Below, in pieces: positions 1 to 64,000 of a stretch of DNA of 64,000 nt. Both the position numbers and the translations under genes were made by a program. The notes below the pieces were generated by a model. That model ran no database searches. It was given only the letters and a program-made list of their open reading frames with translations, and was not told the origin of the DNA. The stretch lies in contig JAETNR010000001.1 of assembly GCA_021772055.1 (NCBI GenBank), forward strand, positions 1 to 64,000, given 5' to 3'. This DNA comes from Blautia sp. GTDB taxonomy: Bacteria > Bacillota > Clostridia > Lachnospirales > Lachnospiraceae. How positions within the stretch are numbered: position 1 is the stretch's first letter; each line of letters opens with the position of its first letter.

Positions 1-2
1 CG

Positions 3-1202
3 ACGGGAGCAACGGGAGCTGAGGGCTTTACAGGAGCGACCGGGGCAACCGGAGCAACGGGAGCAGACGGAGCAACAGGAGCGACCGGGGCAACTGGAGC
101 AACGGGAGCCGATGGAGCGACCGGGGCAACGGGTGCAGACGGAGCAACAGGAGCCACCGGGGCAACAGGGGCAACGGGAGCCGATGGAGCGACCGGGGCA
201 ACGGGAGCAGACGGAGCAACAGGAGCGACCGGGGCAACCGGAGCAACGGGAGCCGATGGAGCGACAGGGGCAACGGGAGCAGACGGAGCAACAGGAGCGA
301 CCGGGGCAACCGGAGCAACGGGAGCCGATGGAGCGACCGGAGCAACGGGAGCGACCGGGGCAACGGGAGCAGACGGAGCAACAGGAGCCGATGGAGCGAC
401 GGGAGCGACAGGAGCCGATGGGGCAACAGGAGCGACAGGAGCAACGGGAGCAGACGGAGCAACAGGAGCGACAGGAGCCGATGGGGCAACAGGAGCGACC
501 GGAGCAACGGGAGCAGACGGAGCAACAGGAGCGACCGGGGCAACCGGAGCAACGGGAGCAGACGGAGCAACAGGAGCGACCGGGGCAACAGGAGCAACGG
601 GAGCCGATGGGGCAACGGGAGCGACCGGGGCAACAGGAGCAACCGGGGCAACGGGAGCAACGGGTCCGACCGGCGCTGCTGGTACAGGGGCAATTATTCC
701 TTTTGCATCAGGACTTCCGGTTTCCCTGACGACGATCGCTGGAGGGCTTGCGGGACTTCCTGCTTTTGTTGGATTCGGAAGCAGTGCACAAGGCCTTACA
801 CTTTTGGGAGCAACCATTGATATCACAAATGCCAGCGGAACGCTTTCAAACTTTGCATTCCAGGTTCCCCGTGCCGGTATCATTACCTCCTTCAGCGTAT
901 TCTTCAGCACGACAGCAGCACTTTCCTTAGTAGGCACTACTGTTACAGTAAGAGCGCAAATCTATCAGTCGACAACGCCGAACAATGTATTTTCTCCGGT
1001 TGCCGGAACATTGATAAATATGACACCGTCGCTTAACGGAATCTTATCCGTTGGCACACTGTTAAACGGTTCGCTTACCGGACTTAATATTCCGGTAACA
1101 GCGCAGACCAGGCTGATGCTGGTACTTTCAGCAACTGCAAGCGGCGTCTCCTTGATCAATACGGTGGCAGGATATGCAAGTGCCGGATTAACTATCAATT
1201 AA
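3..1202 (+). CDS. Collagen-like exosporium-type protein with BclB-type C-terminal domain (5' partial)
   Basis: The frame starting at base 3 is open to the TAA at 1200-1202; the true start lies upstream of the window. Up to about base 690 it reads as some 75 Gly-X-Y triplets, almost all GAT or GAD, i.e. a collagen-like stalk. A globular end of about 170 residues follows ([18 protein letters not shown], then [19 protein letters not shown]). This resembles the C-terminal domain of BclB-type spore-surface glycoproteins, which trimerise and decorate the exosporium. The only in-frame ATG seen, at 804, lies inside the globular domain and is not the start. Thr in the GAT triplets is the usual glycosylation target in this family. 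The repeat DNA keeps other frames open on both strands, giving false ORFs. Collagen-like identity is very sure; the exosporium location is inferred from the family. Confidence 0.85.
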
Positions 1203-1222
1203 AAACGCAAGATAACATGTTT

Positions 1223-1253
1223 CCCGGAGATTTCGATATTCGGAATCTCCGGG
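1223..1253 (+). terminator. Hairpin after the collagen-like gene
   Basis: A perfect 10-bp inverted repeat, CCCGGAGATT at 1223-1232 and AATCTCCGGG at 1244-1253, lies 20 bases after the stop codon. The downstream T-run is weak (ATTCTCTGATTCT), so it is a probable rather than strong intrinsic terminator. Confidence 0.55.
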
Positions 1254-1322
1254 ATTCTCTGATTCTGCACGGCAAAAATAACCCGATACGGAAGTTTGGC
1301 TGTCTCTTTTAAACGATAGTAA

Positions 1323-1351
1323 TGGAAAATCCTATAAATCTGCGCTATAAT
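1323..1351 (+). promoter_or_regulatory. Possible promoter of the decayed ATPase gene
   Basis: A consensus TATAAT at 1346-1351 is preceded at 17 bases by TGGAAA, a poor -35. It lies about 90 bases upstream of the pseudogene start, so it is probably its old promoter. Nothing else is recognised between 1254 and 1430. Confidence 0.35.
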
Positions 1352-1442
1352 AAAAGCTGGTGCGAGAGAAAAATGATAAACGGTGGAAAAGATAACACTC
1401 CCATTACGTCTCTGGGATTTCCCGGATAGAAAGGAGCATCAG

Positions 1443-1879
1443 ATAGGTATCTATTTAAACAGCAGGTCTGCATATACCTTATATAAAAGCGAAACAGAAA
1501 AACCATACTTTGTGGATAAATACAAAATGCTGGAATAATTGTTTCCGTTAGTGAAGACAGGAAACAATCATATTTGTATTACATGACCAAGAAGGTTTGG
1601 GAAGACAGTCATGGCAAATATGATCGCGGTTTTTTTTCAAAAGCATGTAATGAACAGGATATTTTTCAAACACTCCAGATTTCTCAAGCAAAGGAGTATG
1701 ATAAATACAGAAATCAGTTTCCGGTTATTCATATCTCTTTTAATGAATTCGGCAGGCGGTGCAGCTCCTATGAATAATACATTGATCAGATTGAAAAAAG
1801 GCTGGTGAAGGATCTGAAGATGTAGTATCCGGAAGTGGAGATAAACCAGGAGGCAGATGTCGCAGATGAGTATGTTTGA
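1443..1879 (+). pseudogene. Decayed AAA-ATPase/PD-(D/E)XK (DUF1703-type) gene, N-terminal part
   Basis: A good ribosome site (AAGGAG, 1431-1436) is followed six bases later by ATA GGT ATC TAT TTA, where the family normally has an ATG before GIYLN. The frame continues as PYFVDKYKMLE, stop, then HICIT, stop, PRRFGKTVMANMIAVFF; PRRFGK is the family's Walker A. The frame then shifts at a run of eight T (about 1631-1638) into DIFQTLQISQ and NQFPVIHISFNEF, with more stops before a final TGA at 1877-1879. So the gene has lost its start codon, carries several nonsense codons and one frameshift. Bases 1880-2150 hold only short unassigned scraps and may include further remnants. An intact relative lies at 60823-62421, but this copy belongs to a different subfamily. 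Confidence 0.8.
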
Positions 1880-2154
1880 TTACGTAAATGGGATTACCAT
1901 TGGCTGAATTTCTGTCATAATGCAGGATCAGCGGTTATTTCGATGTGTCGAAGCTGTAGACCGCCATTCTGGAGGAAAAACCTTCAGCACACGGGAAAGA
2001 TGAGAAATGGCTTTTAAAACAGATCAAAGGGCAGGGAGCCGGGAAAGTGGAGGATATCCTGATGTAAGCGATCAGACTTTGCATTCTTGCTTGTCTTTGA
2101 AGAGGCAGGCAGGAATTTTTTTTGTAAAAAACTGTGAATTTTTGTTCACATTTC

Positions 2155-2182
2155 TTGATTGATAAAGAAACAGGAGTATAAT
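2155..2182 (+). promoter_or_regulatory. Promoter of the marR-MATE operon
   Basis: TTGATT (2155-2160), a 16-base spacer and a consensus TATAAT (2177-2182) lie 58 bases upstream of the MarR start. The predicted transcription start is near 2189. Confidence 0.7.
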
Positions 2183-2197
2183 ATCTACAAAATAGTT

Positions 2198-2207
2198 TTC
2201 TTAAGAA
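2198..2207. promoter_or_regulatory. Candidate MarR operator
   Basis: A perfect 10-base palindrome TTCTTAAGAA sits just downstream of the predicted transcription start and before the MarR gene. MarR proteins usually repress their own promoter through such short palindromes, so autoregulation is likely but inferred. Confidence 0.45.
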
Positions 2208-2240
2208 CTGTTTGTGAAGAAACTAAAGGGAGATGTGAAG

Positions 2241-2714
2241 ATGAATATCACTACAGAATTATGGATAGGGATACGAAGTATGCTGTACTTGTATGACAGA
2301 ATGCTGAAAACGGTTTGTGCAGAGTACAATCTTACTCTGGCAGAAGCAGAAGTAGTCAGTTTCCTGCAAAATAATCCGGGAAAGGATACGGCGACAGATA
2401 TTGTGGAGCTGAGGAGGCTGTCCAAAGGGACGGTATCGAAAGCAGTAGAAGATCTGATACAGAAATCCCTGCTGGAACGTATTCCGGATACGGAAGACAG
2501 GCGAAGGATTCATTTAAAGTTAGGGCCTGAGGCGAAGCCCATAACAGAGATGATCGACAAAGTGAGAAAAGAATTTTTTGATATCATTTTGAAAGGGATA
2601 ACAGAAGAAGAACTGGAATTGCATGGCAGATTTTTAGGCCGGATGTTTCATAATACAAAGATTGCAATGGAAAGAGAGGACAGAGAATGGGACAGCCAGA
2701 GAAGAATGAAATAG
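2241..2714 (+). CDS. MarR-family transcriptional regulator
   Basis: A 157-residue protein with the MarR winged-helix layout: N-terminal dimerisation helix (WIGIRSMLYLYDRMLK), recognition-helix region around residues 60-75 (RLSKGTVSKAVEDLIQKSLLER), then the wing DTEDRRRIHLKL and a C-terminal helix. ATG 2241 is chosen because AAAGGGAG lies seven bases upstream; an in-frame GTG at 2214 has no ribosome site. It overlaps the MATE gene by 28 bases, so the two are translated together. MarR proteins next to efflux pumps usually repress the pump until a drug or metabolite binds. The ligand cannot be told from sequence. Confidence 0.9.
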   Translation: MNITTELWIGIRSMLYLYDRMLKTVCAEYNLTLAEAEVVSFLQNNPGKDTATDIVELRRLSKGTVSKAVEDLIQKSLLERIPDTEDRRRIHLKLGPEAKPITEMIDKVRKEFFDIILKGITEEELELHGRFLGRMFHNTKIAMEREDREWDSQRRMK

Positions 2715-4102
2715 TAAACACAAGCACAGAGGGGGGAAGCGAGGATAAGGAGTTCCTGCGGACAGAACCGCTGGGAAAGCTGCTGCTAAAGCTGGCGCTT
2801 CCGACAGTGGCAGCGCAGCTTATCAATATGCTGTATAATATCGTAGACAGGATTTATATCGGACATATACCGGAAAACGGAGCAGCTGCACTGACCGGTG
2901 TGGGCGTGTGCATGCCTCTCATCCTGATTGTATCTGCCTTCGCGGCACTGGTGGGCTACGGAGGTGCCCCGCGGGCATCCATATTCATGGGAAAAAAGGA
3001 TAAGGAGTCAGCAGAAAAAACGCTGGGAAATTGTTTCACCCTTCAGATTCTGATTTCCATTATTCTTACTTTGATTCTGCTGATCTGGAACCGAGATCTT
3101 CTCATGGCTTTCGGCGCCAGTGAAAACACCATTGAATATGGTACCAGATACATGAATCTTTATGCTCTGGGAACCATCTTTGTGGAAATCACGCTTGGGA
3201 TGAATGCATTTATCACGGCACAGGGCTTTGCGAAAATAGGAATGTTGTCTGTTCTGATCGGAGCAGTCACGAATATCATTCTGGATCCGATTTTTATTTT
3301 TGTGTTTGATATGGATGTACGTGGAGCTGCACTTGCCACGATCATCTCACAAGCGCTTTCCTGCATCTGGGTGGTCAGTTTCCTTTGCGGAAAGAAGTCA
3401 TTCCTGAAAATAAAAAAGAAAAATCTGGGGCTGGTTCCGGGAACCATCATGCCCTGCCTGGCTTTGGGTGTTGCTACGTTTATTATGCAGGCCAGCGAGA
3501 GCGTAATTTCTGTATGCTTTAACAGTTCCCTGCAGAAATATGGCGGAGACATTGCCGTGGGTGCCATGACTATTCTTACAAGCGTTATGCAGTTTGCAAT
3601 GCTTCCGCTTCAGGGACTTGGACAAGGGGTACAGCCTATTATCAGCTACAATTATGGGGCTGGTGATGCAGGGAGAGTACGGTCGGCATTTAAGCTGCTT
3701 TTGAAAGTGAGCCTGGGATATGCGGCACTTTTGTGGGTGCTGGTTATGTTGGTACCGGGAGGATTCGCAGCTTTGTTTACCTCAGACACTCAATTGCTGG
3801 AATACACGAGAACTGCGCTTCGCATTTATATGGCAGCCATGTTCTTGATGGGAATTCAGATGGCATGTCAAATGACATTCAATGCGCTTGGAAAAGCGAA
3901 AGAGTCCATTGTAGTCGCTGTGATGAGAAAATTTGTTCTTTTGATTCCATTAATCTACATCATGCCGCAGATTTTGAAAGACAATCAGACGATGAGCGTC
4001 TATTTGGCGGAACCGATCGCTGATCTGATTGCCGTGACTTTTACAGCAATTCTGTTTTTTATCCAATTTAAGAAGGTTATAAAAAGCATTGAGAAACGAT
4101 AA
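2687..4102 (+). CDS. MATE-family multidrug efflux transporter
   Basis: A 471-residue integral membrane protein with about twelve hydrophobic segments in two similar halves, the normal size and build of MATE exporters (MepA-like branch). The N-terminal PLGKLLLKLALPTVAAQLINMLYNIVDRIYIG and the mid-protein LPLQGLGQGVQPIISYNYGAGD region are typical. MATE pumps expel cationic drugs or metabolites using a Na+ or H+ gradient. The ATG lies inside the end of the MarR gene, with GAGAGGA upstream, so expression is coupled to its regulator. No clear terminator follows; the next 85 bases look empty. Confidence 0.92.
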   Translation: MGQPEKNEIVNTSTEGGSEDKEFLRTEPLGKLLLKLALPTVAAQLINMLYNIVDRIYIGHIPENGAAALTGVGVCMPLILIVSAFAALVGYGGAPRASIFMGKKDKESAEKTLGNCFTLQILISIILTLILLIWNRDLLMAFGASENTIEYGTRYMNLYALGTIFVEITLGMNAFITAQGFAKIGMLSVLIGAVTNIILDPIFIFVFDMDVRGAALATIISQALSCIWVVSFLCGKKSFLKIKKKNLGLVPGTIMPCLALGVATFIMQASESVISVCFNSSLQKYGGDIAVGAMTILTSVMQFAMLPLQGLGQGVQPIISYNYGAGDAGRVRSAFKLLLKVSLGYAALLWVLVMLVPGGFAALFTSDTQLLEYTRTALRIYMAAMFLMGIQMACQMTFNALGKAKESIVVAVMRKFVLLIPLIYIMPQILKDNQTMSVYLAEPIADLIAVTFTAILFFIQFKKVIKSIEKR

Positions 4103-4187
4103 AATAGAAGAGCCAGAGGGAGAGCGGTTCAGGCCGATAGTATGTATGGGTGTTGTCAGCTTTTTGTGATTTCGAGAATAAAATGCC

Positions 4188-4589
4188 GTGAGTAGCGAGC
4201 AGATGAATGATATTACGATGCGGGAAATATGCAAAAGAACAAATGTGGGATTAGGACTTGTGAATTATCATTTTGGGAACATGACATTTACGTTTTTGTT
4301 TGAGCACTATGCCGTATTAAAAACTTCCATTCTTGCTGATATGCGTATGCCTAAGGAAGATGACAATACCCATAGGACATACCTTGCATATCTTCCGCTT
4401 CTTGCTGCCTGCCGCCCGGATTGGGACGAGGAAACACTGAAACGAAAAACGTTTTACCTGATTTCCGTTATGCAGCAGTCCTTTTTACGGTATAAAATCA
4501 TTCGCCAATCTTATGGAATTGATCTGACGATTCCGGAAGAGAGGGAAGCATTTCATCAGGCAATACTGCATGATATTTTGGAGGTGTAG
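4188..4589 (+). CDS. TetR-like regulator, N-terminally truncated
   Basis: The readable part begins MNDITMREICKRTNVGLGLVNYHFGN, the second and third helices of a TetR DNA-binding domain, followed by about 100 residues of ligand-domain type. The first helix is missing: a stop lies in frame at 4179-4181, and neither the GTG at 4188 nor the ATG at 4203 has a good ribosome site. The stretch NMTFTFLFEHYAVLK after the HTH is also unlike the usual SKEKLL transition, so an internal change is possible. The gene ends three bases before the flavodoxin-like gene, a normal operon spacing. It is probably a remnant, although a shortened protein could still be made. Confidence 0.5.
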   Translation: MSSEQMNDITMREICKRTNVGLGLVNYHFGNMTFTFLFEHYAVLKTSILADMRMPKEDDNTHRTYLAYLPLLAACRPDWDEETLKRKTFYLISVMQQSFLRYKIIRQSYGIDLTIPEEREAFHQAILHDILEV

Positions 4590-4592
4590 CTT

Positions 4593-5312
4593 ATGAAAAT
4601 CATAATAATAAACGGAACAGAAAAACACGGCGTAACCAATCGTTTAAAAGAGATGTTTCTGGAACCCTTTCGGGAAAAAGCAGAAATTACGGAATTTTAT
4701 CTGCCGAAGGACTGTCCGTCTTTTTGCCGGGGATGTATCAGCTGTGTCATGAGAGGCGAGCATACATGCAAAGATGCGGAATATATCCGGAAAATTGCAG
4801 AGCCGCTTATGGCGGCTGACCTGATCGTGATGACATCCCCTGCTTATGTGATGCACGCAACAGGGGCAATGAAAGCATTGCTTGACCATTTTGCCTATTT
4901 ATGGATGCCGCACCGCCCCGCTCCCGAAATGTTTTCAAAACGGGCGGTTATTATTACGCAGTGCCTTGGCGCAGGGGCAAATTCTGCGGCAAAAGATATA
5001 AAACACAGCCTTTCCTGGTGGGGCGTTTCCGATATCACAGTGTTTACCGGGAAGCTTATGGGGGAGATTGTCTGGGAAAAACTTTCGGAACAGAAGCGTT
5101 TGGAATTTACCAAAAGGATCCATCGACTGTCAAAAAAGCTGTCCGGTGTTGATTATGATAAGTCATCAAGGGTAAGGGTAAGTACCAAAATCAAATTTTT
5201 TTTCTGCCGTATGATGCAGAAATCTTTGCATAAAAACGACCCTGAATACTTTGATGGAAAGTACTGGGCAGAACAGGGGTGGCTTGGAAAAGTCAGGCCA
5301 TGGAAAATTTAA
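4593..5312 (+). CDS. Flavodoxin-like NAD(P)H-dependent FMN reductase family protein
   Basis: A 239-residue protein that opens with MKIIIINGTEKHGVTNRL, the phosphate-binding strand-loop of FMN reductases, followed by CPSFCRGCISCVMRGEHTC, a Cys cluster as in iron-sulfur flavoproteins, and DLIVMTSPAYVMHATGAMKALLDHF, the second flavin contact. The C-terminal 70 residues (KYWAEQGWLGKVRPWKI at the end) are a family extension. Such proteins reduce quinones, azo or nitro compounds with NAD(P)H; the substrate is unknown. It sits three bases after the TetR-like fragment, which may once have controlled it. Confidence 0.8.
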   Translation: MKIIIINGTEKHGVTNRLKEMFLEPFREKAEITEFYLPKDCPSFCRGCISCVMRGEHTCKDAEYIRKIAEPLMAADLIVMTSPAYVMHATGAMKALLDHFAYLWMPHRPAPEMFSKRAVIITQCLGAGANSAAKDIKHSLSWWGVSDITVFTGKLMGEIVWEKLSEQKRLEFTKRIHRLSKKLSGVDYDKSSRVRVSTKIKFFFCRMMQKSLHKNDPEYFDGKYWAEQGWLGKVRPWKI

Positions 5313-5314
5313 AT

Positions 5315-5342
5315 TTGTTACTTAAAAATTTCTAAATATGAT
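5315..5342 (+). promoter_or_regulatory. Promoter of the degV gene
   Basis: TTGTTA (5315-5320), a 16-base spacer and TATGAT (5337-5342) lie just upstream of the DegV gene. Two of six -35 positions deviate, so confidence is moderate. Confidence 0.45.
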
Positions 5343-5377
5343 ACAATTCTATAAGTAAGAAATTTTAGAGGAACAGA

Positions 5378-6301
5378 ATGGAGTTAGGTATTATGAGTGT
5401 CCAGTTTTGTATCGTAAGTGATGGATCATGTGATATTCCGGCAGAGACTGCAGGGGAATATGGAATTGACATTGTACATTTTCTGGTTTCTTTTGACGGA
5501 GCCGATTACAAAAAAGAAGGGGTGGAGCTTCCTCTGGCGGATTTTTATCAGCGGATGGTGGAGGAACCAAATGTGTTTCCAAAAACAGCCGCTCCTTCTC
5601 CGGAGGATTTTTATCATGTTTTTGAAAAGCATGCGGACAGGGGCGAGAAAATTCTCTGCATTTGTATTTCATCGAAATTAAGTTCATCTATTCAGTCTGC
5701 GCAGATCGGGGCGCAGATGTTAAAGGAAAAAAGACCGGATGCGGACGTGATAGTGATGGATTCCCTGTGCTGTACCCTGATGCAGGCGGCGTTTGTTCTG
5801 GAGGCATGCCGTATGCGGGATGCAGGACTGACGCTTAAGGACGCAGTTATTGAATTGGAAAAAATCCGCAGTACAGGAAGAATTCTTTTTACTGTGGGAA
5901 GCCTGGATTATCTGCAGCATGGCGGAAGAATCGGGAAAGTGACACAGATTGCCGGAAGCTTTCTGAAGCTGAAACCGTTGATTACTCTGGAAAACGGGGA
6001 GATCCATTCCTCCGGTATCAAGAGAGGAAGAAAAGCCTCTCTTCAGGGAATCATAGAGCTTCTGGTGAATTATCTGGAACAGCAGGGCTGCAGGCCGGAG
6101 GATTGTCAGATACTTCTTGGGTATGGTTATGACCAAAAAGAGGCGGACGATCTCAGAGAGATGACAGTCAGACGTCTGAGTGAACGTTTTGGCGGCGATT
6201 TCCGCCTTCCGGTTTTCCGAATCGGAGCCACGATTGGAGTCCATGCGGGACCCTATTCTATTGGATATGGGGTAATCCGGAAATATGATATACAAAGATA
6301 A
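5378..6301 (+). CDS. DegV family (FakB-like) fatty-acid-binding protein
   Basis: A protein of up to 307 residues with the DegV signatures SDGSCDIP near the N-terminus, KTAAPSPEDF, and TVGSLDYLQHGGRIGKV near residue 180, plus a terminal HAGPYSIGYG. DegV/FakB proteins hold a fatty acid for phosphorylation by the kinase FakA, feeding exogenous fatty acids into phospholipid synthesis; FakA is not in this window. The start is ambiguous: ATG 5378 has AGAGGAA at short spacing, while ATG 5393 (MSVQFCIV) has GGAG nine bases upstream and matches the usual family start better. The gene is a single unit with its own promoter and a terminator. Confidence 0.88.
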   Translation: MELGIMSVQFCIVSDGSCDIPAETAGEYGIDIVHFLVSFDGADYKKEGVELPLADFYQRMVEEPNVFPKTAAPSPEDFYHVFEKHADRGEKILCICISSKLSSSIQSAQIGAQMLKEKRPDADVIVMDSLCCTLMQAAFVLEACRMRDAGLTLKDAVIELEKIRSTGRILFTVGSLDYLQHGGRIGKVTQIAGSFLKLKPLITLENGEIHSSGIKRGRKASLQGIIELLVNYLEQQGCRPEDCQILLGYGYDQKEADDLREMTVRRLSERFGGDFRLPVFRIGATIGVHAGPYSIGYGVIRKYDIQR

Positions 6302-6318
6302 TGCTATATAAAAAATAG

Positions 6319-6353
6319 GAGCTCACCGGTGGAATAAGAATACCGGTGAGCTC
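6319..6353. terminator. Bidirectional terminator between degV and ade
   Basis: A perfect 12-bp stem, GAGCTCACCGGT (6319-6330) and ACCGGTGAGCTC (6342-6353), lies between two convergent genes. On the minus strand it is followed by CTATTTTTT, a good U-run for the ade transcript. Confidence 0.85.
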
Positions 6354-6387
6354 TTATGATGTGTCCCATTATGATGCAATTTGGATT

Positions 6388-8133
6388 CTATCCTACGATC
6401 AAATCCACAACAGCACTTTTTTTCACATCCACCAGCCCTTGATCTGTCAGTTTCAGTGCCGGGCTTACAGGCAGTCCCAGGGTACCAAGTGACATGATGG
6501 GATTGGAGTGCAGGAAGCCAAGCTGAACCAGACTTTTCCGTATTTCGTATAAACCGGTTCCGATTTCCTCTACCGATTTATCAGAGAGGATTCCACAGAC
6601 AGGAAGGGGAAGTTCAGAGAGAATTTTCCCGTTTTGTATGGTAAGAAATCCGCCCTGCATTTCCTGGATTCTTGAAACAGCGAGTTTCATATCTGCTTCA
6701 CTGTCCCCGGCTACAAATAAATTGTGATGGTCATGGAAATAGGTGGTGGCAGCAGTTCCTTTTTTGAGAAATGCTCCTGTAAGGAACCCGTAGCCGATAT
6801 TTCCGTTTTTGCCGTGTCTTTCCAGTACCATGGCTAAGAGGCAGCCGCTTCCTTTCCAGTCAATATAGCCGTCACGGACAGGCATGGTGACATGCTTTTC
6901 CAGAGTCTGGGTGCAGTCAAGCTGTACCTCAATGACGCGGACCGTTATCTTGGAGGGAGGAGATAAAATAACTTCTTCTTTTTTTATAAAACGAGAGAGA
7001 GGCATCCGGAAATCTTCATCCGTCAGTTCAGGAATCCGGATACTCTCATAAAAATCAGGAGGAAATACATCCTTTCTGTGAATTGGGGACGGCGTCTGAC
7101 GCTGAAATATTTTCTGCCCGTTTTTGTATACCAATTCCGGAGTAAGGTGTGCCGGATCTTTTACAAGCATAAAGTCAGCCAGTTTGCCCGGAGCGATTAC
7201 ACCCCTGTCATACAGGTGCATCCGGCGGCTTGGGGTATAGGTGGCGCAATAAATCGCCTGTTCGGCAGGAAAGCCTTTTGCAATTGCTTTTTCTACAACT
7301 TTATTCAGGTGCCCTTCCTGATAGAGGGTATCTGCCATGGTGTCATCTGTGACAAATCCGCAGTATTCATAGAGCTGATTTTCCCGAATATAGTCCAGAA
7401 CTTCTTTTTTCAGCATTTTTTCCTGCAGTTCCATGAACATGCCATTTTCTATTCGTTGTCTGACTTCTTCCAATGTGTGTTCCGTATGATCAGCGTCAAT
7501 TCCCAGATAAAGAAATTTGGCAAGTTCCAACCCCACCAGGGAGGGACAATGCCCTTCGATCACATAGCCCGGATATTCCTGCCTCAGATAATCCAGAAAT
7601 TTGGTGATTTCCAGAGAATTTTCCCGGATGATCTGGCGGTAATTCATGATCTCGCCTACGCAGATGATGTCTTTTTCTGCTAACAGATGTTTCATTGCCT
7701 GACAGTCAATGATTCCCCCGGTGGTTTCCAGATCCCGGCTGGTGGAGGGAACGCTGCTGGGAATCCCGTAATAGATATCAATGGGAGACTCCTCCGCAGC
7801 CTGGATCATTTCCAGAATGCCGCGGATTCCCTTTACATTTGCCATTTCATGAGGTTCGGAGACTATGGTAGTCACTCCGTTTCCTGCCAGACAGCGCCCG
7901 AAAGGCCCGGGAGTCATCATGGAGCTTTCGATATGCATATGAATATCGATAAACCCCGGCAGCATATAGAACCCCTGGGCATCCAGGATCTTTTTCGGAT
8001 GAATCGCGTCAGAATGTTCTCTGTCAATATAGTAAAACTTTTTATCCAGCACATATACATCCCCTGGAATGAAACGCTTCAGGTAGGAGTTGAATACCAG
8101 GGCATTTTTGATCAATAAAGATGCATTTTCCAT
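6388..8133 (-). CDS. ade: Adenine deaminase
   Basis: A 581-residue amidohydrolase that converts adenine to hypoxanthine and ammonia in purine salvage. It shows the metal-binding HxH of PGFIDIHMHIESS, then EGHCPSL, the late GFVTDD aspartate region, and ATYTPSRRMHLYDRGVIAPGKLADF, all characteristic of the AdeC branch, and the full C-terminal domain. The ribosome site AAGGAAAGG lies upstream. It follows the purine permease gene by 15 bases, so the two form an operon for purine uptake and use. That permease and the operon's upstream region are truncated, so ade may be poorly transcribed unless an internal promoter exists. Confidence 0.93.
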   Translation of the reverse strand: MENASLLIKNALVFNSYLKRFIPGDVYVLDKKFYYIDREHSDAIHPKKILDAQGFYMLPGFIDIHMHIESSMMTPGPFGRCLAGNGVTTIVSEPHEMANVKGIRGILEMIQAAEESPIDIYYGIPSSVPSTSRDLETTGGIIDCQAMKHLLAEKDIICVGEIMNYRQIIRENSLEITKFLDYLRQEYPGYVIEGHCPSLVGLELAKFLYLGIDADHTEHTLEEVRQRIENGMFMELQEKMLKKEVLDYIRENQLYEYCGFVTDDTMADTLYQEGHLNKVVEKAIAKGFPAEQAIYCATYTPSRRMHLYDRGVIAPGKLADFMLVKDPAHLTPELVYKNGQKIFQRQTPSPIHRKDVFPPDFYESIRIPELTDEDFRMPLSRFIKKEEVILSPPSKITVRVIEVQLDCTQTLEKHVTMPVRDGYIDWKGSGCLLAMVLERHGKNGNIGYGFLTGAFLKKGTAATTYFHDHHNLFVAGDSEADMKLAVSRIQEMQGGFLTIQNGKILSELPLPVCGILSDKSVEEIGTGLYEIRKSLVQLGFLHSNPIMSLGTLGLPVSPALKLTDQGLVDVKKSAVVDLIVG

Positions 8134-8148
8134 AGTAGGAGCCTTTCC

Positions 8149-9245
8149 TTACCGTATGATACTATAGAAATACAGGATACATACAGCTACAAGTACATAC
8201 ATAACCGGAGAGATTTTCTTAATCTTACCGGAAGCGATTTTCAGGATCAGATATACCGGAAGCGCTGCACAGATACCATTTGCAATATTGTTTGCAAAGA
8301 TGGTAAAGGTAACGCAGACAAATGCCGGAACATATTCTGTGATGTCAGAGTAATCAATATTTTTCATACTGCTTAGCATGTTAATTCCGATGTAAATAAG
8401 AACCGGTGCTGTTGCAGCAGAAGGAATGATCAGTGCAACAGGAGCGAAAAACAAGGCCAGTGCAAAGCAGATGCTGGTAAATACAACAGTAAGTCCCGTT
8501 TTTCCTCCTGCTTCCACGCCTGCGGAAGATTCCAGGTAAGTGGTCATACTGGGCATTCCGAATAGAGCACCAAAGCTGGTGGCAATCGCATCCACTTTGA
8601 AGCAGCGGTCTATCCCAGGCAGGTTTCCGTCTTTGTCCAGATATCCTGCTTTTGCACCTACCCCGAGAACGGTTCCGAAGGTTGAGAAAAAATCAGGAAC
8701 AAAAAGAGCAATCAAAAATGGAATGTAAGCGAAATCAAGGGCACCCAGAAAATCTACTTTCATAAACTGTGTACCGATATTTGCAGGAAAAGATACAATG
8801 TTTTCCGGGAGTTTGGTTACGCCGAAGGGAATTCCGATCAGAGTGGTCAAAAGGATTGTAAGGATCATTCCCCCTGCTACATTTCTTACTTTCATTACAA
8901 GGAGTATGATAAATCCAATCACACATACAATGACAGGGGCGGAATTCAGCTTGCCGAATGCCAGGGTGTTTTTGTCCGCATTTGCAATGATCAGGCCGCA
9001 GCTTTTGGCACCCAAAAGGGCAATAAAAAGACCGATACCTGCACTGACAGCATGTTTCAGACTCATGGGGATGACGCGGACAACGGCTTCTCTTAATCCA
9101 AGAAAAGAAATTAAGATGAACAGAATGCCGCTCCAGAAGATGACTCCGGAAGCAATGGGAGCCGAGATTCCTTCATTGGCGATCATGGAGGCTACGATAC
9201 CAACGCTTCCCAGGCCCGGAGCCAGTGCGAAAGGACGATTGGTGT
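8149..9245 (-). pseudogene. NCS2-family purine permease, 5' end deleted
   Basis: The frame encodes NCS2 (xanthine/hypoxanthine/guanine permease) sequence from THTNRPFALAPGLGSVGIVASMIA onward, through IFWSGILFILISFLGLREAVV and about eight membrane segments to the stop. NCS2 permeases of this branch usually run 420-460 residues. Here roughly the first 80-100 residues, including the first membrane helices, are missing. Coding identity ends abruptly near 9240-9250, where LysR sequence begins on the other strand. The first remaining ATG (complement of 9184-9186) lies within the domain. The protein is very unlikely to be a working carrier. The exact breakpoint cannot be fixed by eye. Confidence 0.8.
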
Positions 9246-9860
9246 GTGTTTCACGAAAAGTATCCGGGGGTGAAGGTGAATTTCCTGGAAGAGGCCTACG
9301 CGATCCAGGAACGGCTGCTATTGGATGATCAGTTGGATTTTGCCGTGCTTAATGAGGTACATCCCCATCCCAATCTGGTTTATGAAGTGCTTGCCAGGGA
9401 GGAAATTCTGCTGATGCTTTCCCCAGATCATCCGCTGGCTTTTTCGGGAAAAGAACGAGAGGGATGCAGATATCCGCAGATCGATCTGAAGCTTTTGGAA
9501 AGCGAGCCGTTTATCCTTCATTTTCCGGATCAGACAACCGGACGGATTGCCCTGGAATTATTTGAAAAATATGGGATAGAGCCGCCGGTTCCTTTTCATA
9601 CCAGAAATTCACAGGCATGTGCGCTTCTGGCTTATCAGGGGATGGGCGCCTGTCTGATTCTGGAAAACTATGTGAAAAATATGAAATCCGATCGTCCGCC
9701 TGCCTGCTTTTCTGTTGGGGACAAGGGGATATTCAGCACACTTACCATTGCTTACCGGAAAGGCGCGTATCTGCCATCCTATGCAAGAGATTTTATAAAA
9801 ATTGCGCAGGAAAGTTTATACCGGAATCGGTTTATGAAGAAAGATGAATATAATCCTTGA
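9240..9860 (+). pseudogene. LysR-family regulator, DNA-binding end deleted
   Basis: The frame reads FHEKYPGVKVNFLEEAYAIQERLLLDDQLDFAVL, the start of a LysR effector-binding domain, and continues through EEILLMLSPDHPLAF and a normal C-terminal lobe. The winged-helix DNA-binding domain and linker (about 90 residues) that should precede it are absent; upstream is antisense permease sequence. A GTG at 9225 lies inside that foreign sequence and is not a real start. The LysR gene must once have been divergent from the permease-ade operon and probably controlled it. Without the HTH it cannot act as a regulator. Confidence 0.8.
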
Positions 9861-9895
9861 AAAGTATATTTTTCATTTTTTTATGTGGATTTTAA

Positions 9896-9904
9896 TGTTA
9901 TAAT
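9896..9904 (+). promoter_or_regulatory. Extended -10 promoter of the beta-mannosidase gene
   Basis: TGTTATAAT (TGn plus consensus TATAAT at 9899-9904) lies 72 bases before the start codon; no good -35 is visible, as is common with extended -10 promoters. A 12-base sequence TGAACAGTTACA (9931-9942), identical to the right end of the MITE-like element at 47.3 kb plus the adjoining base, lies in the leader. Confidence 0.55.
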
Positions 9905-9975
9905 GACTCTGACTGTCGGGAAGTGGTTTCTGAACAGTTACAAATATCATAAAATTTATGAGACAGAGGTTGACT

Positions 9976-12408
9976 ATGAAGATTCAATTACTAGACGGAA
10001 TTTGGGAATTGCATGAGTTTGGAAAGGAGACAGGCATTCCGGCCAGTGTACCGGGAACCGTATACGGAGCGTATCTTGCCGAAGGAAAAATGGAAGATCC
10101 TTTTTGGAAGGATAATGAGAACAAAGCGACGGATATGATGAAAAAAGATTATGTATATAGCTGCCGTTTTGACGCAGAAGAAGAAGTTCGAAACTCCGGA
10201 CGGGTGGAACTTCTGTTTGAAGGGATCGACACTATCGGAGAAGTACTTTTAAACGGTGAGAAGCTGGGAGATCCCTGTAATATGTACCGGGAATGGCGGT
10301 ATGAGGTAAAGGACCTTCTTAAAGAGAAGGAAAATTATCTGGAAGTAATCCTTCACTCACCGATCAATTATATTAGAGAGGAATATGCAAAATGCCGATG
10401 CGACGGTTCGGAAGATGCTATGAGAGGTTTTCCCCACATCCGAAAGGCTCATTATATGTTCGGCTGGGACTGGGGTCCTCACCTTCCTGACGCAGGTATC
10501 TGGAAAAGCGTGAAACTGGCAGGAGAAGACCATGCTCGTATAGATAGCGTATATATACGCCAGTATCATGAAAATGGCCGGGTGGGCCTGAAACTGGAAA
10601 TTGAAGAAATCAAGTATCGTGACTGCGGGATTTCTTATAGCGCTGAAGTGATTGCGCCGGATGGGACTGTCCAGAAATGGACGGATGTGTCCGAAATTTT
10701 ATGGGTGGACCAGCCAAACCTCTGGTGGCCCAGAGGTTATGGGAATCAGCCCCTCTATGTGGTAAAAGTGCGGCAGATGGTGAATGGGGCAGTGGAAGAT
10801 CAGTTTGAAAAACGGATCGGTCTTCGGACTATGACCATGCATGTGGAAAAGGACCAGTGGGGGCACTGCTTTGCCCATCAGGTAAATGGAATCGACTGTT
10901 TTGCCATGGGTGCGGACTATATACCGGAAGATAACCTGATCGGAAGGACTTCAAGGGAAAAAACGTATCAGTTACTGAAACAATGCGCAGACGCCAATTT
11001 TAATACGATCCGTGTCTGGGGCGGAGGCTATTATCCCAATGACTGGTTCTTTGATATTTGCGATGAACTGGGGCTGATGGTATGGCAAGATTTTATGTTT
11101 GCCTGTGCGGTTTATGAACTGACGGAAGAGTTTGAAGAAAACATCACGGCAGAAATCATTGAGAATGTCAAGAGAATCCGGAATCATGCCTGCCTGGGCC
11201 TGTGGTGCGGCAATAATGAGATGGAGATGTTTGTAAAAGAGGGAAATTGGGTATCCAGAGAGTCCCAGCGTGCAGATTATATTAAAATGTATGAATACAT
11301 TATTCCGAAACTGCTGAAAAAGTATGATCCGGATACGTTTTACTGGCCTGCAAGTCCCTCCTCCGGCGGCTCTTTCGATGATCCCAACGGAGCAGACAGC
11401 GGGGATGTCCATTACTGGAATGTGTGGCATGGGAATGAGCCATTTACGGAATACAGGAAATATTTCTTCCGTTATATTTCCGAGTTTGGATTCCAGAGCT
11501 TTCCCAGTGTAAAAACCATAGAGACCTTCACGGATGATCCACGGGATAAAAATATTTTTTCGTATATAATGGAAAAACATCAGAGAAATAATAGTGCCAA
11601 TGGAAAGATTATGAACTACCTGCAGCAAACGTATTTGTATCCTGGTGATTTTGAGACACTGATTTATGCTTCCCAGCTTTTGCAGGCGGATGCGATCCGC
11701 TATGGGGTAGAACACTTCCGCAGAAACCGGGGAAGATGCATGGGAGCAATCTACTGGCAGGTGAATGACTGCTGGCCGGTAACCTCCTGGGCTTCCATTG
11801 ATTACTGCGGCAGATGGAAAGCACTGCATTATTCCGCAAAACGGTTTTTCGCGCCTGTGCTGTTATCCTGTGAAGAGGAAGGAATGCTGACGCAGAATAC
11901 GAATGTGAATTCAGAGGATTTTGTGATTCAGCCTTCCATTCGTCTGAATGTATCCAATGAAAGCAGAGAAGACCAGGAGACGATTGTTCGCTGGTATCTG
12001 CGGAAAAATACGGGGGAAATCCTGAAAAAAGGGGAAGAGCAGCTGAACGTTCCGGCTCTGAAAAGCGTATGGTGTGAGAAAATGTTGTTCCCGGAAGCAG
12101 ATATTTATACGGAATATGTAAGCTTTGAGCTTTGGATCGGCGGAGAGAAAAAATCAGACGGCACTGTCATTTTTTCCGTACCGAAATACTTCCGTTTCAT
12201 GAATCCGGAACTGGATGTCCGGCTTGACGGGGAGGAAATTGTTGTGAAGGCAGGCGCTTATGCGAAGAACGTGGAGATTCTCAACGATACGGAGGATCTG
12301 ATCCTTTCGGATAATTATTTTGATCTGAATGGAGATGAAAAGAGAGTACGGATTCTCTCCGGGGAACCCAATGGACTGCGGGTAAGAAGCGTTTATGATA
12401 TTCGTTAA
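9976..12408 (+). CDS. Beta-mannosidase (glycoside hydrolase family 2)
   Basis: An 810-residue intracellular GH2 enzyme; no signal peptide is seen. It carries the GH2 sugar-binding sandwich, the mannosidase motif HYMFGWDWGPHLPDAGIWK, FNTIRVWGGGYYPNDWFFDICDELGLMVWQDFMFAC, the acid/base Glu in CGNNEMEMF (about residue 412) and the nucleophile Glu in SEFGFQS (about residue 500). It should release mannose from the non-reducing end of beta-mannosides, for example from mannan or N-glycan core fragments. ATG 9976 is preferred over ATG 9958 because AGAGG lies just upstream. It is monocistronic in this window; no mannoside transporter is beside it, though a carbohydrate-type beta-helix remnant lies downstream. 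Confidence 0.93.
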   Translation: MKIQLLDGIWELHEFGKETGIPASVPGTVYGAYLAEGKMEDPFWKDNENKATDMMKKDYVYSCRFDAEEEVRNSGRVELLFEGIDTIGEVLLNGEKLGDPCNMYREWRYEVKDLLKEKENYLEVILHSPINYIREEYAKCRCDGSEDAMRGFPHIRKAHYMFGWDWGPHLPDAGIWKSVKLAGEDHARIDSVYIRQYHENGRVGLKLEIEEIKYRDCGISYSAEVIAPDGTVQKWTDVSEILWVDQPNLWWPRGYGNQPLYVVKVRQMVNGAVEDQFEKRIGLRTMTMHVEKDQWGHCFAHQVNGIDCFAMGADYIPEDNLIGRTSREKTYQLLKQCADANFNTIRVWGGGYYPNDWFFDICDELGLMVWQDFMFACAVYELTEEFEENITAEIIENVKRIRNHACLGLWCGNNEMEMFVKEGNWVSRESQRADYIKMYEYIIPKLLKKYDPDTFYWPASPSSGGSFDDPNGADSGDVHYWNVWHGNEPFTEYRKYFFRYISEFGFQSFPSVKTIETFTDDPRDKNIFSYIMEKHQRNNSANGKIMNYLQQTYLYPGDFETLIYASQLLQADAIRYGVEHFRRNRGRCMGAIYWQVNDCWPVTSWASIDYCGRWKALHYSAKRFFAPVLLSCEEEGMLTQNTNVNSEDFVIQPSIRLNVSNESREDQETIVRWYLRKNTGEILKKGEEQLNVPALKSVWCEKMLFPEADIYTEYVSFELWIGGEKKSDGTVIFSVPKYFRFMNPELDVRLDGEEIVVKAGAYAKNVEILNDTEDLILSDNYFDLNGDEKRVRILSGEPNGLRVRSVYDIR

Positions 12409-12415
12409 ATCCGGG

Positions 12416-12455
12416 CTTCCGCTGATTTTGTTCGAGGCAGAAAAATCAGCGGAAG
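12416..12455 (+). terminator. Long hairpin after the beta-mannosidase gene
   Basis: A perfect 14-bp stem, CTTCCGCTGATTTT (12416-12429) with AAAATCAGCGGAAG (12442-12455) and a 12-base loop, begins seven bases after the stop codon. The T-run lies within the stem rather than after it, so termination efficiency is uncertain. Confidence 0.6.
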
Positions 12456-12509
12456 CGAACATAGATGTTAAAAATTATTTATAAAATTCTTTGGCAGTCC
12501 GGAAAAATG

Positions 12510-12641
12510 CCTTCAGGTTTTCCATGGATGTTCGTGGTGGGATATTGCATTACCGCATATCAGGAAGGAATGATCGGCCCTCACTGGTCGAAAGGATGGA
12601 TCATTGAGGACTGCGAAATATCCCATTCCAGTCCCTGCTGA
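12510..12641 (+). pseudogene. Fragment of a right-handed beta-helix (pectate-lyase-like) protein
   Basis: The frame ending at the TGA 12639-12641 reads [20 protein letters not shown] followed by DCEISHSS. This matches the conserved rung found in bacterial parallel beta-helix carbohydrate-active proteins (typically ...[14 protein letters not shown]). Only about 35-40 codons survive, with no start or flanking rungs, so it is a relic of a deleted gene. The whole-family assignment rests on this one motif. Confidence 0.5.
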
Positions 12642-12823
12642 TGCAAATGAACATTCCGGTAGAAGAAGCATGGGAATCAATGGAACAATTGGAGGTTGGC
12701 GGAATGGGATATCTGTTTGAGAATGCAGCAAAGCAGGATGCAAACCAGGCCAGACAGAAAATGGTGAATTTGGAGCAGCTGTTGAATATGACCATGAAAG
12801 ATCTTAACAAGACCACCGGCTAA
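12641..12823 (+). pseudogene. C-terminal scrap of an unidentified protein
   Basis: A 60-residue frame (MQMNIPVEEAWESMEQLEVG, then GYLFENAAKQDANQARQK) with no ribosome site, beginning on the stop of the preceding fragment. The EMGYLF/MGYLFEN pattern followed by a charged helix recalls the C-terminal tails of Lachnospiraceae Rpn/PD-(D/E)XK-type transposase-nuclease proteins, but this is a weak recollection. Its position within a run of decayed genes argues that it is a relic. Confidence 0.4.
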
Positions 12824-12835
12824 GCCAGTGGTCTT
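12809..12835 (+). terminator. Hairpin terminator
   Basis: AAGACCACCGGCT (12809-12821) pairs with AGCCAGTGGTCTT (12823-12835), overlapping the stop of the preceding frame. The following bases GATTCATT give only a weak T-run. Confidence 0.5.
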
Positions 12836-12852
12836 GATTCATTAACGCTGAT

Positions 12853-13760
12853 TTGGCTGAAAGGCAGGAGAACAATTCCTGTGAATTGTATTTTGAAGAA
12901 CGGAATCTGGAGACATTGGTTCAAAAGCTTGAAAAACTGTATCCAAAAGGGAATCGCCCGGGTTTTGCAGAAGCTTCCTATGGAGGAACTGAAAAATGCA
13001 GAAATGCTGGCACTTTCTACAACACTTGCAACAAATATTTGTGTAGAAAATAAAGGTGGAAAAGCGAAACTGATACGATTTTCCTCTTCACGAATTTCTG
13101 ATTCTTATAAAAGAACCGGAAGATTATACGGACTATCTGGACCAGGAGCAGAAGCTTTGTAAAGTTCTGAAGGAGGGACCGCGAAGCCTTTCAGAAGCGG
13201 CAGATGCAGTGGGTAAGGATCTTTATAATGCAGGAACAGAGCCGGATAAACAGCTTAAGGATCTCATAGAACTTTCTTTTGAACTGAAAACATCGGGGAA
13301 AAGTTCGGACATGATTCTTCCGGAATTTTCTACAGATGCAGTTTTAGTGGGAGTGGGTGCGCCGACGCATATATTCCTGGAATCAGTCGCAAAGCTTCTT
13401 GGGACAAGGGCTGTAATTCCCCAATATGCTCATGTGGCAAATGCGGTTGGTGCAGTCGTGGGAAATGTAAATGCCGCGATAGAATGTGAAATAGTTCCTA
13501 AGTATACCGCAGCAGGAATTGACAGCTATGATGTTTTCTGCGGAGATACAAAAGAAAACTTCAAAGAGTACGAGAACGCACGGTCTTACCTTCTGGAACA
13601 TGCGCCTGAACTTGCCCGTACAGAAGCTCTTCGCAGGGGGGCAAAGGGAGAGATTCTGACAGAAATAAAGACACTTCGGCAGGGAGAACTGCAAAATGAT
13701 ACCGACTTATTCCTGACTGAAAAATACCAGGTCATGGCCATGGGAAAGATGGCCAGATAG
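12853..13760 (+). pseudogene. Hydantoinase/oxoprolinase (HyuA-like) gene, truncated and frameshifted
   Basis: Three frames together give a broken HyuA-type protein. ELYFEERNLETLVQKLEKLYPKGNRPGFAEASYGG is read in one frame. The frame then shifts near 12985 to ELKNAEMLALSTTLATNICVENKGGKAKLI, the family's conserved ATT-LATN segment. A third frame from about 13098 reads KEPEDYTDYLDQEQKLCKVLKEG and then SFELKTSGKSSDMILPEFSTDAVLVGVGAPTHIFLESVAKLLGTRAVIPQYAHVANAVGAVVGNV, the family's C-terminal subdomain. The N-terminal nucleotide-binding start and most of the middle are missing. Intact members hydrolyse 5-oxoproline or hydantoins, or carboxylate acetone. The 552-base frame from 13209 is the largest surviving piece, not a separate gene. 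Confidence 0.8.
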
Positions 13761-13771
13761 GAATCTGTGAA

Positions 13772-13966
13772 ATGATAGATACGGATCTTGCTTTTGAAAA
13801 ATCCGGGGTGGAGGCAGTTCTCCTGACAAAAATTGACAGTATTAAAAATCCGTTGTCCGGCTGGATTCAGGTGCCGGAAGTGGGAGAGCTTATTATGGAC
13901 GATAAAGATGCAAAGGGAAAGGTCTTTACTGGCGGACAGCAGCCCGATTGCCGAGAAATGTGCTAG
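13772..13966 (+). other. Unassigned 64-codon open frame, probably a relic
   Basis: The frame reads MIDTDLAFEKSGVEAVLLTK then IDSIKNPLSGWIQVPEVGEL and ends at 13966. The composition looks protein-like, but there is no ribosome site before the ATG and I do not recognise the family. It directly follows the hydantoinase relic and is probably another remnant from the same collapse. Confidence 0.3.
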
Positions 13967-13993
13967 AGAATACTTTTCACGGTCCTCATTTTC

Positions 13994-14002
13994 TGTTATA
14001 CT
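13994..14002 (+). promoter_or_regulatory. Extended -10 promoter of the SH3-domain protein gene
   Basis: TGTTATACT gives TGn plus TATACT (13997-14002); TTTTCA 17 bases upstream is a weak -35. In the leader an 8-bp inverted repeat, ACAGACCG (14017-14024) and CGGTCTGT (14040-14047), could be an operator or a small hairpin. Confidence 0.5.
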
Positions 14003-14085
14003 GAACTGTATGAATGACAGACCGCAGGACGATGCAGATCGGTCTGTAAAAAAGATTCATATAACAGAAAAGGAGGGCTGTATTT

Positions 14086-14796
14086 ATGAAAAACAATCTC
14101 AGGAACCGCATAGCAGTACTTTCGGCAGTACTTGGACTGACAGTAACGGCCATTCCCACAATGGGAGAAACAAAGGCAGCAGACGCCTATACCGTAAAAG
14201 TAGAAAAGGGGTATCTTGCTCTTCGTTCAAAGCCTGCTTATGATGCATCAAACGAACTGGAGTCCCTTTATACAGGTGATTATTTTTACGTGATGTCCGA
14301 TTATGACGATACCTATGTATACGGCTATTCAGACTCCGGAAAAGAAGGCTATGTAAACAAGAACTATCTGGTGGAGGTCTACAATATTGCCAGCGGAATT
14401 CGTGTACGGGCAAGCGAAGGGGCAGCCTATCTGGAAACCGATGATTTCAGCATGTATCTTCCGGGAGACATTTCCTGGGATTATGAGGTAGTGAATTCCG
14501 ACACCATTTCCATTTATCATACCCAGGCGAAAGAAGAGGGATACGGCGGGCATGTGGTCTCCATCAGGGCTTTTGATTGGGGCGTAAACGACTATGCGGA
14601 ATACCCGGACTGGTCTGTTGCAGGTCTTAACAGCGAAAAGAAATTTATTGCCATCTTTCCTACGGACGTGCAGTTTAACGGAAAAGATTCCGTTCAGGCA
14701 GAAGAATATAACCGCTTATTGAACGTAGCCAAACGTATGGACTGTGAGGATGAAGAGCTGGCAAAGGATAATCCTTTTGAGACAGTAAAAAAATAG
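14086..14796 (+). CDS. Secreted bacterial SH3-domain protein
   Basis: A 236-residue protein with a clear signal peptide (MKNNLRNRIAVLSAVLGLTV...TMGETKAADA) and, after it, an SH3b-type domain: GYLALRSKPAYDASNELESLYTGDYFYV, then GYVNKNYLVEVYN. The last 130 residues are unassigned. SH3b domains in secreted proteins usually bind cell-wall peptides or ligands. The ribosome site AAAAGGAGG precedes the ATG. No enzymatic domain is visible, so the role is unknown; it probably acts at or outside the envelope. Confidence 0.8.
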   Translation: MKNNLRNRIAVLSAVLGLTVTAIPTMGETKAADAYTVKVEKGYLALRSKPAYDASNELESLYTGDYFYVMSDYDDTYVYGYSDSGKEGYVNKNYLVEVYNIASGIRVRASEGAAYLETDDFSMYLPGDISWDYEVVNSDTISIYHTQAKEEGYGGHVVSIRAFDWGVNDYAEYPDWSVAGLNSEKKFIAIFPTDVQFNGKDSVQAEEYNRLLNVAKRMDCEDEELAKDNPFETVKK

Positions 14797-14870
14797 GAGT
14801 GAGGGTATATTATTTTAATATGCGGTTTCAATATGCGTGAGTAAAGCAGACGGCTGATATGGAGGTACTT

Positions 14871-15992
14871 ATGAGAGGATTTTTGGTAATCATAGGGGCT
14901 ACTGGTATTTTGCTTGGAATCTACGTTTATTTTCTGCTTAGAAGAGTCATGAAATTTTATGGCCTGAATATGAAAAAGATCAGCCTTAAGATCGTCAACG
15001 TGCTTGCTGCGGCGGGAGTAGTATGGATCTGCACTAATTTGCGGCAGACCGCCGCTATGGCAGTTCTTCATACAGTTGTGATTTCTATGCTCCTGGATAT
15101 TTTCGCAGGAATATGCCGCCGTATCATGGCCCGAAAAGAAGAAACACATTTTCGGTATATCTGCAGGAAGTTCTATGGCTGCGGACTGGTTCCCCTGGCA
15201 ATAACAGCCGTTTTATTCACCTATGGATTTTGGAATATGAGGCACCCGGTAAAAACGGAATACACGGTAAAAACAGAAAAAAACATCGGAAATTATACCA
15301 TTGCTCTGCTTACAGATACTCATTACGGAACGATTCAGGACACAGATTTACTAAAAGAAAAAATTCAGGAAATCAATTCCCTGAAGCCGGATCTGGTTAT
15401 TCTTGGCGGCGATATCGTGGAAGAAGGAACTGCCAAAGAAAAAATGCGGGAGGTATTTCAGTGTTTGGGTGAAATGGAAAGTACATACGGAGTCTACTAT
15501 GTATATGGAAACCATGACAGCCAGCCTTATTCAGCCAATCCTGCCTATACGAAGACAGAACTTGAAAGTGCAATCCTGGACAGTGGGATCATCATACTTG
15601 AGGATACCTGCGTGGAGATCAACGGAGAACTTATTCTTGCAGGCAGGGCTGATGCTGCCTGGGGAAATGCCTCCGGCAGAGCTTCCCCGGAAGAACTTTT
15701 AAAGGATGCGGACAAAGAGAAATATATCATTGTAGCAGACCATCAGCCGGTTGAGGCAGAAGAAAATGCAGCCATGGGAGCAGATCTGGAGCTGTCCGGC
15801 CATACCCATGCAGGCCAGATGTGGCCGATAGGCTATTTTACGGAATTAACCGGCCAGCTGAATTACGGCGAATATCAGAGGGATGGCTGTAAGGTGATCG
15901 TTTCCTCCGGCTTCACAGGGTGGGGATACCCCATAAGGACACAGGGACACTGTGAGTATGTGATGGTACATATCGGCCGGTCAGCGAAATAG
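14871..15992 (+). CDS. Membrane-anchored metallophosphoesterase (YkuE/YaeI-like)
   Basis: A 373-residue protein. The first about 125 residues contain several membrane segments (GFLVIIGATGILLGIYVYFL and others). The rest is a calcineurin-like phosphoesterase with DTHYG (D-x-H), GGDIVEEG, GNHD and SGHTHAGQMWP, the full set of metal ligands. Members of this branch hydrolyse phosphodiesters, for example in lipid or nucleotide remodelling, at the outer face of the membrane. The start at 14871 is chosen because GGAGGT (14861-14866) lies at proper distance; the ATG at 14859 overlaps that ribosome site. Substrate unknown. Confidence 0.87.
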   Translation: MRGFLVIIGATGILLGIYVYFLLRRVMKFYGLNMKKISLKIVNVLAAAGVVWICTNLRQTAAMAVLHTVVISMLLDIFAGICRRIMARKEETHFRYICRKFYGCGLVPLAITAVLFTYGFWNMRHPVKTEYTVKTEKNIGNYTIALLTDTHYGTIQDTDLLKEKIQEINSLKPDLVILGGDIVEEGTAKEKMREVFQCLGEMESTYGVYYVYGNHDSQPYSANPAYTKTELESAILDSGIIILEDTCVEINGELILAGRADAAWGNASGRASPEELLKDADKEKYIIVADHQPVEAEENAAMGADLELSGHTHAGQMWPIGYFTELTGQLNYGEYQRDGCKVIVSSGFTGWGYPIRTQGHCEYVMVHIGRSAK

Positions 15993-16027
15993 GCTTGAAA
16001 AGTCTGAAATTTATATAAGATAAGTCT

Positions 16028-16055
16028 TTGTAAACGCAGGGAAGTATGATATAAT
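16028..16055 (+). promoter_or_regulatory. Promoter of the flavodiiron protein gene
   Basis: TTGTAA (16028-16033), a 16-base spacer and consensus TATAAT (16050-16055) lie 57 bases before the start codon. Confidence 0.65.
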
Positions 16056-16111
16056 AACAGACGCTGAAATAAGCACAGGAATCTGAATAGAAAATAAAGG
16101 AGATGATTCGA

Positions 16112-17899
16112 ATGGAAATCACGAATGATATTAGATATGTAGGCGTAAATGATCATGACGTGGATTTATTTGAAGGACAGTATGTTGTAGAAAACGGTAT
16201 GGCATACAATTCTTATGTGATCCTGGATGAGAAGGTTGCGGTGATGGATACGGTAGATGCCCGTTTTACCCATGAGTGGCTGGACAATATTCAGGCGGTT
16301 CTTGGTTCCAGAGAGCCGGATTATCTGATCATACAGCACATGGAGCCGGACCATTCCGCAAATATTGCCAATTTCATGCAGGTATTTACCAGGACAAAGA
16401 TCGTTTCTTCCGCAAAAGCTTTTACTATGATGAAACAGTTCTTTGGCACAGATTTTGCAGAAAAACAGGTTGTTGTGAAAGAAGGCGACAGCCTTTCTCT
16501 TGGCAGGCATACCCTTGCTTTTGTGGCAGCACCTATGGTGCACTGGCCGGAGGTAATCGTAACCTATGATACTTGTGATAAGGTTCTGTTTTCCGCTGAC
16601 GGCTTCGGAAAATTCGGTGCTCTGGACGTGGAGGAGGACTGGGCATGCGAAGCACGCCGTTACTATATTGGAATCGTGGGCAAATACGGCACACAGGTAC
16701 AGAACCTTCTTAAAAAAGCAGCAGGTCTTGACATTCAGACCATCTGTCCGCTTCATGGCCCTGTACTGAAAGAAAATCTGGGATATTATTTGAACCTTTA
16801 TAATATCTGGTCTTCCTACTCCGTAGAAAGCGAAGGAATCGTTATCGCATATACCTCTGTATATGGACATACGAAACAGGCAGCAGAGCTTCTTGCGGAT
16901 AAGCTGCGTGCAAAAGGCTGTCCGAAGGTTGCGGTATTTGACCTTGCGCGCTGTGATATGGCCGAAGCTGTGGAAGACGCTTTCCGTTACGGCAAGCTGG
17001 TACTGGCTACTACCACATATAACGCGGATATTTTCCCGTTTATGAAGGAATTTATTCATCATCTGACAGAAAGAAATTATCAGAACAGAACCATTGCCTT
17101 TATAGAAAACGGTACCTGGGCTCCTTTGGCTGCCAAGGTTATGAAGCAGATGCTTGAAGGCTGTAAGAAGCTTACGTTTGCTGACACAACGGTTCATATA
17201 AAATCTGCATTAAACGAAGAGAGCACTGCACAGTTAGAGGCATTATCCGAGGAACTCTGCCGCGATTATGTAGCACAGAGCGACGACGCAGATAAGAATG
17301 ACCTGACTGCATTGTTCAATATCGGCTATGGACTTTATGTGGTAACTTCCCACGACGGAAAGAAGGACAATGGACTTATTGTCAATACGGTAACGCAGCT
17401 TACCAATACGCCTAATCGTGTTGCGGTTGCTATAAACAAGGCAAATTATTCCTACCATGTTATTAAACAAACCGGAATTATGAATGTAAACTGCCTGTCT
17501 GCGGATGCACCATTCAGTGTGTTCGAAAGATTTGGTTTCCAGAGCGGAAGAACGGCAGATAAATTTGAGGGGCTGGCACCTCTTCGTTCAGATAATGGAC
17601 TGGCGTTCCTTCCAAGGTATATTAATTCCTTCATGTCTCTGAAAGTAGAGCAGTGCCTGGATTTTGACACTCATGGACTGTTTGTCTGCACCATTGAAGA
17701 GGCACGGGTAATCTCCAGCGTGGAGACCATGACCTATACCTACTATCAGAATAATGTAAAACCAAAGCCTCAGACAGAAGGGAAAAAAGGGTTTGTCTGC
17801 AAGGTTTGCGGATATATTTATGAAGGCGATGAACTGCCGGAGGACTACATCTGCCCATTATGCAAACACGGTGCCGCAGACTTCGAGCCTATCGGCTAA
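16112..17899 (+). CDS. Flavodiiron protein fused to flavin reductase and rubredoxin
   Basis: A 595-residue cytosolic oxidoreductase with four parts in order. First is a metallo-beta-lactamase-type diiron domain, with HMEPDH near residue 76 and later His/Asp ligands in APMVHWPE, SADGFGKFG and CPLHGPV. Second is a flavodoxin domain beginning IAYTSVYGHTKQAAELLADK. Third is an FMN-binding flavin-reductase domain (LFNIGYGLYVVTSHDG to about residue 530). Last is a C-terminal rubredoxin with CKVCGYIYEG and CPLCKHG. The enzyme should reduce O2 to water or NO to N2O, taking electrons from NAD(P)H through its own flavin and rubredoxin domains. ATG 16112 is used because AAAGGAG lies nine bases before it; the ATG at 16103 touches that site. 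Confidence 0.95.
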   Translation: MEITNDIRYVGVNDHDVDLFEGQYVVENGMAYNSYVILDEKVAVMDTVDARFTHEWLDNIQAVLGSREPDYLIIQHMEPDHSANIANFMQVFTRTKIVSSAKAFTMMKQFFGTDFAEKQVVVKEGDSLSLGRHTLAFVAAPMVHWPEVIVTYDTCDKVLFSADGFGKFGALDVEEDWACEARRYYIGIVGKYGTQVQNLLKKAAGLDIQTICPLHGPVLKENLGYYLNLYNIWSSYSVESEGIVIAYTSVYGHTKQAAELLADKLRAKGCPKVAVFDLARCDMAEAVEDAFRYGKLVLATTTYNADIFPFMKEFIHHLTERNYQNRTIAFIENGTWAPLAAKVMKQMLEGCKKLTFADTTVHIKSALNEESTAQLEALSEELCRDYVAQSDDADKNDLTALFNIGYGLYVVTSHDGKKDNGLIVNTVTQLTNTPNRVAVAINKANYSYHVIKQTGIMNVNCLSADAPFSVFERFGFQSGRTADKFEGLAPLRSDNGLAFLPRYINSFMSLKVEQCLDFDTHGLFVCTIEEARVISSVETMTYTYYQNNVKPKPQTEGKKGFVCKVCGYIYEGDELPEDYICPLCKHGAADFEPIG

Positions 17900-17904
17900 A
17901 ACAC

Positions 17905-17949
17905 AAAAAAACACCCCAAAGTACGTTTATTGTGCTGTGGGTGTTTTTT
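17905..17949 (+). terminator. Intrinsic terminator after the flavodiiron gene
   Basis: AAAAAACACCC (17905-17915) pairs with GGGTGTTTTTT (17939-17949), ending in a run of T. It begins six bases after the stop codon. Confidence 0.88.
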
Positions 17950-18003
17950 CGCAATTTTCGTGGTTTTTCCATGAATTTTCTGCTTTTCGTATGATGATTG
18001 TTA

Positions 18004-18012
18004 TGGTACAAT
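18004..18012 (+). promoter_or_regulatory. Extended -10 promoter of the secreted-protein gene
   Basis: TGGTACAAT (TGn plus TACAAT, 18007-18012) lies 41 bases before the start codon; the -35 (TTTTCG, 17984-17989) is poor. Confidence 0.5.
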
Positions 18013-18052
18013 GAAGGCATATGAATACATAAAAAGTGAAGGAGGATTTCCA

Positions 18053-19654
18053 ATGTATTTAAAAAGAAATAAAAATATGTTGAAAAAAAGCGCGGCAGTT
18101 GTAACAGCTTCTGTTATGGTGATGGCTTCTGCAGCCCCTGTAATGGCAGAAGGGGAAGTTTCTTTTCGTGAGAAGATGAAGGAAGAGATTGCAGCTTCCT
18201 GTGAAACACTTGCGCAGAAATGGGATGCAGACCTTGCAGAGGCAGAAGAGCAGGGGGATACAAATGGAAATGCCAAAGTTAATATGACATTGTCACTGGA
18301 TGAGGCAGGTCAGTCCATGGTTGGGATGCTGGCAGGAATGGATGCATCCTGGATGAAAAACATAAGCTTGGATATGAATGTCACTCTTGCGGACGGCAGT
18401 GAAGTGGTAAAAGCAGATGTCATGCTGAATGATACTAAGATCTGCACCATGAACGTCCTGGTGGATTTCGCGGAAGGTGTAGAATATGTCCAGCTCCCTG
18501 AGATTTCCGAAGCCTGGATAAAGGCGTCCCTTAATGCGTCTGTGAATGGGGAGGCTGTTTCTGCAGATTCTCTTGAAACCATATCTGATCTGGCTTCCAA
18601 TCCTACCGTTCTTCTTCCGGAGGGCAAAGATTTTGCCAATCTGGTAGAACGCTACGGAAATATTGTTTTTGATCACATGCAGGATGGTCCTTCTGTAGAG
18701 GAAAACGTATCTGTAGAAGGTATCGGTGAAGGCTGTACCTTGCTGGAAGGCCAGATGTATGAAGAAGATGCGGATGCAATGGCAAAGGAACTTTTCACCA
18801 CAGCACAGAGTGATGAGCAGATAGCAGCACTTCTTACAAAATGGTCTGAAACAATTCCGGATGCCGGTGATCTGAATGCACAGTTTCAGAGCTTTTTAGA
18901 GGAGACTCTTGCAGAGCTGGATGCGGATAATGGAGAAGCAGCAGAAGAGGAATCTGCTGAGCCGGAATATGTTGCTACCAGAATCTGGGTAAACGGAGAC
19001 GGTAAAATTGTTGGTACAGAAGTTGCACTGTGCACAGGAATTGATGCAGATACTACGTTCACATTAAAACAACCGGAAGCAGGGGATACTTCCGCTCTTC
19101 TTCTGGATGTACAGTCCGAGGGAAGCGGATTTACCGTTACCGGCAGCAGCCAGAAGGCAGATGGTATGAGTAAAGGCAGCTACAGCGTAGCTATTGACGG
19201 CATTACCATGATGGAGCTTGCAACGGAGTCTGATATCGCAGCTTCAGAAGAAGGATATCCGAAAGCAACCTGTACCGTTACCTTCCCACAGGGAGACACA
19301 GAGGATAATTATAATCCGTTAAGCATGTTCAGCCTGGTTCTGAATGTGGATTCTCAGAAGGAAGATAATTCCGTGAATTTAGGTGCGGCACTGTTAAGCT
19401 CCGGCGCACAGCTTGGAGCATTGAATATGTCAACCATTCAGACGGATGAGAAGCTTGAAATTCCTGAAATTGGCACAGCATATGATTCCATGATTGAGGA
19501 AGAGGCAAATGCTTATGCAGAAAGTGCAAATTATGATACTATTATTGAAAATATCAAGAATGCAGGTGTTCCGGCAGAATTGGTAGACCAGATCGTACAG
19601 TCCATGGAAGCACCGGAAGTTGTCGAAACAGAAGTACCGGCAGATGCCGCATAA
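18053..19654 (+). CDS. Large secreted acidic protein of unknown function
   Basis: A 533-residue protein with a strong signal peptide (KKSAAVVTASVMVMASAAPVMAEG, cleavage probably after VMA) and no other membrane segment. The mature part is acidic and rich in Ala, Glu, Asp and Ser. It alternates helical stretches with beta-rich blocks such as AKVNMTLSLDEAGQSMVGML and FTVTGSSQKADGMSKGSYSVAIDG, reminiscent of lipoprotein-like beta-sandwich repeats. I recognise no named domain. The ribosome site AAGGAGGA lies six bases before ATG 18053. It stands alone between two terminators and is probably an abundant surface or secreted protein. Confidence 0.75.
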   Translation: MYLKRNKNMLKKSAAVVTASVMVMASAAPVMAEGEVSFREKMKEEIAASCETLAQKWDADLAEAEEQGDTNGNAKVNMTLSLDEAGQSMVGMLAGMDASWMKNISLDMNVTLADGSEVVKADVMLNDTKICTMNVLVDFAEGVEYVQLPEISEAWIKASLNASVNGEAVSADSLETISDLASNPTVLLPEGKDFANLVERYGNIVFDHMQDGPSVEENVSVEGIGEGCTLLEGQMYEEDADAMAKELFTTAQSDEQIAALLTKWSETIPDAGDLNAQFQSFLEETLAELDADNGEAAEEESAEPEYVATRIWVNGDGKIVGTEVALCTGIDADTTFTLKQPEAGDTSALLLDVQSEGSGFTVTGSSQKADGMSKGSYSVAIDGITMMELATESDIAASEEGYPKATCTVTFPQGDTEDNYNPLSMFSLVLNVDSQKEDNSVNLGAALLSSGAQLGALNMSTIQTDEKLEIPEIGTAYDSMIEEEANAYAESANYDTIIENIKNAGVPAELVDQIVQSMEAPEVVETEVPADAA

Positions 19655-19669
19655 AATAAAATCAAAAAC

Positions 19670-19698
19670 TTGACATTTGTGTAAATTAATGGTATATA
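19670..19698 (+). promoter_or_regulatory. Strong promoter upstream of the Ldh2-type dehydrogenase
   Basis: Consensus TTGACA (19670-19675), a 17-base spacer and TATATA (19693-19698) lie about 115 bases before the gene. The predicted start near 19705 precedes a complete intrinsic terminator. Confidence 0.75.
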
Positions 19699-19733
19699 TA
19701 ACTTAAGCTTAATTACAAATTGCAAGAGAGAAG

Positions 19734-19782
19734 AGGCAATGCAGTGAAACTAAGTGTTTCATTTGCGTTGCCTTTTATTATA
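19734..19782 (+). terminator. Leader terminator (possible attenuator) before the Ldh2-type gene
   Basis: AGGCAATGCAGTGAAAC (19734-19750) pairs with GTTTCATTTGCGTTGCCT (19756-19773), with one bulge and one mismatch, followed by TTTTATTATAT. It lies downstream of the consensus promoter and upstream of the gene, so most transcripts should stop here unless the hairpin is prevented from forming. No known riboswitch class is recognised in the 30 bases between promoter and hairpin. Confidence 0.65.
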
Positions 19783-19813
19783 TAAAAAAACATATTTTCA
19801 AGGAGGATTTAAT

Positions 19814-20932
19814 ATGCAAAACGAAACAAGACCTTTTGTACCATGGAAATTAGTGGACGATTTTATGACGGAAGCTTTTATAAAGCTTGGCGTGCCTTGC
19901 GAGGATGCAAGGCTTTGTGCGGATGTCCTGCTGGAAAGTGACAGGCGGGGAATTGAGAGCCATGGCTGTAATCGTTTTAAACCGATCTACGTTGACCGAA
20001 TCCGTCAGGGAATCCTGAATCCGGTTACCAAGATCGACGTTTTAAAAGAAACGCCTGCCACGGCAGTCCTTGATGCCAATGACGGAATGGGAATGGTAGC
20101 AAGTAAAAAGGCTATGGATATGTGTATTGAGAAGGCGCATAAATATGGAATGGGAATGGTGGCTGTAAGAAATTCCTCTCATTACGGAATCGCAGGTTAC
20201 TGGACCGGACTTGCAGTAAAAGAAAATATGATTGGAATTACCGGCACAAACGCAAGACCGTCCATCGCTCCTACATTTGGCGTGGAAAATATGCTGGGGA
20301 CGAATCCGCTGACATTTTCTATGCCTACAGATGAGGAATTCCCCTTTGTTCTGGACTGTGCGACCTCTATTATCCAGAACGGAAAAATTGAGTATTATGC
20401 CCGGATCGGTCATGATACTCCAAGCGGCATGGTAATCGGAAGAGACGGAAATCCTATGACAGACAGTAAAGAAATACTCACAGCCATCCGAAGCAAAAAG
20501 GCAGCTCTGGCACCACTGGGAGGCATCGGGGAAGAGCTTGCAGGATATAAGGGATATGGATATGCAACTGTAGTAGAACTTCTGTGTGCAGCACTTCAGT
20601 CTGGATTGTTCTTAAAAGATCTGGACGGCAAAGATGAAAACGGAAATATACGTCCCTATCACCTTGGCCACTTCTTTATTGCTATTGATACGGAAGCATT
20701 TATGGGTGCGGAAGCATTCAAAAAGACTGCAGGGGATATTTTGCGTGGCCTGCGTAATTCGGAAAAAGCACCGGGTCAGGAGCGTATCTATACAGCAGGA
20801 GAAAAGGAACATGATGTATGGATGTTCCGTAAAGATAAAGGTGTGCCTATGACAGAGGCAGTACAGAAAGAGTTTATGCAGTTAAGAGATGAACTGGGAT
20901 TGGAACAGTTCCGTTTCCCTTTTGAAGCATAA
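19814..20932 (+). CDS. Malate/L-lactate dehydrogenase family (Ldh2-type) oxidoreductase
   Basis: A 372-residue NAD(P)-dependent dehydrogenase of the family that includes L-sulfolactate, ureidoglycolate, malate and L-lactate dehydrogenases. Motifs seen are SDRRGIESHGCNRF, the catalytic His in RNSSHYGIAGYW, FGVENMLGTNPLTFSMPT and the C-terminal LAGYKGYGYATVVELLCAALQSG. AAGGAGGA lies before ATG 19814; the in-frame extension upstream to 19754 runs through the leader terminator and is not coding. The substrate cannot be decided from sequence. Glycerol kinase follows 41 bases later, and lactate-racemase cofactor genes lie 2.7 kb downstream. Confidence 0.88.
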   Translation: MQNETRPFVPWKLVDDFMTEAFIKLGVPCEDARLCADVLLESDRRGIESHGCNRFKPIYVDRIRQGILNPVTKIDVLKETPATAVLDANDGMGMVASKKAMDMCIEKAHKYGMGMVAVRNSSHYGIAGYWTGLAVKENMIGITGTNARPSIAPTFGVENMLGTNPLTFSMPTDEEFPFVLDCATSIIQNGKIEYYARIGHDTPSGMVIGRDGNPMTDSKEILTAIRSKKAALAPLGGIGEELAGYKGYGYATVVELLCAALQSGLFLKDLDGKDENGNIRPYHLGHFFIAIDTEAFMGAEAFKKTAGDILRGLRNSEKAPGQERIYTAGEKEHDVWMFRKDKGVPMTEAVQKEFMQLRDELGLEQFRFPFEA

Positions 20933-20937
20933 TGTAG

Positions 20938-22467
<1,530 letters not shown>

Positions 22468-22480
22468 TACTTTTTTTGAG

Positions 22481-22508
22481 AGGGACTGTATTTTGCAGTC
22501 CCTTTTTC
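22481..22508 (+). terminator. Intrinsic terminator after glpK
   Basis: AGGGACTG (22481-22488) pairs with CAGTCCCT (22496-22503) and is followed by TTTTTC. Confidence 0.85.
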
Positions 22509-22540
22509 ATATACTGCCTGGAGCAGCACGCCGTAGGCGG

Positions 22541-22578
22541 AGAATCCTGCGAAGCAGGATTCTTTCCTGTACAGGAAA
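22541..22578. repeat. Twin hairpins in the glpK-DUF445 spacer
   Basis: A 10-bp stem with a 3-base loop (AGAATCCTGC, GAA, GCAGGATTCT; 22541-22563) is followed at once by a 16-base perfect palindrome TTTCCTGTACAGGAAA (22563-22578). Neither has a good T-run. They may be a dispersed REP-like unit or an operator for the promoter that follows at 22606. Confidence 0.55.
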
Positions 22579-22605
22579 ATCGGACTGGTTTCAATGGACT
22601 GACTG

Positions 22606-22614
22606 TGATATAAT
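22606..22614 (+). promoter_or_regulatory. Extended -10 promoter of the DUF445 gene
   Basis: TGATATAAT (TGn plus consensus TATAAT at 22609-22614) lies 80 bases before the start codon; no good -35. Confidence 0.5.
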
Positions 22615-22693
22615 AGGAACACTGAGCGGGAATGTTTACAGGGGGATTGCCCCGGAGGAACCGAATACCAAGAGAGAAAACGGAGGAAAACTT

Positions 22694-23593
22694 ATGGAAA
22701 TCCTGCATTATATAAGCGGTCCGCTGATCGGTGCAGTTATAGGCTATTTTACCAATTACATTGCTGTGAAAATGTTGTTCCGTCCACACAGGGAGATAAA
22801 GATCGGCAGATTTACCCTTCCCTTTACACCCGGGATTATCCCGAAACGAAAGAATGATCTTGCGTCAGCTGTGGGAAAAGCCGTGGGAAGTTCTCTTTTG
22901 ACAGAGGAGGATATGGCTGGTATGCTGCGCTCAGAGGCCGTGGAAAATTCCATTACAGATCTTTGCGTTTCCCAAATAAAAAGTGTTATGGAATGTGAAC
23001 AGACCATCCGGGATACGGTTTCCTCATTTGTGGGAGACAATGCCTATGCAGAAGGAAGAAAACTGTTAAAGGACGGCATATGCAGCAAGATCATGGACAG
23101 CGTCCGGGAAATGGAGCCGGGGGTTCTTATTGCAGAAGAGGGAAAGCGGGCGGTGAAACAGAAACTGGAAGGAACAATGTTTGCCATGTTTTTAAGTGAC
23201 AAGCTTTTAGACTCCCTTGCTTTTGAAATCGGAACTTATGCAGAAAATTATATTCTGGAAAAGGGACCGGAATTTGTAGAAGGCCATGTAGAGAAGGAAC
23301 TGAGCGGTCTGGAGGATACCTCTCTTTTAAGGGTCAGCGACTGGCTTCCTTTGGATGAGGCAGGGCTTCGGGAAAAGGTGCGTGGGATTTACAGGAACAG
23401 CATCAGCAAATTTGCAGGTTCCGTAGTCAGCCAGTTCCATATTGCAGATATTGTAGAAAATAAAATAAGGGAAATGGACGTAAAAGAACTGGAAGAGCTG
23501 GTAATGTCCGTTATGAAGCATGAGCTTGGCATGATTGTAAATCTCGGTGCACTTATTGGCCTGATTTTGGGAATATTGAATTTGTTTTTCTAA
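22694..23593 (+). CDS. DUF445 family membrane protein (YheB-like)
   Basis: A 299-residue protein with an N-terminal hydrophobic hairpin (ISGPLIGAVIGYFTNYIAVKMLFRP), the family motif PFTPGIIPKRKNDLASAVGKAVGSSLLT, a long amphipathic middle and a C-terminal membrane segment (LGALIGLILGILNLFF). DUF445 proteins are membrane proteins of unknown function; Bacillus YheB is found in spores. The start is set at 22694 because CGGAGGA lies just upstream; the in-frame extension to 22442 overlaps glpK and crosses its terminator. Confidence 0.85.
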   Translation: MEILHYISGPLIGAVIGYFTNYIAVKMLFRPHREIKIGRFTLPFTPGIIPKRKNDLASAVGKAVGSSLLTEEDMAGMLRSEAVENSITDLCVSQIKSVMECEQTIRDTVSSFVGDNAYAEGRKLLKDGICSKIMDSVREMEPGVLIAEEGKRAVKQKLEGTMFAMFLSDKLLDSLAFEIGTYAENYILEKGPEFVEGHVEKELSGLEDTSLLRVSDWLPLDEAGLREKVRGIYRNSISKFAGSVVSQFHIADIVENKIREMDVKELEELVMSVMKHELGMIVNLGALIGLILGILNLFF

Positions 23594-23630
23594 AAACGGG
23601 AATTATTAGAAATGAGGGATGAATGATTGT

Positions 23631-24395
23631 ATGGAAACAAGAAAGATTCTTGAACAGTTTAAAGAAGGGAAGATTTCCCTGGAGGAAGCGGAACATTTTT
23701 TCCGTAAGCAGCCTTTTGAGGAAATGGAGTATGCCAAACTGGATACCCACAGGGAAATCCGATCCGGTTTTCCGGAAGTGATCTATTGCAGCGGCAAGGC
23801 TGATGCGCATTTTGTGAAGATTTTCCGCAGACTATATGAGGAAAGCGGCGAGGTGCTTGGAACCAGGGCAACCGCCCATCAGTACGGGCTGGTAAAGGAC
23901 ACGTCGCCGGATGTAGTTTATGATGAAATTTCTCATATTCTTAAGATCGAAAAAAAAGACAAAAAACGCATTGGAAAAATTGCCGTATGTACTGCAGGCA
24001 CAGCGGATATTCCCGTTGCGGAGGAAGCTGCGCAGGTGGCGGAGTATTTCGGCTCTAATGTAGAACGTATTTATGACGTGGGTGTGAGCGGTATTCACAG
24101 GCTTTTTTCCAGGCTGGACGTGATTCAGGATGCCAACTGTGTCATTGCGGTTGCCGGTATGGAAGGGGCGCTGGCCAGCGTGCTTGGCGGACTTGTGGAT
24201 AAACCGGTGATCGCGGTGCCTACTTCTGTTGGATATGGCGCAAGCATGAACGGACTGTCTGCCCTTTTGACCATGATTAATTCCTGTGCAAACGGAATTG
24301 CAGTGGTAAATATTGATAATGGCTACGGGGCCGGATATATTGCAACTCAGATTAACCGGATGGGCTGCCGGGAAAAGAAAGGCGGAGAAAATTGA
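23631..24395 (+). CDS. larB: LarB, nickel-pincer cofactor biosynthesis carboxylase
   Basis: A protein of about 254 residues. The C-terminal half is the AIR-carboxylase-like domain: KIAVCTAGTADIPVAEEAAQVAEYFG, DVGVSGIHRLFSRLD, VIAVAGMEGALASVLGGLVDKPVIAVPTSVGYGASMNGLSALLTMINSCANGIAVVNIDNGYGAGY. LarB carboxylates and hydrolyses nicotinic acid adenine dinucleotide in the first step of the nickel-pincer nucleotide cofactor used by lactate racemase LarA. Two starts are possible: ATG 23619 abuts its GAGGG, while ATG 23631 has it 12 bases away; the latter is used. Its stop overlaps the larC start by one base. Confidence 0.92.
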   Translation: METRKILEQFKEGKISLEEAEHFFRKQPFEEMEYAKLDTHREIRSGFPEVIYCSGKADAHFVKIFRRLYEESGEVLGTRATAHQYGLVKDTSPDVVYDEISHILKIEKKDKKRIGKIAVCTAGTADIPVAEEAAQVAEYFGSNVERIYDVGVSGIHRLFSRLDVIQDANCVIAVAGMEGALASVLGGLVDKPVIAVPTSVGYGASMNGLSALLTMINSCANGIAVVNIDNGYGAGYIATQINRMGCREKKGGEN

Positions 24396-25699
24396 TGGAG
24401 GATATACTATATCTGGAATGCGGTTCCGGGATCAGCGGAGATATGACGGTAGCGGCTCTTTTAGATCTTGGAGCAGACCAGAAAAAATTAGAACAGGCTT
24501 TAAAGAGTCTTCCTGTAGACGGATTTGAGATCGAAATAAAAAGAGTAAAGAAATCCGGGCTGGATGCCTGTGATTTCTCCGTAAAATTGGATAAAGCCCA
24601 TGAGAACCATGACCATAATATGGAATATCTTCATGGGTCCGGGCATGCCCATGAGGAACATAATCATACGTGTCATGAACATGAGCACACACATACTTAT
24701 GAACATTTGGGCCATGAGCATTCTCACCAGCACCAGCACAGAGGAATGCCGGAAATCGAGAAGATCCTCCGGGAAGCAGATATGACGGCAGCAGCACGAA
24801 GCCTTGCCCTGAAAATATTCCGAATCTTGGCACAGGCGGAAGCGAAGGCTCACGGAGTTTCGGAAGATCAGGTTCATTTTCATGAGGTAGGTGCAGTAGA
24901 TTCCATTGTGGACATTGCTGCAGCGGCAGTTTGTCTTGATAATCTTCAGATAAAAGAAGTGATCGTTCCAAAGCTTTGTGAGGGCAGGGGATTTGTGCGG
25001 TGCCAGCACGGTCTCCTTCCTGTTCCGGTGCCTGCAGTATCCAATATTGTGCAGGCTCATGGTCTGAAGATTCATATTACAGAGACCGAAGGGGAACTTG
25101 TAACACCCACCGGGGCGGCCATTGCGGCTGCCATCCAAACAGGTGACCAGCTTCCCGAAAGCTTTTCTATCCGGAAAATCGGCCTTGGTGCAGGAAAACG
25201 TACCTATGACTGTCCGAGCCTGCTCCGGGCCATGCTCATTCGGGCAGAGGAAACAGAAAAAGACAAAATCTGCCGCCTGGAAGCGAATATGGATGACTGT
25301 ACAGGAGAAGCCCTCGGGTATGCAATGGAAAAGCTTTTGAATGCAGGAGCCCGTGATGTCAGCTATACACCGGTTTTTATGAAGAAAAACAGACCTGCTT
25401 ATCAGCTTAATGTCATTTGCGTTCCCGAAGATGTGCAAAAAATGGAACAGATTATTTTCCGTGAGACGACTACTATTGGTATCCGTAAAATGGAAATGGA
25501 AAGAACCGTTTTAAAACGACAGAGCAAAAAGGTGATGACACCCCTTGGGGAGGCAATTGTAAAAGAATGCATTCTTCCGGACGGGACGAAACGTTCTTAT
25601 CCGGAGTACAATAGCGTATCTGTGCTTGCAGAATACAATAACCTGCCTTTTCAGGAAGTGTTTCAGATGATATCGGAAAGAAGTGAAATAAATGAGTAA
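24395..25699 (+). CDS. larC: LarC, nickel insertase for the pincer cofactor
   Basis: A 434-residue protein with the LarC start YLECGSGISGDMTVAALLDLGAD, the CTP/nickel-region motifs HFHEVGAVDSIVDI, CEGRGFVRCQHGLLPVPVPA, ELVTPTGAAIAA, and LEANMDDCTGEALGYAMEKLLNAGARDVSYTPVFMKKNRPAY. Between about residues 68 and 118 lies a His-rich insert (HENHDHN..HEHEHTHTYEH..HSHQHQH), a probable nickel reservoir. In some lactobacilli larC needs a programmed frameshift; here it is one continuous frame. It starts at ATG 24395, overlapping the larB TGA (TGATG), with GGAG seven bases upstream. LarA and LarE are not in the window. Confidence 0.95.
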   Translation: MEDILYLECGSGISGDMTVAALLDLGADQKKLEQALKSLPVDGFEIEIKRVKKSGLDACDFSVKLDKAHENHDHNMEYLHGSGHAHEEHNHTCHEHEHTHTYEHLGHEHSHQHQHRGMPEIEKILREADMTAAARSLALKIFRILAQAEAKAHGVSEDQVHFHEVGAVDSIVDIAAAAVCLDNLQIKEVIVPKLCEGRGFVRCQHGLLPVPVPAVSNIVQAHGLKIHITETEGELVTPTGAAIAAAIQTGDQLPESFSIRKIGLGAGKRTYDCPSLLRAMLIRAEETEKDKICRLEANMDDCTGEALGYAMEKLLNAGARDVSYTPVFMKKNRPAYQLNVICVPEDVQKMEQIIFRETTTIGIRKMEMERTVLKRQSKKVMTPLGEAIVKECILPDGTKRSYPEYNSVSVLAEYNNLPFQEVFQMISERSEINE

Positions 25700-26564
25700 C
25701 CATGCAAAAACAGGGCTTGTGCTGGAAGGCGGCGCAATGCGTGGAATTTATACGGCAGGAGTGCTGGATGTGCTGATGGAGCACGGAATCACCTTTGACG
25801 GTGTGATCGGTGTTTCTGCAGGAGCCCTTCACGGATGCTCTTTTGTATCCGGACAAAAAGGCAGAAGTCTCAGGTTTTATATGAAGTATCGTGCAGACAG
25901 GCATTTCATGAGTTTCTGGAATCTTTTGCGCACAGGGGATGTGGTGGGGGAGAAACTTTGCTATCATGACATTCCGGAACGGCTGGATCCATTCGATTAT
26001 GAAGCCTTTCTAAAATCCGGGATGAAGTTTTATGCAGTCTGCACCAACCTGGAAACAGGAAGAGCGGAATATATACGGATTAAGGATATGTTAAACGAAG
26101 TGGATATCATGCGTGCCTCCGCCTCCATGCCCTTTGTATCCAGAATCGTTCATTTTCGGGGAATGAAGCTTCTGGACGGCGGATGTGCAGACAGTATTCC
26201 GGTAAAAGCATTCCGGCGGATGGGATACCGGAGAAATGTAGTGGTACTTACCAGACATGACGGTTATGTAAAGAAACCGGAAAACCCAAGGCTGGCCAGG
26301 TCTGTTTATTACAGATATCCGAAGTTTGTAAAAACTTTGTGCAGACGCCATATTGTTTATAACCGTACCATTGAAGAAATTCACCGGCTTGAAAAGGAAG
26401 GTGATACCTTCGTGATCCGCCCAAGTGTGGAACTGACCATCGGACGAATGGAAAAGGATCCGGAAATGATCCGTCAGGTATATGAGATCGGCAGAAAGGA
26501 TGCAGAAAACATCATGGCTGATCTGAAAAAATGGCTCGCGTCCGGGACCACGTTAACATCATAA
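25692..26564 (+). CDS. Patatin-like phospholipase
   Basis: A 290-residue patatin-fold hydrolase with oxyanion loop GLVLEGGAMRGIYTAG, nucleophile Ser in GVSAGA and the catalytic Asp in DGGCAD, all in canonical order. It resembles the YjjU/RssA-type bacterial patatins, which act on lipid acyl esters in the cytosol or at the membrane. It overlaps the end of larC by eight bases and is therefore probably co-transcribed with larBC, although no functional link is known. No signal peptide. Confidence 0.9.
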   Translation: MSNHAKTGLVLEGGAMRGIYTAGVLDVLMEHGITFDGVIGVSAGALHGCSFVSGQKGRSLRFYMKYRADRHFMSFWNLLRTGDVVGEKLCYHDIPERLDPFDYEAFLKSGMKFYAVCTNLETGRAEYIRIKDMLNEVDIMRASASMPFVSRIVHFRGMKLLDGGCADSIPVKAFRRMGYRRNVVVLTRHDGYVKKPENPRLARSVYYRYPKFVKTLCRRHIVYNRTIEEIHRLEKEGDTFVIRPSVELTIGRMEKDPEMIRQVYEIGRKDAENIMADLKKWLASGTTLTS

Positions 26565-26572
26565 AAAATTTA

Positions 26573-26601
26573 TTGCCAAATCCTGTCGTATCATGTATAA
26601 T
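26573..26601 (+). promoter_or_regulatory. Promoter of the AGCS symporter gene
   Basis: TTGCCA (26573-26578), a 17-base spacer and consensus TATAAT (26596-26601). The predicted start near 26608 gives a leader of about 200 bases. Confidence 0.75.
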
Positions 26602-26607
26602 GTTCAA

Positions 26608-26805
26608 AAATGATATCTGGATAAGCAAAGTATCCCCTTACCGGTATCCCATAATTTTCATGCTCCGTATGGGTGCTACGTGACGAGGTGATAAATGCGT
26701 ACAAAGGTGTACAGCGACATCAGCCGCAGTATGCCTTTTCTTTTGTTACATAAAATGATTGTTCAGTATCATAAAATATCTTAATAAGGATGGGGGAGGA
26801 AACCT
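26608..26805 (+). promoter_or_regulatory. Long, apparently structured leader of the AGCS symporter mRNA
   Basis: The leader contains several nested inverted repeats. GTA-T-CCCATA (26644-26653) pairs with TATGGG-TGC-TAC (about 26668-26679). GGTGAT (26687-26692) pairs with ATCA-G-CC (about 26719-26725), enclosing GTAC-AAAGGT-GTAC (26699-26712). There is no upstream-type intrinsic terminator, so any control would be at translation or through RNA stability. The sequence does not match the glycine riboswitch or T-box consensus that I know. A structured regulatory RNA is an inference. Confidence 0.4.
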
Positions 26806-28188
26806 ATGTTAGAGACAATTACGAATGTCATTAAAAGCGTCGACAGTTTTGTCTGGGGCTGGTGGATGATCATCCTGCTTTTGGGAACCCATGTTTTTAT
26901 GACAATTCGTACAGGATTTATCCAGAGAAAGATTGGAACAGGCATTCGCCTTTCCGTTTCCAAAGATCCGGATGCAGAAGGAGAAGTAAGCCAGTTCGGT
27001 GCTCTTACAACAGCTCTTGCGTCTACGATCGGAACCGGTAATATTATCGGTGTGGGCACAGCCATTGCCCTTGGAGGTCCGGGAGCAGTTCTCTGGTGTT
27101 GGCTTACCGGCGTATTTGGAATTGCGACGAAATACAGTGAGTCTTTGATCGCAGTGAAATACCGGGTAAAAACAAAGGACGGACGTATGCAGGGCGGTGC
27201 CATGTATGCTTTGGAACGAGGCCTGAACATGAGATGGCTTGGCCTGGTCTTTGCGTTTTTCGGGGCGTTTGCATCCTTTGGTATTGGATGTGCCACCCAG
27301 GTAAATGCCATTGCAACTGTATGTCAGGAAAATTTGAATATCACACCTGTGCTGATCGGGATTGTGGTTGCTGTGCTGACGGCGCTGGTAATTTTCGGCG
27401 GCATCAAGTCCATTGCAACTGTATGTGAAAAGCTGGTTCCGTTTATGGCATTTTTTTATGTAGTAGGCTGTGTGATCATCCTGGGAATTAACTATGACTT
27501 TATCATTCCTGCAATTCAGAAAATCTGCCAGCTTGCTTTTACGCCCGGTGCGGCTGCAGGCGGTCTGGTTGGCCGTGGAATCATGATGGCAATGCAGTAT
27601 GGAATCGCAAGAGGTCTGTTCTCCAACGAATCCGGTATGGGTTCCGCGCCCATTGCGGCAGCGGCTGCACAGACCAGGAACCCGGTTCGCCAAGCTTTGG
27701 TGTCCAGTACCGGTACTTTCTGGGATACGGTTGTGGTATGTCTGATGACAGGTCTTGTTTTGGTCACCAGTATCATGAAGAATCCTTCTATTGATATGAG
27801 CACGGTTTCAGACGGCGGTGTTCTTACCACACTGGCATTTCAGCAGATTCCGGTTCTTGGTCCTGTGATTCTTGTGGTAGGTATTATTTCCTTTGCGTAC
27901 TCAACTGTTCTTGGATGGGCTTATTATGGGGAACGCTGTGTGGAGTACTTTGCAGGAAGGAAAGGATTAATTCCCTACCGTGTGATTTATATTGTAGTTG
28001 CAGCGATCGCACCTGTTGTTTCCCTGAACCTGGTGTGGACGATTGCAGATATCCTGAATGCGCTTATGGCAATTCCGAACTTAATTGCCGTATTGCTATT
28101 GTCACCCATTATTGTCAAAGAAACAAAAAAATACATTGACAATCTGGATGCCAAGGATGATACGGATGTACCTGTTGTAGATAAATAA
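26806..28188 (+). CDS. Alanine/glycine:cation symporter (AGCS family)
   Basis: A 460-residue membrane protein with 10-11 hydrophobic segments and AGCS motifs: GALTTALASTIGTGNIIGVGTAIALGGPGAVLWCWLTGVFGIATKYSE near residues 65-115, QGGAMYALERGL, and GIARGLFSNESGMGSAPIAAAAAQTRNPVRQALVS. These carriers import alanine or glycine with sodium. The ribosome site GGGGGAGGA lies eight bases before the ATG. It is monocistronic, with its own promoter, a long leader and a terminator. Confidence 0.93.
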   Translation: MLETITNVIKSVDSFVWGWWMIILLLGTHVFMTIRTGFIQRKIGTGIRLSVSKDPDAEGEVSQFGALTTALASTIGTGNIIGVGTAIALGGPGAVLWCWLTGVFGIATKYSESLIAVKYRVKTKDGRMQGGAMYALERGLNMRWLGLVFAFFGAFASFGIGCATQVNAIATVCQENLNITPVLIGIVVAVLTALVIFGGIKSIATVCEKLVPFMAFFYVVGCVIILGINYDFIIPAIQKICQLAFTPGAAAGGLVGRGIMMAMQYGIARGLFSNESGMGSAPIAAAAAQTRNPVRQALVSSTGTFWDTVVVCLMTGLVLVTSIMKNPSIDMSTVSDGGVLTTLAFQQIPVLGPVILVVGIISFAYSTVLGWAYYGERCVEYFAGRKGLIPYRVIYIVVAAIAPVVSLNLVWTIADILNALMAIPNLIAVLLLSPIIVKETKKYIDNLDAKDDTDVPVVDK

Positions 28189-28200
28189 AAAATATCAGTG

Positions 28201-28247
28201 CCGCTGTCTCGCAGTTTCCGATAAGATCTGCCGGGCAGCGGTTTTTT
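28201..28247 (+). terminator. Intrinsic terminator after the AGCS gene
   Basis: CCGCTG (28201-28206) pairs with CAGCGG (28236-28241), followed by TTTTTT. The loop of 29 bases may form further pairs. Confidence 0.75.
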
Positions 28248-28269
28248 AGGAGATGAAAGGAACAAAAAA

Positions 28270-28758
28270 ATGAACATCAGAAAAGGAACGATTCATGATC
28301 TTAATGCAGTCACGGAGGTGGAGGCCGCCTGTTTTCCTCCTGCGGAAGCAGCAGATAAAAAAACTTTTCAGGAGAGGCTGACTGTATACCCGGAGCATTT
28401 CTGGCTGCTGTTTGATGGGGAAAAGCTGGTATCTTTTGTCAATGGAATGGTAACGGATGAGCCTGATCTGTCAGATGAAATGTATGAAAATGCGCATATG
28501 CATGATCCGGACGGCAGATGGCAGATGATCTTCGGTGTAAATACCATTCCGGCTTTCCGAAGACAGGGATGTGCAGGAGTGCTTCTTCGGCAGGCCATTG
28601 CCGATGCGAAGGAACAGAGGAGAGAGGGGCTTGTGCTTACCTGTAAGGATAAGTTGATTTCTTACTATGAAAAGTTTGGTTTCCGGACAGAAGGAATCTC
28701 CCAATCGGTTCACGGGGGTGCCGTCTGGTATCAGATGCGTCTTGTTTTTCCAAAATGA
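28270..28758 (+). CDS. GNAT family N-acetyltransferase
   Basis: A 162-residue acetyltransferase with the GNAT acetyl-CoA loop in FGVNTIPAFRRQGCAGVLLRQAIADAK and the C-terminal YYEKFGFRTEGIS. It is similar in layout to arylalkylamine-type bacterial GNATs. The acceptor substrate is unknown. The ribosome site AAAGGAAC precedes the ATG. Its stop overlaps the ATG of the pseudouridine synthase gene by four bases (ATGA), so the two are translationally coupled. Confidence 0.85.
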   Translation: MNIRKGTIHDLNAVTEVEAACFPPAEAADKKTFQERLTVYPEHFWLLFDGEKLVSFVNGMVTDEPDLSDEMYENAHMHDPDGRWQMIFGVNTIPAFRRQGCAGVLLRQAIADAKEQRREGLVLTCKDKLISYYEKFGFRTEGISQSVHGGAVWYQMRLVFPK

Positions 28759-29648
28759 GAATCTGGGAAAAAAGAACCGGAAGAGAAGATTCCGGAAAAA
28801 CTCTGGAACATGTTTTAAGGGAGTCAGGCTTTTCGAAAAAGGAAATCAGCCGTCTGAAATTCCGCCGGGAAGGAATGACCATAAACGGAGTACAGGCCAG
28901 AAGTACAGAGATTTTAAAGGAAGGGCAGCGTATCGCCCTGCGGCTGGATGAGGATGTGGAAGCAAACTGTGAAGTAAAGAAAAATTTGCCGGAAATCCAT
29001 ATCTGTTATGAAGACAGTGATGTACTGGTTCTGGATAAACCTTCCGGAATGAGCTGCCACCCGGGCAGAGGACACTTTGATGACAATCTGGGCCTTAGAG
29101 CTCTGGCATATTTAAGGGCAAAAGGGGAAGGAAATACTCTCCGTCTGGTTGGACGGCTGGATAAGGACACCTCGGGCGCTGTGGTTTTTGCGAAGAACCA
29201 GGCTGCGGCCGCGAGACTTTCTAAGCAGCGGCAGGAAGGAACCTTCCATAAAGTTTATAAAGCTCTTGTACACGGTATCCTAAAGCCGGCTGAAGGAAAA
29301 ATTTCATTTCCTCTGGAGCATGTGCCAGGTGAGAAAAACCGCATAAGAGCAGCAGAAGAGGGAAGCGGAGCCAGGGCCCTGACTTTTTATAGGACGCTCC
29401 GTATCTATGATACAGAGATGGGGTCTGTCTCCCTTGTGGACTGTACTTTGGAGACAGGCCGCACCCATCAGATCCGGGTGCATATGGCTTCTTTGGGGCA
29501 TCCGGTCCTTGGGGATCCCTTTTATGGACGTCCGGACGGAGTTTCCCGGCTCTGTCTTCATGCAGAAAAGGCGGTGTTTCGACGGCCTTTCACAGGAGAA
29601 TCTGTCTGTGTGCAGATTTTTTCCCCTTTTTTACCAGATAGACCTTGA
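28755..29648 (+). CDS. RluA-family pseudouridine synthase
   Basis: A 297-residue protein with an N-terminal S4-like RNA-binding segment (LEHVLRESGFSKKEISRLKF) and a catalytic domain with IHICYEDSDVLVLDKPSGMSCHPG and the active-site Asp in GRLDKDTSGAVVFAKN, then LETGRTHQIRVHMASLGHPVLGDPFYG. Such enzymes isomerise uridine in rRNA or tRNA; the target position cannot be read from the sequence. It overlaps the GNAT gene by four bases. No terminator is clear between it and the ppdK promoter. Confidence 0.93.
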   Translation: MRIWEKRTGREDSGKTLEHVLRESGFSKKEISRLKFRREGMTINGVQARSTEILKEGQRIALRLDEDVEANCEVKKNLPEIHICYEDSDVLVLDKPSGMSCHPGRGHFDDNLGLRALAYLRAKGEGNTLRLVGRLDKDTSGAVVFAKNQAAAARLSKQRQEGTFHKVYKALVHGILKPAEGKISFPLEHVPGEKNRIRAAEEGSGARALTFYRTLRIYDTEMGSVSLVDCTLETGRTHQIRVHMASLGHPVLGDPFYGRPDGVSRLCLHAEKAVFRRPFTGESVCVQIFSPFLPDRP

Positions 29649-29673
29649 CTATTTAGAAAGAAGTCTATAAAAT
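29645..29673 (+). promoter_or_regulatory. Promoter of ppdK
   Basis: TTGACT (29645-29650), a 17-base spacer and TAAAAT (29668-29673), overlapping the end of the pseudouridine synthase gene. An alternative -10 TATAAA sits at 29666. Confidence 0.6.
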
Positions 29674-29737
29674 AACTATGTGCGTATAAAACATATTATT
29701 ATGAGTAAAGAACAAAAAATTAGGAGGAAAATGTAAA

Positions 29738-32362
29738 ATGGCAAAATGGGTTTACATGTTTACAGAAGGTAACGCTAATATGAGAAACCTTCTGGGTGGT
29801 AAAGGTGCCAACCTTGCTGAAATGACAAACCTTGGTCTTCCTGTACCTCAGGGCTTCACCATCACAACAGAAGCTTGTACACAGTACTATGAAGACGGAA
29901 GACAGATCAATGACGAGATCATGGATCAGATCATGGAAGCAATCACCAAAATGGAAGGAGTTACCGGAAAGAAATTCGGTGACAAAGAAAATCCTCTGCT
30001 TGTTTCCGTTCGTTCTGGTGCCAGAGCATCTATGCCAGGCATGATGGATACTATCCTGAACCTTGGCTTAAATGAAGAAGTTGTTGAAGTATTAGCAGCA
30101 GGATCCGGCAACCCGCGTTGGGCTTGGGACTGCTACAGAAGATTCATCCAGATGTACTCTGATGTTGTTATGGAAGTTGGTAAGAAATACTTTGAAGAGC
30201 TTATCGACAAAATGAAAGCAGAAAGAGGCGTTACCCTGGACGTTGAATTGACAGCAGACGACCTGAAAGAGCTTGCTAATCAGTTTAAAGCTGAATATAA
30301 AGAAAAAATCGGTGCTGATTTCCCATCTGATCCGAAGGAGCAGTTAATGGGCGCTATCAAAGCCGTATTCCGTTCCTGGGATAACCCGCGTGCAAACGTA
30401 TACCGTCGTGACAACGATATCCCGTATTCCTGGGGTACTGCAGTTAACGTACAGATGATGGCATTCGGTAACATGGGTGATGACTGTGGTACCGGTGTTG
30501 CATTCACCAGAGACCCTGCTACAGGAAACAATGGTCTGTTCGGTGAGTTCCTGACCAATGCTCAGGGCGAGGACGTAGTTGCCGGTGTTCGTACACCTAT
30601 GCACATTTCCGAAATGGAACAGAAATTCCCGGAAGCATTCGTTCAGTTTAAGAACGTTTGCAAGACTCTGGAAGATCACTACAGAGATATGCAGGATATG
30701 GAGTTTACCGTAGAACACGGCAAGCTGTATATGCTTCAGACACGTAACGGTAAGAGAACCGCACAGGCTGCTCTTAAGATTGCCTGCGATCTGGTAGACG
30801 AGGGTATGAGAACTGAAGAAGAAGCAGTTGCAATGATCGATCCCCGTAATCTTGATACCCTGCTGCATCCGCAGTTTGACGCTGCTGCATTAAAAGCTGC
30901 TACACCGATTGGAAAAGGCCTTGGTGCTTCTCCGGGAGCTGCCTGCGGTAAGATCGTATTTACAGCAGATGATGCTGTAGAATGGGCAGAAAGAGGAGAG
31001 AAAGTCGTACTGGTACGTCTTGAGACTTCTCCGGAAGATATTACAGGTATGAAATCCGCACAGGGTATCCTGACTGTTCGCGGTGGTATGACCTCTCACG
31101 CAGCAGTTGTTGCCCGTGGTATGGGTGAGTGCTGTGTATCCGGTTGCAGCGATATTGCTATGGATGAAGAGAATAAGAAATTCACATTGGCTGGCAAAGA
31201 GTTCCATGAAGGAGACTGCATCTCCATTGATGGTACTACAGGTAATATCTACGAAGGAATCATTCCGACTGTAGATGCTACGATTGCTGGTGAGTTTGGC
31301 AGAATCATGGCTTGGGCTGACAAATACAGAACTCTGAAAGTTCGTACAAATGCAGATACTCCGGCTGACGCTAAGAAAGCTGTTGAGCTTGGTGCAGAAG
31401 GTATCGGTCTTTGCCGTACAGAACATATGTTCTTCGGTGAGGGACGTATTGACGCATTCCGTGAAATGATCTGCTCCACAACTGCAGAAGAGAGAGAAGC
31501 AGCACTGGCTAAAGTTCTTCCATATCAGCAGGAAGACTTCGAAGGTCTCTTCGAAGCTCTGGAAGGCAATCCTGTAACGATCCGTTTCCTGGATCCGCCT
31601 CTTCATGAGTTCGTTCCTACTGAGGAAGAAGATATCAAGAAACTTGCAGAAGCACAGGGCAAGACTGTAGAAGAAATCAAGACTGTTATTGAGTCTTTGG
31701 TAGAGTTCAACCCGATGATGGGCCATCGTGGATGCCGTCTGGCAGTTACTTATCCGGAAATTGCCAAGATGCAGACAACCGCAGTTATCCGTGCAGCAAT
31801 CAATGTAAAGAAAGCTCACGCTGACTGGAACATCAAACCAGAAATCATGATTCCGCTTGTAGGCGATATCAAAGAGCTGAAGTATGTGAAGAAATATGTT
31901 GTTGAGACAGCAGATGCTGAAATCGCAGCAGCAGGCGCTGACCTGAAATATGAAGTTGGTACCATGATCGAGATCCCGAGAGCAGCTCTGACTGCAGACG
32001 AGATCGCAAAAGAAGCTGACTTCTTCTGCTTCGGTACAAACGACTTAACCCAGATGACTTACGGATTCTCCCGTGATGACGCTGGTAAGTTCCTGAACGC
32101 TTACTATGACGCTAAGATCTTCGAGAACGATCCATTCGCAAAACTCGACCAGACTGGTGTTGGTAAATTAATGGAAATGGCTATTAAGTTAGGAAAACCG
32201 GTTAACCCGAACCTGCACATCGGTATCTGCGGTGAGCACGGCGGCGACCCGACATCCGTAGAATTCTGCCATAAGATTGGCCTGGACTACGTTTCCTGCT
32301 CACCATTCCGTGTTCCGATTGCAAGACTTGCAGCAGCACAGGCAGCTATCAATAATAAATAA
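29738..32362 (+). CDS. ppdK: Pyruvate, phosphate dikinase
   Basis: An 874-residue enzyme that interconverts pyruvate + ATP + Pi and PEP + AMP + PPi, a key glycolytic step in many anaerobes. It has the N-terminal ATP-grasp domain (GGKGANLAEMTNLGLPVPQGFTI, SVRSGARASMPGMMDTILNLGLN), the central phospho-His in GGMTSHAAVVARGMG (His near residue 453) and the C-terminal TIM barrel with MMGHRGCRL, FFCFGTNDLTQMTYGFSRDDAG and the catalytic Cys in CGEHGG (about residue 830). AGGAGG precedes the ATG. Codon use looks adapted to high expression. It is monocistronic, with a strong terminator. Confidence 0.97.
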   Translation: MAKWVYMFTEGNANMRNLLGGKGANLAEMTNLGLPVPQGFTITTEACTQYYEDGRQINDEIMDQIMEAITKMEGVTGKKFGDKENPLLVSVRSGARASMPGMMDTILNLGLNEEVVEVLAAGSGNPRWAWDCYRRFIQMYSDVVMEVGKKYFEELIDKMKAERGVTLDVELTADDLKELANQFKAEYKEKIGADFPSDPKEQLMGAIKAVFRSWDNPRANVYRRDNDIPYSWGTAVNVQMMAFGNMGDDCGTGVAFTRDPATGNNGLFGEFLTNAQGEDVVAGVRTPMHISEMEQKFPEAFVQFKNVCKTLEDHYRDMQDMEFTVEHGKLYMLQTRNGKRTAQAALKIACDLVDEGMRTEEEAVAMIDPRNLDTLLHPQFDAAALKAATPIGKGLGASPGAACGKIVFTADDAVEWAERGEKVVLVRLETSPEDITGMKSAQGILTVRGGMTSHAAVVARGMGECCVSGCSDIAMDEENKKFTLAGKEFHEGDCISIDGTTGNIYEGIIPTVDATIAGEFGRIMAWADKYRTLKVRTNADTPADAKKAVELGAEGIGLCRTEHMFFGEGRIDAFREMICSTTAEEREAALAKVLPYQQEDFEGLFEALEGNPVTIRFLDPPLHEFVPTEEEDIKKLAEAQGKTVEEIKTVIESLVEFNPMMGHRGCRLAVTYPEIAKMQTTAVIRAAINVKKAHADWNIKPEIMIPLVGDIKELKYVKKYVVETADAEIAAAGADLKYEVGTMIEIPRAALTADEIAKEADFFCFGTNDLTQMTYGFSRDDAGKFLNAYYDAKIFENDPFAKLDQTGVGKLMEMAIKLGKPVNPNLHIGICGEHGGDPTSVEFCHKIGLDYVSCSPFRVPIARLAAAQAAINNK

Positions 32363-32433
32363 CTTCTGGAGTTGACTATTATTGAAGCAATAAAATGAAG
32401 AACCGTTTAAAATCATAGGATTTTGAGCACAGA

Positions 32434-32468
32434 GGGGTTCATCAGATCAACTGATGAACCCCTTTTTT
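32434..32468 (+). terminator. Intrinsic terminator after ppdK
   Basis: GGGGTTCATCAG (32434-32445) and CTGATGAACCCC (32451-32462) form a perfect 12-bp stem with a 5-base loop, followed by TTTTTT. Confidence 0.93.
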
Positions 32469-32508
32469 GCAATGTGGCGACGGATGTGGCGAAAGCTTTT
32501 AACGAATA

Positions 32509-32537
32509 TTGACAGAAAAGCAACTTTTCTATATAAT
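32509..32537 (+). promoter_or_regulatory. Consensus promoter of the REC-HD-GYP operon
   Basis: TTGACA (32509-32514), exactly 17 bases, TATAAT (32532-32537): a full sigma-A consensus, 42 bases before the start codon. Confidence 0.88.
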
Positions 32538-32578
32538 ATTTTTTAGTTTATGCTCCTTTCAGAAAGGATATTGAGGAT

Positions 32579-34120
32579 ATGAATGAACAGAACAGATTTG
32601 TGCAGAAAATTCTTATTGTAGATGATTCTGAAATGAACAGAGATATCCTGTCAGAGATGCTTGGCAACGAGTATGAGATTATTGAGGCGGAAAACGGAGA
32701 AGAGGCTGTAGCAATCCTTCAGCAGCAGAATGCGGTAATTTCTCTGGTATTGTTGGATATTATGATGCCGGTGATGGATGGTTACGAGGTTCTGGCAGTT
32801 ATGAACAGCAACAACTGGATCCAGGACATCCCGGTTATTATGATTTCTTCTGAGTCTTCTACTGCTGTCATTGACCGTGCCTATGAATTGGGTGTGACGG
32901 ATTTTATCAGCAGGCCGTTTGATGCTCTGATCGTACGCAGACGAGTAGTAAATACCATTCTTCTCTATGCAAAGCAGAAGAAACTGGAGGCTATGGTAGC
33001 AGAGCAGATCTACGAAAAAGAGAAGAACAGCAGTCTGATGGTTGCCATTTTAAGTCATATTGTGGAATTCAGAAACGGAGAGAGCGGACTCCATGTGCTT
33101 CATGTGCAGGCATATACGGAAATTATGCTGAAACATCTCGTAAAAATTACAAATAAATATAAGCTTACCAATGATGATATTGCTTTGATCTCGAAGGCAT
33201 CTGCCCTTCATGATATCGGAAAAATATCCATTTCCGATGAAATACTGAATAAGCCTGGGCGGCTTACACAAGAAGAATTTGAAATCATGAAAACCCATTC
33301 TTCTGTAGGAGCATCCATGCTGGGGGATCTTTCTATTTATAAAAATGAACCCCTGGTAAAAGTGGCTTATGAAATTTGCCGCTGGCATCATGAGCGCTAT
33401 GATGGACGGGGATATCCGGACGGACTGAAAGGGGACGAAATTCCCATTTCTGCGCAGATGGTTGCGCTGGCGGATGTATACGATGCGCTGACCAGTGACC
33501 GGGTATATAAAAAAGCATTGTCTCATGAGACTGCTGTGGATATGATACTGAATGGAGAATGCGGTAAATTTAATCCGCTGGTGATGGAATGCTTTAAGCA
33601 TGTTGGGAATAAGCTGAAAGAAGAATCGAAAACGGACGCGGCAGACTACCGTGTGAAAAACCAAATGATCGATGTTACGGACGAAATGCTGCAGCATGAA
33701 GAACTTCTGGCAGCGGAGCGGACGCTGAACATGCTGAAGTATGAACAGATGAAGAACAATTTCTTTGTCTCAATATCCAACGAGTTGTGGTTCGAATATT
33801 CAGAAGGCTCTGATATGGCGATTTTCTCTGCCTATGGAGCGAAGAAGCTTGGCATTAAGGAATATGTGATAAATCCGCTGGAATGTGAAGAACTGCGTTC
33901 TGTCGTCAGCCGGGAGGACTTCGATGCTTTTGTAAAAATGCTGCGTAATACCACACCCGAACAGCCGGTGATACGGTATGACTGTGGCGTGAATTTCTGC
34001 GGAAGCATAGAACCTATGCGGATTATTGCCAGGTCTGTGTGGTCTCCTGAAGAAAATAATAAATTTACCGGTGCAATCGGAAAAATCATACATATTGATG
34101 AGGAAACGGGATCATTATGA
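32579..34120 (+). CDS. Response regulator with HD-GYP phosphodiesterase and C-terminal PAS-like domain
   Basis: A 513-residue protein. Residues about 8-125 form a receiver (ILIVDDSEMNRDIL; phospho-acceptor Asp in LVLLDIMMPVMDGYE near residue 59). Residues about 150-360 form an HD-GYP domain with HDIGKISISDEILNKPGRLTQEEFEIMKTH and HHERYDGRGYPDGLKGDEIP, complete for metal binding, so it should hydrolyse cyclic di-GMP. The final about 120 residues (FFVSISNELWFEY onward) look like a PAS sensor. The gene opens a three-gene operon with an Hpt protein and a TlpA-like lipoprotein. No histidine kinase is beside it. Confidence 0.88.
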   Translation: MNEQNRFVQKILIVDDSEMNRDILSEMLGNEYEIIEAENGEEAVAILQQQNAVISLVLLDIMMPVMDGYEVLAVMNSNNWIQDIPVIMISSESSTAVIDRAYELGVTDFISRPFDALIVRRRVVNTILLYAKQKKLEAMVAEQIYEKEKNSSLMVAILSHIVEFRNGESGLHVLHVQAYTEIMLKHLVKITNKYKLTNDDIALISKASALHDIGKISISDEILNKPGRLTQEEFEIMKTHSSVGASMLGDLSIYKNEPLVKVAYEICRWHHERYDGRGYPDGLKGDEIPISAQMVALADVYDALTSDRVYKKALSHETAVDMILNGECGKFNPLVMECFKHVGNKLKEESKTDAADYRVKNQMIDVTDEMLQHEELLAAERTLNMLKYEQMKNNFFVSISNELWFEYSEGSDMAIFSAYGAKKLGIKEYVINPLECEELRSVVSREDFDAFVKMLRNTTPEQPVIRYDCGVNFCGSIEPMRIIARSVWSPEENNKFTGAIGKIIHIDEETGSL

Positions 34121-34142
34121 GCCAATATAGGAGGAAGGAATT

Positions 34143-34499
34143 ATGACTTTACAGGAATGCTACAGTGCTATTGGAGGGGACTATCAAAGTGTGGTGGGTC
34201 GTCTGATGAATGAACGGATCGTACAGAAATTTGTCTTTAAATTTCTGGATGATTCCAGTTATGATCATCTGATCCGTGCGATGGAAGAGAAAAACTACAG
34301 CGAAGCGTTTCTTGCAGCTCATACGATGAAAGGCGTTTGCCAGAATCTGAGTTTTAACAGCCTGGGTGATTCCAGCAGCCGTCTGACAGAAGCGCTCCGC
34401 GGAGGAAAAAGTGAAGAATACCAGGAACTTCTGGAATTGGTAAAAGGTGACTATGAAAGAACGGTTTTGGCAATCAGAGAACTGCAGGCAGGAGTTTAA
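34143..34499 (+). CDS. Stand-alone Hpt phosphotransfer protein
   Basis: A 118-residue helical protein. The phospho-His is in AAHTMKGVCQNLSFNSLG (near residue 60), the typical HxxKG of Hpt domains, preceded by ALxxxNYSEAFLAAH-type helix. Hpt proteins relay phosphate between a hybrid kinase and a response regulator. It starts 22 bases after the REC-HD-GYP gene with GGAGGAAGG upstream, so the obvious partner is the receiver of that protein. The kinase is elsewhere in the genome. Confidence 0.85.
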   Translation: MTLQECYSAIGGDYQSVVGRLMNERIVQKFVFKFLDDSSYDHLIRAMEEKNYSEAFLAAHTMKGVCQNLSFNSLGDSSSRLTEALRGGKSEEYQELLELVKGDYERTVLAIRELQAGV

Positions 34500-34500
34500 T

Positions 34501-35097
34501 ATGAAACATAAACGGAGAATACTGGTAGCAGTCTGTGCTTTGGCGCTCTTATGCGGATGCTCTGCTGAAAGTACGAAGAATGCAAAAGAGGAGTCCTCGC
34601 AGGAGACTTCCGTAAAAAGCAATCCGTCTGCCTTGGGAAAAGGGGATTCCCTGCCTCTTCCGGTATTTTTTGAGGGACAGGATACCGAAGGCAATGAGGT
34701 GACTTCTGAGATCTTTTCAGAATCCAGATTAACCATGATAAATGTATGGGCAACCTACTGCAGCCCCTGCCTGAATGAAATGCCGGATTTAGGAGAACTT
34801 GCGGATGAATATGCCCGGGAGGACTTTCAGCTGATCGGCGTGGTCAGTGATGTTCTGGAAGAGGATGACCAGGAAAAGATTGATCTGGTAACCGGACTGA
34901 TTGATAAAACAGGTGCGGATTATCCCCATCTGCTCTTAAATGAATCCTTATCTAATGGGCTGCTGGAAGACGTGACTGCAGTTCCCACTACCTTTTTCTT
35001 AAATGAAAAGGGAACGATTCTTGATACGGTTGTTGGTGCAATGGATAAGGATTCCTGGAAACAAACCATAGATGAATTTTTAGATAATATGGAATAA
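34501..35097 (+). CDS. TlpA-like thioredoxin-fold lipoprotein
   Basis: A 198-residue protein with a lipoprotein signal (KRRILVAVCALALLCGC; lipobox LLCGC with the second Cys at about residue 20) and a thioredoxin-fold domain beginning near residue 50: LTMINVWATYCSPCLNEMPDLGELADEY, with active-site CSPC, and the cis-Pro segment TAVPTTFFLNEKG. It should be an envelope thiol-disulfide reductase or a ResA/TlpA-type protein. The ATG follows the Hpt stop by one base. A link between redox state at the surface and the preceding signalling proteins is possible but inferred. Confidence 0.88.
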   Translation: MKHKRRILVAVCALALLCGCSAESTKNAKEESSQETSVKSNPSALGKGDSLPLPVFFEGQDTEGNEVTSEIFSESRLTMINVWATYCSPCLNEMPDLGELADEYAREDFQLIGVVSDVLEEDDQEKIDLVTGLIDKTGADYPHLLLNESLSNGLLEDVTAVPTTFFLNEKGTILDTVVGAMDKDSWKQTIDEFLDNME

Positions 35098-35110
35098 TGG
35101 AAGAGAGAAA

Positions 35111-35142
35111 AGAGCCGGGCTTTTTTGAGACCCGGCTCTTTC
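35111..35142. terminator. Bidirectional terminator
   Basis: AGAGCCGGG (35111-35119) pairs with CCCGGCTCT (35131-35139), between convergent genes; it is followed by TTTC on the plus strand and by CTTTTC on the minus strand. Confidence 0.8.
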
Positions 35143-35149
35143 ATGAAAA

Positions 35150-36139
35150 TCAGGAAAGGACCTCGTTTTTCAGCTCCTGTCCGTTCATAAAGGCATATGC
35201 ATTCTGAAGCGTGGTTTCTGCAATGTTTGTTAAAGCTTCCTCTGTAAAAAATCCCTGGTGGGAAGTCATAGTAACATTGGGAAAGGAGAGAAGCCTTTGA
35301 ATGGTAGAACTTGGAAGGATTCGTTCGGACATATCTTCATAAACAAAATCCGTTTCTTCTTCATATACGTCAAGTCCAACCGCAAAGAATTTTTGATCGC
35401 GGATACCGCTGATAAGGTCGTCTGTTTTGATGAGCCCACCCCTGGAGGTGTTTACCAGGATCACGCCATCTTTCATTTTTGCAATGGTTTCTTCCCGGAT
35501 GATATGCCTGGTCTCCTTGGTAAGAGGGCAGTGAAGGCTGATGAGGTCACTGGCCGAAAGCAGTTCGTCCAGGGATACGTATTTCATAAAATCCAGTTCC
35601 TGATCAGGATAAAGATCATAGGCGATGACGCTCATGCCGAATCCCCGGCAGATCCGTGCCATGGCAAGGCCAATCTTGCCTGTACCGATAATTCCGGCTG
35701 TCTTCTGATAGAGATTGACGCCCATAAGGCCGCTGAGCGCAAAATTGTTTTCCCGGCATTTGATGTAAGCTTTATGTGTATGGCGGTTTGCAGTAAGAAC
35801 CAGAGCCATGGCGTGCTCTGCCACTGCCTCCGGAGAGTAGCCCGGAACACGGAGAACCTTCATGCCGTATTTTTTTGCAGTTTCAAGATCCACGTTATTA
35901 TAACCTGCACAGCGCATCAGAATAAGGCGAATGCCATACTGATGAAGCTTTTCGATCACGGCAGTCCCGAGATCCGCGTTTACGAAGGCACAGATACCGT
36001 CGTAACCCTGGGAAAGGGAAGCGGTTTCCGGGCAGATATTTGCCTCAATGAACGTAAATTCCATCCCGGGATACCTGGGAAAAAGCTTCCGGAAAAACTG
36101 TTCGTCATAATTTTTTGCACCGTAAAATAGAATTTTCAT
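35150..36139 (-). CDS. D-2-hydroxyacid dehydrogenase (D-lactate dehydrogenase-like)
   Basis: A 329-residue NAD-dependent enzyme of the LdhA type. It shows the substrate-side LILMRCAGYNNVDL, PGYSPEAVAEHAMALVL, the NAD loop GIIGTGKIGLAMARICRGFGM, the catalytic Arg in NTSRGGLI, Glu in DVYEEE, and His in SHQGFFTEEA. It most likely reduces pyruvate to D-lactate or acts on a related 2-ketoacid. The ribosome site GAGGAG lies about ten bases upstream. It is transcribed divergently from the barstar-like gene. Confidence 0.9.
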   Translation of the reverse strand: MKILFYGAKNYDEQFFRKLFPRYPGMEFTFIEANICPETASLSQGYDGICAFVNADLGTAVIEKLHQYGIRLILMRCAGYNNVDLETAKKYGMKVLRVPGYSPEAVAEHAMALVLTANRHTHKAYIKCRENNFALSGLMGVNLYQKTAGIIGTGKIGLAMARICRGFGMSVIAYDLYPDQELDFMKYVSLDELLSASDLISLHCPLTKETRHIIREETIAKMKDGVILVNTSRGGLIKTDDLISGIRDQKFFAVGLDVYEEETDFVYEDMSERILPSSTIQRLLSFPNVTMTSHQGFFTEEALTNIAETTLQNAYAFMNGQELKNEVLS

Positions 36140-36195
36140 AAATACATGCTCCTCTCTGGAATAATAGGGAAAACTGTGCTAAACTGTTTGATAAA

Positions 36196-36223
36196 TGATA
36201 TAGTATTTTACCTTAATAAGGTA
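36196..36223. promoter_or_regulatory. Extended -10 and palindrome in the ldh/barstar divergent region
   Basis: TGATATAGT (36196-36204) is an extended -10 reading towards the barstar-like gene. A perfect inverted repeat TACCTTAATAAGGTA (36209-36223; 7-bp arms around one base) lies at the expected transcription start and also within the upstream region of the divergent dehydrogenase. A shared operator is plausible. Confidence 0.4.
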
Positions 36224-36262
36224 TCCTGCAATGTACAAATTATTCGGAAGGAGGTAAAATGT

Positions 36263-36535
36263 ATGCAGGAAGTTTATATTAACGGAAGGGACTATGAAAC
36301 ACCGGAAGAAGTGCATGAATTTTTAAATGATGCACTGGATTGTCCGGGCTATTATGGGAGAAATCTATCAGCATTATATGACGTGCTGACAGAGCTGAGC
36401 GAAGATACCAGAATTGTGCTGAATCTTTCTGATGTAGATGACGATGGCATGATCGAATTTCTGGAACGCATGGCTGAGGTGATGACAGACGCTGCAGATG
36501 AAAATGACTATCTGGAAATTGAGATCGAACAATAA
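36263..36535 (+). CDS. Barstar-like protein (RNase inhibitor family)
   Basis: A 90-residue acidic protein with the barstar pattern: VYINGRDYETPEEVHEFLNDALDCPGYYGRNLSALYDVLTEL, where the D-x-PxYYGxNLDALxD segment is the family signature and the acidic face contacts barnase. Barstars bind and block barnase-type RNases in the cytosol. No RNase gene lies beside it. ATG 36263 has AAGGAGG seven bases upstream; the in-frame extension to 36146 has no ribosome site. It stands alone before a strong terminator. Confidence 0.9.
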   Translation: MQEVYINGRDYETPEEVHEFLNDALDCPGYYGRNLSALYDVLTELSEDTRIVLNLSDVDDDGMIEFLERMAEVMTDAADENDYLEIEIEQ

Positions 36536-36541
36536 CGAAAG

Positions 36542-36583
36542 AAAACTCTCCCGGGACGGAAAATAATCCCGGGAGAGTTTTTT
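36542..36583. terminator. Bidirectional terminator between barstar and aroA
   Basis: AAAACTCTCCCGGGA (36542-36556) pairs with TCCCGGGAGAGTTTT (36567-36581), with TTTTTT on the plus strand and TTTTC on the minus strand. It serves two convergent genes. Confidence 0.92.
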
Positions 36584-36593
36584 GCAGGATTCT

Positions 36594-37868
36594 TTATTGA
36601 CCAAGTGCATACAGATCCCTGTAGAAATCAGGGTAGGAAATATTGACACATTCTGCCCCCAGGATGTCCATGGTTCCGTCACAGATTGTTCCGGCAACGG
36701 CAAAGGACATGGCTACCCTGTGATCCATATGGGAGTCGATCAGGGCACCGTGAAGGGGAGCCCCGCCCCGTATGATCATGCCGTCCTCCGTTGCTTCGAT
36801 ATCTGCACCCATGCGCTTCAGATTATTTACCATGACCTCAATGCGGTTGGATTCCTTTACCTTCAGTTCCTGGGCATCCCGGATGACTGTGGTTCCCTCT
36901 GCAAAGGCCGCTATCACTGCAAGCATGGGGATTTCATCGATCAATGCAGGAATAATCTCTCCGCCGATTGCAGTTCCGTGAAGAGTGCTGAAACGAACCA
37001 GAAGGTCAGCCGTAGGCTCTCCATCCGCACAAACATTCATCAGGGTAATGTCCGCACCCATGTCCCGTAAGACACGTAAGATACCGTCACGTGTGGGATT
37101 GATTCCCACATTTTTGATCAGAATCTCACTGCCGGGGGTCAAAAGCCCTGCAGCAATAAAATAAGCTGCGGAGGAGATGTCTCCGGGCACATGAATCTCC
37201 CTGGCCCTAAGAATCGGGCCGGGAGCGATGGATGCAGTAGTTCCCCGGGATGTAACATCCGCTCCGAAATAGTTCAGCATGATTTCCGTATGATTTCTGG
37301 ACAGCACCGGTTCGGTTACACTTGTGATTCCATCCGCATACATTCCTGCAAGAAGCACACAGGACTTTACCTGTGCTGATGCGACAGGAGAGGTGTGGTG
37401 AACAGCCGAAAGGGGATGCCCGCTGATACGAAGAGGAGCGCAGTCATTTCCCCTGATGCTTTTAATGTCCGCACCCATGGAAAGAAGAGGCGTTATGATC
37501 CGTTTCATGGGACGGGTCTGAATGGAAGCATCTCCATTTAATTCCGATACAAAGTTCTGTCCTGAGAGAATGCCGGAGATCAGTCTGGTGGTGGTGCCGC
37601 TGTTTCCCACATCAAGGACGTCCTCCGGCGCACAAAGGCCGTACAGTCCTTTTCCGTGAACCAGGACTTCCTCTTTTGTGTTTTCAATCCGGATGCCCAT
37701 CTTGCGGAAACAGGAAATGGTGGAAAGACAGTCCGCACCATTTAAAAAATGAGTGATTCGTGTAGTCCCGTCTGCCAGTGAGCCGAACATGACTGCTCTG
37801 TGGGAAATAGATTTGTCTCCGGGGACTTCCATTTCTCCTCTTAAAGAGGTTTGTTTTTTTATTTCCAT
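36594..37868 (-). CDS. aroA: 3-phosphoshikimate 1-carboxyvinyltransferase (EPSP synthase)
   Basis: A 424-residue shikimate-pathway enzyme joining shikimate-3-phosphate and PEP. Motifs seen: PGDKSISHRAVMFGSLADG, LDVGNSGTTTRLISGIL, GDASIQTRPMKR, ISSAAYFIAAGLL, IPMLAVIAAFAEGTT, KVKESNRIEVMVNNLKRMGA and DHRVAMSFAVAG. Key Lys, Arg and Asp/Glu residues of the active site are present. It lies ten bases downstream of tyrA on the same strand, so both are co-transcribed for aromatic amino-acid synthesis. Confidence 0.96.
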   Translation of the reverse strand: MEIKKQTSLRGEMEVPGDKSISHRAVMFGSLADGTTRITHFLNGADCLSTISCFRKMGIRIENTKEEVLVHGKGLYGLCAPEDVLDVGNSGTTTRLISGILSGQNFVSELNGDASIQTRPMKRIITPLLSMGADIKSIRGNDCAPLRISGHPLSAVHHTSPVASAQVKSCVLLAGMYADGITSVTEPVLSRNHTEIMLNYFGADVTSRGTTASIAPGPILRAREIHVPGDISSAAYFIAAGLLTPGSEILIKNVGINPTRDGILRVLRDMGADITLMNVCADGEPTADLLVRFSTLHGTAIGGEIIPALIDEIPMLAVIAAFAEGTTVIRDAQELKVKESNRIEVMVNNLKRMGADIEATEDGMIIRGGAPLHGALIDSHMDHRVAMSFAVAGTICDGTMDILGAECVNISYPDFYRDLYALGQ

Positions 37869-37878
37869 AAGTCAATAC

Positions 37879-38970
37879 CTACCGTTCGTATACAATATAG
37901 TTTCGTTTTTTTAGAAGAGCAATTGCTTCTTTCAGGGCATTCTCCTCATAGAATTCAATTTTCAGAACCCCTTGTTCAAATTCCCTGTTGTGGATGATCC
38001 CTATATTTTTGATATTGATGTTATCCATGGCAAGAATAGTAGCAATGGTAGCAATGCCACCTGCCTCATCGGCGATATCCAGATAGAGCACATGCAGCTT
38101 GCTGATGGGACCGTTTGAGGTCATATCAATGGAATCGCGGTAGTCCTTGGAGCTTGAAAACATCTGATAAAGGTTGTCTGCCTCCTGATTGTCGATGGTG
38201 CAGCGGATCTGGATCAGCATGCGGATATATTCATCCAGCACGGTAGATATATTGCTTTTATTTTCCAGACAGATCTGCTGCCACATAACCGGAGAGGAGG
38301 AAGCAATCCTGGTAATATCCCGAAAGCCGCCTGCAGCAATGGTTTTCATATATTCCTGGTCATTGTCCAGGGCATTTACTAGATTTACCAAAGCAGAAGC
38401 GATGATATGGGGCAGGTGGCTTACTCCTGCTGTAATGAAATCATGCTCCTGGGCAGTAAGTACCATGGGAATCGCACCAAGAGACGAAACCAGTTCTGTA
38501 AAGTCTGTTAAAGATTCCAGCGCTACTTCACCGCCCGGGGTAATGATATAATAGGCATTCTCCAGAAGGCGTTCACTGGAACTTGAAAATCCGCTGCGCT
38601 CCGAACCTGCCATAGGATGCCCGCCGATAAAATTCCGCTCCATGCCAAGCTCTTCCACACGCTGGTGGATGATCCCTTTTACGCTGCCCACATCGGTGAT
38701 AATGCAGTGAGCTGAGATGACGTCTTTTAAATATATAAGATAATTCAGGTTATGTTCCACAGGAGCGCACAGAAAGATATAATCGCAGGTGCCGTAACGC
38801 TCATCCTGTTTCTCCAGAACTGCATCAATGGTATTGCTGCTAAGTGCTGCAGCAAGAGTTTCTTTATGGCTGGCATAAGCCAGAAGGCGGTAATCCGGGT
38901 GGACCTTACGGATCGCTTTGGCGATGGAACCGCCGATCAGTCCAAGACCGATAAAAGCTATGGTTTTCAT
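37879..38970 (-). CDS. tyrA: Prephenate dehydrogenase with C-terminal ACT domain
   Basis: A 363-residue enzyme of tyrosine synthesis. The N-terminal NAD fold IAFIGLGLIGGSIAKAIRK is followed by DYIFLCAPVEHNL, TDVGSVKGIIHQ, FIGGHPMAGSERSGF (catalytic His region) and SHLPHIIASALVN. The C-terminal about 75 residues (LHVLYLDIADEAGGIATIATILAMDNINIKNIGI) are an ACT domain, the usual site for tyrosine feedback. ATG 38970 begins the NAD fold; the in-frame extension to 39102 crosses the promoter. AAAGGA lies about 12 bases upstream. Confidence 0.94.
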   Translation of the reverse strand: MKTIAFIGLGLIGGSIAKAIRKVHPDYRLLAYASHKETLAAALSSNTIDAVLEKQDERYGTCDYIFLCAPVEHNLNYLIYLKDVISAHCIITDVGSVKGIIHQRVEELGMERNFIGGHPMAGSERSGFSSSSERLLENAYYIITPGGEVALESLTDFTELVSSLGAIPMVLTAQEHDFITAGVSHLPHIIASALVNLVNALDNDQEYMKTIAAGGFRDITRIASSSPVMWQQICLENKSNISTVLDEYIRMLIQIRCTIDNQEADNLYQMFSSSKDYRDSIDMTSNGPISKLHVLYLDIADEAGGIATIATILAMDNINIKNIGIIHNREFEQGVLKIEFYEENALKEAIALLKKRNYIVYER

Positions 38971-39073
38971 GGTGAATATGTATCCTTTCCGGTAACAAGA
39001 TCTCTTAGCCGGCAGTTTTTTTCTGTCATGAAGCTGCCGCAATAATACTATATTATAGTAAAAGTCTCTGTCT

Positions 39074-39102
39074 ATTGTAAGAGATACGGCGAAAAAAGTC
39101 AA
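39074..39102 (-). promoter_or_regulatory. Promoter of tyrA-aroA
   Basis: On the minus strand TTGACT (complement of 39097-39102), exactly 17 bases, TACAAT (complement of 39074-39079). Confidence 0.75.
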
Positions 39103-39171
39103 TTGTCTGTGAAATTGACAATATTTCTACAAGAAAATCATAAAAAAACTTGTTAAAAAGATATAAAATAC

Positions 39172-39200
39172 TTGAAAGTTGCTCTAATTTTTAGTAGAAT
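39172..39200 (+). promoter_or_regulatory. Promoter of the EF-G-like gene
   Basis: TTGAAA (39172-39177), a 17-base spacer and TAGAAT (39195-39200), 34 bases before the start codon. Confidence 0.7.
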
Positions 39201-39234
39201 ATGAACATATTAGACAAACAGGGAGGTATTACAT

Positions 39235-41325
39235 ATGGACGTTTTTAGAACTGACCGAATTAGAAATGTAGTCCTATTAGGTCATGGCGGTGCTGGTAAA
39301 ACTACTTTAGCAGAGGCAATGGCTTATCTGGCAGGAATGACAAACCGCCTCGGCAGAGTTGAGGATGGAAATACAGTCAGCGATTTCGACAAAGAAGAAA
39401 TTAAGAGACATTTTTCAATCTCTACCACACTGATTCCGGTACCCTGGAACAAGATGAAAGTCAATGTTCTTGATACTCCTGGATACTTCGATTTCGTGGG
39501 TGAAGTTGAAGAGGCAGTCGGTGCAGCAGATGCAGCAATCATTGTTGTTTCTGGCAAAGCAGGCGTTCAGGTTGGAACTCAGAAGGCATGGAATCTTTGT
39601 GAAAAGTACAAACTTCCGCGTATGATTTTTGTAACAGATATGGATGTGGATGATGTCAGCTATCGTAAGGTTGTGGAAGAGCTGACAGAACTTTACGGAA
39701 AAAAGATTGCTCCGCTGCATTTCCCGATTCGTGAAGACGGTAAATTTGTCGGTTATGTGAATGTTGTAAAACAGGCCGGACGTAAATATATTGACAAGGG
39801 TAAGAAGGAAGAATGTGATATTCCGGAATACCTGAATGAATATCTTGAAAAGTATCATGAAATCCTGATGGAATCCGTAGCAGAGACCAGTGAGGAGTTT
39901 ATGGATCGTTACTTCGAGGGAGACGAGTTCTCCGTAACAGAGGTTTCCGCAGCGCTGGCTACCAACGTACAGGAAGCAAGCATTGTTCCCGTATGCATGG
40001 GCTCTCCGGTAAATCTTCGCGGCGTATCCAACCTGCTGGACGATATCTGCGGCTATTTCCCAAGCCCGGATAAACGCCACTGCAATGGTATTGCACAGAA
40101 AACCAACGAGATCTACGAAGCTAATTATGATTTTGCAAAAGCGAAATCTGCTTATGTATGGAAAACCATCGTGGATCCGTTCCTTGGCAAATATTCTCTG
40201 ATCAAGGTTTGCTCCGGTGTTATCAAATCCGATGACACGCTCATTAATGTTGAGAAAGGCGAAGAAGAGCGCCTGAACAAGCTGTATGTTCTGGAAGGCT
40301 CCAAGCCTATCGAAGTTCCTGAGCTTCATGCAGGGGATATTGGCGCCATTGCCAAATTAAACAGCGTACAGACCGGCGACAGCCTTGGCACAAAGGCGAA
40401 CCCGATCCTTTATCCGAAGACGGTCATTTCCACACCTTATACTTATAAGAGATATAAGGCAGTCAAGAAGGGCGATGAGGATAAGATTTCTCAGGCTCTT
40501 TCCAGAATGATGAGTGAGGATAAGACCCTTAAGTCTGTGAATGATTCTGCAAACCGACAGACATTACTTTACGGCATGGGTGACCAGCATCTGGACATTG
40601 TTGTAAACAAACTGAAAGAGCGCTATAAGGTAGATATTGAGCTTTCCAAGCCGAAGGTTCCGTTCCGGGAGACCATCCGCAAGAACTCCGACGTAGAAGG
40701 CAAGCATAAGAAACAGTCCGGCGGACATGGACAGTACGGCCACGTAAAAATGCGTTTTGCTCCGTCCGGCGATCTGGAGACACCTTATGAATTTGAGCAG
40801 GTTGTTGTGGGCGGTGCTGTTCCGAAGAACTATTTCCCTGCAGTAGAAAAAGGCCTGCAGGAATGCGTTCTGAAGGGGCCTCTGGCTGCTTATCCGGTTG
40901 TGGGCGTAAAAGCAACCCTGTACGATGGTTCCTACCATCCGGTAGACTCTTCGGAAATGGCATTTAAGATGGCTACCATCCTTGCATTCAAAAAAGGCTT
41001 TATGGATGCTTCCCCGGTTCTCCTTGAGCCGATCGTATCCATGAAGGTAACGGTTCCGGATAAATTTACCGGCGATGCCATGGGCGATCTGAACAAACGC
41101 CGCGGACGTGTCCTTGGCATGAATCCTGACCATGCAGGAAATACCATCATCGAAGCAGATGTGCCGATGCTGGAGATTTACGGATATTCCACAGATCTTC
41201 GTTCCATGACAGGCGGAAGCGGTGACTTCTCCTATACTTTTGCCCGCTATGAGCAGGCTCCAAGTGATATTCAGGCAAAAGAAATCGAAGCAAGAGCAAA
41301 CAATTCAGATAACAGTGAGGATTGA
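39235..41325 (+). CDS. Elongation factor G-like GTPase (EF-G paralogue)
   Basis: A 696-residue, five-domain translational GTPase. The P-loop reads LLGHGGAGKTTLAEAM (residues about 15-30) instead of the AHIDAGKTT of housekeeping EF-G; the G3 is DTPGYFDFVGEVEEAVG. The G4 site that should be NKxD reads TDMD (FVTDMDVDD, about residues 132-140), so the guanine-specifying Asn is absent. Domain IV/V motifs KKQSGGHGQYGHVKM and GRVLGMNPDHAGNTIIEADVPMLEIYGYSTDLRSMTGGSGDFSY are present. It belongs to the second EF-G class of Clostridia whose job is poorly known; it may act in ribosome recycling or as a conditional translocase. It is not the str-operon fusA. Confidence 0.85.
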   Translation: MDVFRTDRIRNVVLLGHGGAGKTTLAEAMAYLAGMTNRLGRVEDGNTVSDFDKEEIKRHFSISTTLIPVPWNKMKVNVLDTPGYFDFVGEVEEAVGAADAAIIVVSGKAGVQVGTQKAWNLCEKYKLPRMIFVTDMDVDDVSYRKVVEELTELYGKKIAPLHFPIREDGKFVGYVNVVKQAGRKYIDKGKKEECDIPEYLNEYLEKYHEILMESVAETSEEFMDRYFEGDEFSVTEVSAALATNVQEASIVPVCMGSPVNLRGVSNLLDDICGYFPSPDKRHCNGIAQKTNEIYEANYDFAKAKSAYVWKTIVDPFLGKYSLIKVCSGVIKSDDTLINVEKGEEERLNKLYVLEGSKPIEVPELHAGDIGAIAKLNSVQTGDSLGTKANPILYPKTVISTPYTYKRYKAVKKGDEDKISQALSRMMSEDKTLKSVNDSANRQTLLYGMGDQHLDIVVNKLKERYKVDIELSKPKVPFRETIRKNSDVEGKHKKQSGGHGQYGHVKMRFAPSGDLETPYEFEQVVVGGAVPKNYFPAVEKGLQECVLKGPLAAYPVVGVKATLYDGSYHPVDSSEMAFKMATILAFKKGFMDASPVLLEPIVSMKVTVPDKFTGDAMGDLNKRRGRVLGMNPDHAGNTIIEADVPMLEIYGYSTDLRSMTGGSGDFSYTFARYEQAPSDIQAKEIEARANNSDNSED

Positions 41326-41365
41326 TTCCGACTGAAAAACATCATTCCGGCAATAGAATTCGTCC

Positions 41366-41394
41366 TTGACAAATGCCTTGTTACTGGTTAGAAT
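41366..41394 (+). promoter_or_regulatory. Promoter of the leuS T-box transcript
   Basis: TTGACA (41366-41371), 17 bases, TAGAAT (41389-41394), just upstream of the T-box leader. Confidence 0.8.
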
Positions 41395-41400
41395 GTCAAG

Positions 41401-41662
41401 TAGTGAAATAAATAAAGACTTGGAAGAGGAATAGTAGGAGATATCATATGTTCAGAGAGCTGCCGGGTGGTGTGAGGCAGTGATGTGAGGTTCTGAACTC
41501 ACCTTGGAGTTGCCGGAGTGAAGGTTGGATTTATCAGGATCCATACTGCTGTAGTTCCGGACGGTCATCCCCGTTACAGGATAAAGAGTGCATCGGAGTT
41601 ATCCGGTGAATTAGAGTGGTACCACGGTTGCCCCGTCTCTATTTTGAGACGGGGTTTCTTTT
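41401..41662 (+). promoter_or_regulatory. Leucine T-box leader of leuS
   Basis: The leader has the T-box core AGTGGTACCACGG (41615-41627), whose TGGT pairs with the uncharged tRNA end. An intrinsic terminator follows: CCCCGTCTC (41631-41639) with GAGACGGGG (41646-41654), then TTTCTTTT. In Stem I the bulge before ACCTTGGAG reads CTC (41498-41500), a leucine codon, matching the downstream leuS. When uncharged tRNA-Leu accumulates, it should bind and allow read-through. Confidence 0.92.
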
Positions 41663-41716
41663 ATATCATATATCGCACAGGTATCACGGAAAGATTACTT
41701 TTAGGAGGAATGAATC

Positions 41717-44134
41717 ATGGCTGCACCTTACAACCATAAAGCCATTGAAGCCAAATGGCGCGTCAACTGGGAAAAGAACCCGGTAAATGTAAATGACGGA
41801 AAGAAACCGAAATATTACTGCCTGGATATGTTTCCGTATCCGTCCGGCAACGGCCTTCATGTAGGACACTGGAGAGGCTACGTGATTTCTGACGTATGGA
41901 GCCGCTACAAAATGCTTCAGGGCTATTACCTGATCCATCCCATGGGATGGGACGCTTTCGGCCTTCCGGCAGAGAACTACGCCATCAAGATGGGCGTACA
42001 TCCTGCGATTTCCACAGCCGAAAATGTAAAGAATATCAAAAAGCAGATCAACGACATTGCTGCTATTTATGACTGGGATATGGAAGTCAATACCACAGAT
42101 CCCGACTTCTATAAATGGACCCAGTGGATTTTTGTAAAAATGTTCAAGGAAGGTCTTGCATATGAAAAGGAATTCCCTATCAACTGGTGTCCGTCCTGTA
42201 AGACAGGCCTTGCCAATGAGGAAGTAGTAAACGGCTGCTGCGAGCGCTGCGGTGCAACGGTAACCAAGAAGAACCTTCGCCAATGGATGCTGCGTATCAC
42301 CAAATATGCAGATCGTCTGTTAAATGACCTGGATAAGCTTGACTGGCCGGAAAAGGTAAAAAAAATGCAGACAGACTGGATCGGCAAATCCTATGGCGCA
42401 GAGGTGGACTTCCCTGTAGAAGGAAGAGAAGAGAAGATCACTGTCTATACCACAAGGCCGGATACCCTTCACGGCGCTACCTTCATGGTACTTGCCCCGG
42501 AACATGCCATGGCAAAATCCCTGGCAACGGATGAAACAAGGGAAGCAGTGGAGAAATATATTTTTGACGCATCCATGAAGTCTAATGTGGACCGCCTTCA
42601 GGATAAAGAAAAGACGGGAGTATTTACCGGAACCTATGCCATCAACCCGCTAAACGGAGCGAAAGTTCCTATCTGGCTTTCTGATTATGTACTTGCCGAC
42701 TATGGTACAGGCGCAATTATGTGTGTACCTGCACATGATGACCGTGACTTTGAATTTGCAACCAAATTCAACATTCCTATCATTCAGGTCATTGCAAAGG
42801 ATGGCAAGGAAATCGAAAACATGACGGAAGCCTATACCGAAGCATCGGGAACCATGATCAATTCCGGAGAATGGAACGGCATGGAATCCGCTGTCCTGAA
42901 AAAGGAAGCTCCGATCATGATCGAAAAGATGGGGATTGGCCGTAAGACAGTGAATTATAAACTTCGTGACTGGGTATTTTCCCGTCAGCGCTACTGGGGC
43001 GAGCCGATCCCAATCGTACACTGCCCGAAATGCGGTGCGGTACCAGTACCGGAAGATCAGCTTCCGTTAAGACTTCCGGAGGTAGAGAGCTATCAGCCTA
43101 CAGGAACCGGAGAATCTCCGCTGGCAGCCATTGATGAATGGGTAAATACCACATGTCCGTGCTGCGGCGCTCCTGCAAAACGTGAGACAAACACCATGCC
43201 TCAGTGGGCAGGCTCCTCCTGGTACTTCCTGCGCTATGTAGATAGCAAGAACGATAAGGAGCTTGTTTCCAAAGAAAAAGCAGACAAATACCTGCCTGTA
43301 GATATGTATATCGGCGGTGTGGAACATGCAGTACTGCATCTTCTGTACTCCAGATTCTATACCAAATTCCTGTATGATATCGGTGTCGTAGATTTTGATG
43401 AGCCGTTTACCAAGCTGTTTAACCAGGGAATGATCACCGGCAAGAACGGTATCAAGATGAGTAAATCCAAAGGAAATGTGGTTTCACCGGACGATCTGGT
43501 ACGTGATTACGGATGCGATTCCCTGAGAATGTACGAGCTGTTCGTAGGACCGCCGGAACTGGATGCAGAGTGGGATGACCGTGGTATTGACGGTGTTTCC
43601 CGTTTCCTGAAGCGCTTCTGGGGACTGGCTCTGGACAGCATTGAGAAGGATGTGCCTGCAACCAGAGAAATGATCAAAATACGCCACAAAATGGTTTACG
43701 AGATCACCCAGCGTCTGGAGTCCTTCAGCCTGAATACGGTCATTTCCGGCTTTATGGAATACAATAATAAGCTCATTGACCTTGCGAAGAAATCCGGCGG
43801 TGCAGTAGATAAAGAAACCATCGAGACAGCAGTGATCCTTCTTGCTCCTTTTGCTCCGCATATTACAGAGGAACTTTGGGAAATGCTTGGACATACGGAT
43901 TCCGTATTCCATGCAAAGTGGCCTGCTCACGATGAGGAAGCCATGAAGGATGACGAAATCGAGGTCCCCGTACAGATCAACGGCAAAACCCGTGCAGTCA
44001 TCGGCATTCCTGCAGACTGCTCCAAGGAAGAAGCCATCGCGAAGGGAAAAGAAGCCATCGCAGATAAGCTTACCGGAAATATCATCAAGGAAATCTATGT
44101 TCCGAAGAAGATTATTAATATTGTGCAGAAATAA
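41717..44134 (+). CDS. leuS: Leucyl-tRNA synthetase
   Basis: An 805-residue class I synthetase. The HIGH motif region is MFPYPSGNGLHVGHWRGY (about residues 36-53), with HPMGWDAFGLPAENYAIK, the zinc-type Cys clusters (WCPSCKTGLANEEV, CCERCG; CPKCG, CPCCG), the CP1 editing domain with TTRPDTLHGATFMVLAPEH, and the KMSKS motif in GIKMSKSKGNVVSPDD (about residue 580). It charges tRNA-Leu. AGGAGG precedes the ATG. It is controlled by the T-box just upstream. Confidence 0.97.
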   Translation: MAAPYNHKAIEAKWRVNWEKNPVNVNDGKKPKYYCLDMFPYPSGNGLHVGHWRGYVISDVWSRYKMLQGYYLIHPMGWDAFGLPAENYAIKMGVHPAISTAENVKNIKKQINDIAAIYDWDMEVNTTDPDFYKWTQWIFVKMFKEGLAYEKEFPINWCPSCKTGLANEEVVNGCCERCGATVTKKNLRQWMLRITKYADRLLNDLDKLDWPEKVKKMQTDWIGKSYGAEVDFPVEGREEKITVYTTRPDTLHGATFMVLAPEHAMAKSLATDETREAVEKYIFDASMKSNVDRLQDKEKTGVFTGTYAINPLNGAKVPIWLSDYVLADYGTGAIMCVPAHDDRDFEFATKFNIPIIQVIAKDGKEIENMTEAYTEASGTMINSGEWNGMESAVLKKEAPIMIEKMGIGRKTVNYKLRDWVFSRQRYWGEPIPIVHCPKCGAVPVPEDQLPLRLPEVESYQPTGTGESPLAAIDEWVNTTCPCCGAPAKRETNTMPQWAGSSWYFLRYVDSKNDKELVSKEKADKYLPVDMYIGGVEHAVLHLLYSRFYTKFLYDIGVVDFDEPFTKLFNQGMITGKNGIKMSKSKGNVVSPDDLVRDYGCDSLRMYELFVGPPELDAEWDDRGIDGVSRFLKRFWGLALDSIEKDVPATREMIKIRHKMVYEITQRLESFSLNTVISGFMEYNNKLIDLAKKSGGAVDKETIETAVILLAPFAPHITEELWEMLGHTDSVFHAKWPAHDEEAMKDDEIEVPVQINGKTRAVIGIPADCSKEEAIAKGKEAIADKLTGNIIKEIYVPKKIINIVQK

Positions 44135-44174
44135 AGAGAAAAGAAAGTCATATTTCAAAGGCAGCAAAAGAAAT

Positions 44175-44212
44175 GGTGCAGGTAGCGGAAACACTATCTG
44201 CGCCGTTTTTTT
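44175..44212 (+). terminator. Intrinsic terminator after leuS
   Basis: GGTGCAGGTAG (44175-44185) pairs, with two G-T wobbles, with CTATCTGCGCC (44194-44204), followed by GTTTTTTT. Confidence 0.8.
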
Positions 44213-44286
44213 GCAATGAAAGCGAGGAATACAGGACAAGAAGGAGCTTATGTTAGACTGGGAAAAAAGCGAAAGGGCGGATGTTC

Positions 44287-45585
44287 ATGGGCAAAAAAAG
44301 ACGGAATTTTTTGATACAGTATGTTTCCCTGGCATTAGGCGCTATTGTTTTTCTGGGAAGCGGTCTGACGAAAGCGGCAGCATATGGGGCAGAGCTGGCG
44401 GCGGTCTCTACAGAACAGGAAGTGATCACAGAGGAGAGCTGTTATTCCGAGAGAACGGATGAGGAAGTAGAAAGGACTCTTTTGAACCGGCAGCTTACAG
44501 ATTTTTCAGTAAGGCTTTTTCAGCAGACGTTGAAGAATGACGGAAACACTTTAATTTCTCCTTATTCCATTGTCAGCGCACTTTCCATGACCGCAAACGG
44601 CGCTTCAGGAAATACATTGTCAAAGATGGAAGAAGTTCTGGGCGTATCCTCGGAAGAACTGAAGGAATATTTATACGCCATGGAAGCAGGCTTTGCCTCC
44701 GATGAAGAGAAGGCTCTTCTGACAGCGAATTCCCTTTGGCTTAAGGAAGAGGATTCCCTTCAGTTTCAGCCTGATTTTCTAAAGACAGCAAAAGAATGGT
44801 ACGATGCAGAAGCTGCATCCGTTCCCATGGATGCAGCTACATTACAGAGAATCAATCACTGGGTAAACGAAAAAACGGACGGCATGATTCCGGAAATTCT
44901 GGATGAGATTCCAAAGGATGCAGTCATGTATCTGATCAATGCCCTTGCCTTTCACGGAGCATGGGAGGAGGAATATCCGGAAAGTGCAGTTTCCAAAGGC
45001 ACATTTACCAGGGAAGACGGGAGTACGCAGGAAGCGGATATGATGTATTCAGAGGAGTCTGCGTATCTGGAGGATGAGGGTGCGTTTGGTTTTTTGAAAA
45101 ACTATAAGAATGGGAAATATGCATTTGCGGCTCTCCTTCCGGATGAGGGAACCACTGTGGAAGAGTATGTGAAGAGCCTTACTGGAGAACGGCTTTATCA
45201 GGTATTATCCAATGTGCAGTCAGAAAGCATTGACGCAGCGATTCCCTGCTTTCAGGCAGAATATTCCATAGAGTTATCCGATTCCTTAAAAGAACTTGGA
45301 ATGGAGGAAGCTTTTTCCCCGAAGGATGCGGATTTTTCCAAAATGTGTGTCTCCGAAAAAGGAAATATTTATATTGGCAGAGTGCTGCATAAAACCTATA
45401 TTGATGTAAATCCGAAAGGAACAGAAGCCGCCGCGGCAACAGCAGTAGAAATGCTGGAAGAATGTGCACTGGAGCCGGTTCCGATGAAAATCATACACCT
45501 GGATCGTCCTTTTGTATATTTTCTCATTGACCTGGAATCCGGATTTCCCCTATTCATGGGAACAGTTCATACATTGGAATCATAA
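44287..45585 (+). CDS. Secreted serpin-family protease inhibitor
   Basis: A 432-residue protein. A hydrophobic N-terminal signal (FLIQYVSLALGAIVFLGSGLTKAAA) is followed by a complete serpin fold: FSVRLFQQTLKNDGNTLISPYSIVSALSMTANGASGNTLSKMEEVLG, INHWVNEKTDGMIPEIL, ALAFHGAWEEEY, and the hinge KGTEAAAATAVEM near residue 377, then DRPFVYFLIDLESGFPLFMGTV. The Ala-rich hinge is that of inhibitory serpins. The reactive-site loop between MLEEC and RPF has no obvious Arg P1. It should trap host or microbial serine or cysteine proteases outside the cell. The ATG at 44287 is preferred to 44281 because AAGGG lies better spaced. An AAGGAG-led ATG at 44250 opens a different, overlapping frame. Confidence 0.9.
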   Translation: MGKKRRNFLIQYVSLALGAIVFLGSGLTKAAAYGAELAAVSTEQEVITEESCYSERTDEEVERTLLNRQLTDFSVRLFQQTLKNDGNTLISPYSIVSALSMTANGASGNTLSKMEEVLGVSSEELKEYLYAMEAGFASDEEKALLTANSLWLKEEDSLQFQPDFLKTAKEWYDAEAASVPMDAATLQRINHWVNEKTDGMIPEILDEIPKDAVMYLINALAFHGAWEEEYPESAVSKGTFTREDGSTQEADMMYSEESAYLEDEGAFGFLKNYKNGKYAFAALLPDEGTTVEEYVKSLTGERLYQVLSNVQSESIDAAIPCFQAEYSIELSDSLKELGMEEAFSPKDADFSKMCVSEKGNIYIGRVLHKTYIDVNPKGTEAAAATAVEMLEECALEPVPMKIIHLDRPFVYFLIDLESGFPLFMGTVHTLES

Positions 45586-45586
45586 A

Positions 45587-45619
45587 AAACCGGCGGTGCG
45601 AATCAGGCACCGCCGGTTT
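45587..45619. terminator. Bidirectional terminator between serpin and ABC-F genes
   Basis: AAACCGGCGGTGC (45587-45599) pairs perfectly with GCACCGCCGGTTT (45607-45619); the minus strand continues with TTTTTT. Confidence 0.9.
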
Positions 45620-45624
45620 CCCTC

Positions 45625-47181
45625 TTAAAGGATTTTTGTGGTCCATTTGCTGCAGTCCCATACATCGGATACGATATCCTGATAAAATTCCGGTTCATGG
45701 CAAATCAGGAGAATGCTTCCCCTGTATTCCTTCAGAGCCTGTTTTAAGGCATCCTTGGCATCCACATCCAGATGATTGGTAGGCTCGTCCAAAAGAAGCA
45801 CATTGGTTTCTTTATTCACAAGCTTGCACAGACGGACTTTTGCCTGCTCCCCGCCGCTTAAAACACGAACCTGGCTTTCGATATGCTTTGTGGTAAGGCC
45901 GCATTTCGCAAGCGCGGAGCGGACTTCATACTGGGTATAGGAGGGAAATTCTGCCCAGATTTCCTCAATACAGGTGGTCTTATTGTCTCCTTTCACCTCC
46001 TGCTCAAAATAGCCGATCTGCAGGTTATCCCCGAGCTCACAGGATCCTTTCAGGGAAGGAATCAGGCCCAGGATACTGCGCAGAAGAGTGGTTTTGCCGA
46101 TTCCGTTGGCACCCACAAGGGCGATCTTATGTCCCCGTTCCATGGAAAGCGTAAGAGGTTTGGAGAGGGGCTCCGTGTAGCCGATCACCAGATCCTTTGT
46201 TTCAAAGATATACTTACCCGGTGTGCGTCCCTGCTTAAAATGAAATTCCGGTTTCGGCCTTTCGGCGGCGAGCTCGATGACATCCATTTTATCCAGCTTT
46301 TTCTGACGGGACATGGCCATATTCCTGGTAGAAACCCGTGCCTTATTTCTTGCAACAAAATCCTTTAATTCGCTGATTTCCTGCTGCTGACGGCGGTAAG
46401 CTGCTTCAAGCTGGGCTTTCTTAACCTCGTAAACTTTCTGGAAATGGTCGTAATTTCCTACATAGCGGTTCAGCTCCTGATTTTCCATATGGTATACAAG
46501 ATTGATGACATCATTTAAAAACGGAATGTCATGGGAAATCAGTACAAAGGCATTTTCATATTCGATCAGATATCGTTTCAGCCATGCAATATGCCCTTCA
46601 TCCAGATAGTTGGTGGGCTCGTCAAGAAGAAGGATGTCCGGCTTTTCCAGGAGAAGCTTGCCCAGCAGCACCTTGGTCCTCTGTCCGCCGCTTAATTCCT
46701 CCACATCACGATCCAGACCGATATCCAGAAGTCCCAGTGCCCGGGCCACTTCTTCCACCTTGGCATCAATGACATAAAAATCATGCATGGTGAGGGTATC
46801 CTGGATGGTTCCCAGCTCTTCCATAAGAACCGTCATTTCCTCCTCAGAAGCAGTGCCCAGGGAATCACATATCTGATTCATGTTTTCTTCCAATTCAAAT
46901 AAATAGGCAAATGCAGATTTCAGGACATCCCGTATGGTCATGCCCCGGGTAAGCACTGTGTGCTGATCCAGATATCCCACCCGGACATTCTTTGCCCATT
47001 CAATTTTGCCCTCGTCAGGCATCAGCTTTCCTGTAACAATATTTAAGAATGTGGATTTTCCTTCTCCGTTTGCCCCTACCAGGCCGATGTGCTCGCCTTT
47101 TAGAAGACGGAAGGAAACATCATGAAAGATGGCTCTGTCGCCAAAGCCATGGGTCAAATGCTCTACATTTAAAATACTCAT
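45625..47181 (-). CDS. ABC-F family ATPase (YbiT-like)
   Basis: A 518-residue soluble protein with two ABC domains: Walker A GLVGANGEGKSTFLNIV and ALVGANGIGKTTLLRSI, signatures LSGGQRTKVLLGKLLLEKPDILLLDEPTNYLD and LSGGEQAKVRLCKLVNKETNVLLLDEPTNHLD. The two are joined by a charged linker (EVKKAQLEAAYRRQQQEISELKDFVARNKARVS). No membrane segments. ABC-F proteins bind the ribosomal E-site and relieve stalling or antibiotic block. The sequence looks like the housekeeping YbiT/Uup-type rather than a resistance protein. GGGAG lies nine bases before the start. Confidence 0.92.
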   Translation of the reverse strand: MSILNVEHLTHGFGDRAIFHDVSFRLLKGEHIGLVGANGEGKSTFLNIVTGKLMPDEGKIEWAKNVRVGYLDQHTVLTRGMTIRDVLKSAFAYLFELEENMNQICDSLGTASEEEMTVLMEELGTIQDTLTMHDFYVIDAKVEEVARALGLLDIGLDRDVEELSGGQRTKVLLGKLLLEKPDILLLDEPTNYLDEGHIAWLKRYLIEYENAFVLISHDIPFLNDVINLVYHMENQELNRYVGNYDHFQKVYEVKKAQLEAAYRRQQQEISELKDFVARNKARVSTRNMAMSRQKKLDKMDVIELAAERPKPEFHFKQGRTPGKYIFETKDLVIGYTEPLSKPLTLSMERGHKIALVGANGIGKTTLLRSILGLIPSLKGSCELGDNLQIGYFEQEVKGDNKTTCIEEIWAEFPSYTQYEVRSALAKCGLTTKHIESQVRVLSGGEQAKVRLCKLVNKETNVLLLDEPTNHLDVDAKDALKQALKEYRGSILLICHEPEFYQDIVSDVWDCSKWTTKIL

Positions 47182-47277
47182 GAGTAAACTCCCTTATTTA
47201 TGCTTGGGAACCTTTCGGCTCCCTGCTATTCTCCAATTTTACATGAAATCATACAGATTGGCAATGATTATTATGGA

Positions 47278-47421
47278 GTAACTATTCAGTAGGTAATATC
47301 CCGCGAGGTGTTTTCATGGATTTATGCATGAAAATCCCGAGACATACAAGCCAAAATTCCTTCACCGAAGGTGATCTCTAATGAATTTTGGCTTGTAACT
47401 GTGAAGGTACTGAACAGTTAC
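47278..47421. mobile_element. MITE-like element with target-site duplication
   Basis: The ends are inverted repeats, GTAACTATTCAGTA (47278-47291) and TACTGAACAGTTAC (47408-47421), with one mismatch in 14. They are flanked by a direct repeat ATTATGGA(G) at 47270-47278 and 47422-47430, i.e. an 8-9 bp target duplication. Inside lie two more hairpins, TTTTCATG/CATGAAAA (47311-47334) and ACAAGCCAAAATTC/GAATTTTGGCTTGT (47346-47396), the latter capped by TCACC-GAA-GGTGA. There is no room for a transposase, so it must be moved in trans. The parent transposon is not in the window. Confidence 0.75.
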
Positions 47422-47514
47422 ATTATGGAGATAAGATAGTCAGAATTGGAAAAGCAGTCCGCCCAAAAAGAAGCTATACTATATTTACCACGTGGAAAAC
47501 AGGAGTGATCGGTG

Positions 47515-48429
47515 ATGAAAACACAAAACTGGATTCGGAAAAGTCTGCAATATATAGATGATCATCTGGAAGGTCCCTTATCTGTAAAAGAAATTGCTTT
47601 ATGGACAGGATATTCGGAGGCTTATTTCTCCAGGCAGTTCAGGAAGACAATGGACATGCCGGTAATGGACTATGTAAAGCGCAGAAAGCTCCTTCGGGCT
47701 GCCAAAGAAATCTGCAGCGGGCAAAAGGTGCTGGATGCGGCAATCCGCTTTGGATGGGAATCTCACAGCGGCTTTACCAGGGCTTTTAAAAAGGAATTCG
47801 GCTTTACGCCTGCACTCCTTCAGGCAATGAAAATCAGTATGGACAGTCTTGGAGGGAAAAATATGGGAGGGCTTTTTTTGAAGAATATGGATGAACATGC
47901 CACAAAAGAAAATTTATTCGATGCGCTGAATAATGAAATGGTCTTTATAGATGGAAGCAGGGACAAAAAACTGCTGAAGATCTGCTATGATTATGCAGTG
48001 GAACTGCATAGGGGAAAAGTACGGTACTCCGGTGATGAGTACATTACCCATCCGTTACATGTGGCTTTGATTCTGGCTCAGCTTGAAACGGATATTCATG
48101 TGATTTGCGCAGGTTTATTCTGCGTTGCCTGGGAGGTGACGGAAATAAGCCCCGGGGAACTGGAGGAGCGGCTTCCGCGCAAGGTGGCTTCCCTTGTGGA
48201 AAAACTTAAGGTAAGCAGCCGGGAGCTTACAGCGCTTGAGGATGAAGATGTGCTGCTGATCAAACTGGCACAGCACCTTCACAACATGCGTACAATTGAT
48301 TTTTTGTCAGAGAATGCCAGAGCCCGTCACGCAAAAGAAACTCTGGAGGTGTTTGTGCCATTATGCCGGAAACTGGGGATTCCCCAGATGGTGGATGAAT
48401 TTGATTATCTGGCAGGAAAATATTACTGA
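47515..48429 (+). CDS. AraC-type HTH fused to a degenerate RelA/SpoT-like HD hydrolase domain
   Basis: A 304-residue fusion. Residues about 5-105 are an AraC/XylS double HTH (LSVKEIALWTGYSEAYFSRQFRK, VLDAAIRFGWESHSGFTRAFKKEFGFTPALL). Residues about 148-304 follow the (p)ppGpp hydrolase fold of RelA/SpoT proteins: YITHPLHVALILAQLETDIHVICAGLF, IKLAQHLHNMRT, AKETLEVFVPLCRKLGIPQMVDEFDYLAGKYY. Canonical metal ligands are changed: the HD pair of LLHDVVEDT is Phe-Cys here (F202, C203), and the Asp of KLADRLHNMRT is Gln (Q253); only His179 remains. It probably binds rather than cleaves its ligand. ATG 47515 has AGGAG nine bases upstream. The gene stands alone just after the MITE-like element. Confidence 0.85.
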   Translation: MKTQNWIRKSLQYIDDHLEGPLSVKEIALWTGYSEAYFSRQFRKTMDMPVMDYVKRRKLLRAAKEICSGQKVLDAAIRFGWESHSGFTRAFKKEFGFTPALLQAMKISMDSLGGKNMGGLFLKNMDEHATKENLFDALNNEMVFIDGSRDKKLLKICYDYAVELHRGKVRYSGDEYITHPLHVALILAQLETDIHVICAGLFCVAWEVTEISPGELEERLPRKVASLVEKLKVSSRELTALEDEDVLLIKLAQHLHNMRTIDFLSENARARHAKETLEVFVPLCRKLGIPQMVDEFDYLAGKYY

Positions 48430-48463
48430 CAAACATCTGAAATCACATGAGTAAAATCCCAGA

Positions 48464-48512
48464 CACAGTAAAAATGGCACCGGAGAATTGCTCCGGTGCC
48501 ATTTTTACTGTG
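48464..48512. terminator. Bidirectional 22-bp terminator overlapping the rqcH stop codon
   Basis: CACAGTAAAAATGGCACCGG continuing to 48485 pairs perfectly with 48491-48512 around a 5-base loop. The arms contain AAAAA/TTTTT, giving a U-run in both directions. The rqcH stop (complement of 48505-48507) lies within the arm. Confidence 0.9.
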
Positions 48513-50253
48513 CTTCCTGAATCCCGTCAATATCCGGCGAAGCCATGAGGGAATAGTTGGTATAGTAAACCACAAATCCCGGCTTTGCGCCGCCGGGCTT
48601 CTTCACATGTTTTTTCTGGATATAATCAATTTCCACTTTAGGGGCAGTACGTCCTTTGGAATAGTAGGCAGCCAGCCTGCCAGCCTCTTCAAAAGTCCGG
48701 TCAGGAAGTTCGCCGTCCTTTGTACGGACCACCACATGGGATCCTGCCATTTTTTTGGCATGGAACCACCAGTCATTGCCTGTGGCAAATTTGAAGGTCA
48801 GCTCATCGTTCTGATAATTATTCTTTCCGACATAAATATCAAATCCATCACTGGAAATATAGTGGAAGGGTTTTGATTTTGCCTGCATTTTCTGCCCCTT
48901 CTTTCCTGTATAATGCTTTTTGATATAGCCGTATTCTGTCAGTTCCTCCTTGATCTGCGACAGATCACTTTCCGCCAGGGCAATATCCAGGGCATTGGAG
49001 ATGGATTCCAGATGGTCGATCTCGCTCTGGGTTTCCTTCATCTGTTCCGTCAAAGCCTCCTCTGTACGTTTCAGCTTTCCGTAGCGGTCAAAATATTTCT
49101 TCGCATTTTCGGAAGGGGTCAGCGTAGGGTCAAGAGGAACGGTGATCTCTTCATTGGTATAATAATTCAGTGCCTGGAAGGATCTGGCCCCTTCCGCAAG
49201 GCCATATCCATAAGTATTGATCAGCTCTCCGTAAACCTTGTATTTCTCCTTTTTGGCAGTGTCCTTCATTTGCTTTTCCTGCAGAAGAAGCTTCTTGCGG
49301 TTGCGCTCCAGCGCGGTCTGAACGATTCTTCGAAGATCAGAGGACTTTTGCCTGATGCGGGTAATGGTGTTTTTGGATGCATAATAAGTTTCCAGCATAG
49401 AGGAAACACTGTCAAATGCCCTGGTTTCATATTCACTTCCATATTGGGTAAGAGGCACTGCACAATACTCCACAGGCTCCTCATCCCGGTAAATAATCAC
49501 CGGTGTAAAATCGCCTTCTAAAACCTGCTCCATCAATCTTCGAAGGGTGTGATAAAGATGTACGCCTGCCTTTTGATCAAGGGACAGTGCGGCTTCGCTG
49601 CCGTCAATGGAAGCACGGTAACAGATTTCTTCTGCGATCACCGGGCTTAAGCCCGTAAGAGTAGAGTAGATCGCTTTGGAAATATTACAGGGCTTCTTCA
49701 AGACCGTATGAAGGAATTCTTCCTCTGTTATGGTCAGCGGATCAAGCTTTTCCTGGGTCTGGGGGAGAAAATATTCTCTTCCCGGAAGCACTTCCCGCAC
49801 AGAACTCATATGGGAAGAAACATGTTTGATGCTGTCCAGAATCATTCTGTTTTCATCGCAGAAAATGATATTGCTGTGTTTGCCCATCAGCTCCATGATC
49901 AGAATTTTTTTACATGGGTCTCCCAGTTCATTCAGGTGTTCCAGTTCAAATTCCACAACACGTTCCAGACCGGGCTGGCTGATCTTCGAAATCCTCGCGC
50001 TGCCGATGTGCTTGCGCAGAAGCATACAGAAGTTTGGCGCTGTAAGAGGGCTCACTTTATTTTTTTCCGTAAAGTAAATAAGGGGAAGGGACGCGCTTGC
50101 AGACATGAGAAGCCTGCGCTGCCCGCAGGCTCCTTTTCCTGTAATGAGAAGTTCGTCTGCTTCCGGCTGGGCAATCTTATTAAAACGTCCGCCTCCCAGA
50201 TATGTATTCAGTTCCTGAACCATTGCTGCAATGGTAATTCCGTCAAAAGCCAT
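48505..50253 (-). CDS. rqcH: Ribosome quality control protein RqcH (NFACT family, FbpA-like)
   Basis: A 582-residue NFACT protein: N-terminal NFACT-N domain (MAFDGITIAAMVQELNTYLGGGRFNKIAQPEADELLI), helix-hairpin-helix region (STLTGLSPVIAEEICYRA), long coiled coil around residues 310-440, and C-terminal NFACT-R domain (SSDGFDIYVGKNNYQNDELTFKFATGNDWWFHAKKMAGSHVVVRT, then APKVEIDYIQKKHVKKPGGAKPGFVVY). RqcH binds stalled 50S subunits and adds C-terminal alanine tails that mark nascent chains for degradation. AAGGAG lies before the start. It is divergent from yicC. Confidence 0.94.
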   Translation of the reverse strand: MAFDGITIAAMVQELNTYLGGGRFNKIAQPEADELLITGKGACGQRRLLMSASASLPLIYFTEKNKVSPLTAPNFCMLLRKHIGSARISKISQPGLERVVEFELEHLNELGDPCKKILIMELMGKHSNIIFCDENRMILDSIKHVSSHMSSVREVLPGREYFLPQTQEKLDPLTITEEEFLHTVLKKPCNISKAIYSTLTGLSPVIAEEICYRASIDGSEAALSLDQKAGVHLYHTLRRLMEQVLEGDFTPVIIYRDEEPVEYCAVPLTQYGSEYETRAFDSVSSMLETYYASKNTITRIRQKSSDLRRIVQTALERNRKKLLLQEKQMKDTAKKEKYKVYGELINTYGYGLAEGARSFQALNYYTNEEITVPLDPTLTPSENAKKYFDRYGKLKRTEEALTEQMKETQSEIDHLESISNALDIALAESDLSQIKEELTEYGYIKKHYTGKKGQKMQAKSKPFHYISSDGFDIYVGKNNYQNDELTFKFATGNDWWFHAKKMAGSHVVVRTKDGELPDRTFEEAGRLAAYYSKGRTAPKVEIDYIQKKHVKKPGGAKPGFVVYYTNYSLMASPDIDGIQEAQ

Positions 50254-50349
50254 ATGTTCCGTCTCCTTTTTATGTGATAATTTTCTGTATATTCTAGAAC
50301 TTGATTTCTATCGCTGGTTATTGAGTAGTATAACATATAAAAAAAGGGT

Positions 50350-50378
50350 TTGACTAGGGTTTTGGAATGAACTATAAT
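50350..50378 (+). promoter_or_regulatory. Promoter of the yicC-remA-gmk-rpoZ operon
   Basis: TTGACT (50350-50355), 17 bases, consensus TATAAT (50373-50378), 39 bases before the yicC start. Confidence 0.8.
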
Positions 50379-50417
50379 AAATCTGTGTGTAAAATGGATA
50401 AAAGAGAGAGAAAAACA

Positions 50418-51296
50418 ATGATAAAAAGTATGACAGGGTTCGGACGTGCCGAAACTGTAACCCCTGAACGGAAGATTTCCGTAGAATTAAAATCTGTCAA
50501 CCACAGGTATCTGGACCTGAATGTTAAGATGCCGAAGAAGCTAAGTTTTCTGGAAGGCAATATCCGCAGCCTGATGAAGGAGTACATGCAGCGGGGCAAA
50601 GTTGATGTTTTTATCAACTGTGAGGATTACACCCTGAACTGCGGATCTCTGAAATATAATCGCGAGCTTGCAGGAGAGTATCTGGGCTATCTGAAGGAAA
50701 TGGCAGAGACCTTCGGACTGGAGAATGATATCCGGGTATCCACCCTTTCCCGTTATCCGGAGGTATTTACCATGGAGGAACAGGCCATGGATGAGGATCA
50801 GCTCTGGAGCAGTTTGGAGATTCCCCTTCGGGAGGCCTGCAGGAAATTCGTGGAGACCAGAACCCGCGAAGGTGAGAATTTAAAGAAGGATCTGATTGAA
50901 AAGCTGGAAGGCCTGGATGAGAAAGTGTGCCTTGTGGCGGAGCGTTCCCCGGAGGTGGTACAGGCTTACAGAGAGAAGCTGGAGGCTAAGATGCATGAGC
51001 TTCTTGAGGATTCCCAGATCGACGACAGCCGCATTGCCGCAGAAGTAGTTCTCTTCTCAGACAAGATCTGCAACGATGAAGAGACGGTTCGGCTCCGCAG
51101 TCATATTAAGGGGATGAAGAAGATCCTGGATGAGAGTGAAGGCGTGGGAAGAAAACTGGATTTTATGGCACAGGAGATGAACCGGGAGGCAAACACCATT
51201 TTGTCAAAGTCCAATGATCTTACCATATCCAATATTGCCATTGATCTGAAAACAGAAATCGAAAAAATACGGGAGCAGATTCAGAATATTGAATAG
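50418..51296 (+). CDS. yicC: YicC-family endoribonuclease
   Basis: A 292-residue protein with the family start MIKSMTGFGRAE, then SVELKSVNHRYLDLNVKMPKKLSFLEGNIRSLMKEYMQRGKVDVFI and the C-terminal DUF1732 part GRKLDFMAQEMNREANTILSKSNDLTISNIAIDLKTEIEKIREQIQNIE. YicC proteins are metal-dependent endoribonucleases acting on structured RNA. The start at 50418 fits the family; AGAGAGA lies upstream, and the in-frame extension to 50367 overlaps the promoter. It leads a conserved operon with remA, gmk and rpoZ. Confidence 0.93.
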   Translation: MIKSMTGFGRAETVTPERKISVELKSVNHRYLDLNVKMPKKLSFLEGNIRSLMKEYMQRGKVDVFINCEDYTLNCGSLKYNRELAGEYLGYLKEMAETFGLENDIRVSTLSRYPEVFTMEEQAMDEDQLWSSLEIPLREACRKFVETRTREGENLKKDLIEKLEGLDEKVCLVAERSPEVVQAYREKLEAKMHELLEDSQIDDSRIAAEVVLFSDKICNDEETVRLRSHIKGMKKILDESEGVGRKLDFMAQEMNREANTILSKSNDLTISNIAIDLKTEIEKIREQIQNIE

Positions 51297-51311
51297 CAGA
51301 GGATAATATCT

Positions 51312-51584
51312 ATGGCAAAGCTTATTAATATTGGTTTTGGAAATGTTGTAAATTCCGATAAGATCGTAGCAGTGGTAAGCCCTGACGCAGCTCCGGTGAA
51401 GCGTATGGTGCAGAGCGTCAAGGGGACGGGTTCTCTTGTGGATGCCACCCAGGGGCGCAAAACCAAGGCGGTGATCGTTACGTCGGACGACTTTCTGGTG
51501 CTTTCCGCACTGCAGCCGGAGACGATCGCCAGGCGATTTGCAGAAGTATATGATTTCGAAGACAGGGGAGAGGGACATGAATAA
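51312..51584 (+). CDS. remA: RemA-type regulator (DUF370)
   Basis: A 90-residue protein: MAKLINIGFGNVVNSDKIVAVVSPDAAPVKRMVQ, then GSLVDATQGRKTKAVIVTSDDFLVLSALQPETIARRF. This is the DUF370 pattern. In Bacillus RemA is a ring-forming DNA-binding protein that activates biofilm matrix and osmoprotection genes; the operon position between yicC and gmk is conserved in Firmicutes. It overlaps gmk by eight bases. Confidence 0.93.
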   Translation: MAKLINIGFGNVVNSDKIVAVVSPDAAPVKRMVQSVKGTGSLVDATQGRKTKAVIVTSDDFLVLSALQPETIARRFAEVYDFEDRGEGHE

Positions 51585-52206
51585 AAAAGGAATTTTAGTA
51601 GTTGTGTCCGGCTTTTCCGGAGCAGGGAAAGGCACGGTCATGAAAGAACTTCTAAGAAAATACGATAATTATGCATTATCCGTTTCCGTTACCACCAGGA
51701 GTCCACGGCCCGGTGAGGAAGAGGGCAGAGAATATTTTTTCCGTACAAAGGAAGAATTTGAGCGCCTGATCAGGGAAGATGCACTGATTGAATATGCCCG
51801 GTATGTGGAAAACTACTACGGAACCCCGCGCTCCTATGTAGAGCAGCAGCTTTCCATGGGCAAAGATGTAATCCTGGAGATCGAGATCCAGGGTGCCATG
51901 AAAATAAAAGAGAAAATCCCGGAAGCGCTGCTGGTATTTGTTACTCCGCCAAGTGTGGAGGAACTGAGAAACCGGCTTGTGGGAAGAGGTACGGAAACAG
52001 CTGAGGTGATTGAATCCAGAATGAGCCGTGCCGGAGAAGAAGCAGAAGGCATGGAAAGCTATGACTACATTCTGGTGAATGATGATCTGGAAGAATGCGT
52101 GGAAAGAATGCATCAGATCATTTTAAGTGAGCATTACCGTATGGAAAGAAATGCTGCATTTGTGCAGAAAATCAAAGAGGAATCCAGGGCATTAAAACGT
52201 TCCTGA
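51577..52206 (+). CDS. gmk: Guanylate kinase
   Basis: A 209-residue kinase converting GMP to GDP. It contains the P-loop LVVVSGFSGAGKGTVMKEL, the GMP-binding SVSVTTRSPRPGEEEGREYFF, and EIEIQGAMKIKEKIPEALLVFVTPPS. ATG 51577 with GGAGAGGG upstream is the start; it overlaps the remA end. In (p)ppGpp-using bacteria Gmk is a known alarmone target, but no such feature is visible here. Confidence 0.96.
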   Translation: MNKKGILVVVSGFSGAGKGTVMKELLRKYDNYALSVSVTTRSPRPGEEEGREYFFRTKEEFERLIREDALIEYARYVENYYGTPRSYVEQQLSMGKDVILEIEIQGAMKIKEKIPEALLVFVTPPSVEELRNRLVGRGTETAEVIESRMSRAGEEAEGMESYDYILVNDDLEECVERMHQIILSEHYRMERNAAFVQKIKEESRALKRS

Positions 52207-52284
52207 CAGAAGGAACAGATGCTCTTTCCGGATAAATAAAATGAAATATTGTGCGGTTTGACCGCAGAAAGGAGAATGATTGAC

Positions 52285-52608
52285 ATGATACATCCATCTT
52301 ATTCTGAATTAATTCAGGCAATCAATACAAACAGCGAGGAAGACGATAATACCATTATGCTGAACAGCCGTTACTCTCTGGTGCTTGCAACCAGCAAGCG
52401 CGCACGCCAGATCATCGGCGGAGCAGAGCCCCTGGTGGAGGGTGCTACAGGGAAGAAACCGCTTTCTACGGCAATTGACGAGTTTTACAAAGGCAAGGTT
52501 AAAATTATTGCCAAGGCTCCTGAAGAAGGAAAAACAGAAGCGTTGAAAGCAGCGGAAGAAGTATCTGCAGATACAGCATCAGAGACTGCTGCAAAAGAAG
52601 AGAAATAA
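52285..52608 (+). CDS. rpoZ: RNA polymerase omega subunit
   Basis: A 107-residue protein with the omega core: MIHPSYSELIQAI, NSRYSLVLATSKRARQIIGG, KKPLSTAIDEFYKGKVKI, and an acidic, Ala-rich tail (EVSADTASETAAKEEK). Omega helps assemble RNA polymerase. ATG 52285 is chosen because AAAGGAG lies ten bases before it; the ATG at 52276 is too close to it. It follows gmk by 78 bases with no clear terminator between. Confidence 0.93.
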   Translation: MIHPSYSELIQAINTNSEEDDNTIMLNSRYSLVLATSKRARQIIGGAEPLVEGATGKKPLSTAIDEFYKGKVKIIAKAPEEGKTEALKAAEEVSADTASETAAKEEK

Positions 52609-52612
52609 AAAC

Positions 52613-52634
52613 AAAGGCTGCCAGGGCAGCCTTT
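52613..52634 (+). terminator. Hairpin between rpoZ and rimO
   Basis: AAAGGCTGCC (52613-52622) pairs with GGCAGCCTTT (52625-52634). The T-run after it is short (CTTTATAAG), so it may attenuate rather than end the operon. Confidence 0.5.
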
Positions 52635-52653
52635 ATAAGCATTAGGAGAATCT

Positions 52654-53991
52654 ATGAAAATATTTTTTGTTTCCCTGGGATGTGACAAGAATCTGTCAGA
52701 TTCCGAAGAAATGCTTGGCCTTCTTACGAAAAACGGGCATGAGATCATTGATGAAGAAGAAAAGGCGGAGGCCATCATCATTAATACCTGCTGTTTTATT
52801 AACGATGCCAAGGAAGAAAGTGTAGAAACGATTCTGGAAATGGCGGAATACCGAAAAAACGGAAACTGCCGTGTACTGATCGTAACGGGATGTATGGCCC
52901 AGAGATATCAGAAGGAGATCCTGGACGAGATTTCAGAGGTGGACGCCATTCTCGGAACCACTTCTTATGAAGACATTTTAAAAGCGCTTAACGAAGCGGA
53001 AGCAGGCAGAAGATATCAGGAATTTAAGGATATTAATTATCTTCCTGCGGGAAAAGGCAGCCGTGTTCTTACAACCGGAGGCCACTATGGCTACCTGAAG
53101 ATAGCGGAAGGCTGTGACAAGCATTGTACGTACTGTATTATTCCAAGCCTTCGGGGAAAATTCCGCAGTGTTCCCATGGAGCGGCTTCTGAGTCAGGCGC
53201 AGGATATGGCGGAAAAAGGCGTTAAAGAGCTGATACTGGTTGCCCAGGAGACTACCCTGTACGGCAAGGATCTTTACGGAAAAAAGACCCTGCATCTTCT
53301 TTTGAAGGAATTATGTAAGATCCGCGGCATCCGCTGGATCCGGGTGCTTTACTGTTATCCGGAAGAAATCTATGAAGACCTGATACAGGTAATGAAAGAA
53401 GAGAAAAAAATCTGCCATTATCTTGACCTGCCCATTCAGCATGCCAGCGACAGGATTTTAAAGCGCATGGGACGACGCACTACAAAAGCAGAGCTTCAGG
53501 GAATCGTCTCCAGACTGCGGGAAGAAATTCCGGATATCATTCTCCGTACTACCCTGATCACCGGTTTTCCGGGGGAGACACTGGAAGATCATGAAGAACT
53601 GATGGAGTTTGTGAATGAAATGGAATTCGACCGTCTCGGAGTCTTTACTTATTCACCGGAGGAGGATACCCCGGCAGCTTCCATGCCTGACCAGATTCCG
53701 GAAGAAATAAAAGAAGAGCGGCGCGATGAGCTGATGGAGCTTCAGCAGGAGATTTCCCTGGATAAAGGAAATTCCCGTATCGGTCAGGAACTGATGGTTA
53801 TGATCGAAGGCAGGTTATCCGGAGAGAGTGCCTATATCGGGCGTACCTATGGAGATGCACCGAAAGTAGACGGTTATATTTTTGTACAGACAGGAGAATT
53901 GCTTATGATAGGCGATTTTGCCCGTGTCAAGGTAACCGGTGCGCTGGAATATGATCTGATAGGAGTGTTGAGCGATGAATACACCGAATAA
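52654..53991 (+). CDS. rimO: Ribosomal protein uS12 methylthiotransferase RimO
   Basis: A 445-residue radical-SAM enzyme: N-terminal UPF0004 domain with cluster cysteines in SLGCDKNLSDSEEM, NTCCFI and VTGCMAQRY; radical SAM motif EGCDKHCTYCIIPSLRGKFRS (CxxxCxxC near residue 153); C-terminal TRAM domain (GRLSGESAYIGRTYGDAPKVDGYIFV). The CDKNLSDSE start and the uS12-type motif identify RimO rather than MiaB. It adds a methylthio group to an Asp of ribosomal protein uS12. Its end overlaps pgsA by 17 bases. Confidence 0.94.
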   Translation: MKIFFVSLGCDKNLSDSEEMLGLLTKNGHEIIDEEEKAEAIIINTCCFINDAKEESVETILEMAEYRKNGNCRVLIVTGCMAQRYQKEILDEISEVDAILGTTSYEDILKALNEAEAGRRYQEFKDINYLPAGKGSRVLTTGGHYGYLKIAEGCDKHCTYCIIPSLRGKFRSVPMERLLSQAQDMAEKGVKELILVAQETTLYGKDLYGKKTLHLLLKELCKIRGIRWIRVLYCYPEEIYEDLIQVMKEEKKICHYLDLPIQHASDRILKRMGRRTTKAELQGIVSRLREEIPDIILRTTLITGFPGETLEDHEELMEFVNEMEFDRLGVFTYSPEEDTPAASMPDQIPEEIKEERRDELMELQQEISLDKGNSRIGQELMVMIEGRLSGESAYIGRTYGDAPKVDGYIFVQTGELLMIGDFARVKVTGALEYDLIGVLSDEYTE

Positions 53992-54514
53992 ATTAACCAT
54001 TGCAAGAATGATCCTGGTTCCGTTTCTGGTTATTTTCATGCTGACAGAATGGGGCGGGGAGGCAAATGCCTACATCTCTGCAGGCATTTTTATCATAGCC
54101 AGCATCACAGACTGGTTTGACGGATATCTGGCAAGAAAGAATAATCTGGTAACGAATTTCGGCAAATTTCTGGATCCTCTGGCCGACAAGCTTCTTGTCT
54201 GCTCTTCTTTGATCTGCCTTGTGGAAATGGATATGCTGGAGGCATGGATCGTCATCATTATTATTGCCAGGGAATTTATTATCAGCGGTTTCCGTTTGAT
54301 CGCTGTGGAAAATGGAATCGTCATTGCTGCCAATTACTGGGGGAAATTCAAAACAGTTTCCCAGATGGTGATGATCATCCTGCTGATCCTGGACTTCGGC
54401 GGCTTTTTTGACGTACTGGAGTCTGTGTTTATCGGGCTTTCCCTTGCACTGACCATAATCTCTCTTTTGACTTATATTATACAGAACAAGAAGGTTCTCT
54501 CCATGCAGGAATAG
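53975..54514 (+). CDS. pgsA: CDP-diacylglycerol--glycerol-3-phosphate phosphatidyltransferase
   Basis: A 179-residue membrane enzyme with the CDP-alcohol phosphotransferase signature DWFDGYLARKNNLVTNFGKFLDPLADKLL (about residues 47-75) and about four to five membrane segments. It makes phosphatidylglycerol phosphate, the committed step to anionic phospholipids. Its start lies inside the end of rimO, so it is translationally coupled. Confidence 0.95.
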   Translation: MNTPNKLTIARMILVPFLVIFMLTEWGGEANAYISAGIFIIASITDWFDGYLARKNNLVTNFGKFLDPLADKLLVCSSLICLVEMDMLEAWIVIIIIAREFIISGFRLIAVENGIVIAANYWGKFKTVSQMVMIILLILDFGGFFDVLESVFIGLSLALTIISLLTYIIQNKKVLSMQE

Positions 54515-54539
54515 CCTGCATCAGAAAGGAAGGAAGTAC

Positions 54540-55808
54540 ATGATTACAGAATTAGTTTCCGTAGGAACAGAAATTCTCCTGGGGAATATTGTAAACACCA
54601 ACAGCGCATATCTGTCCGAAAAATGTGCACAGCTGGGGCTGTCTGTGTATTATCAGACCGTGGTAGGAGACAATCCGAAACGCATGAAAGAAGCAATCAG
54701 CACCGCCCTTGGCCGGTCAGATATTGTGATCCTCACAGGGGGCTTAGGACCTACGGAAGACGATCTCACAAAAGAGATCACGGCAGAAGTAATGGGCTTT
54801 CCCCTTGTGGAGGATCCTCATTCCAGAGAACTTCTGGAAGCTTACATGAAAGAATATGAAAAGAACAACTCTCAAAGGAGAATTACTGCCAATAACTATA
54901 AACAGGCCATGGTTCCCAAAGGGGCTCTGGTACTTGATAATCATAATGGAACTGCACCCGGCCTCATTATGGAGAAGGATGGAAAAACCGCAGTGCTGCT
55001 TCCGGGGCCGCCTATGGAAATGAAACCGATGTTTGAAGAAGGGGTATTTCCCTATCTTCGCAGACTGCAGCCGGAAATGATCATTTCCCAGATGGTAAAA
55101 ATCTGCAGCATCGGAGAAAGCCAGGTGGCAGATGAAATTCAGGACCTGATAGCCATGCAGGATAATCCTACCATTGCTCCTTATGCAAAAACAGGGGAAG
55201 TGCATCTTCGCATTACTGCAAAAGGGGAAAATGAGAAGGAATGCCGCAAACTTATTAAGCCGGTTGTCAGGGAACTGAAATCACGTTTCGGAAAGAATAT
55301 CTTTGCAATAGATGAACAGAAAACACTGGAGGAGGCTGTGGTGGACATGCTGAGAGATCAGGGGCTTACTCTTGCGCTGGCAGAATCCTGTACAGGCGGA
55401 GAGATTGCCTCTAGGATCGTAAGTGTGCCGGGTGCTTCCGAGGTATTCGGTCATGGCTTTGTAACCTACAGCAACCGGGCCAAACGAAAATTCCTTGGGG
55501 TGAAAAAGACAACCCTGAAGCTTCAGGGTTCCGTATCGGAAAAGTGTGCCAAAGAAATGGCAAGGGGCGGATGTCTTGCTGCAAAATCCGATATCTGTCT
55601 GTCTGTTACAGGGCTTGCAGGCCCCACCGGAGGTACGGAAGAGACGCCGGTTGGCACCGTATTTATGGGATGCTGCTATAATGACAAAATCATTGTAAGA
55701 GAATTCCATTTTACAGGGAATCGTGAAAAAATCCGTCAGCAGGCTGCTGCACATGCTCTTTCCTTCTTAAGGGAGTGCATGCTGGAAGGAGTCATCAGAA
55801 AAGACTGA
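54540..55808 (+). CDS. cinA: CinA family protein (nicotinamide-nucleotide amidohydrolase type)
   Basis: A 422-residue protein in two parts. The N-terminal MoaB/MogA-like domain has MITELVSVGTEILLGNIVNTNSAYLSEK, ILTGGLGPTEDDLTKEI and VLLPGPPMEM. The C-terminal CinA domain (about residues 265-415) has LALAESCTGGEIASRIVSVPGASEVFGHGFVTYSN and SVTGLAGPTGGTEETPVGTVF. CinA hydrolyses NMN or ADP-ribose in NAD recycling. AAGGAAGG precedes the ATG. In many Firmicutes recA follows; here a terminator and convergent genes follow instead. Confidence 0.94.
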   Translation: MITELVSVGTEILLGNIVNTNSAYLSEKCAQLGLSVYYQTVVGDNPKRMKEAISTALGRSDIVILTGGLGPTEDDLTKEITAEVMGFPLVEDPHSRELLEAYMKEYEKNNSQRRITANNYKQAMVPKGALVLDNHNGTAPGLIMEKDGKTAVLLPGPPMEMKPMFEEGVFPYLRRLQPEMIISQMVKICSIGESQVADEIQDLIAMQDNPTIAPYAKTGEVHLRITAKGENEKECRKLIKPVVRELKSRFGKNIFAIDEQKTLEEAVVDMLRDQGLTLALAESCTGGEIASRIVSVPGASEVFGHGFVTYSNRAKRKFLGVKKTTLKLQGSVSEKCAKEMARGGCLAAKSDICLSVTGLAGPTGGTEETPVGTVFMGCCYNDKIIVREFHFTGNREKIRQQAAAHALSFLRECMLEGVIRKD

Positions 55809-55826
55809 GATATGGGAGAGATGTAT

Positions 55827-55854
55827 AAAAACAGGTGCCTGAGCACCTGTTTTT
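55827..55854. terminator. Terminator after cinA
   Basis: AAAAACAGGTGC (55827-55838), a 4-base loop and GCACCTGTTTTT (55843-55854); the symmetric A/T arms let it work in both directions for the convergent genes. Confidence 0.92.
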
Positions 55855-55876
55855 GTACCGGAATTCTCTTTTCAGC

Positions 55877-56158
55877 TCAACGTATCATTTTCATCAGATT
55901 TACAATGCGGTCCAGCTTTGCGGCTTCCTGTGGGGATTTTCCCATTTTCAGTACCTCAATGATTGCAGAAATTTCCTGAGAAGAAAATTTAAGACCGCTG
56001 TTTCTTCCCTGGGAAGCGGCGTTCATCAGAAAGGGCAGCATATCAGAAGCACTTTTTCCGCTGCCTTGTTCTGCAAGGCTTTGAAGCATATCCAGTTTGC
56101 TCTTATCCATTCCGTTTAACCTGGGATTGTCTTTCCAGTCCTGGCTTATATCACTCAT
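55877..56158 (-). CDS. Small helical protein of unknown function
   Basis: A 93-residue protein, MSDISQDWKDNPRLNGMDKS, then LDMLQSLAEQ, LPFLMNAASQGRNSGLKFSS, QEISAIIEVLKMGKSP and a Met-rich end KLDRIVNLMKMIR. No signal peptide or named domain. It follows, 36 bases downstream, a gene with a similar end (KLDEMVNMM...MMQMMRT), so the two look like distant paralogues in one small operon. AAGGAAGGAAAATAAG lies before the start. Neighbouring Cys-rich and spore-type genes suggest, but do not prove, a sporulation role. Confidence 0.7.
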   Translation of the reverse strand: MSDISQDWKDNPRLNGMDKSKLDMLQSLAEQGSGKSASDMLPFLMNAASQGRNSGLKFSSQEISAIIEVLKMGKSPQEAAKLDRIVNLMKMIR

Positions 56159-56194
56159 CTTATTTTCCTTCCTTCTTTATTTTGCCATTTAGGG

Positions 56195-56551
56195 TCAGGT
56201 GCGCATCATCTGCATCATCTGGACAATCGCCATCATATTTACCATTTCGTCCAGCTTTCTGCGGCTTTCTCCATAGCAGAATCTGCGGATATCCTCAAGC
56301 ATGGATAGGGGATCTGTATTGGGAACAGAAGCTGCGCAAATTTCCATGCCTTGTTCTTCTGCTGAAAAAAGTCTTGCTGTATTGGCAAGCTCCTGTACCT
56401 TTGTATATAGTGAAACGATTCGGCGCCCGGATGGGGGCAAATAGGGAACGGCAGCTTTCATAAGCTGGCAGCGGTCGCTGTTTACCATCTGATCCAGCGC
56501 TGTCTGACTGACAAAATTCTGTTCTGAAGAGACGTTTTCAGATGAATTCAT
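56195..56551 (-). CDS. Small helical protein of unknown function, paired with its downstream neighbour
   Basis: A 118-residue protein (MNSSENVSSEQNFVSQTALD, MVNSDRCQLMKAAVPYLPPSGRRIVSLYTK, KLDEMVNMMAIVQMMQMMRT). The start at 56551 has AAGGAGG five bases upstream; the in-frame ATG at 56566 overlaps that site. I do not recognise the family. The phrase MKAAVPYLP resembles DMLPFLMNAA in the next gene, and both end in a Met-rich helix after KLD, which suggests duplication. It is divergent from the 47-residue frame at 56660. Confidence 0.7.
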   Translation of the reverse strand: MNSSENVSSEQNFVSQTALDQMVNSDRCQLMKAAVPYLPPSGRRIVSLYTKVQELANTARLFSAEEQGMEICAASVPNTDPLSMLEDIRRFCYGESRRKLDEMVNMMAIVQMMQMMRT

Positions 56552-56659
56552 GGATGCCTCCTTCATTTAAATTCTATGTTTTCTATCCATAATGTATGAC
56601 GGTCATGTCTGTCCTGACATATAATAATAGCGGAAAACTTTATGGAGGAAACAGAAGCG

Positions 56660-56803
56660 ATGTTGGATGAAAGAAAAGAAAGGCTTGTGATCGATGGAAA
56701 TGCCATATATGAACTGGATCTGGAATGCTTACGCAAAAAGGAGGCAGAACGAAAGGAAAAAGAAAGTAATCAAAAAAGACAGGGAAAAAGGCAGAGGGGA
56801 TAA
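56660..56803 (+). CDS. 47-residue highly charged small protein
   Basis: The frame reads MLDERKERLVIDGNAIYELD, then LECLRKKEAERKEKESNQKR and a basic end QGKRQRG, stop. GGAGG (56644-56648) lies 11 bases before the ATG, and a consensus TATAAT (56620-56625) with a poor -35 lies further upstream. The first half looks like a small folded unit and the second like a basic helical tail. The stop lies inside a convergent hairpin terminator. It is short, but promoter, ribosome site and terminator are all present. Confidence 0.55.
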   Translation: MLDERKERLVIDGNAIYELDLECLRKKEAERKEKESNQKRQGKRQRG

Positions 56804-56812
56804 CCTCTGCCT
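56789..56812. terminator. Bidirectional terminator after the 47-residue gene
   Basis: AGGCAGAGG (56789-56797) pairs with CCTCTGCCT (56804-56812). On the minus strand it is followed by TTTTTCCC and ends the Cys-rich gene transcript. Confidence 0.75.
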
Positions 56813-56829
56813 CATTACCCGGGAGTTTA

Positions 56830-57123
56830 TTAGCAGCCGCAGCCACATCCATTGCCGCATAACAGAAGCAGGACAATGATAATCCAGCAGCAGTCTCCTC
56901 CGTTGCCGAAACCGCAGCTGTTGTTTCCACAGCCATTGTTGCCACACAGAGCGAAGAGAATGATGATCCAGAGAATGCAGCTGCAGGAATTGTTTCCGCT
57001 GAAGTTTCCAAAGCCGAAACCGCATCCGCAGTTATTCTGGCAGCTATTACCGCAGCCATTGTCACATCCGCATCCACATCTTTCCTCACCACATCCACAG
57101 TTTGTTGCAGCCAAATCACTCAT
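56830..57123 (-). CDS. Cys/Gly/Asn-rich small protein with two hydrophobic segments
   Basis: A 97-residue protein with about 20 cysteines. The N-terminal half is NCGCGEERCGCGCDNGCGNS-type repeat. Two hydrophobic segments follow (CILWIIILFALCGN and CCWIIIVLLLLCGN) that are copies of each other, and the protein ends GCGCGC. The pattern recalls the small membrane-associated, spore-coat-linked YjcZ-like and Cys-rich coat proteins of Firmicutes, but no firm family is claimed. ATG 57123 has GGAGGA seven bases upstream. High Cys content suggests disulfide or metal cross-linking. Confidence 0.75.
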   Translation of the reverse strand: MSDLAATNCGCGEERCGCGCDNGCGNSCQNNCGCGFGFGNFSGNNSCSCILWIIILFALCGNNGCGNNSCGFGNGGDCCWIIIVLLLLCGNGCGCGC

Positions 57124-57195
57124 TGATAAGTCCTCCAAAATTTATTTTACACTCCATACTATGACGGGGACAGGCTGGTGGTTACATGGAAGTTG

Positions 57196-57224
57196 TTGAC
57201 AATTTTTCTATTATCAATTATAAT
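57196..57224 (+). promoter_or_regulatory. Consensus promoter of the cell-wall hydrolase gene
   Basis: TTGACA (57196-57201), exactly 17 bases, TATAAT (57219-57224). The predicted start near 57231 lies directly before a WalR-type box. Confidence 0.88.
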
Positions 57225-57233
57225 AAACATAAG

Positions 57234-57250
57234 TGTAACAAAGTTGTAAC
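57234..57250 (+). promoter_or_regulatory. WalR (YycF)-type binding box
   Basis: TGTAAC, five bases, TGTAAC fits the established WalR consensus TGTWAH-N5-TGTWAH exactly. WalRK controls autolysins and wall-remodelling enzymes in Firmicutes, and the next gene is a wall hydrolase. The position just after the transcription start points to repression. Confidence 0.6.
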
Positions 57251-57306
57251 CTATGAAATTTTTTCGACATATTTTTGTGATCATTATGGGGAAATGAGGG
57301 AACGAT

Positions 57307-58695
57307 ATGGAAAGAAAGACGTGGAAGAATCATTTCAGGGCATGTTTTTTGGCTTTTTTGCTGTTGGGGATTTGTGCGCTGCTTCCCTGGATGGCGCAGG
57401 AAACTCATGCAGCCACAGCCGGGTTTAAAACCATAGGGGGAAAAACATATTACATAAAAGCCAATGGCCAGAAGGCAAAAGGGTTCCTGAATCTGAACGG
57501 AAAGAAATATTATTTTAATACGAAAACAGGCGTGCAGCTGAAGGGCTGGATGAAGGACAGCAAAGGGCAGAAGATCCGTTACTTTACCAGCGGCAAGGGC
57601 TGTATGGTCACCGGTTTCCTTACGGACAGTGCCGGAAATACCCGCTATTTTGATCCCAAGACAGGCCTGATGGTAAGAGGATGGATGAAGGATTCTTCCG
57701 GCTATAAGTATTATTTTACCAAGGGATCCGGAGTGATGGCCAAGGGTTGGCTGACGGACAGCAAGAAACAGAAACGTTATTTCAGCAAGGCGACAGGCAG
57801 AATGCTTACCGGCTGGGGGAAATCAGGCAGCAATTACCGCTATTTTAAACCGGATACCGGTGTGATGCTTACCGGGCTGCAGAAGATCGGAAGTTATTAT
57901 TATTACCTGGATAAGAGTACAGGATACCGTTATCAGAAGGGCTGGCTGTCTTTGAACAGCAAGAAATATTATTTCGGTAAAACCAACGGACGGGCAAAGA
58001 CCGGCTGGCTGACTTTAAGCGGCAAGAAATATTATTTCAGCAGCGCTGGTGTAATGTTTGCCAATACCACAGCAGTGATTGCCGGAAAAGCATATAAATT
58101 TGATGCAAAAGGGGTTGCCTCCGCAAGCAATTATGTGATTGTCAATAATAATGTGAAGGTATATGATTCCAAAAATAACCGGTATTATTACATGGCCAAG
58201 GAGTACATTACCCATCCGGGCATTGCTGACGGAAAGCTTACGGACAGAGATCTTCTGGCTGCGCTCTGTGATTCAGAGGCGGGAGATCAGGGACTGGAAG
58301 GCATGGAAGCAGTTGCGTTGTGTGTCCTGAACCGGACGATCAAAAAGGACAAGGAATTTCCTTCAGAGATACGTATGGTGATTTACGAGGCACTTCATCA
58401 GGGAAGCTCCCTTGCCCAGTACTCTGTCATTAAAGACGGGGCATTCTTAAAGAGAATCAAGAATAAGCAGTTTTCTGATAAGACCAACGCCTATAAAGCC
58501 GCGGATGCTGCTTTAAAGGTCTTTAACAACTATGTAAACAAGGGAACTGCAAGGAAAGTAAAAGGCTTTAAGGGCGATTTCGATTATATGTACTTTATGA
58601 TGGAGTCTTACTTCTGGAAACAGCCTTTGAATTTCGATAAAGTAGATTATGTAAAATACAAGGATCACATCTTCTTTGTAGATTGGGTTTCCTGA
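57307..58695 (+). CDS. Secreted SleB-like cell-wall hydrolase with glucan/choline-binding-type repeats
   Basis: A 462-residue protein: signal peptide (ACFLAFLLLGICALLPWMAQETHA), then about ten 20-25 residue repeats of the KGW...GKKYYFN...TG type (residues about 38-285), which bind wall polymers. The catalytic domain (about 305-460) contains LLAALCDSEAGDQGLEGMEAVALCVLNRTI and FMMESYFWKQ, the SleB/CwlJ lytic-transglycosylase family. The SEAGDQGLEGM motif carries the active Glu. Such enzymes cut spore cortex or cell-wall peptidoglycan; the repeats suggest action on the vegetative wall. It has a full promoter and a WalR-type box. Confidence 0.9.
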   Translation: MERKTWKNHFRACFLAFLLLGICALLPWMAQETHAATAGFKTIGGKTYYIKANGQKAKGFLNLNGKKYYFNTKTGVQLKGWMKDSKGQKIRYFTSGKGCMVTGFLTDSAGNTRYFDPKTGLMVRGWMKDSSGYKYYFTKGSGVMAKGWLTDSKKQKRYFSKATGRMLTGWGKSGSNYRYFKPDTGVMLTGLQKIGSYYYYLDKSTGYRYQKGWLSLNSKKYYFGKTNGRAKTGWLTLSGKKYYFSSAGVMFANTTAVIAGKAYKFDAKGVASASNYVIVNNNVKVYDSKNNRYYYMAKEYITHPGIADGKLTDRDLLAALCDSEAGDQGLEGMEAVALCVLNRTIKKDKEFPSEIRMVIYEALHQGSSLAQYSVIKDGAFLKRIKNKQFSDKTNAYKAADAALKVFNNYVNKGTARKVKGFKGDFDYMYFMMESYFWKQPLNFDKVDYVKYKDHIFFVDWVS

Positions 58696-58716
58696 GGAGA
58701 AAAAGAGGAATCTTTA

Positions 58717-58745
58717 TTGACAATCTTCCTTAAGTGTGATAAAAA
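58717..58745 (+). promoter_or_regulatory. Promoter of the lysine-riboswitch transcript
   Basis: TTGACA (58717-58722), a 17-base spacer and an extended -10 TGATAAAAA (TAAAAA at 58740-58745). Confidence 0.65.
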
Positions 58746-58765
58746 TGTAGTAAATGAATAACAGA

Positions 58766-59002
58766 TCCTGGTAGAGGTGCAGATTTCATCAGTACTTTCG
58801 GGCGATAGTCGGGGGACTGTCTGTAAGAAAAGGGAAATCTGCCGAAGAAATGGTTTTCCCAAGATCATTTCTGGGCTGCAGCAGAATATGCTGCAGACTG
58901 TCACAATGGTGGAGCGCTATCGGAGTATATACCCTATCTGTATTGGTCATAGATGTCTGTATGCCATGAGCGCACTCCGGTGTTGTTCATGGCATTTTTT
59001 TT
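58766..59002 (+). promoter_or_regulatory. Lysine riboswitch (L box) with terminator
   Basis: The leader contains the L-box landmarks in order: GGTAGAGGTGC (58770-58780), AGTA (58791-58794), GGGAAATCTGCCGAAG (58832-58847), CTGGGCTGC (58871-58879), GTCACAATGGTGGAGCGCTAT (58900-58920). An intrinsic terminator follows, ATGCCATGA (58961-58969) with TCATGGCAT (58987-58995) and eight T. CGGAGT after the aptamer can pair with ACTCCG in the terminator loop region, a likely antiterminator. Lysine binding should switch the downstream transporter gene off. Confidence 0.9.
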
Positions 59003-59038
59003 GCCAAAAAAAAACAGAGATGGAAAGGACACAAAAAG

Positions 59039-60676
59039 ATGAAAGGAAAGAAAAAAGTTATTTTGGGAGCGATGCTGTTCCTGGGGATTCTGATCCTTGG
59101 CAGCACAACCGTATTTGCTACAGAAGAAGCTGCAGAATATGTCCCGAAGGTATATGCAACCTTCTGGTCACTGGTACCTCCGGTAGTAGCTATTGTACTG
59201 GCTCTTATTACCAAGGAGGTATACAGCTCACTGTTTATCGGAATTCTGATCGGAGGAGTTTTCTATTCAGGATTTTCTTTCGAAACAACGATTCTTCATG
59301 TATTTGAGGATGGTATCGTAGGTTCTCTTACAGACAGCTACAATATGGGAATCCTGGTATTTTTGGTTATTTTAGGCATCATGGTATGTATGATGAATAA
59401 GGCCGGCGGTTCCGCGGCATTCGGACGCTGGGCAAGCGAACATATCAAAAGCCGTGTGGGTGCGCAGCTTGCAACCGTATTGCTGGGTGTACTGATCTTT
59501 ATTGATGACTATTTTAACTGTCTGACAGTAGGAAGTGTAATGCGCCCTGTAACAGATAAGCACAATGTTTCGAGAGCAAAGCTTTCTTACCTGATCGATG
59601 CGACTGCTGCTCCGGTATGTATCATTGCTCCTATTTCTTCATGGGCTGCTGCGGTTACCGGATTTGTAGAAGGTGAAGACGGATTCTCTATTTTTATCCG
59701 GGCAATTCCGTTTAACTATTATGCAATCCTCACCATTGTCATGATGATTACCATCATCCTGTTAAAAATGGATTATGGTCCAATGAAGGTTCATGAGAAA
59801 AATGCCATTGCGGGAGACATCTATACAACCTCTGACCGCCCCTATGCCAATGCAGAAGAAGTTGCGGACGAAAGCAAGGGAAAAGTCATTGATCTGATCT
59901 TCCCGGTGATTTCTCTGATCGTCTGCTGTGTCATCGGCATGATCTATACAGGCGGATTTTTCAGCGGAACCGGATTTGTAGAGGCGTTTTCAGGAAGTGA
60001 TGCTTCTGTAGGCCTGATGCTTGGAAGCTTTTTTGCCTTCGTGATCACCATCGTATTTTATGCAGTGCGCAGAGTCCTGAAGTTCTCCGATTCCATGGCA
60101 TGCATTCCGGAAGGCTTCAAGGCAATGGTTCCTGCAATCCTGATCCTTACCTTTGCCTGGACACTGAAAGCAATGACAGACAGCCTGGGTGCCAAGGAAT
60201 TTGTAGCAGGCGTGGTAGAACAGTCCACAGGCGGTCTTTTGAGCCTGCTTCCGGCAATTATTTTCCTGGTTGCCTGCTTCCTTGCATTTGCAACCGGTAC
60301 CTCATGGGGAACCTTCGGTATCCTGATCCCTATCGTTGTTGCCGTATTTGCAGGAAATAATGAGACCATGATGATCATCGCCATTTCTTCCTGTATGGCA
60401 GGTGCTGTATGCGGCGATCATTGTTCTCCTATTTCGGATACCACCATCATGGCGTCCGCAGGAGCACAGTGCAATCACGTAAACCATGTAACGACCCAGC
60501 TTCCTTATGCGATTACCGTAGCTGCCGTTTCCTTCGTAACCTATATTCTGGCAGGAATTCTGCAGAATTTTATGGGGGCTGTACTGGTTGCGGTCATCAG
60601 CCTTATCGTTGGTATTGTACTTATGGTAGGAACGCTTGTGGTGATCAAAATGCTTGGTCAGAATTCAAAAGAATGA
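59039..60676 (+). CDS. NhaC-family carrier, probable lysine transporter
   Basis: A 545-residue membrane protein with about twelve hydrophobic segments and the Na+/H+ antiporter NhaC motifs: FWSLVPPVVAIVLALITKEVYSSLFIGILIGG, LIFIDDYFNCLTVGSVMRPVTDKHNVSRAKLSYLIDATAAPVCIIAPISSWAAAV, FATGTSWGTFGILIPI, and GDHCSPISDTTIMASAGAQCNHVNHV. By sequence alone it would be called an Na+/H+ antiporter, but control by a lysine riboswitch points to lysine uptake, as proposed for other riboswitch-linked NhaC proteins. No lysine biosynthesis gene is adjacent. Confidence 0.88.
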   Translation: MKGKKKVILGAMLFLGILILGSTTVFATEEAAEYVPKVYATFWSLVPPVVAIVLALITKEVYSSLFIGILIGGVFYSGFSFETTILHVFEDGIVGSLTDSYNMGILVFLVILGIMVCMMNKAGGSAAFGRWASEHIKSRVGAQLATVLLGVLIFIDDYFNCLTVGSVMRPVTDKHNVSRAKLSYLIDATAAPVCIIAPISSWAAAVTGFVEGEDGFSIFIRAIPFNYYAILTIVMMITIILLKMDYGPMKVHEKNAIAGDIYTTSDRPYANAEEVADESKGKVIDLIFPVISLIVCCVIGMIYTGGFFSGTGFVEAFSGSDASVGLMLGSFFAFVITIVFYAVRRVLKFSDSMACIPEGFKAMVPAILILTFAWTLKAMTDSLGAKEFVAGVVEQSTGGLLSLLPAIIFLVACFLAFATGTSWGTFGILIPIVVAVFAGNNETMMIIAISSCMAGAVCGDHCSPISDTTIMASAGAQCNHVNHVTTQLPYAITVAAVSFVTYILAGILQNFMGAVLVAVISLIVGIVLMVGTLVVIKMLGQNSKE

Positions 60677-60705
60677 AACTAATGAGCTTTAATGAAAAGA
60701 GGGGT

Positions 60706-60741
60706 CCCGGAGGTCTGTAAAAAGACTTCCGGGGTTTTTTT
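60706..60741 (+). terminator. Intrinsic terminator after the NhaC gene
   Basis: CCCGGAGGTC (60706-60715) pairs, with one G-T wobble, with GACTTCCGGG (60724-60733), followed by seven T. Confidence 0.88.
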
Positions 60742-60753
60742 ATTAGGGGTGTC

Positions 60754-60782
60754 TTGAAATTGGAAAAGCCATGTGATACGAT
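60754..60782 (+). promoter_or_regulatory. Promoter of the AAA/PD-(D/E)XK gene
   Basis: TTGAAA (60754-60759), 17 bases and TACGAT (60777-60782) with an extended TGA just before it. Confidence 0.6.
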
Positions 60783-60822
60783 AAATACAGTCGGGACAGA
60801 GATTTAAAGGAGGCGTGTGAAA

Positions 60823-62421
60823 ATGGGAAATTATTTGAATCCCGGGAACAGCGGATTTGAGGGGATCAGAAATGATGTATATGTGGACAAAACCGGTCTG
60901 ATCAGCTTGGTGAATGAAACGATAAACACGCCGAGACGATTAAGCTGTATCAGTCGGCCGCGCCGGTTTGGAAAATCCTTTGCGGCAAAAATGCTGTGCG
61001 CATATTACGATAAAACGTGCGATTCCTCTGCGCTGTTTCATGATCTTGAGATTGCTGTGAATCCGGAAATAAATGGAAGTTATCTGCAGCATTTGAATAA
61101 ATATGATGTGATCTATTTGGACATGACCGGCATTATCGGGGCAGCCGATAAGAGGGATATCGTGCCGTTTATTGTGCGAAATGTAACAAGGGAGCTGGTA
61201 TCGGCGTACCGGGGCCTGGAGATTCAGGAAGCTTTTTTCGATACGCTGGCGAATGCTGCCGCACTTGCCGGCAATAAGTTTATCATGATCATTGACGAGT
61301 GGGACGCCCCAATCAGGGAAGTAAGGGATCAGCTCGATGTGCAGAGAGAATATCTGGAATTTCTGCGTTCTCTGTTTAAGAACAGCGGGGCAACGGATAA
61401 AATCTTTGCAGCCGCTTATATGACGGGAATCCTCCCCATCAAAAAGGATGGCTCTCAGTCTGCTATTTCGGATTTTCAGGAATTTTCCATGATTCTTGCA
61501 GAGGATTTTGCAAATTATGTGGGTTTTACGGAAGAAGAGGTTCTGGAACTTTGTAAGGAGTACCACAGAGATTTTTCCATGATGAAGCAATGGTATGATG
61601 GATATACGTTGGAGAGGATTGGTTCGGTATATAATCCAAACTCGGTTATGAAGGCCTTACGATATAATAAATTCCGCTCTTACTGGACAGAGACTTCTGC
61701 CGCAAAAAGTCTGATGGATTATATCAGCCTGGATTTTGACGGCCTGTCAAGGACGATAGCGGAGATGCTTGGCGGCATTGAGGTTGCCGTGGATACCAAT
61801 GGCTTTGCCAATGACCTGGTGACTTTTCGGAACAGAGATGATGTGTTGACACTGCTGATTCACCTGGGGTATCTGGCTTATAAGGAAGAAACACAGACGG
61901 TGCATATCCCAAACGAAGAGATTCGCCTGGAATTCGCCAGGGCAATTCGTGAGGTCAAGCGCGATGATATCATTCGCCGTGTACGGGAGAGTGAGCAGCT
62001 GATCTATGATACCATTCACCAGAATGCGGAAGCAGTGGCGGCACAGATTGAAAAGATTCATTCGGAAGAAACATCCCTTTTATTCTACAACAATGAACAG
62101 TCATTGCGCAGTGTGATCAAACTGGCCTATTTCAGCTATAAAGATTATTATCTTAAATTCGAGGAGCTGCCTGCAGGAGAAGGGTATGCAGATATCGTAT
62201 ACCTTCCAAAGAAAACGTCACCTGTACCGGCTCTGGTGATCGAACTTAAGTGGAATAGATCAGCGGAGGGGGCAATCAGGCAGATCAAGGACAAGCGATA
62301 TCCTGATGCACTCAGGGAGTATGGCGGGGATATTCTGCTTGTAGGCGTCAATTATGACAAAGACGCGCCGGCCGGAAAAAGGAGACATATGTGCATGATT
62401 GAGAAATATGGAATGGTTTGA
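60823..62421 (+). CDS. AAA-ATPase fused to PD-(D/E)XK nuclease-like domain (DUF1703 family)
   Basis: A 532-residue protein. It opens NYLNPGNSGFEGIRNDVYVDKTGLI, then Walker A CISRPRRFGKSFAAKMLCAYY (about residue 45), Walker B-type FIMIIDEWDAPIRE, and YMTGILPIKKDGSQSAISDFQEFSMI. The C-terminal third ends in a PD-(D/E)XK core: GYADIVYLP then PALVIELKWNR (Asp and ELK motif, about residues 445-475). Numerous Lachnospiraceae and Bacteroides paralogues exist; their role is unproved, with mobile-element or defence-like functions suggested. AAAGGAGG lies eight bases before ATG 60823. The MutS-like gene follows 11 bases later. Confidence 0.9.
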   Translation: MGNYLNPGNSGFEGIRNDVYVDKTGLISLVNETINTPRRLSCISRPRRFGKSFAAKMLCAYYDKTCDSSALFHDLEIAVNPEINGSYLQHLNKYDVIYLDMTGIIGAADKRDIVPFIVRNVTRELVSAYRGLEIQEAFFDTLANAAALAGNKFIMIIDEWDAPIREVRDQLDVQREYLEFLRSLFKNSGATDKIFAAAYMTGILPIKKDGSQSAISDFQEFSMILAEDFANYVGFTEEEVLELCKEYHRDFSMMKQWYDGYTLERIGSVYNPNSVMKALRYNKFRSYWTETSAAKSLMDYISLDFDGLSRTIAEMLGGIEVAVDTNGFANDLVTFRNRDDVLTLLIHLGYLAYKEETQTVHIPNEEIRLEFARAIREVKRDDIIRRVRESEQLIYDTIHQNAEAVAAQIEKIHSEETSLLFYNNEQSLRSVIKLAYFSYKDYYLKFEELPAGEGYADIVYLPKKTSPVPALVIELKWNRSAEGAIRQIKDKRYPDALREYGGDILLVGVNYDKDAPAGKRRHMCMIEKYGMV

Positions 62422-62432
62422 AAGGAGTATTT

Positions 62433-64000
62433 ATGAATCCATATGTATCGTTTGTTTTATGGGCGGCGGTGATCTTTGGGCTGTTTATTTTTCTGATCTG
62501 GAGGGACAACCGTAAACGAAAGAAAACCATTCTGAAAAAAATACGGAGTATTTACGGAAATGTTCCGGAAAGAGAATACGAAGCCGGTGACCTGGCGCAG
62601 ATTTCCGGGTATTTTCGAAGAAACACAGAGGGACATTTTGTGATTGACGATATTACCTGGAATGATCTGGATATGGATCGTGTTTATATGCTTGTAAATC
62701 AGACCGTATCTTCCCCTGGGGAGGATGTTCTTTATGCAATGATGCGTACCCCGCTTTTTTCGAAGGAAGAAATCGAGAGAAGGTATCGTCTTGTTACTTT
62801 TTTTGCAGAACATGAAAAGGAAAGGGAAAAGATGCAGCTGCTTCTTTCGGAAGTGGGAAAAAGCAGACTCGGATCCATGACAGAGACGATTCTGGCACTG
62901 GAACATGCACCTAAGGTTTCTACTGCAGTACACTTCTGGATGCTGGCAGCGCTGCTGATATCCCTCATTGTTGTTTTGCCCCTTTTTCCTCTTCATGGGT
63001 TCTTTTTGCTGTTTGTATTAAGCATCACAAACATTACCCTTTATTATTCCGGGACAGACAGAAAACGGATCGAAGCCTATCTGGAATGCTTTTCCAGTCT
63101 CCTTCGGATGCTGGGAGCCGCGGATCATATGGAAACTGTGGACTGGCCTGAGGTCCGGGAACAGATGCAGGGAATCCGGGAAGGGAAGAAGGCTTTTGCA
63201 AAGCTTCGAAAGCGCTCTTTTTTTCTGACCAGCCAGAACAGCGGAAACGGGGATCCTTTACAGCTTTTGATGGACTATATCCGTATGGTATTTCATGTGG
63301 ACATTCTTACCTATAATGCCACATTAAAAGAGGTACAGAACAAAACCGGTGTGATTATGACCCTTATAGAAAATATGGGAGAATTGGATGCGGCGATTTC
63401 CATTGCATCCTTTCGCGCGCTCCTTCCATTACAGTGCCGCCCCAAATGGAAGGAATACGATGGGCAGAAAATTCAGATGAACGTGGAGGATCTCTATCAT
63501 CCCCTGGTTGAAGAAGCAGTTGCAAACAGCATCTGCCTTAAGGGCGGTACCTTGGTGACGGGCTCCAATGCATCGGGAAAATCCACCTTTTTAAAGAACC
63601 TGGCCATAAATGCCATTCTTGCCCAGACGCTTGTAATCTGTACGGCGGCTGTCTATGAGGCGCCATTTTTGAAAGTCATGACATCCATGGCTCTGCGGGA
63701 TGATTTAAGGGGAGGCGAGAGCTACTTTATTGTAGAAATCAAATCTTTAAAACGGATCCTGGATGAAAGCAGAAAAAAGGAGCCGATGCTGTGTATCATT
63801 GACGAGGTTTTAAGAGGTACCAATACGATCGAGCGGATTGCGGCTTCTGCAAGGATTCTGGCTTCGCTTACGAATCCATGGATGCTTAGTGTGGCTGCGA
63901 CTCATGACATTGAACTTTCCTATATCCTGGAGCATTTTTACGAGAACTATCATTTTGAAGAAGAGGTGCGGGAACATGAAGTGGTATTTCATTATCTGAT
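62433..64000 (+). CDS. Membrane-anchored MutS-like ATPase (3' partial)
   Basis: The frame from ATG 62433 (AAAGGAG six bases upstream) stays open to the window end, giving at least 522 residues. It starts with a membrane segment (MNPYVSFVLWAAVIFGLFIF), has two more near residues 165-205, and a MutS-type helical core. The C-terminal ABC ATPase has Walker A GTLVTGSNASGKSTFLKNLA (about residue 375), DDLRGGESYFIVEIKSLKRIL, and Walker B CIIDEVLRGTNTIERIAAS, then AATHDIELSYIL. No mismatch-recognition domain I (FYE) is seen. It resembles the uncharacterised membrane MutS proteins of Clostridia and Bacteroidetes. It is probably co-transcribed with the AAA/PD-(D/E)XK gene. Confidence 0.88.
   Translation, partial: MNPYVSFVLWAAVIFGLFIFLIWRDNRKRKKTILKKIRSIYGNVPEREYEAGDLAQISGYFRRNTEGHFVIDDITWNDLDMDRVYMLVNQTVSSPGEDVLYAMMRTPLFSKEEIERRYRLVTFFAEHEKEREKMQLLLSEVGKSRLGSMTETILALEHAPKVSTAVHFWMLAALLISLIVVLPLFPLHGFFLLFVLSITNITLYYSGTDRKRIEAYLECFSSLLRMLGAADHMETVDWPEVREQMQGIREGKKAFAKLRKRSFFLTSQNSGNGDPLQLLMDYIRMVFHVDILTYNATLKEVQNKTGVIMTLIENMGELDAAISIASFRALLPLQCRPKWKEYDGQKIQMNVEDLYHPLVEEAVANSICLKGGTLVTGSNASGKSTFLKNLAINAILAQTLVICTAAVYEAPFLKVMTSMALRDDLRGGESYFIVEIKSLKRILDESRKKEPMLCIIDEVLRGTNTIERIAASARILASLTNPWMLSVAATHDIELSYILEHFYENYHFEEEVREHEVVFHYL

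Follow-up and report, generated by a model that had tools for sequence, protein, structure and literature searches.

According to the available text of a 2021 review, ppGpp does not directly bind or regulate RNA polymerase in Firmicutes, and PurR of Bacillus was apparently the first DNA-binding transcription factor placed under direct ppGpp binding, with more such paradigms expected (PMC9304144; see also PMC8789054). By analogy, PurR is the closest known system in its way of working to the protein described here: both come from Firmicutes and join a DNA-binding domain to an enzyme-like domain which binds ppGpp, or in the present case would bind it, in the conserved pocket of its fold. In construction they differ, PurR combining a winged helix with a phosphoribosyltransferase fold and the present protein an AraC domain with the alarmone hydrolase itself. 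Moreover, ppGpp binding was shown for PurR, whereas here it is pocket conservation that points to it.

Among the enzymes of the hydrolase fold, the long RSHs (Rel/SpoT/RelA) share with the fusion the fold, the point at which the domain ends and the pocket residues. In contrast, the fusion is devoid of the synthetase and further RSH domains, has lost the catalytic Asp, has a shortened alpha6/alpha7 region and carries an AraC domain in front. Escherichia coli RelA also contains an inactive RSH hydrolase domain (PMC8012599, partial text), but it has lost the pocket residues too and regulates a synthetase instead of DNA binding. The small alarmone hydrolases MESH1 and RelH consist of the HD-only RSH fold, but they are stand-alone enzymes, and long RSHs ranked first for the fusion in sequence and structure searches. 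Neither AraC nor helix-turn-helix is mentioned in the available main text of the 2011 RSH survey (PMC3153485), and, among the papers listed in searches of open-licence PubMed Central, none referred to an AraC-RSH fusion in its title or abstract start. The novelty would lie in an AraC regulator that uses an RSH pseudo-hydrolase for sensing. The window referred to below is the whole 64,000-nucleotide stretch of DNA that was analysed.

An AraC domain fused to an RSH hydrolase fold

The open reading frame encodes 304 amino acids comprising an AraC domain and an RSH (p)ppGpp-hydrolase domain (Table 1), a combination which the earlier note had proposed and which was borne out by the profile matches. 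The front half matched PF12833 (4e-18) and PF00165 (3.7e-12) above the Pfam cut-off, and the double helix-turn-helix of about 100 residues typical of AraC/XylS proteins was recovered by Pfam, by the model helices and by the fold matches. Its nearest AraC models in NCBIfam were SoxS, Rob and RamA, by which it is classed as being of the MarA/SoxS/Rob type. The rear half matched HD_4 (PF13328, 2e-23) and, locally, TIGR00691 (spoT_relA) over residues 158-296 (7.9e-32), its C-terminal end coinciding with the point where the RSH synthetase would start. The TIGR00691 match reached 110.4 bits over profile positions 2-157 of 687, below the more than 499.2 bits across the whole protein required of a full-length Rel. 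The top sequence relatives of solved structure were N-terminal catalytic fragments of Rel (4.2e-24). These domain matches are far above chance, and the fusion is real.

The AF2 model, built from 16 sequences, had a mean pLDDT of 83.8 and a pTM of 0.59, so the relative placing of the AraC and RSH halves is not fixed by it. The RSH fold suspected earlier from sequence patterns was recovered in a Foldseek search, in which Rel structures came first: T. thermophilus Rel 6s2v (3.1e-08) and 6s2u, with AMP and ppGpp (35% identity, rmsd 2.2). The other half matched AraC-type structures such as 3oio and 7w5w. Furthermore, the stretch from the HD motif to the last ligand was about 19 residues shorter than in RSHs in the alignments, in the alpha6/alpha7 region.

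Table 1. Features of the fusion gene and its promoter in the window
Feature	Coordinates	Strand	Basis
Upstream box TCAGAATTGGAAAAG (family GCA-N5-GGAANAG), possible binding site of the AraC domain covering the -35 region	47440..47454	+	Pattern from family promoters
TATACTA, -10-like box at a fixed distance from the upstream box	47475..47481	+	Pattern from family promoters
TACCACGTGG, contains a palindrome, close to where transcription is expected to start	47486..47495	+	Pattern from family promoters
AraC-RSH fusion gene	47515..48429	+	ORF, Pfam, NCBIfam; alternative start GTG at 47512
AraC-type double helix-turn-helix DNA-binding domain, residues 5-105	47527..47829	+	Pfam, NCBIfam and solved-structure matches; helices in AF2 model
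Linker, residues 106-147	47830..47955	+	AF2 model, pLDDT <50 at 112-122
RSH pseudo-hydrolase domain, residues 148-304	47956..48426	+	Pfam, TIGR00691, solved relatives, alignments, Foldseek
RYSGDEYITH: Arg170, Ser172 (RelSeq Arg44, Ser46) and sole metal ligand His179 (His53) kept	48022..48051	+	Alignment; roles from PMC13299517 (partial text)
CVAWEVT replacing HDxxEDT: His77>Cys203, Asp78>Val204, Glu81=Glu207, Asp82>Val208	48121..48141	+	Alignments
KLAQHLHNMRT: Asp144>Gln253; Asn257, Thr260 (RelSeq Asn148, Thr151) kept	48262..48294	+	Alignment; roles from PMC13299517 (partial text)

Conservation of the pocket and loss of catalytic residues

In RelSeq, whose numbering is used for the family, Mn is held by His53, His77 and Asp144, with Asp78 released towards it, and the guanine nucleotide is contacted by Arg44 and Asn148 and, via the main chain, by Ser46 and Thr151 (PMC13299517, partial text). 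The four metal ligands of RSHs (His, His-Asp, Asp) are represented in the window protein by His, Cys, Val and Gln. Thus the earlier note was right that one ligand of four remains (His179) and that the later Asp has become Gln, but its reading of the HD pair as Phe-Cys was off by one residue: the pair is Cys203-Val204, and Phe202 aligns with the Leu preceding the His. The catalytic Glu-Asp is Glu207-Val208, and the pocket residues corresponding to Arg44, Ser46, Asn148 and Thr151 are all present.

Across the family, a total of 23 fusions were compared with 30 RSHs, these counts leaving out L060 (internal stop) and the truncated L075 and L076 and including both L066 and L002, identical in the aligned part, and the near copies L062/L063 and L073/L098. 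The four pocket positions were canonical in 92 of 92 cells in the fusions and in 119 of 120 in the RSHs; this conservation of the nucleotide pocket had been put forward earlier as a check. The four metal positions were canonical in 56 of 92 cells against 120 of 120, and Glu81/Asp82 in 6 of 46 against 60 of 60. At the metal positions, HCDE was found in 13 fusions and HHDD in six, followed by HCDQ, HCVQ (the window protein), HWDG and HSEG in one each. The fusion itself is kept in the relatives, and the expectation that homologues would share the ligand loss held for most of them, but not for the six of 23 that retain all four ligands; this speaks in part against the idea, relatives with an intact HD site having been named beforehand as a refutation, although none of the six has the catalytic Asp. 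Position 82, which by numbering and the HDxxED spacing would correspond to Asp66 of MESH1, was Asp in 0 of 23 fusions, with Lys in 17, Met and Trp in two each, and Val and Leu in one each. Human MESH1 D66K, described as lacking catalytic activity, has been crystallised with NADPH (PMC9894426, partial text) and, according to the title of structure 9chy, with PAPS.

Moreover, 14 of the 68 columns near-invariant in 45 RSHs were kept by all 23 fusions, and these 14 include His53 and the four pocket sites. When changes were counted by parsimony along the fusion tree, none fell on the pocket sites, against an average of 6.7 for the 143 columns; 16 of these columns were unchanged, and Glu81, with 12 changes, was among the fastest. 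Arg44 and Asn148 are stronger evidence than Ser46 and Thr151, since the latter two make contact through the main chain. E. coli RelA, with its dead hydrolase domain, aligned with none of the four pocket residues, as a single sequence with a poor alignment near Arg44.

Distribution and evolution of the fusions

Matches to the fusion appeared in 22 of 397 same-family genomes (E<=1e-28), including the window's own genome and broken copies (L060 with its internal stop, L075 and L076 partial). The named full-length relatives were from Clostridium sp. E02 (45%; NCBI label Clostridiaceae) and Murimonas intestini (39%; Lachnospiraceae). Wider samples yielded the fusion in two of 391 genomes of the class and four of 295 of the order, all in the window's family, and in one of 64 of the genus, the own genome only. 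In a profile search, 16 of 378 phylum genomes had matches at 1e-45. The own genome had the only fusion; the remaining matches began no earlier than profile position 119 and fell in frames of about 720-780 residues, which identifies them as RSHs. No fusion was found outside the window's family in the class, order and phylum samples, each searched with one query or profile and a few best candidates scored per genome, and divergent fusions elsewhere could be missed. Plasmid sequences gave no megablast match to the fusion. A contaminant contig was also considered, as the source genome (G000) lists 5.6% contamination and the 63 other same-genus genomes were without the fusion, but G000 has a single copy of the leuS gene found in the window, a slight indication from which the contig was provisionally treated as the genome's own.

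In the tree, built with 14 of the 30 RSH rows and not including E. coli RelA, the fusions formed one clade against the RSHs (support 100/99), with the window protein on a long branch. The metal-intact members (the clade L071-L073, L097 and L098, then L068, whose placement had a support of 84/76) appear to branch first, and one state change suffices; this rooting is unsure, and the program warns of two long branches joining here, the metal-intact clade and the RSHs. For the HD half, dN/dS was 0.14 in L062/L063, the one usable metal-lost pair (metal-lost L064/L067 being saturated), and 0.09 and 0.14 in L071/L072 and L073/L097, both metal-intact. These values, similar to those of the AraC half in the usable pairs, indicate purifying selection on the HD half. 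L073/L098 gave about 0.36 on five non-synonymous and four synonymous changes, a pair too close to judge.

A separate RSH match was found in all 22 fusion genomes, 21 of them over the cut-off, while in the remaining genome the match begins at the end of a contig. These cells should therefore have the signal, and its hydrolysis is taken care of elsewhere. The fusion genome G067 had two full-length Rel genes, both scoring above the family cut-off (C62:52989-55055 and C76:39794-41929). Furthermore, seven of the 22 genomes (G380, G108, G409, G106, G209, G420 and G313) had frames of 189-218 amino acids whose match to the Rel model was confined to its hydrolase part; these are probably small alarmone hydrolases.

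A composite promoter upstream of the fusion gene

The three promoter elements of Table 1 were combined into one pattern, GCA-N5-GGAANAG-N20-TATANTA-N4-TACCACGTGG, allowing up to three mismatches, in which TACCACGTGG sits 19 bases before the ATG of the fusion gene. This promoter lies outside the span covered by the earlier note and is absent from it. The composite was found in 16 of the 22 fusion genomes, in one copy each and always directly upstream of the fusion gene, with no match for the reversed control. As it was derived from the same promoters, it matches there by construction, and the information lies in its having no other occurrence in those genomes. Of the six fusion genomes without it at this threshold, four showed parts by eye. 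Among 358 same-family genomes, it was present in 17 (reversed control, one), 14 of which were fusion genomes. In G074 and G150, it was followed by an AraC-like start with 43-44 aligned residues and then the contig end, the last codon in G074 reading as a stop; in G175, a short and weak AraC remnant of 12 residues followed (E 0.23). In L166 (about 2264-2390), the composite promoter precedes an apparent short AraC-gene remnant.

For the independent loci whose match is confined to the AraC half (L003-L016 and L018-L025), the composite was found in 10 of 22 (L003-L012), once each and upstream of the AraC gene, and was missing from the other 12 and from the RSH locus L017. The AraC half of these ten clostridial regulators is 38-43% identical to that of the fusion and all ten share its composite promoter, but their sensor is Cass2/GyrI-like, by Pfam in L003 and L008 and by a similar reading in the other eight, L005 being cut by a contig end. 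The composite was absent from L014, whose sensor reads similarly, and from L015, which gave a GyrI-like hit. Being present with differing sensors and missing in L014 and L015, the element therefore tracks a subgroup of the AraC half and not the sensor. Autoregulation would be the simplest reading of this distribution. The composite promoter is common to AraC regulators with quite different sensors, and the palindrome near the start site is strongly conserved. TACCACGTGG does occur in the literature and, among the matches listed, none concerned such a promoter by its title.

No conserved neighbour emerged when the 23 loci were clustered: the fusion appeared in 23 and the next cluster in only four, in a set with some short loci and with one fusion and gene order common to L002 and L087. 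Promoter-pattern scans revealed no regulon beyond the fusion gene itself. In its own genome, the -10 box plus palindrome matched two places versus six for the reversed control, and the upstream box plus -10 box matched 32 versus nine, 30 of these 32 with two mismatches. One of the 32, upstream of a short AraC ORF (L164, 2585-2890), is not claimed. Elsewhere in the window, the gene at 44281-45585 (plus strand), which precedes the ABC-F gene, is by its motif a putative serpin (protease inhibitor).

Discussion

The reading to which we lean, if only just, is that of an autoregulated AraC regulator whose sensor would have been exchanged for a pseudo-hydrolase reading (p)ppGpp or a related nucleotide. 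In AraC/MarA proteins, activation results when the AraC domain sits over the -35 region. Here, the AraC half would occupy the GCA-N5-GGAANAG box at that position in its own promoter, plus other targets, and the start-site element may bind a second copy of the regulator or another protein. The (p)ppGpp supplied by the Rel of the same cell would switch the regulator by binding to the pseudo-hydrolase, whose kept guanine pocket (Arg170, Ser172, Asn257 and Thr260) would accommodate it or a close guanine nucleotide, and this binding would alter DNA binding or activation. As the catalytic Asp is lost, together with the metal site in most members, the nucleotide would be bound without being destroyed. 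Points against this reading are the six fusions with all metal ligands, the lack of a conserved neighbour or a wider regulon in the searches above, the ratio of L073/L098 and the long branch of the window protein. A further difficulty comes from Acinetobacter baumannii SpoT, in which the active site without Mn2+ is disordered and the guanine loop is incompatible with guanine coordination (PMC9974481, partial text), so the metal-less pocket of the fusions may not bind. Either the fusions would stabilise this loop otherwise, for which Tyr45 (19/23) and the acidic residue 49 (22/23) are family features that might serve, or the ligand would differ.

The latter case, the same architecture with another purine ligand such as (p)ppApp, NADPH, PAPS or GTP/GDP in place of (p)ppGpp, is unlikely but a genuine contender. 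In the alpha2/alpha3 loop, Lys45 is changed in all 23 fusions and Pro49 is replaced by an acidic residue in 22, so the specificity may differ, and the alpha6/alpha7 region is shortened in or near the positions of the SpoT loops that help hold the phosphates (PMC9974481, partial text). Moreover, MESH1, of the same fold, takes NADPH (PMC9894426, partial text) and PAPS (title of 9chy). However, the residues kept in the fusions are among those that hold guanine in RelSeq (PMC13299517, partial text). That the RSH domain acts only as a ligand-free scaffold for dimerisation or folding seems improbable: the inactive hydrolase domain of E. coli RelA does regulate its neighbour domain (PMC8012599, partial text), but the pocket residues lost there are kept in the fusions, and the complete lack of changes at the pocket sites would be left unexplained.

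Quite improbable is a re-tooled site at which His, Cys, Asp and Glu would hold another metal, for metal or redox sensing or a new hydrolase activity. These four residues are all able to bind metal and stand together at the ligand positions of 13 of the 23 fusions, but HCVQ (window), HWDG, HSEG, HCDQ and HHDD also occur, so this can hardly be the function common to the family, and Asp82 is gone throughout. Decay without selection is scarcely credible, for although Glu81 is among the fastest columns, the window protein sits on a long branch and broken or truncated copies occur (L060, L075, L076 and G175), the HD half has a dN/dS of about 0.1 in the usable pairs, one of them metal-lost, like the AraC half, and 16 of 143 columns are invariant.

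For the preferred reading, of a nucleotide-sensing regulator, a fuller history of the family can be drawn, to which we give somewhat less than an even chance. In it, the enzyme that destroys the alarmone would itself have become the sensor of a family of dedicated alarmone-responsive transcription factors. In an ancestral fusion the catalytic Asp would have been replaced, often by Lys, and most lines would later have given up the metal, with the guanine pocket frozen; the pseudo-hydrolase would have taken the place held elsewhere by a GyrI-like sensor, behind an AraC domain that regulates its own gene, wiring the stringent response directly to a promoter. If true, this would be a second, differently built ppGpp-regulated factor and would show the passage of a second-messenger enzyme to a receptor, in a clade where metal-intact members survive alongside metal-lost ones. 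Furthermore, the idea can be put to the test by joining a reporter to the conserved promoter element, from which an alarmone biosensor could be developed.
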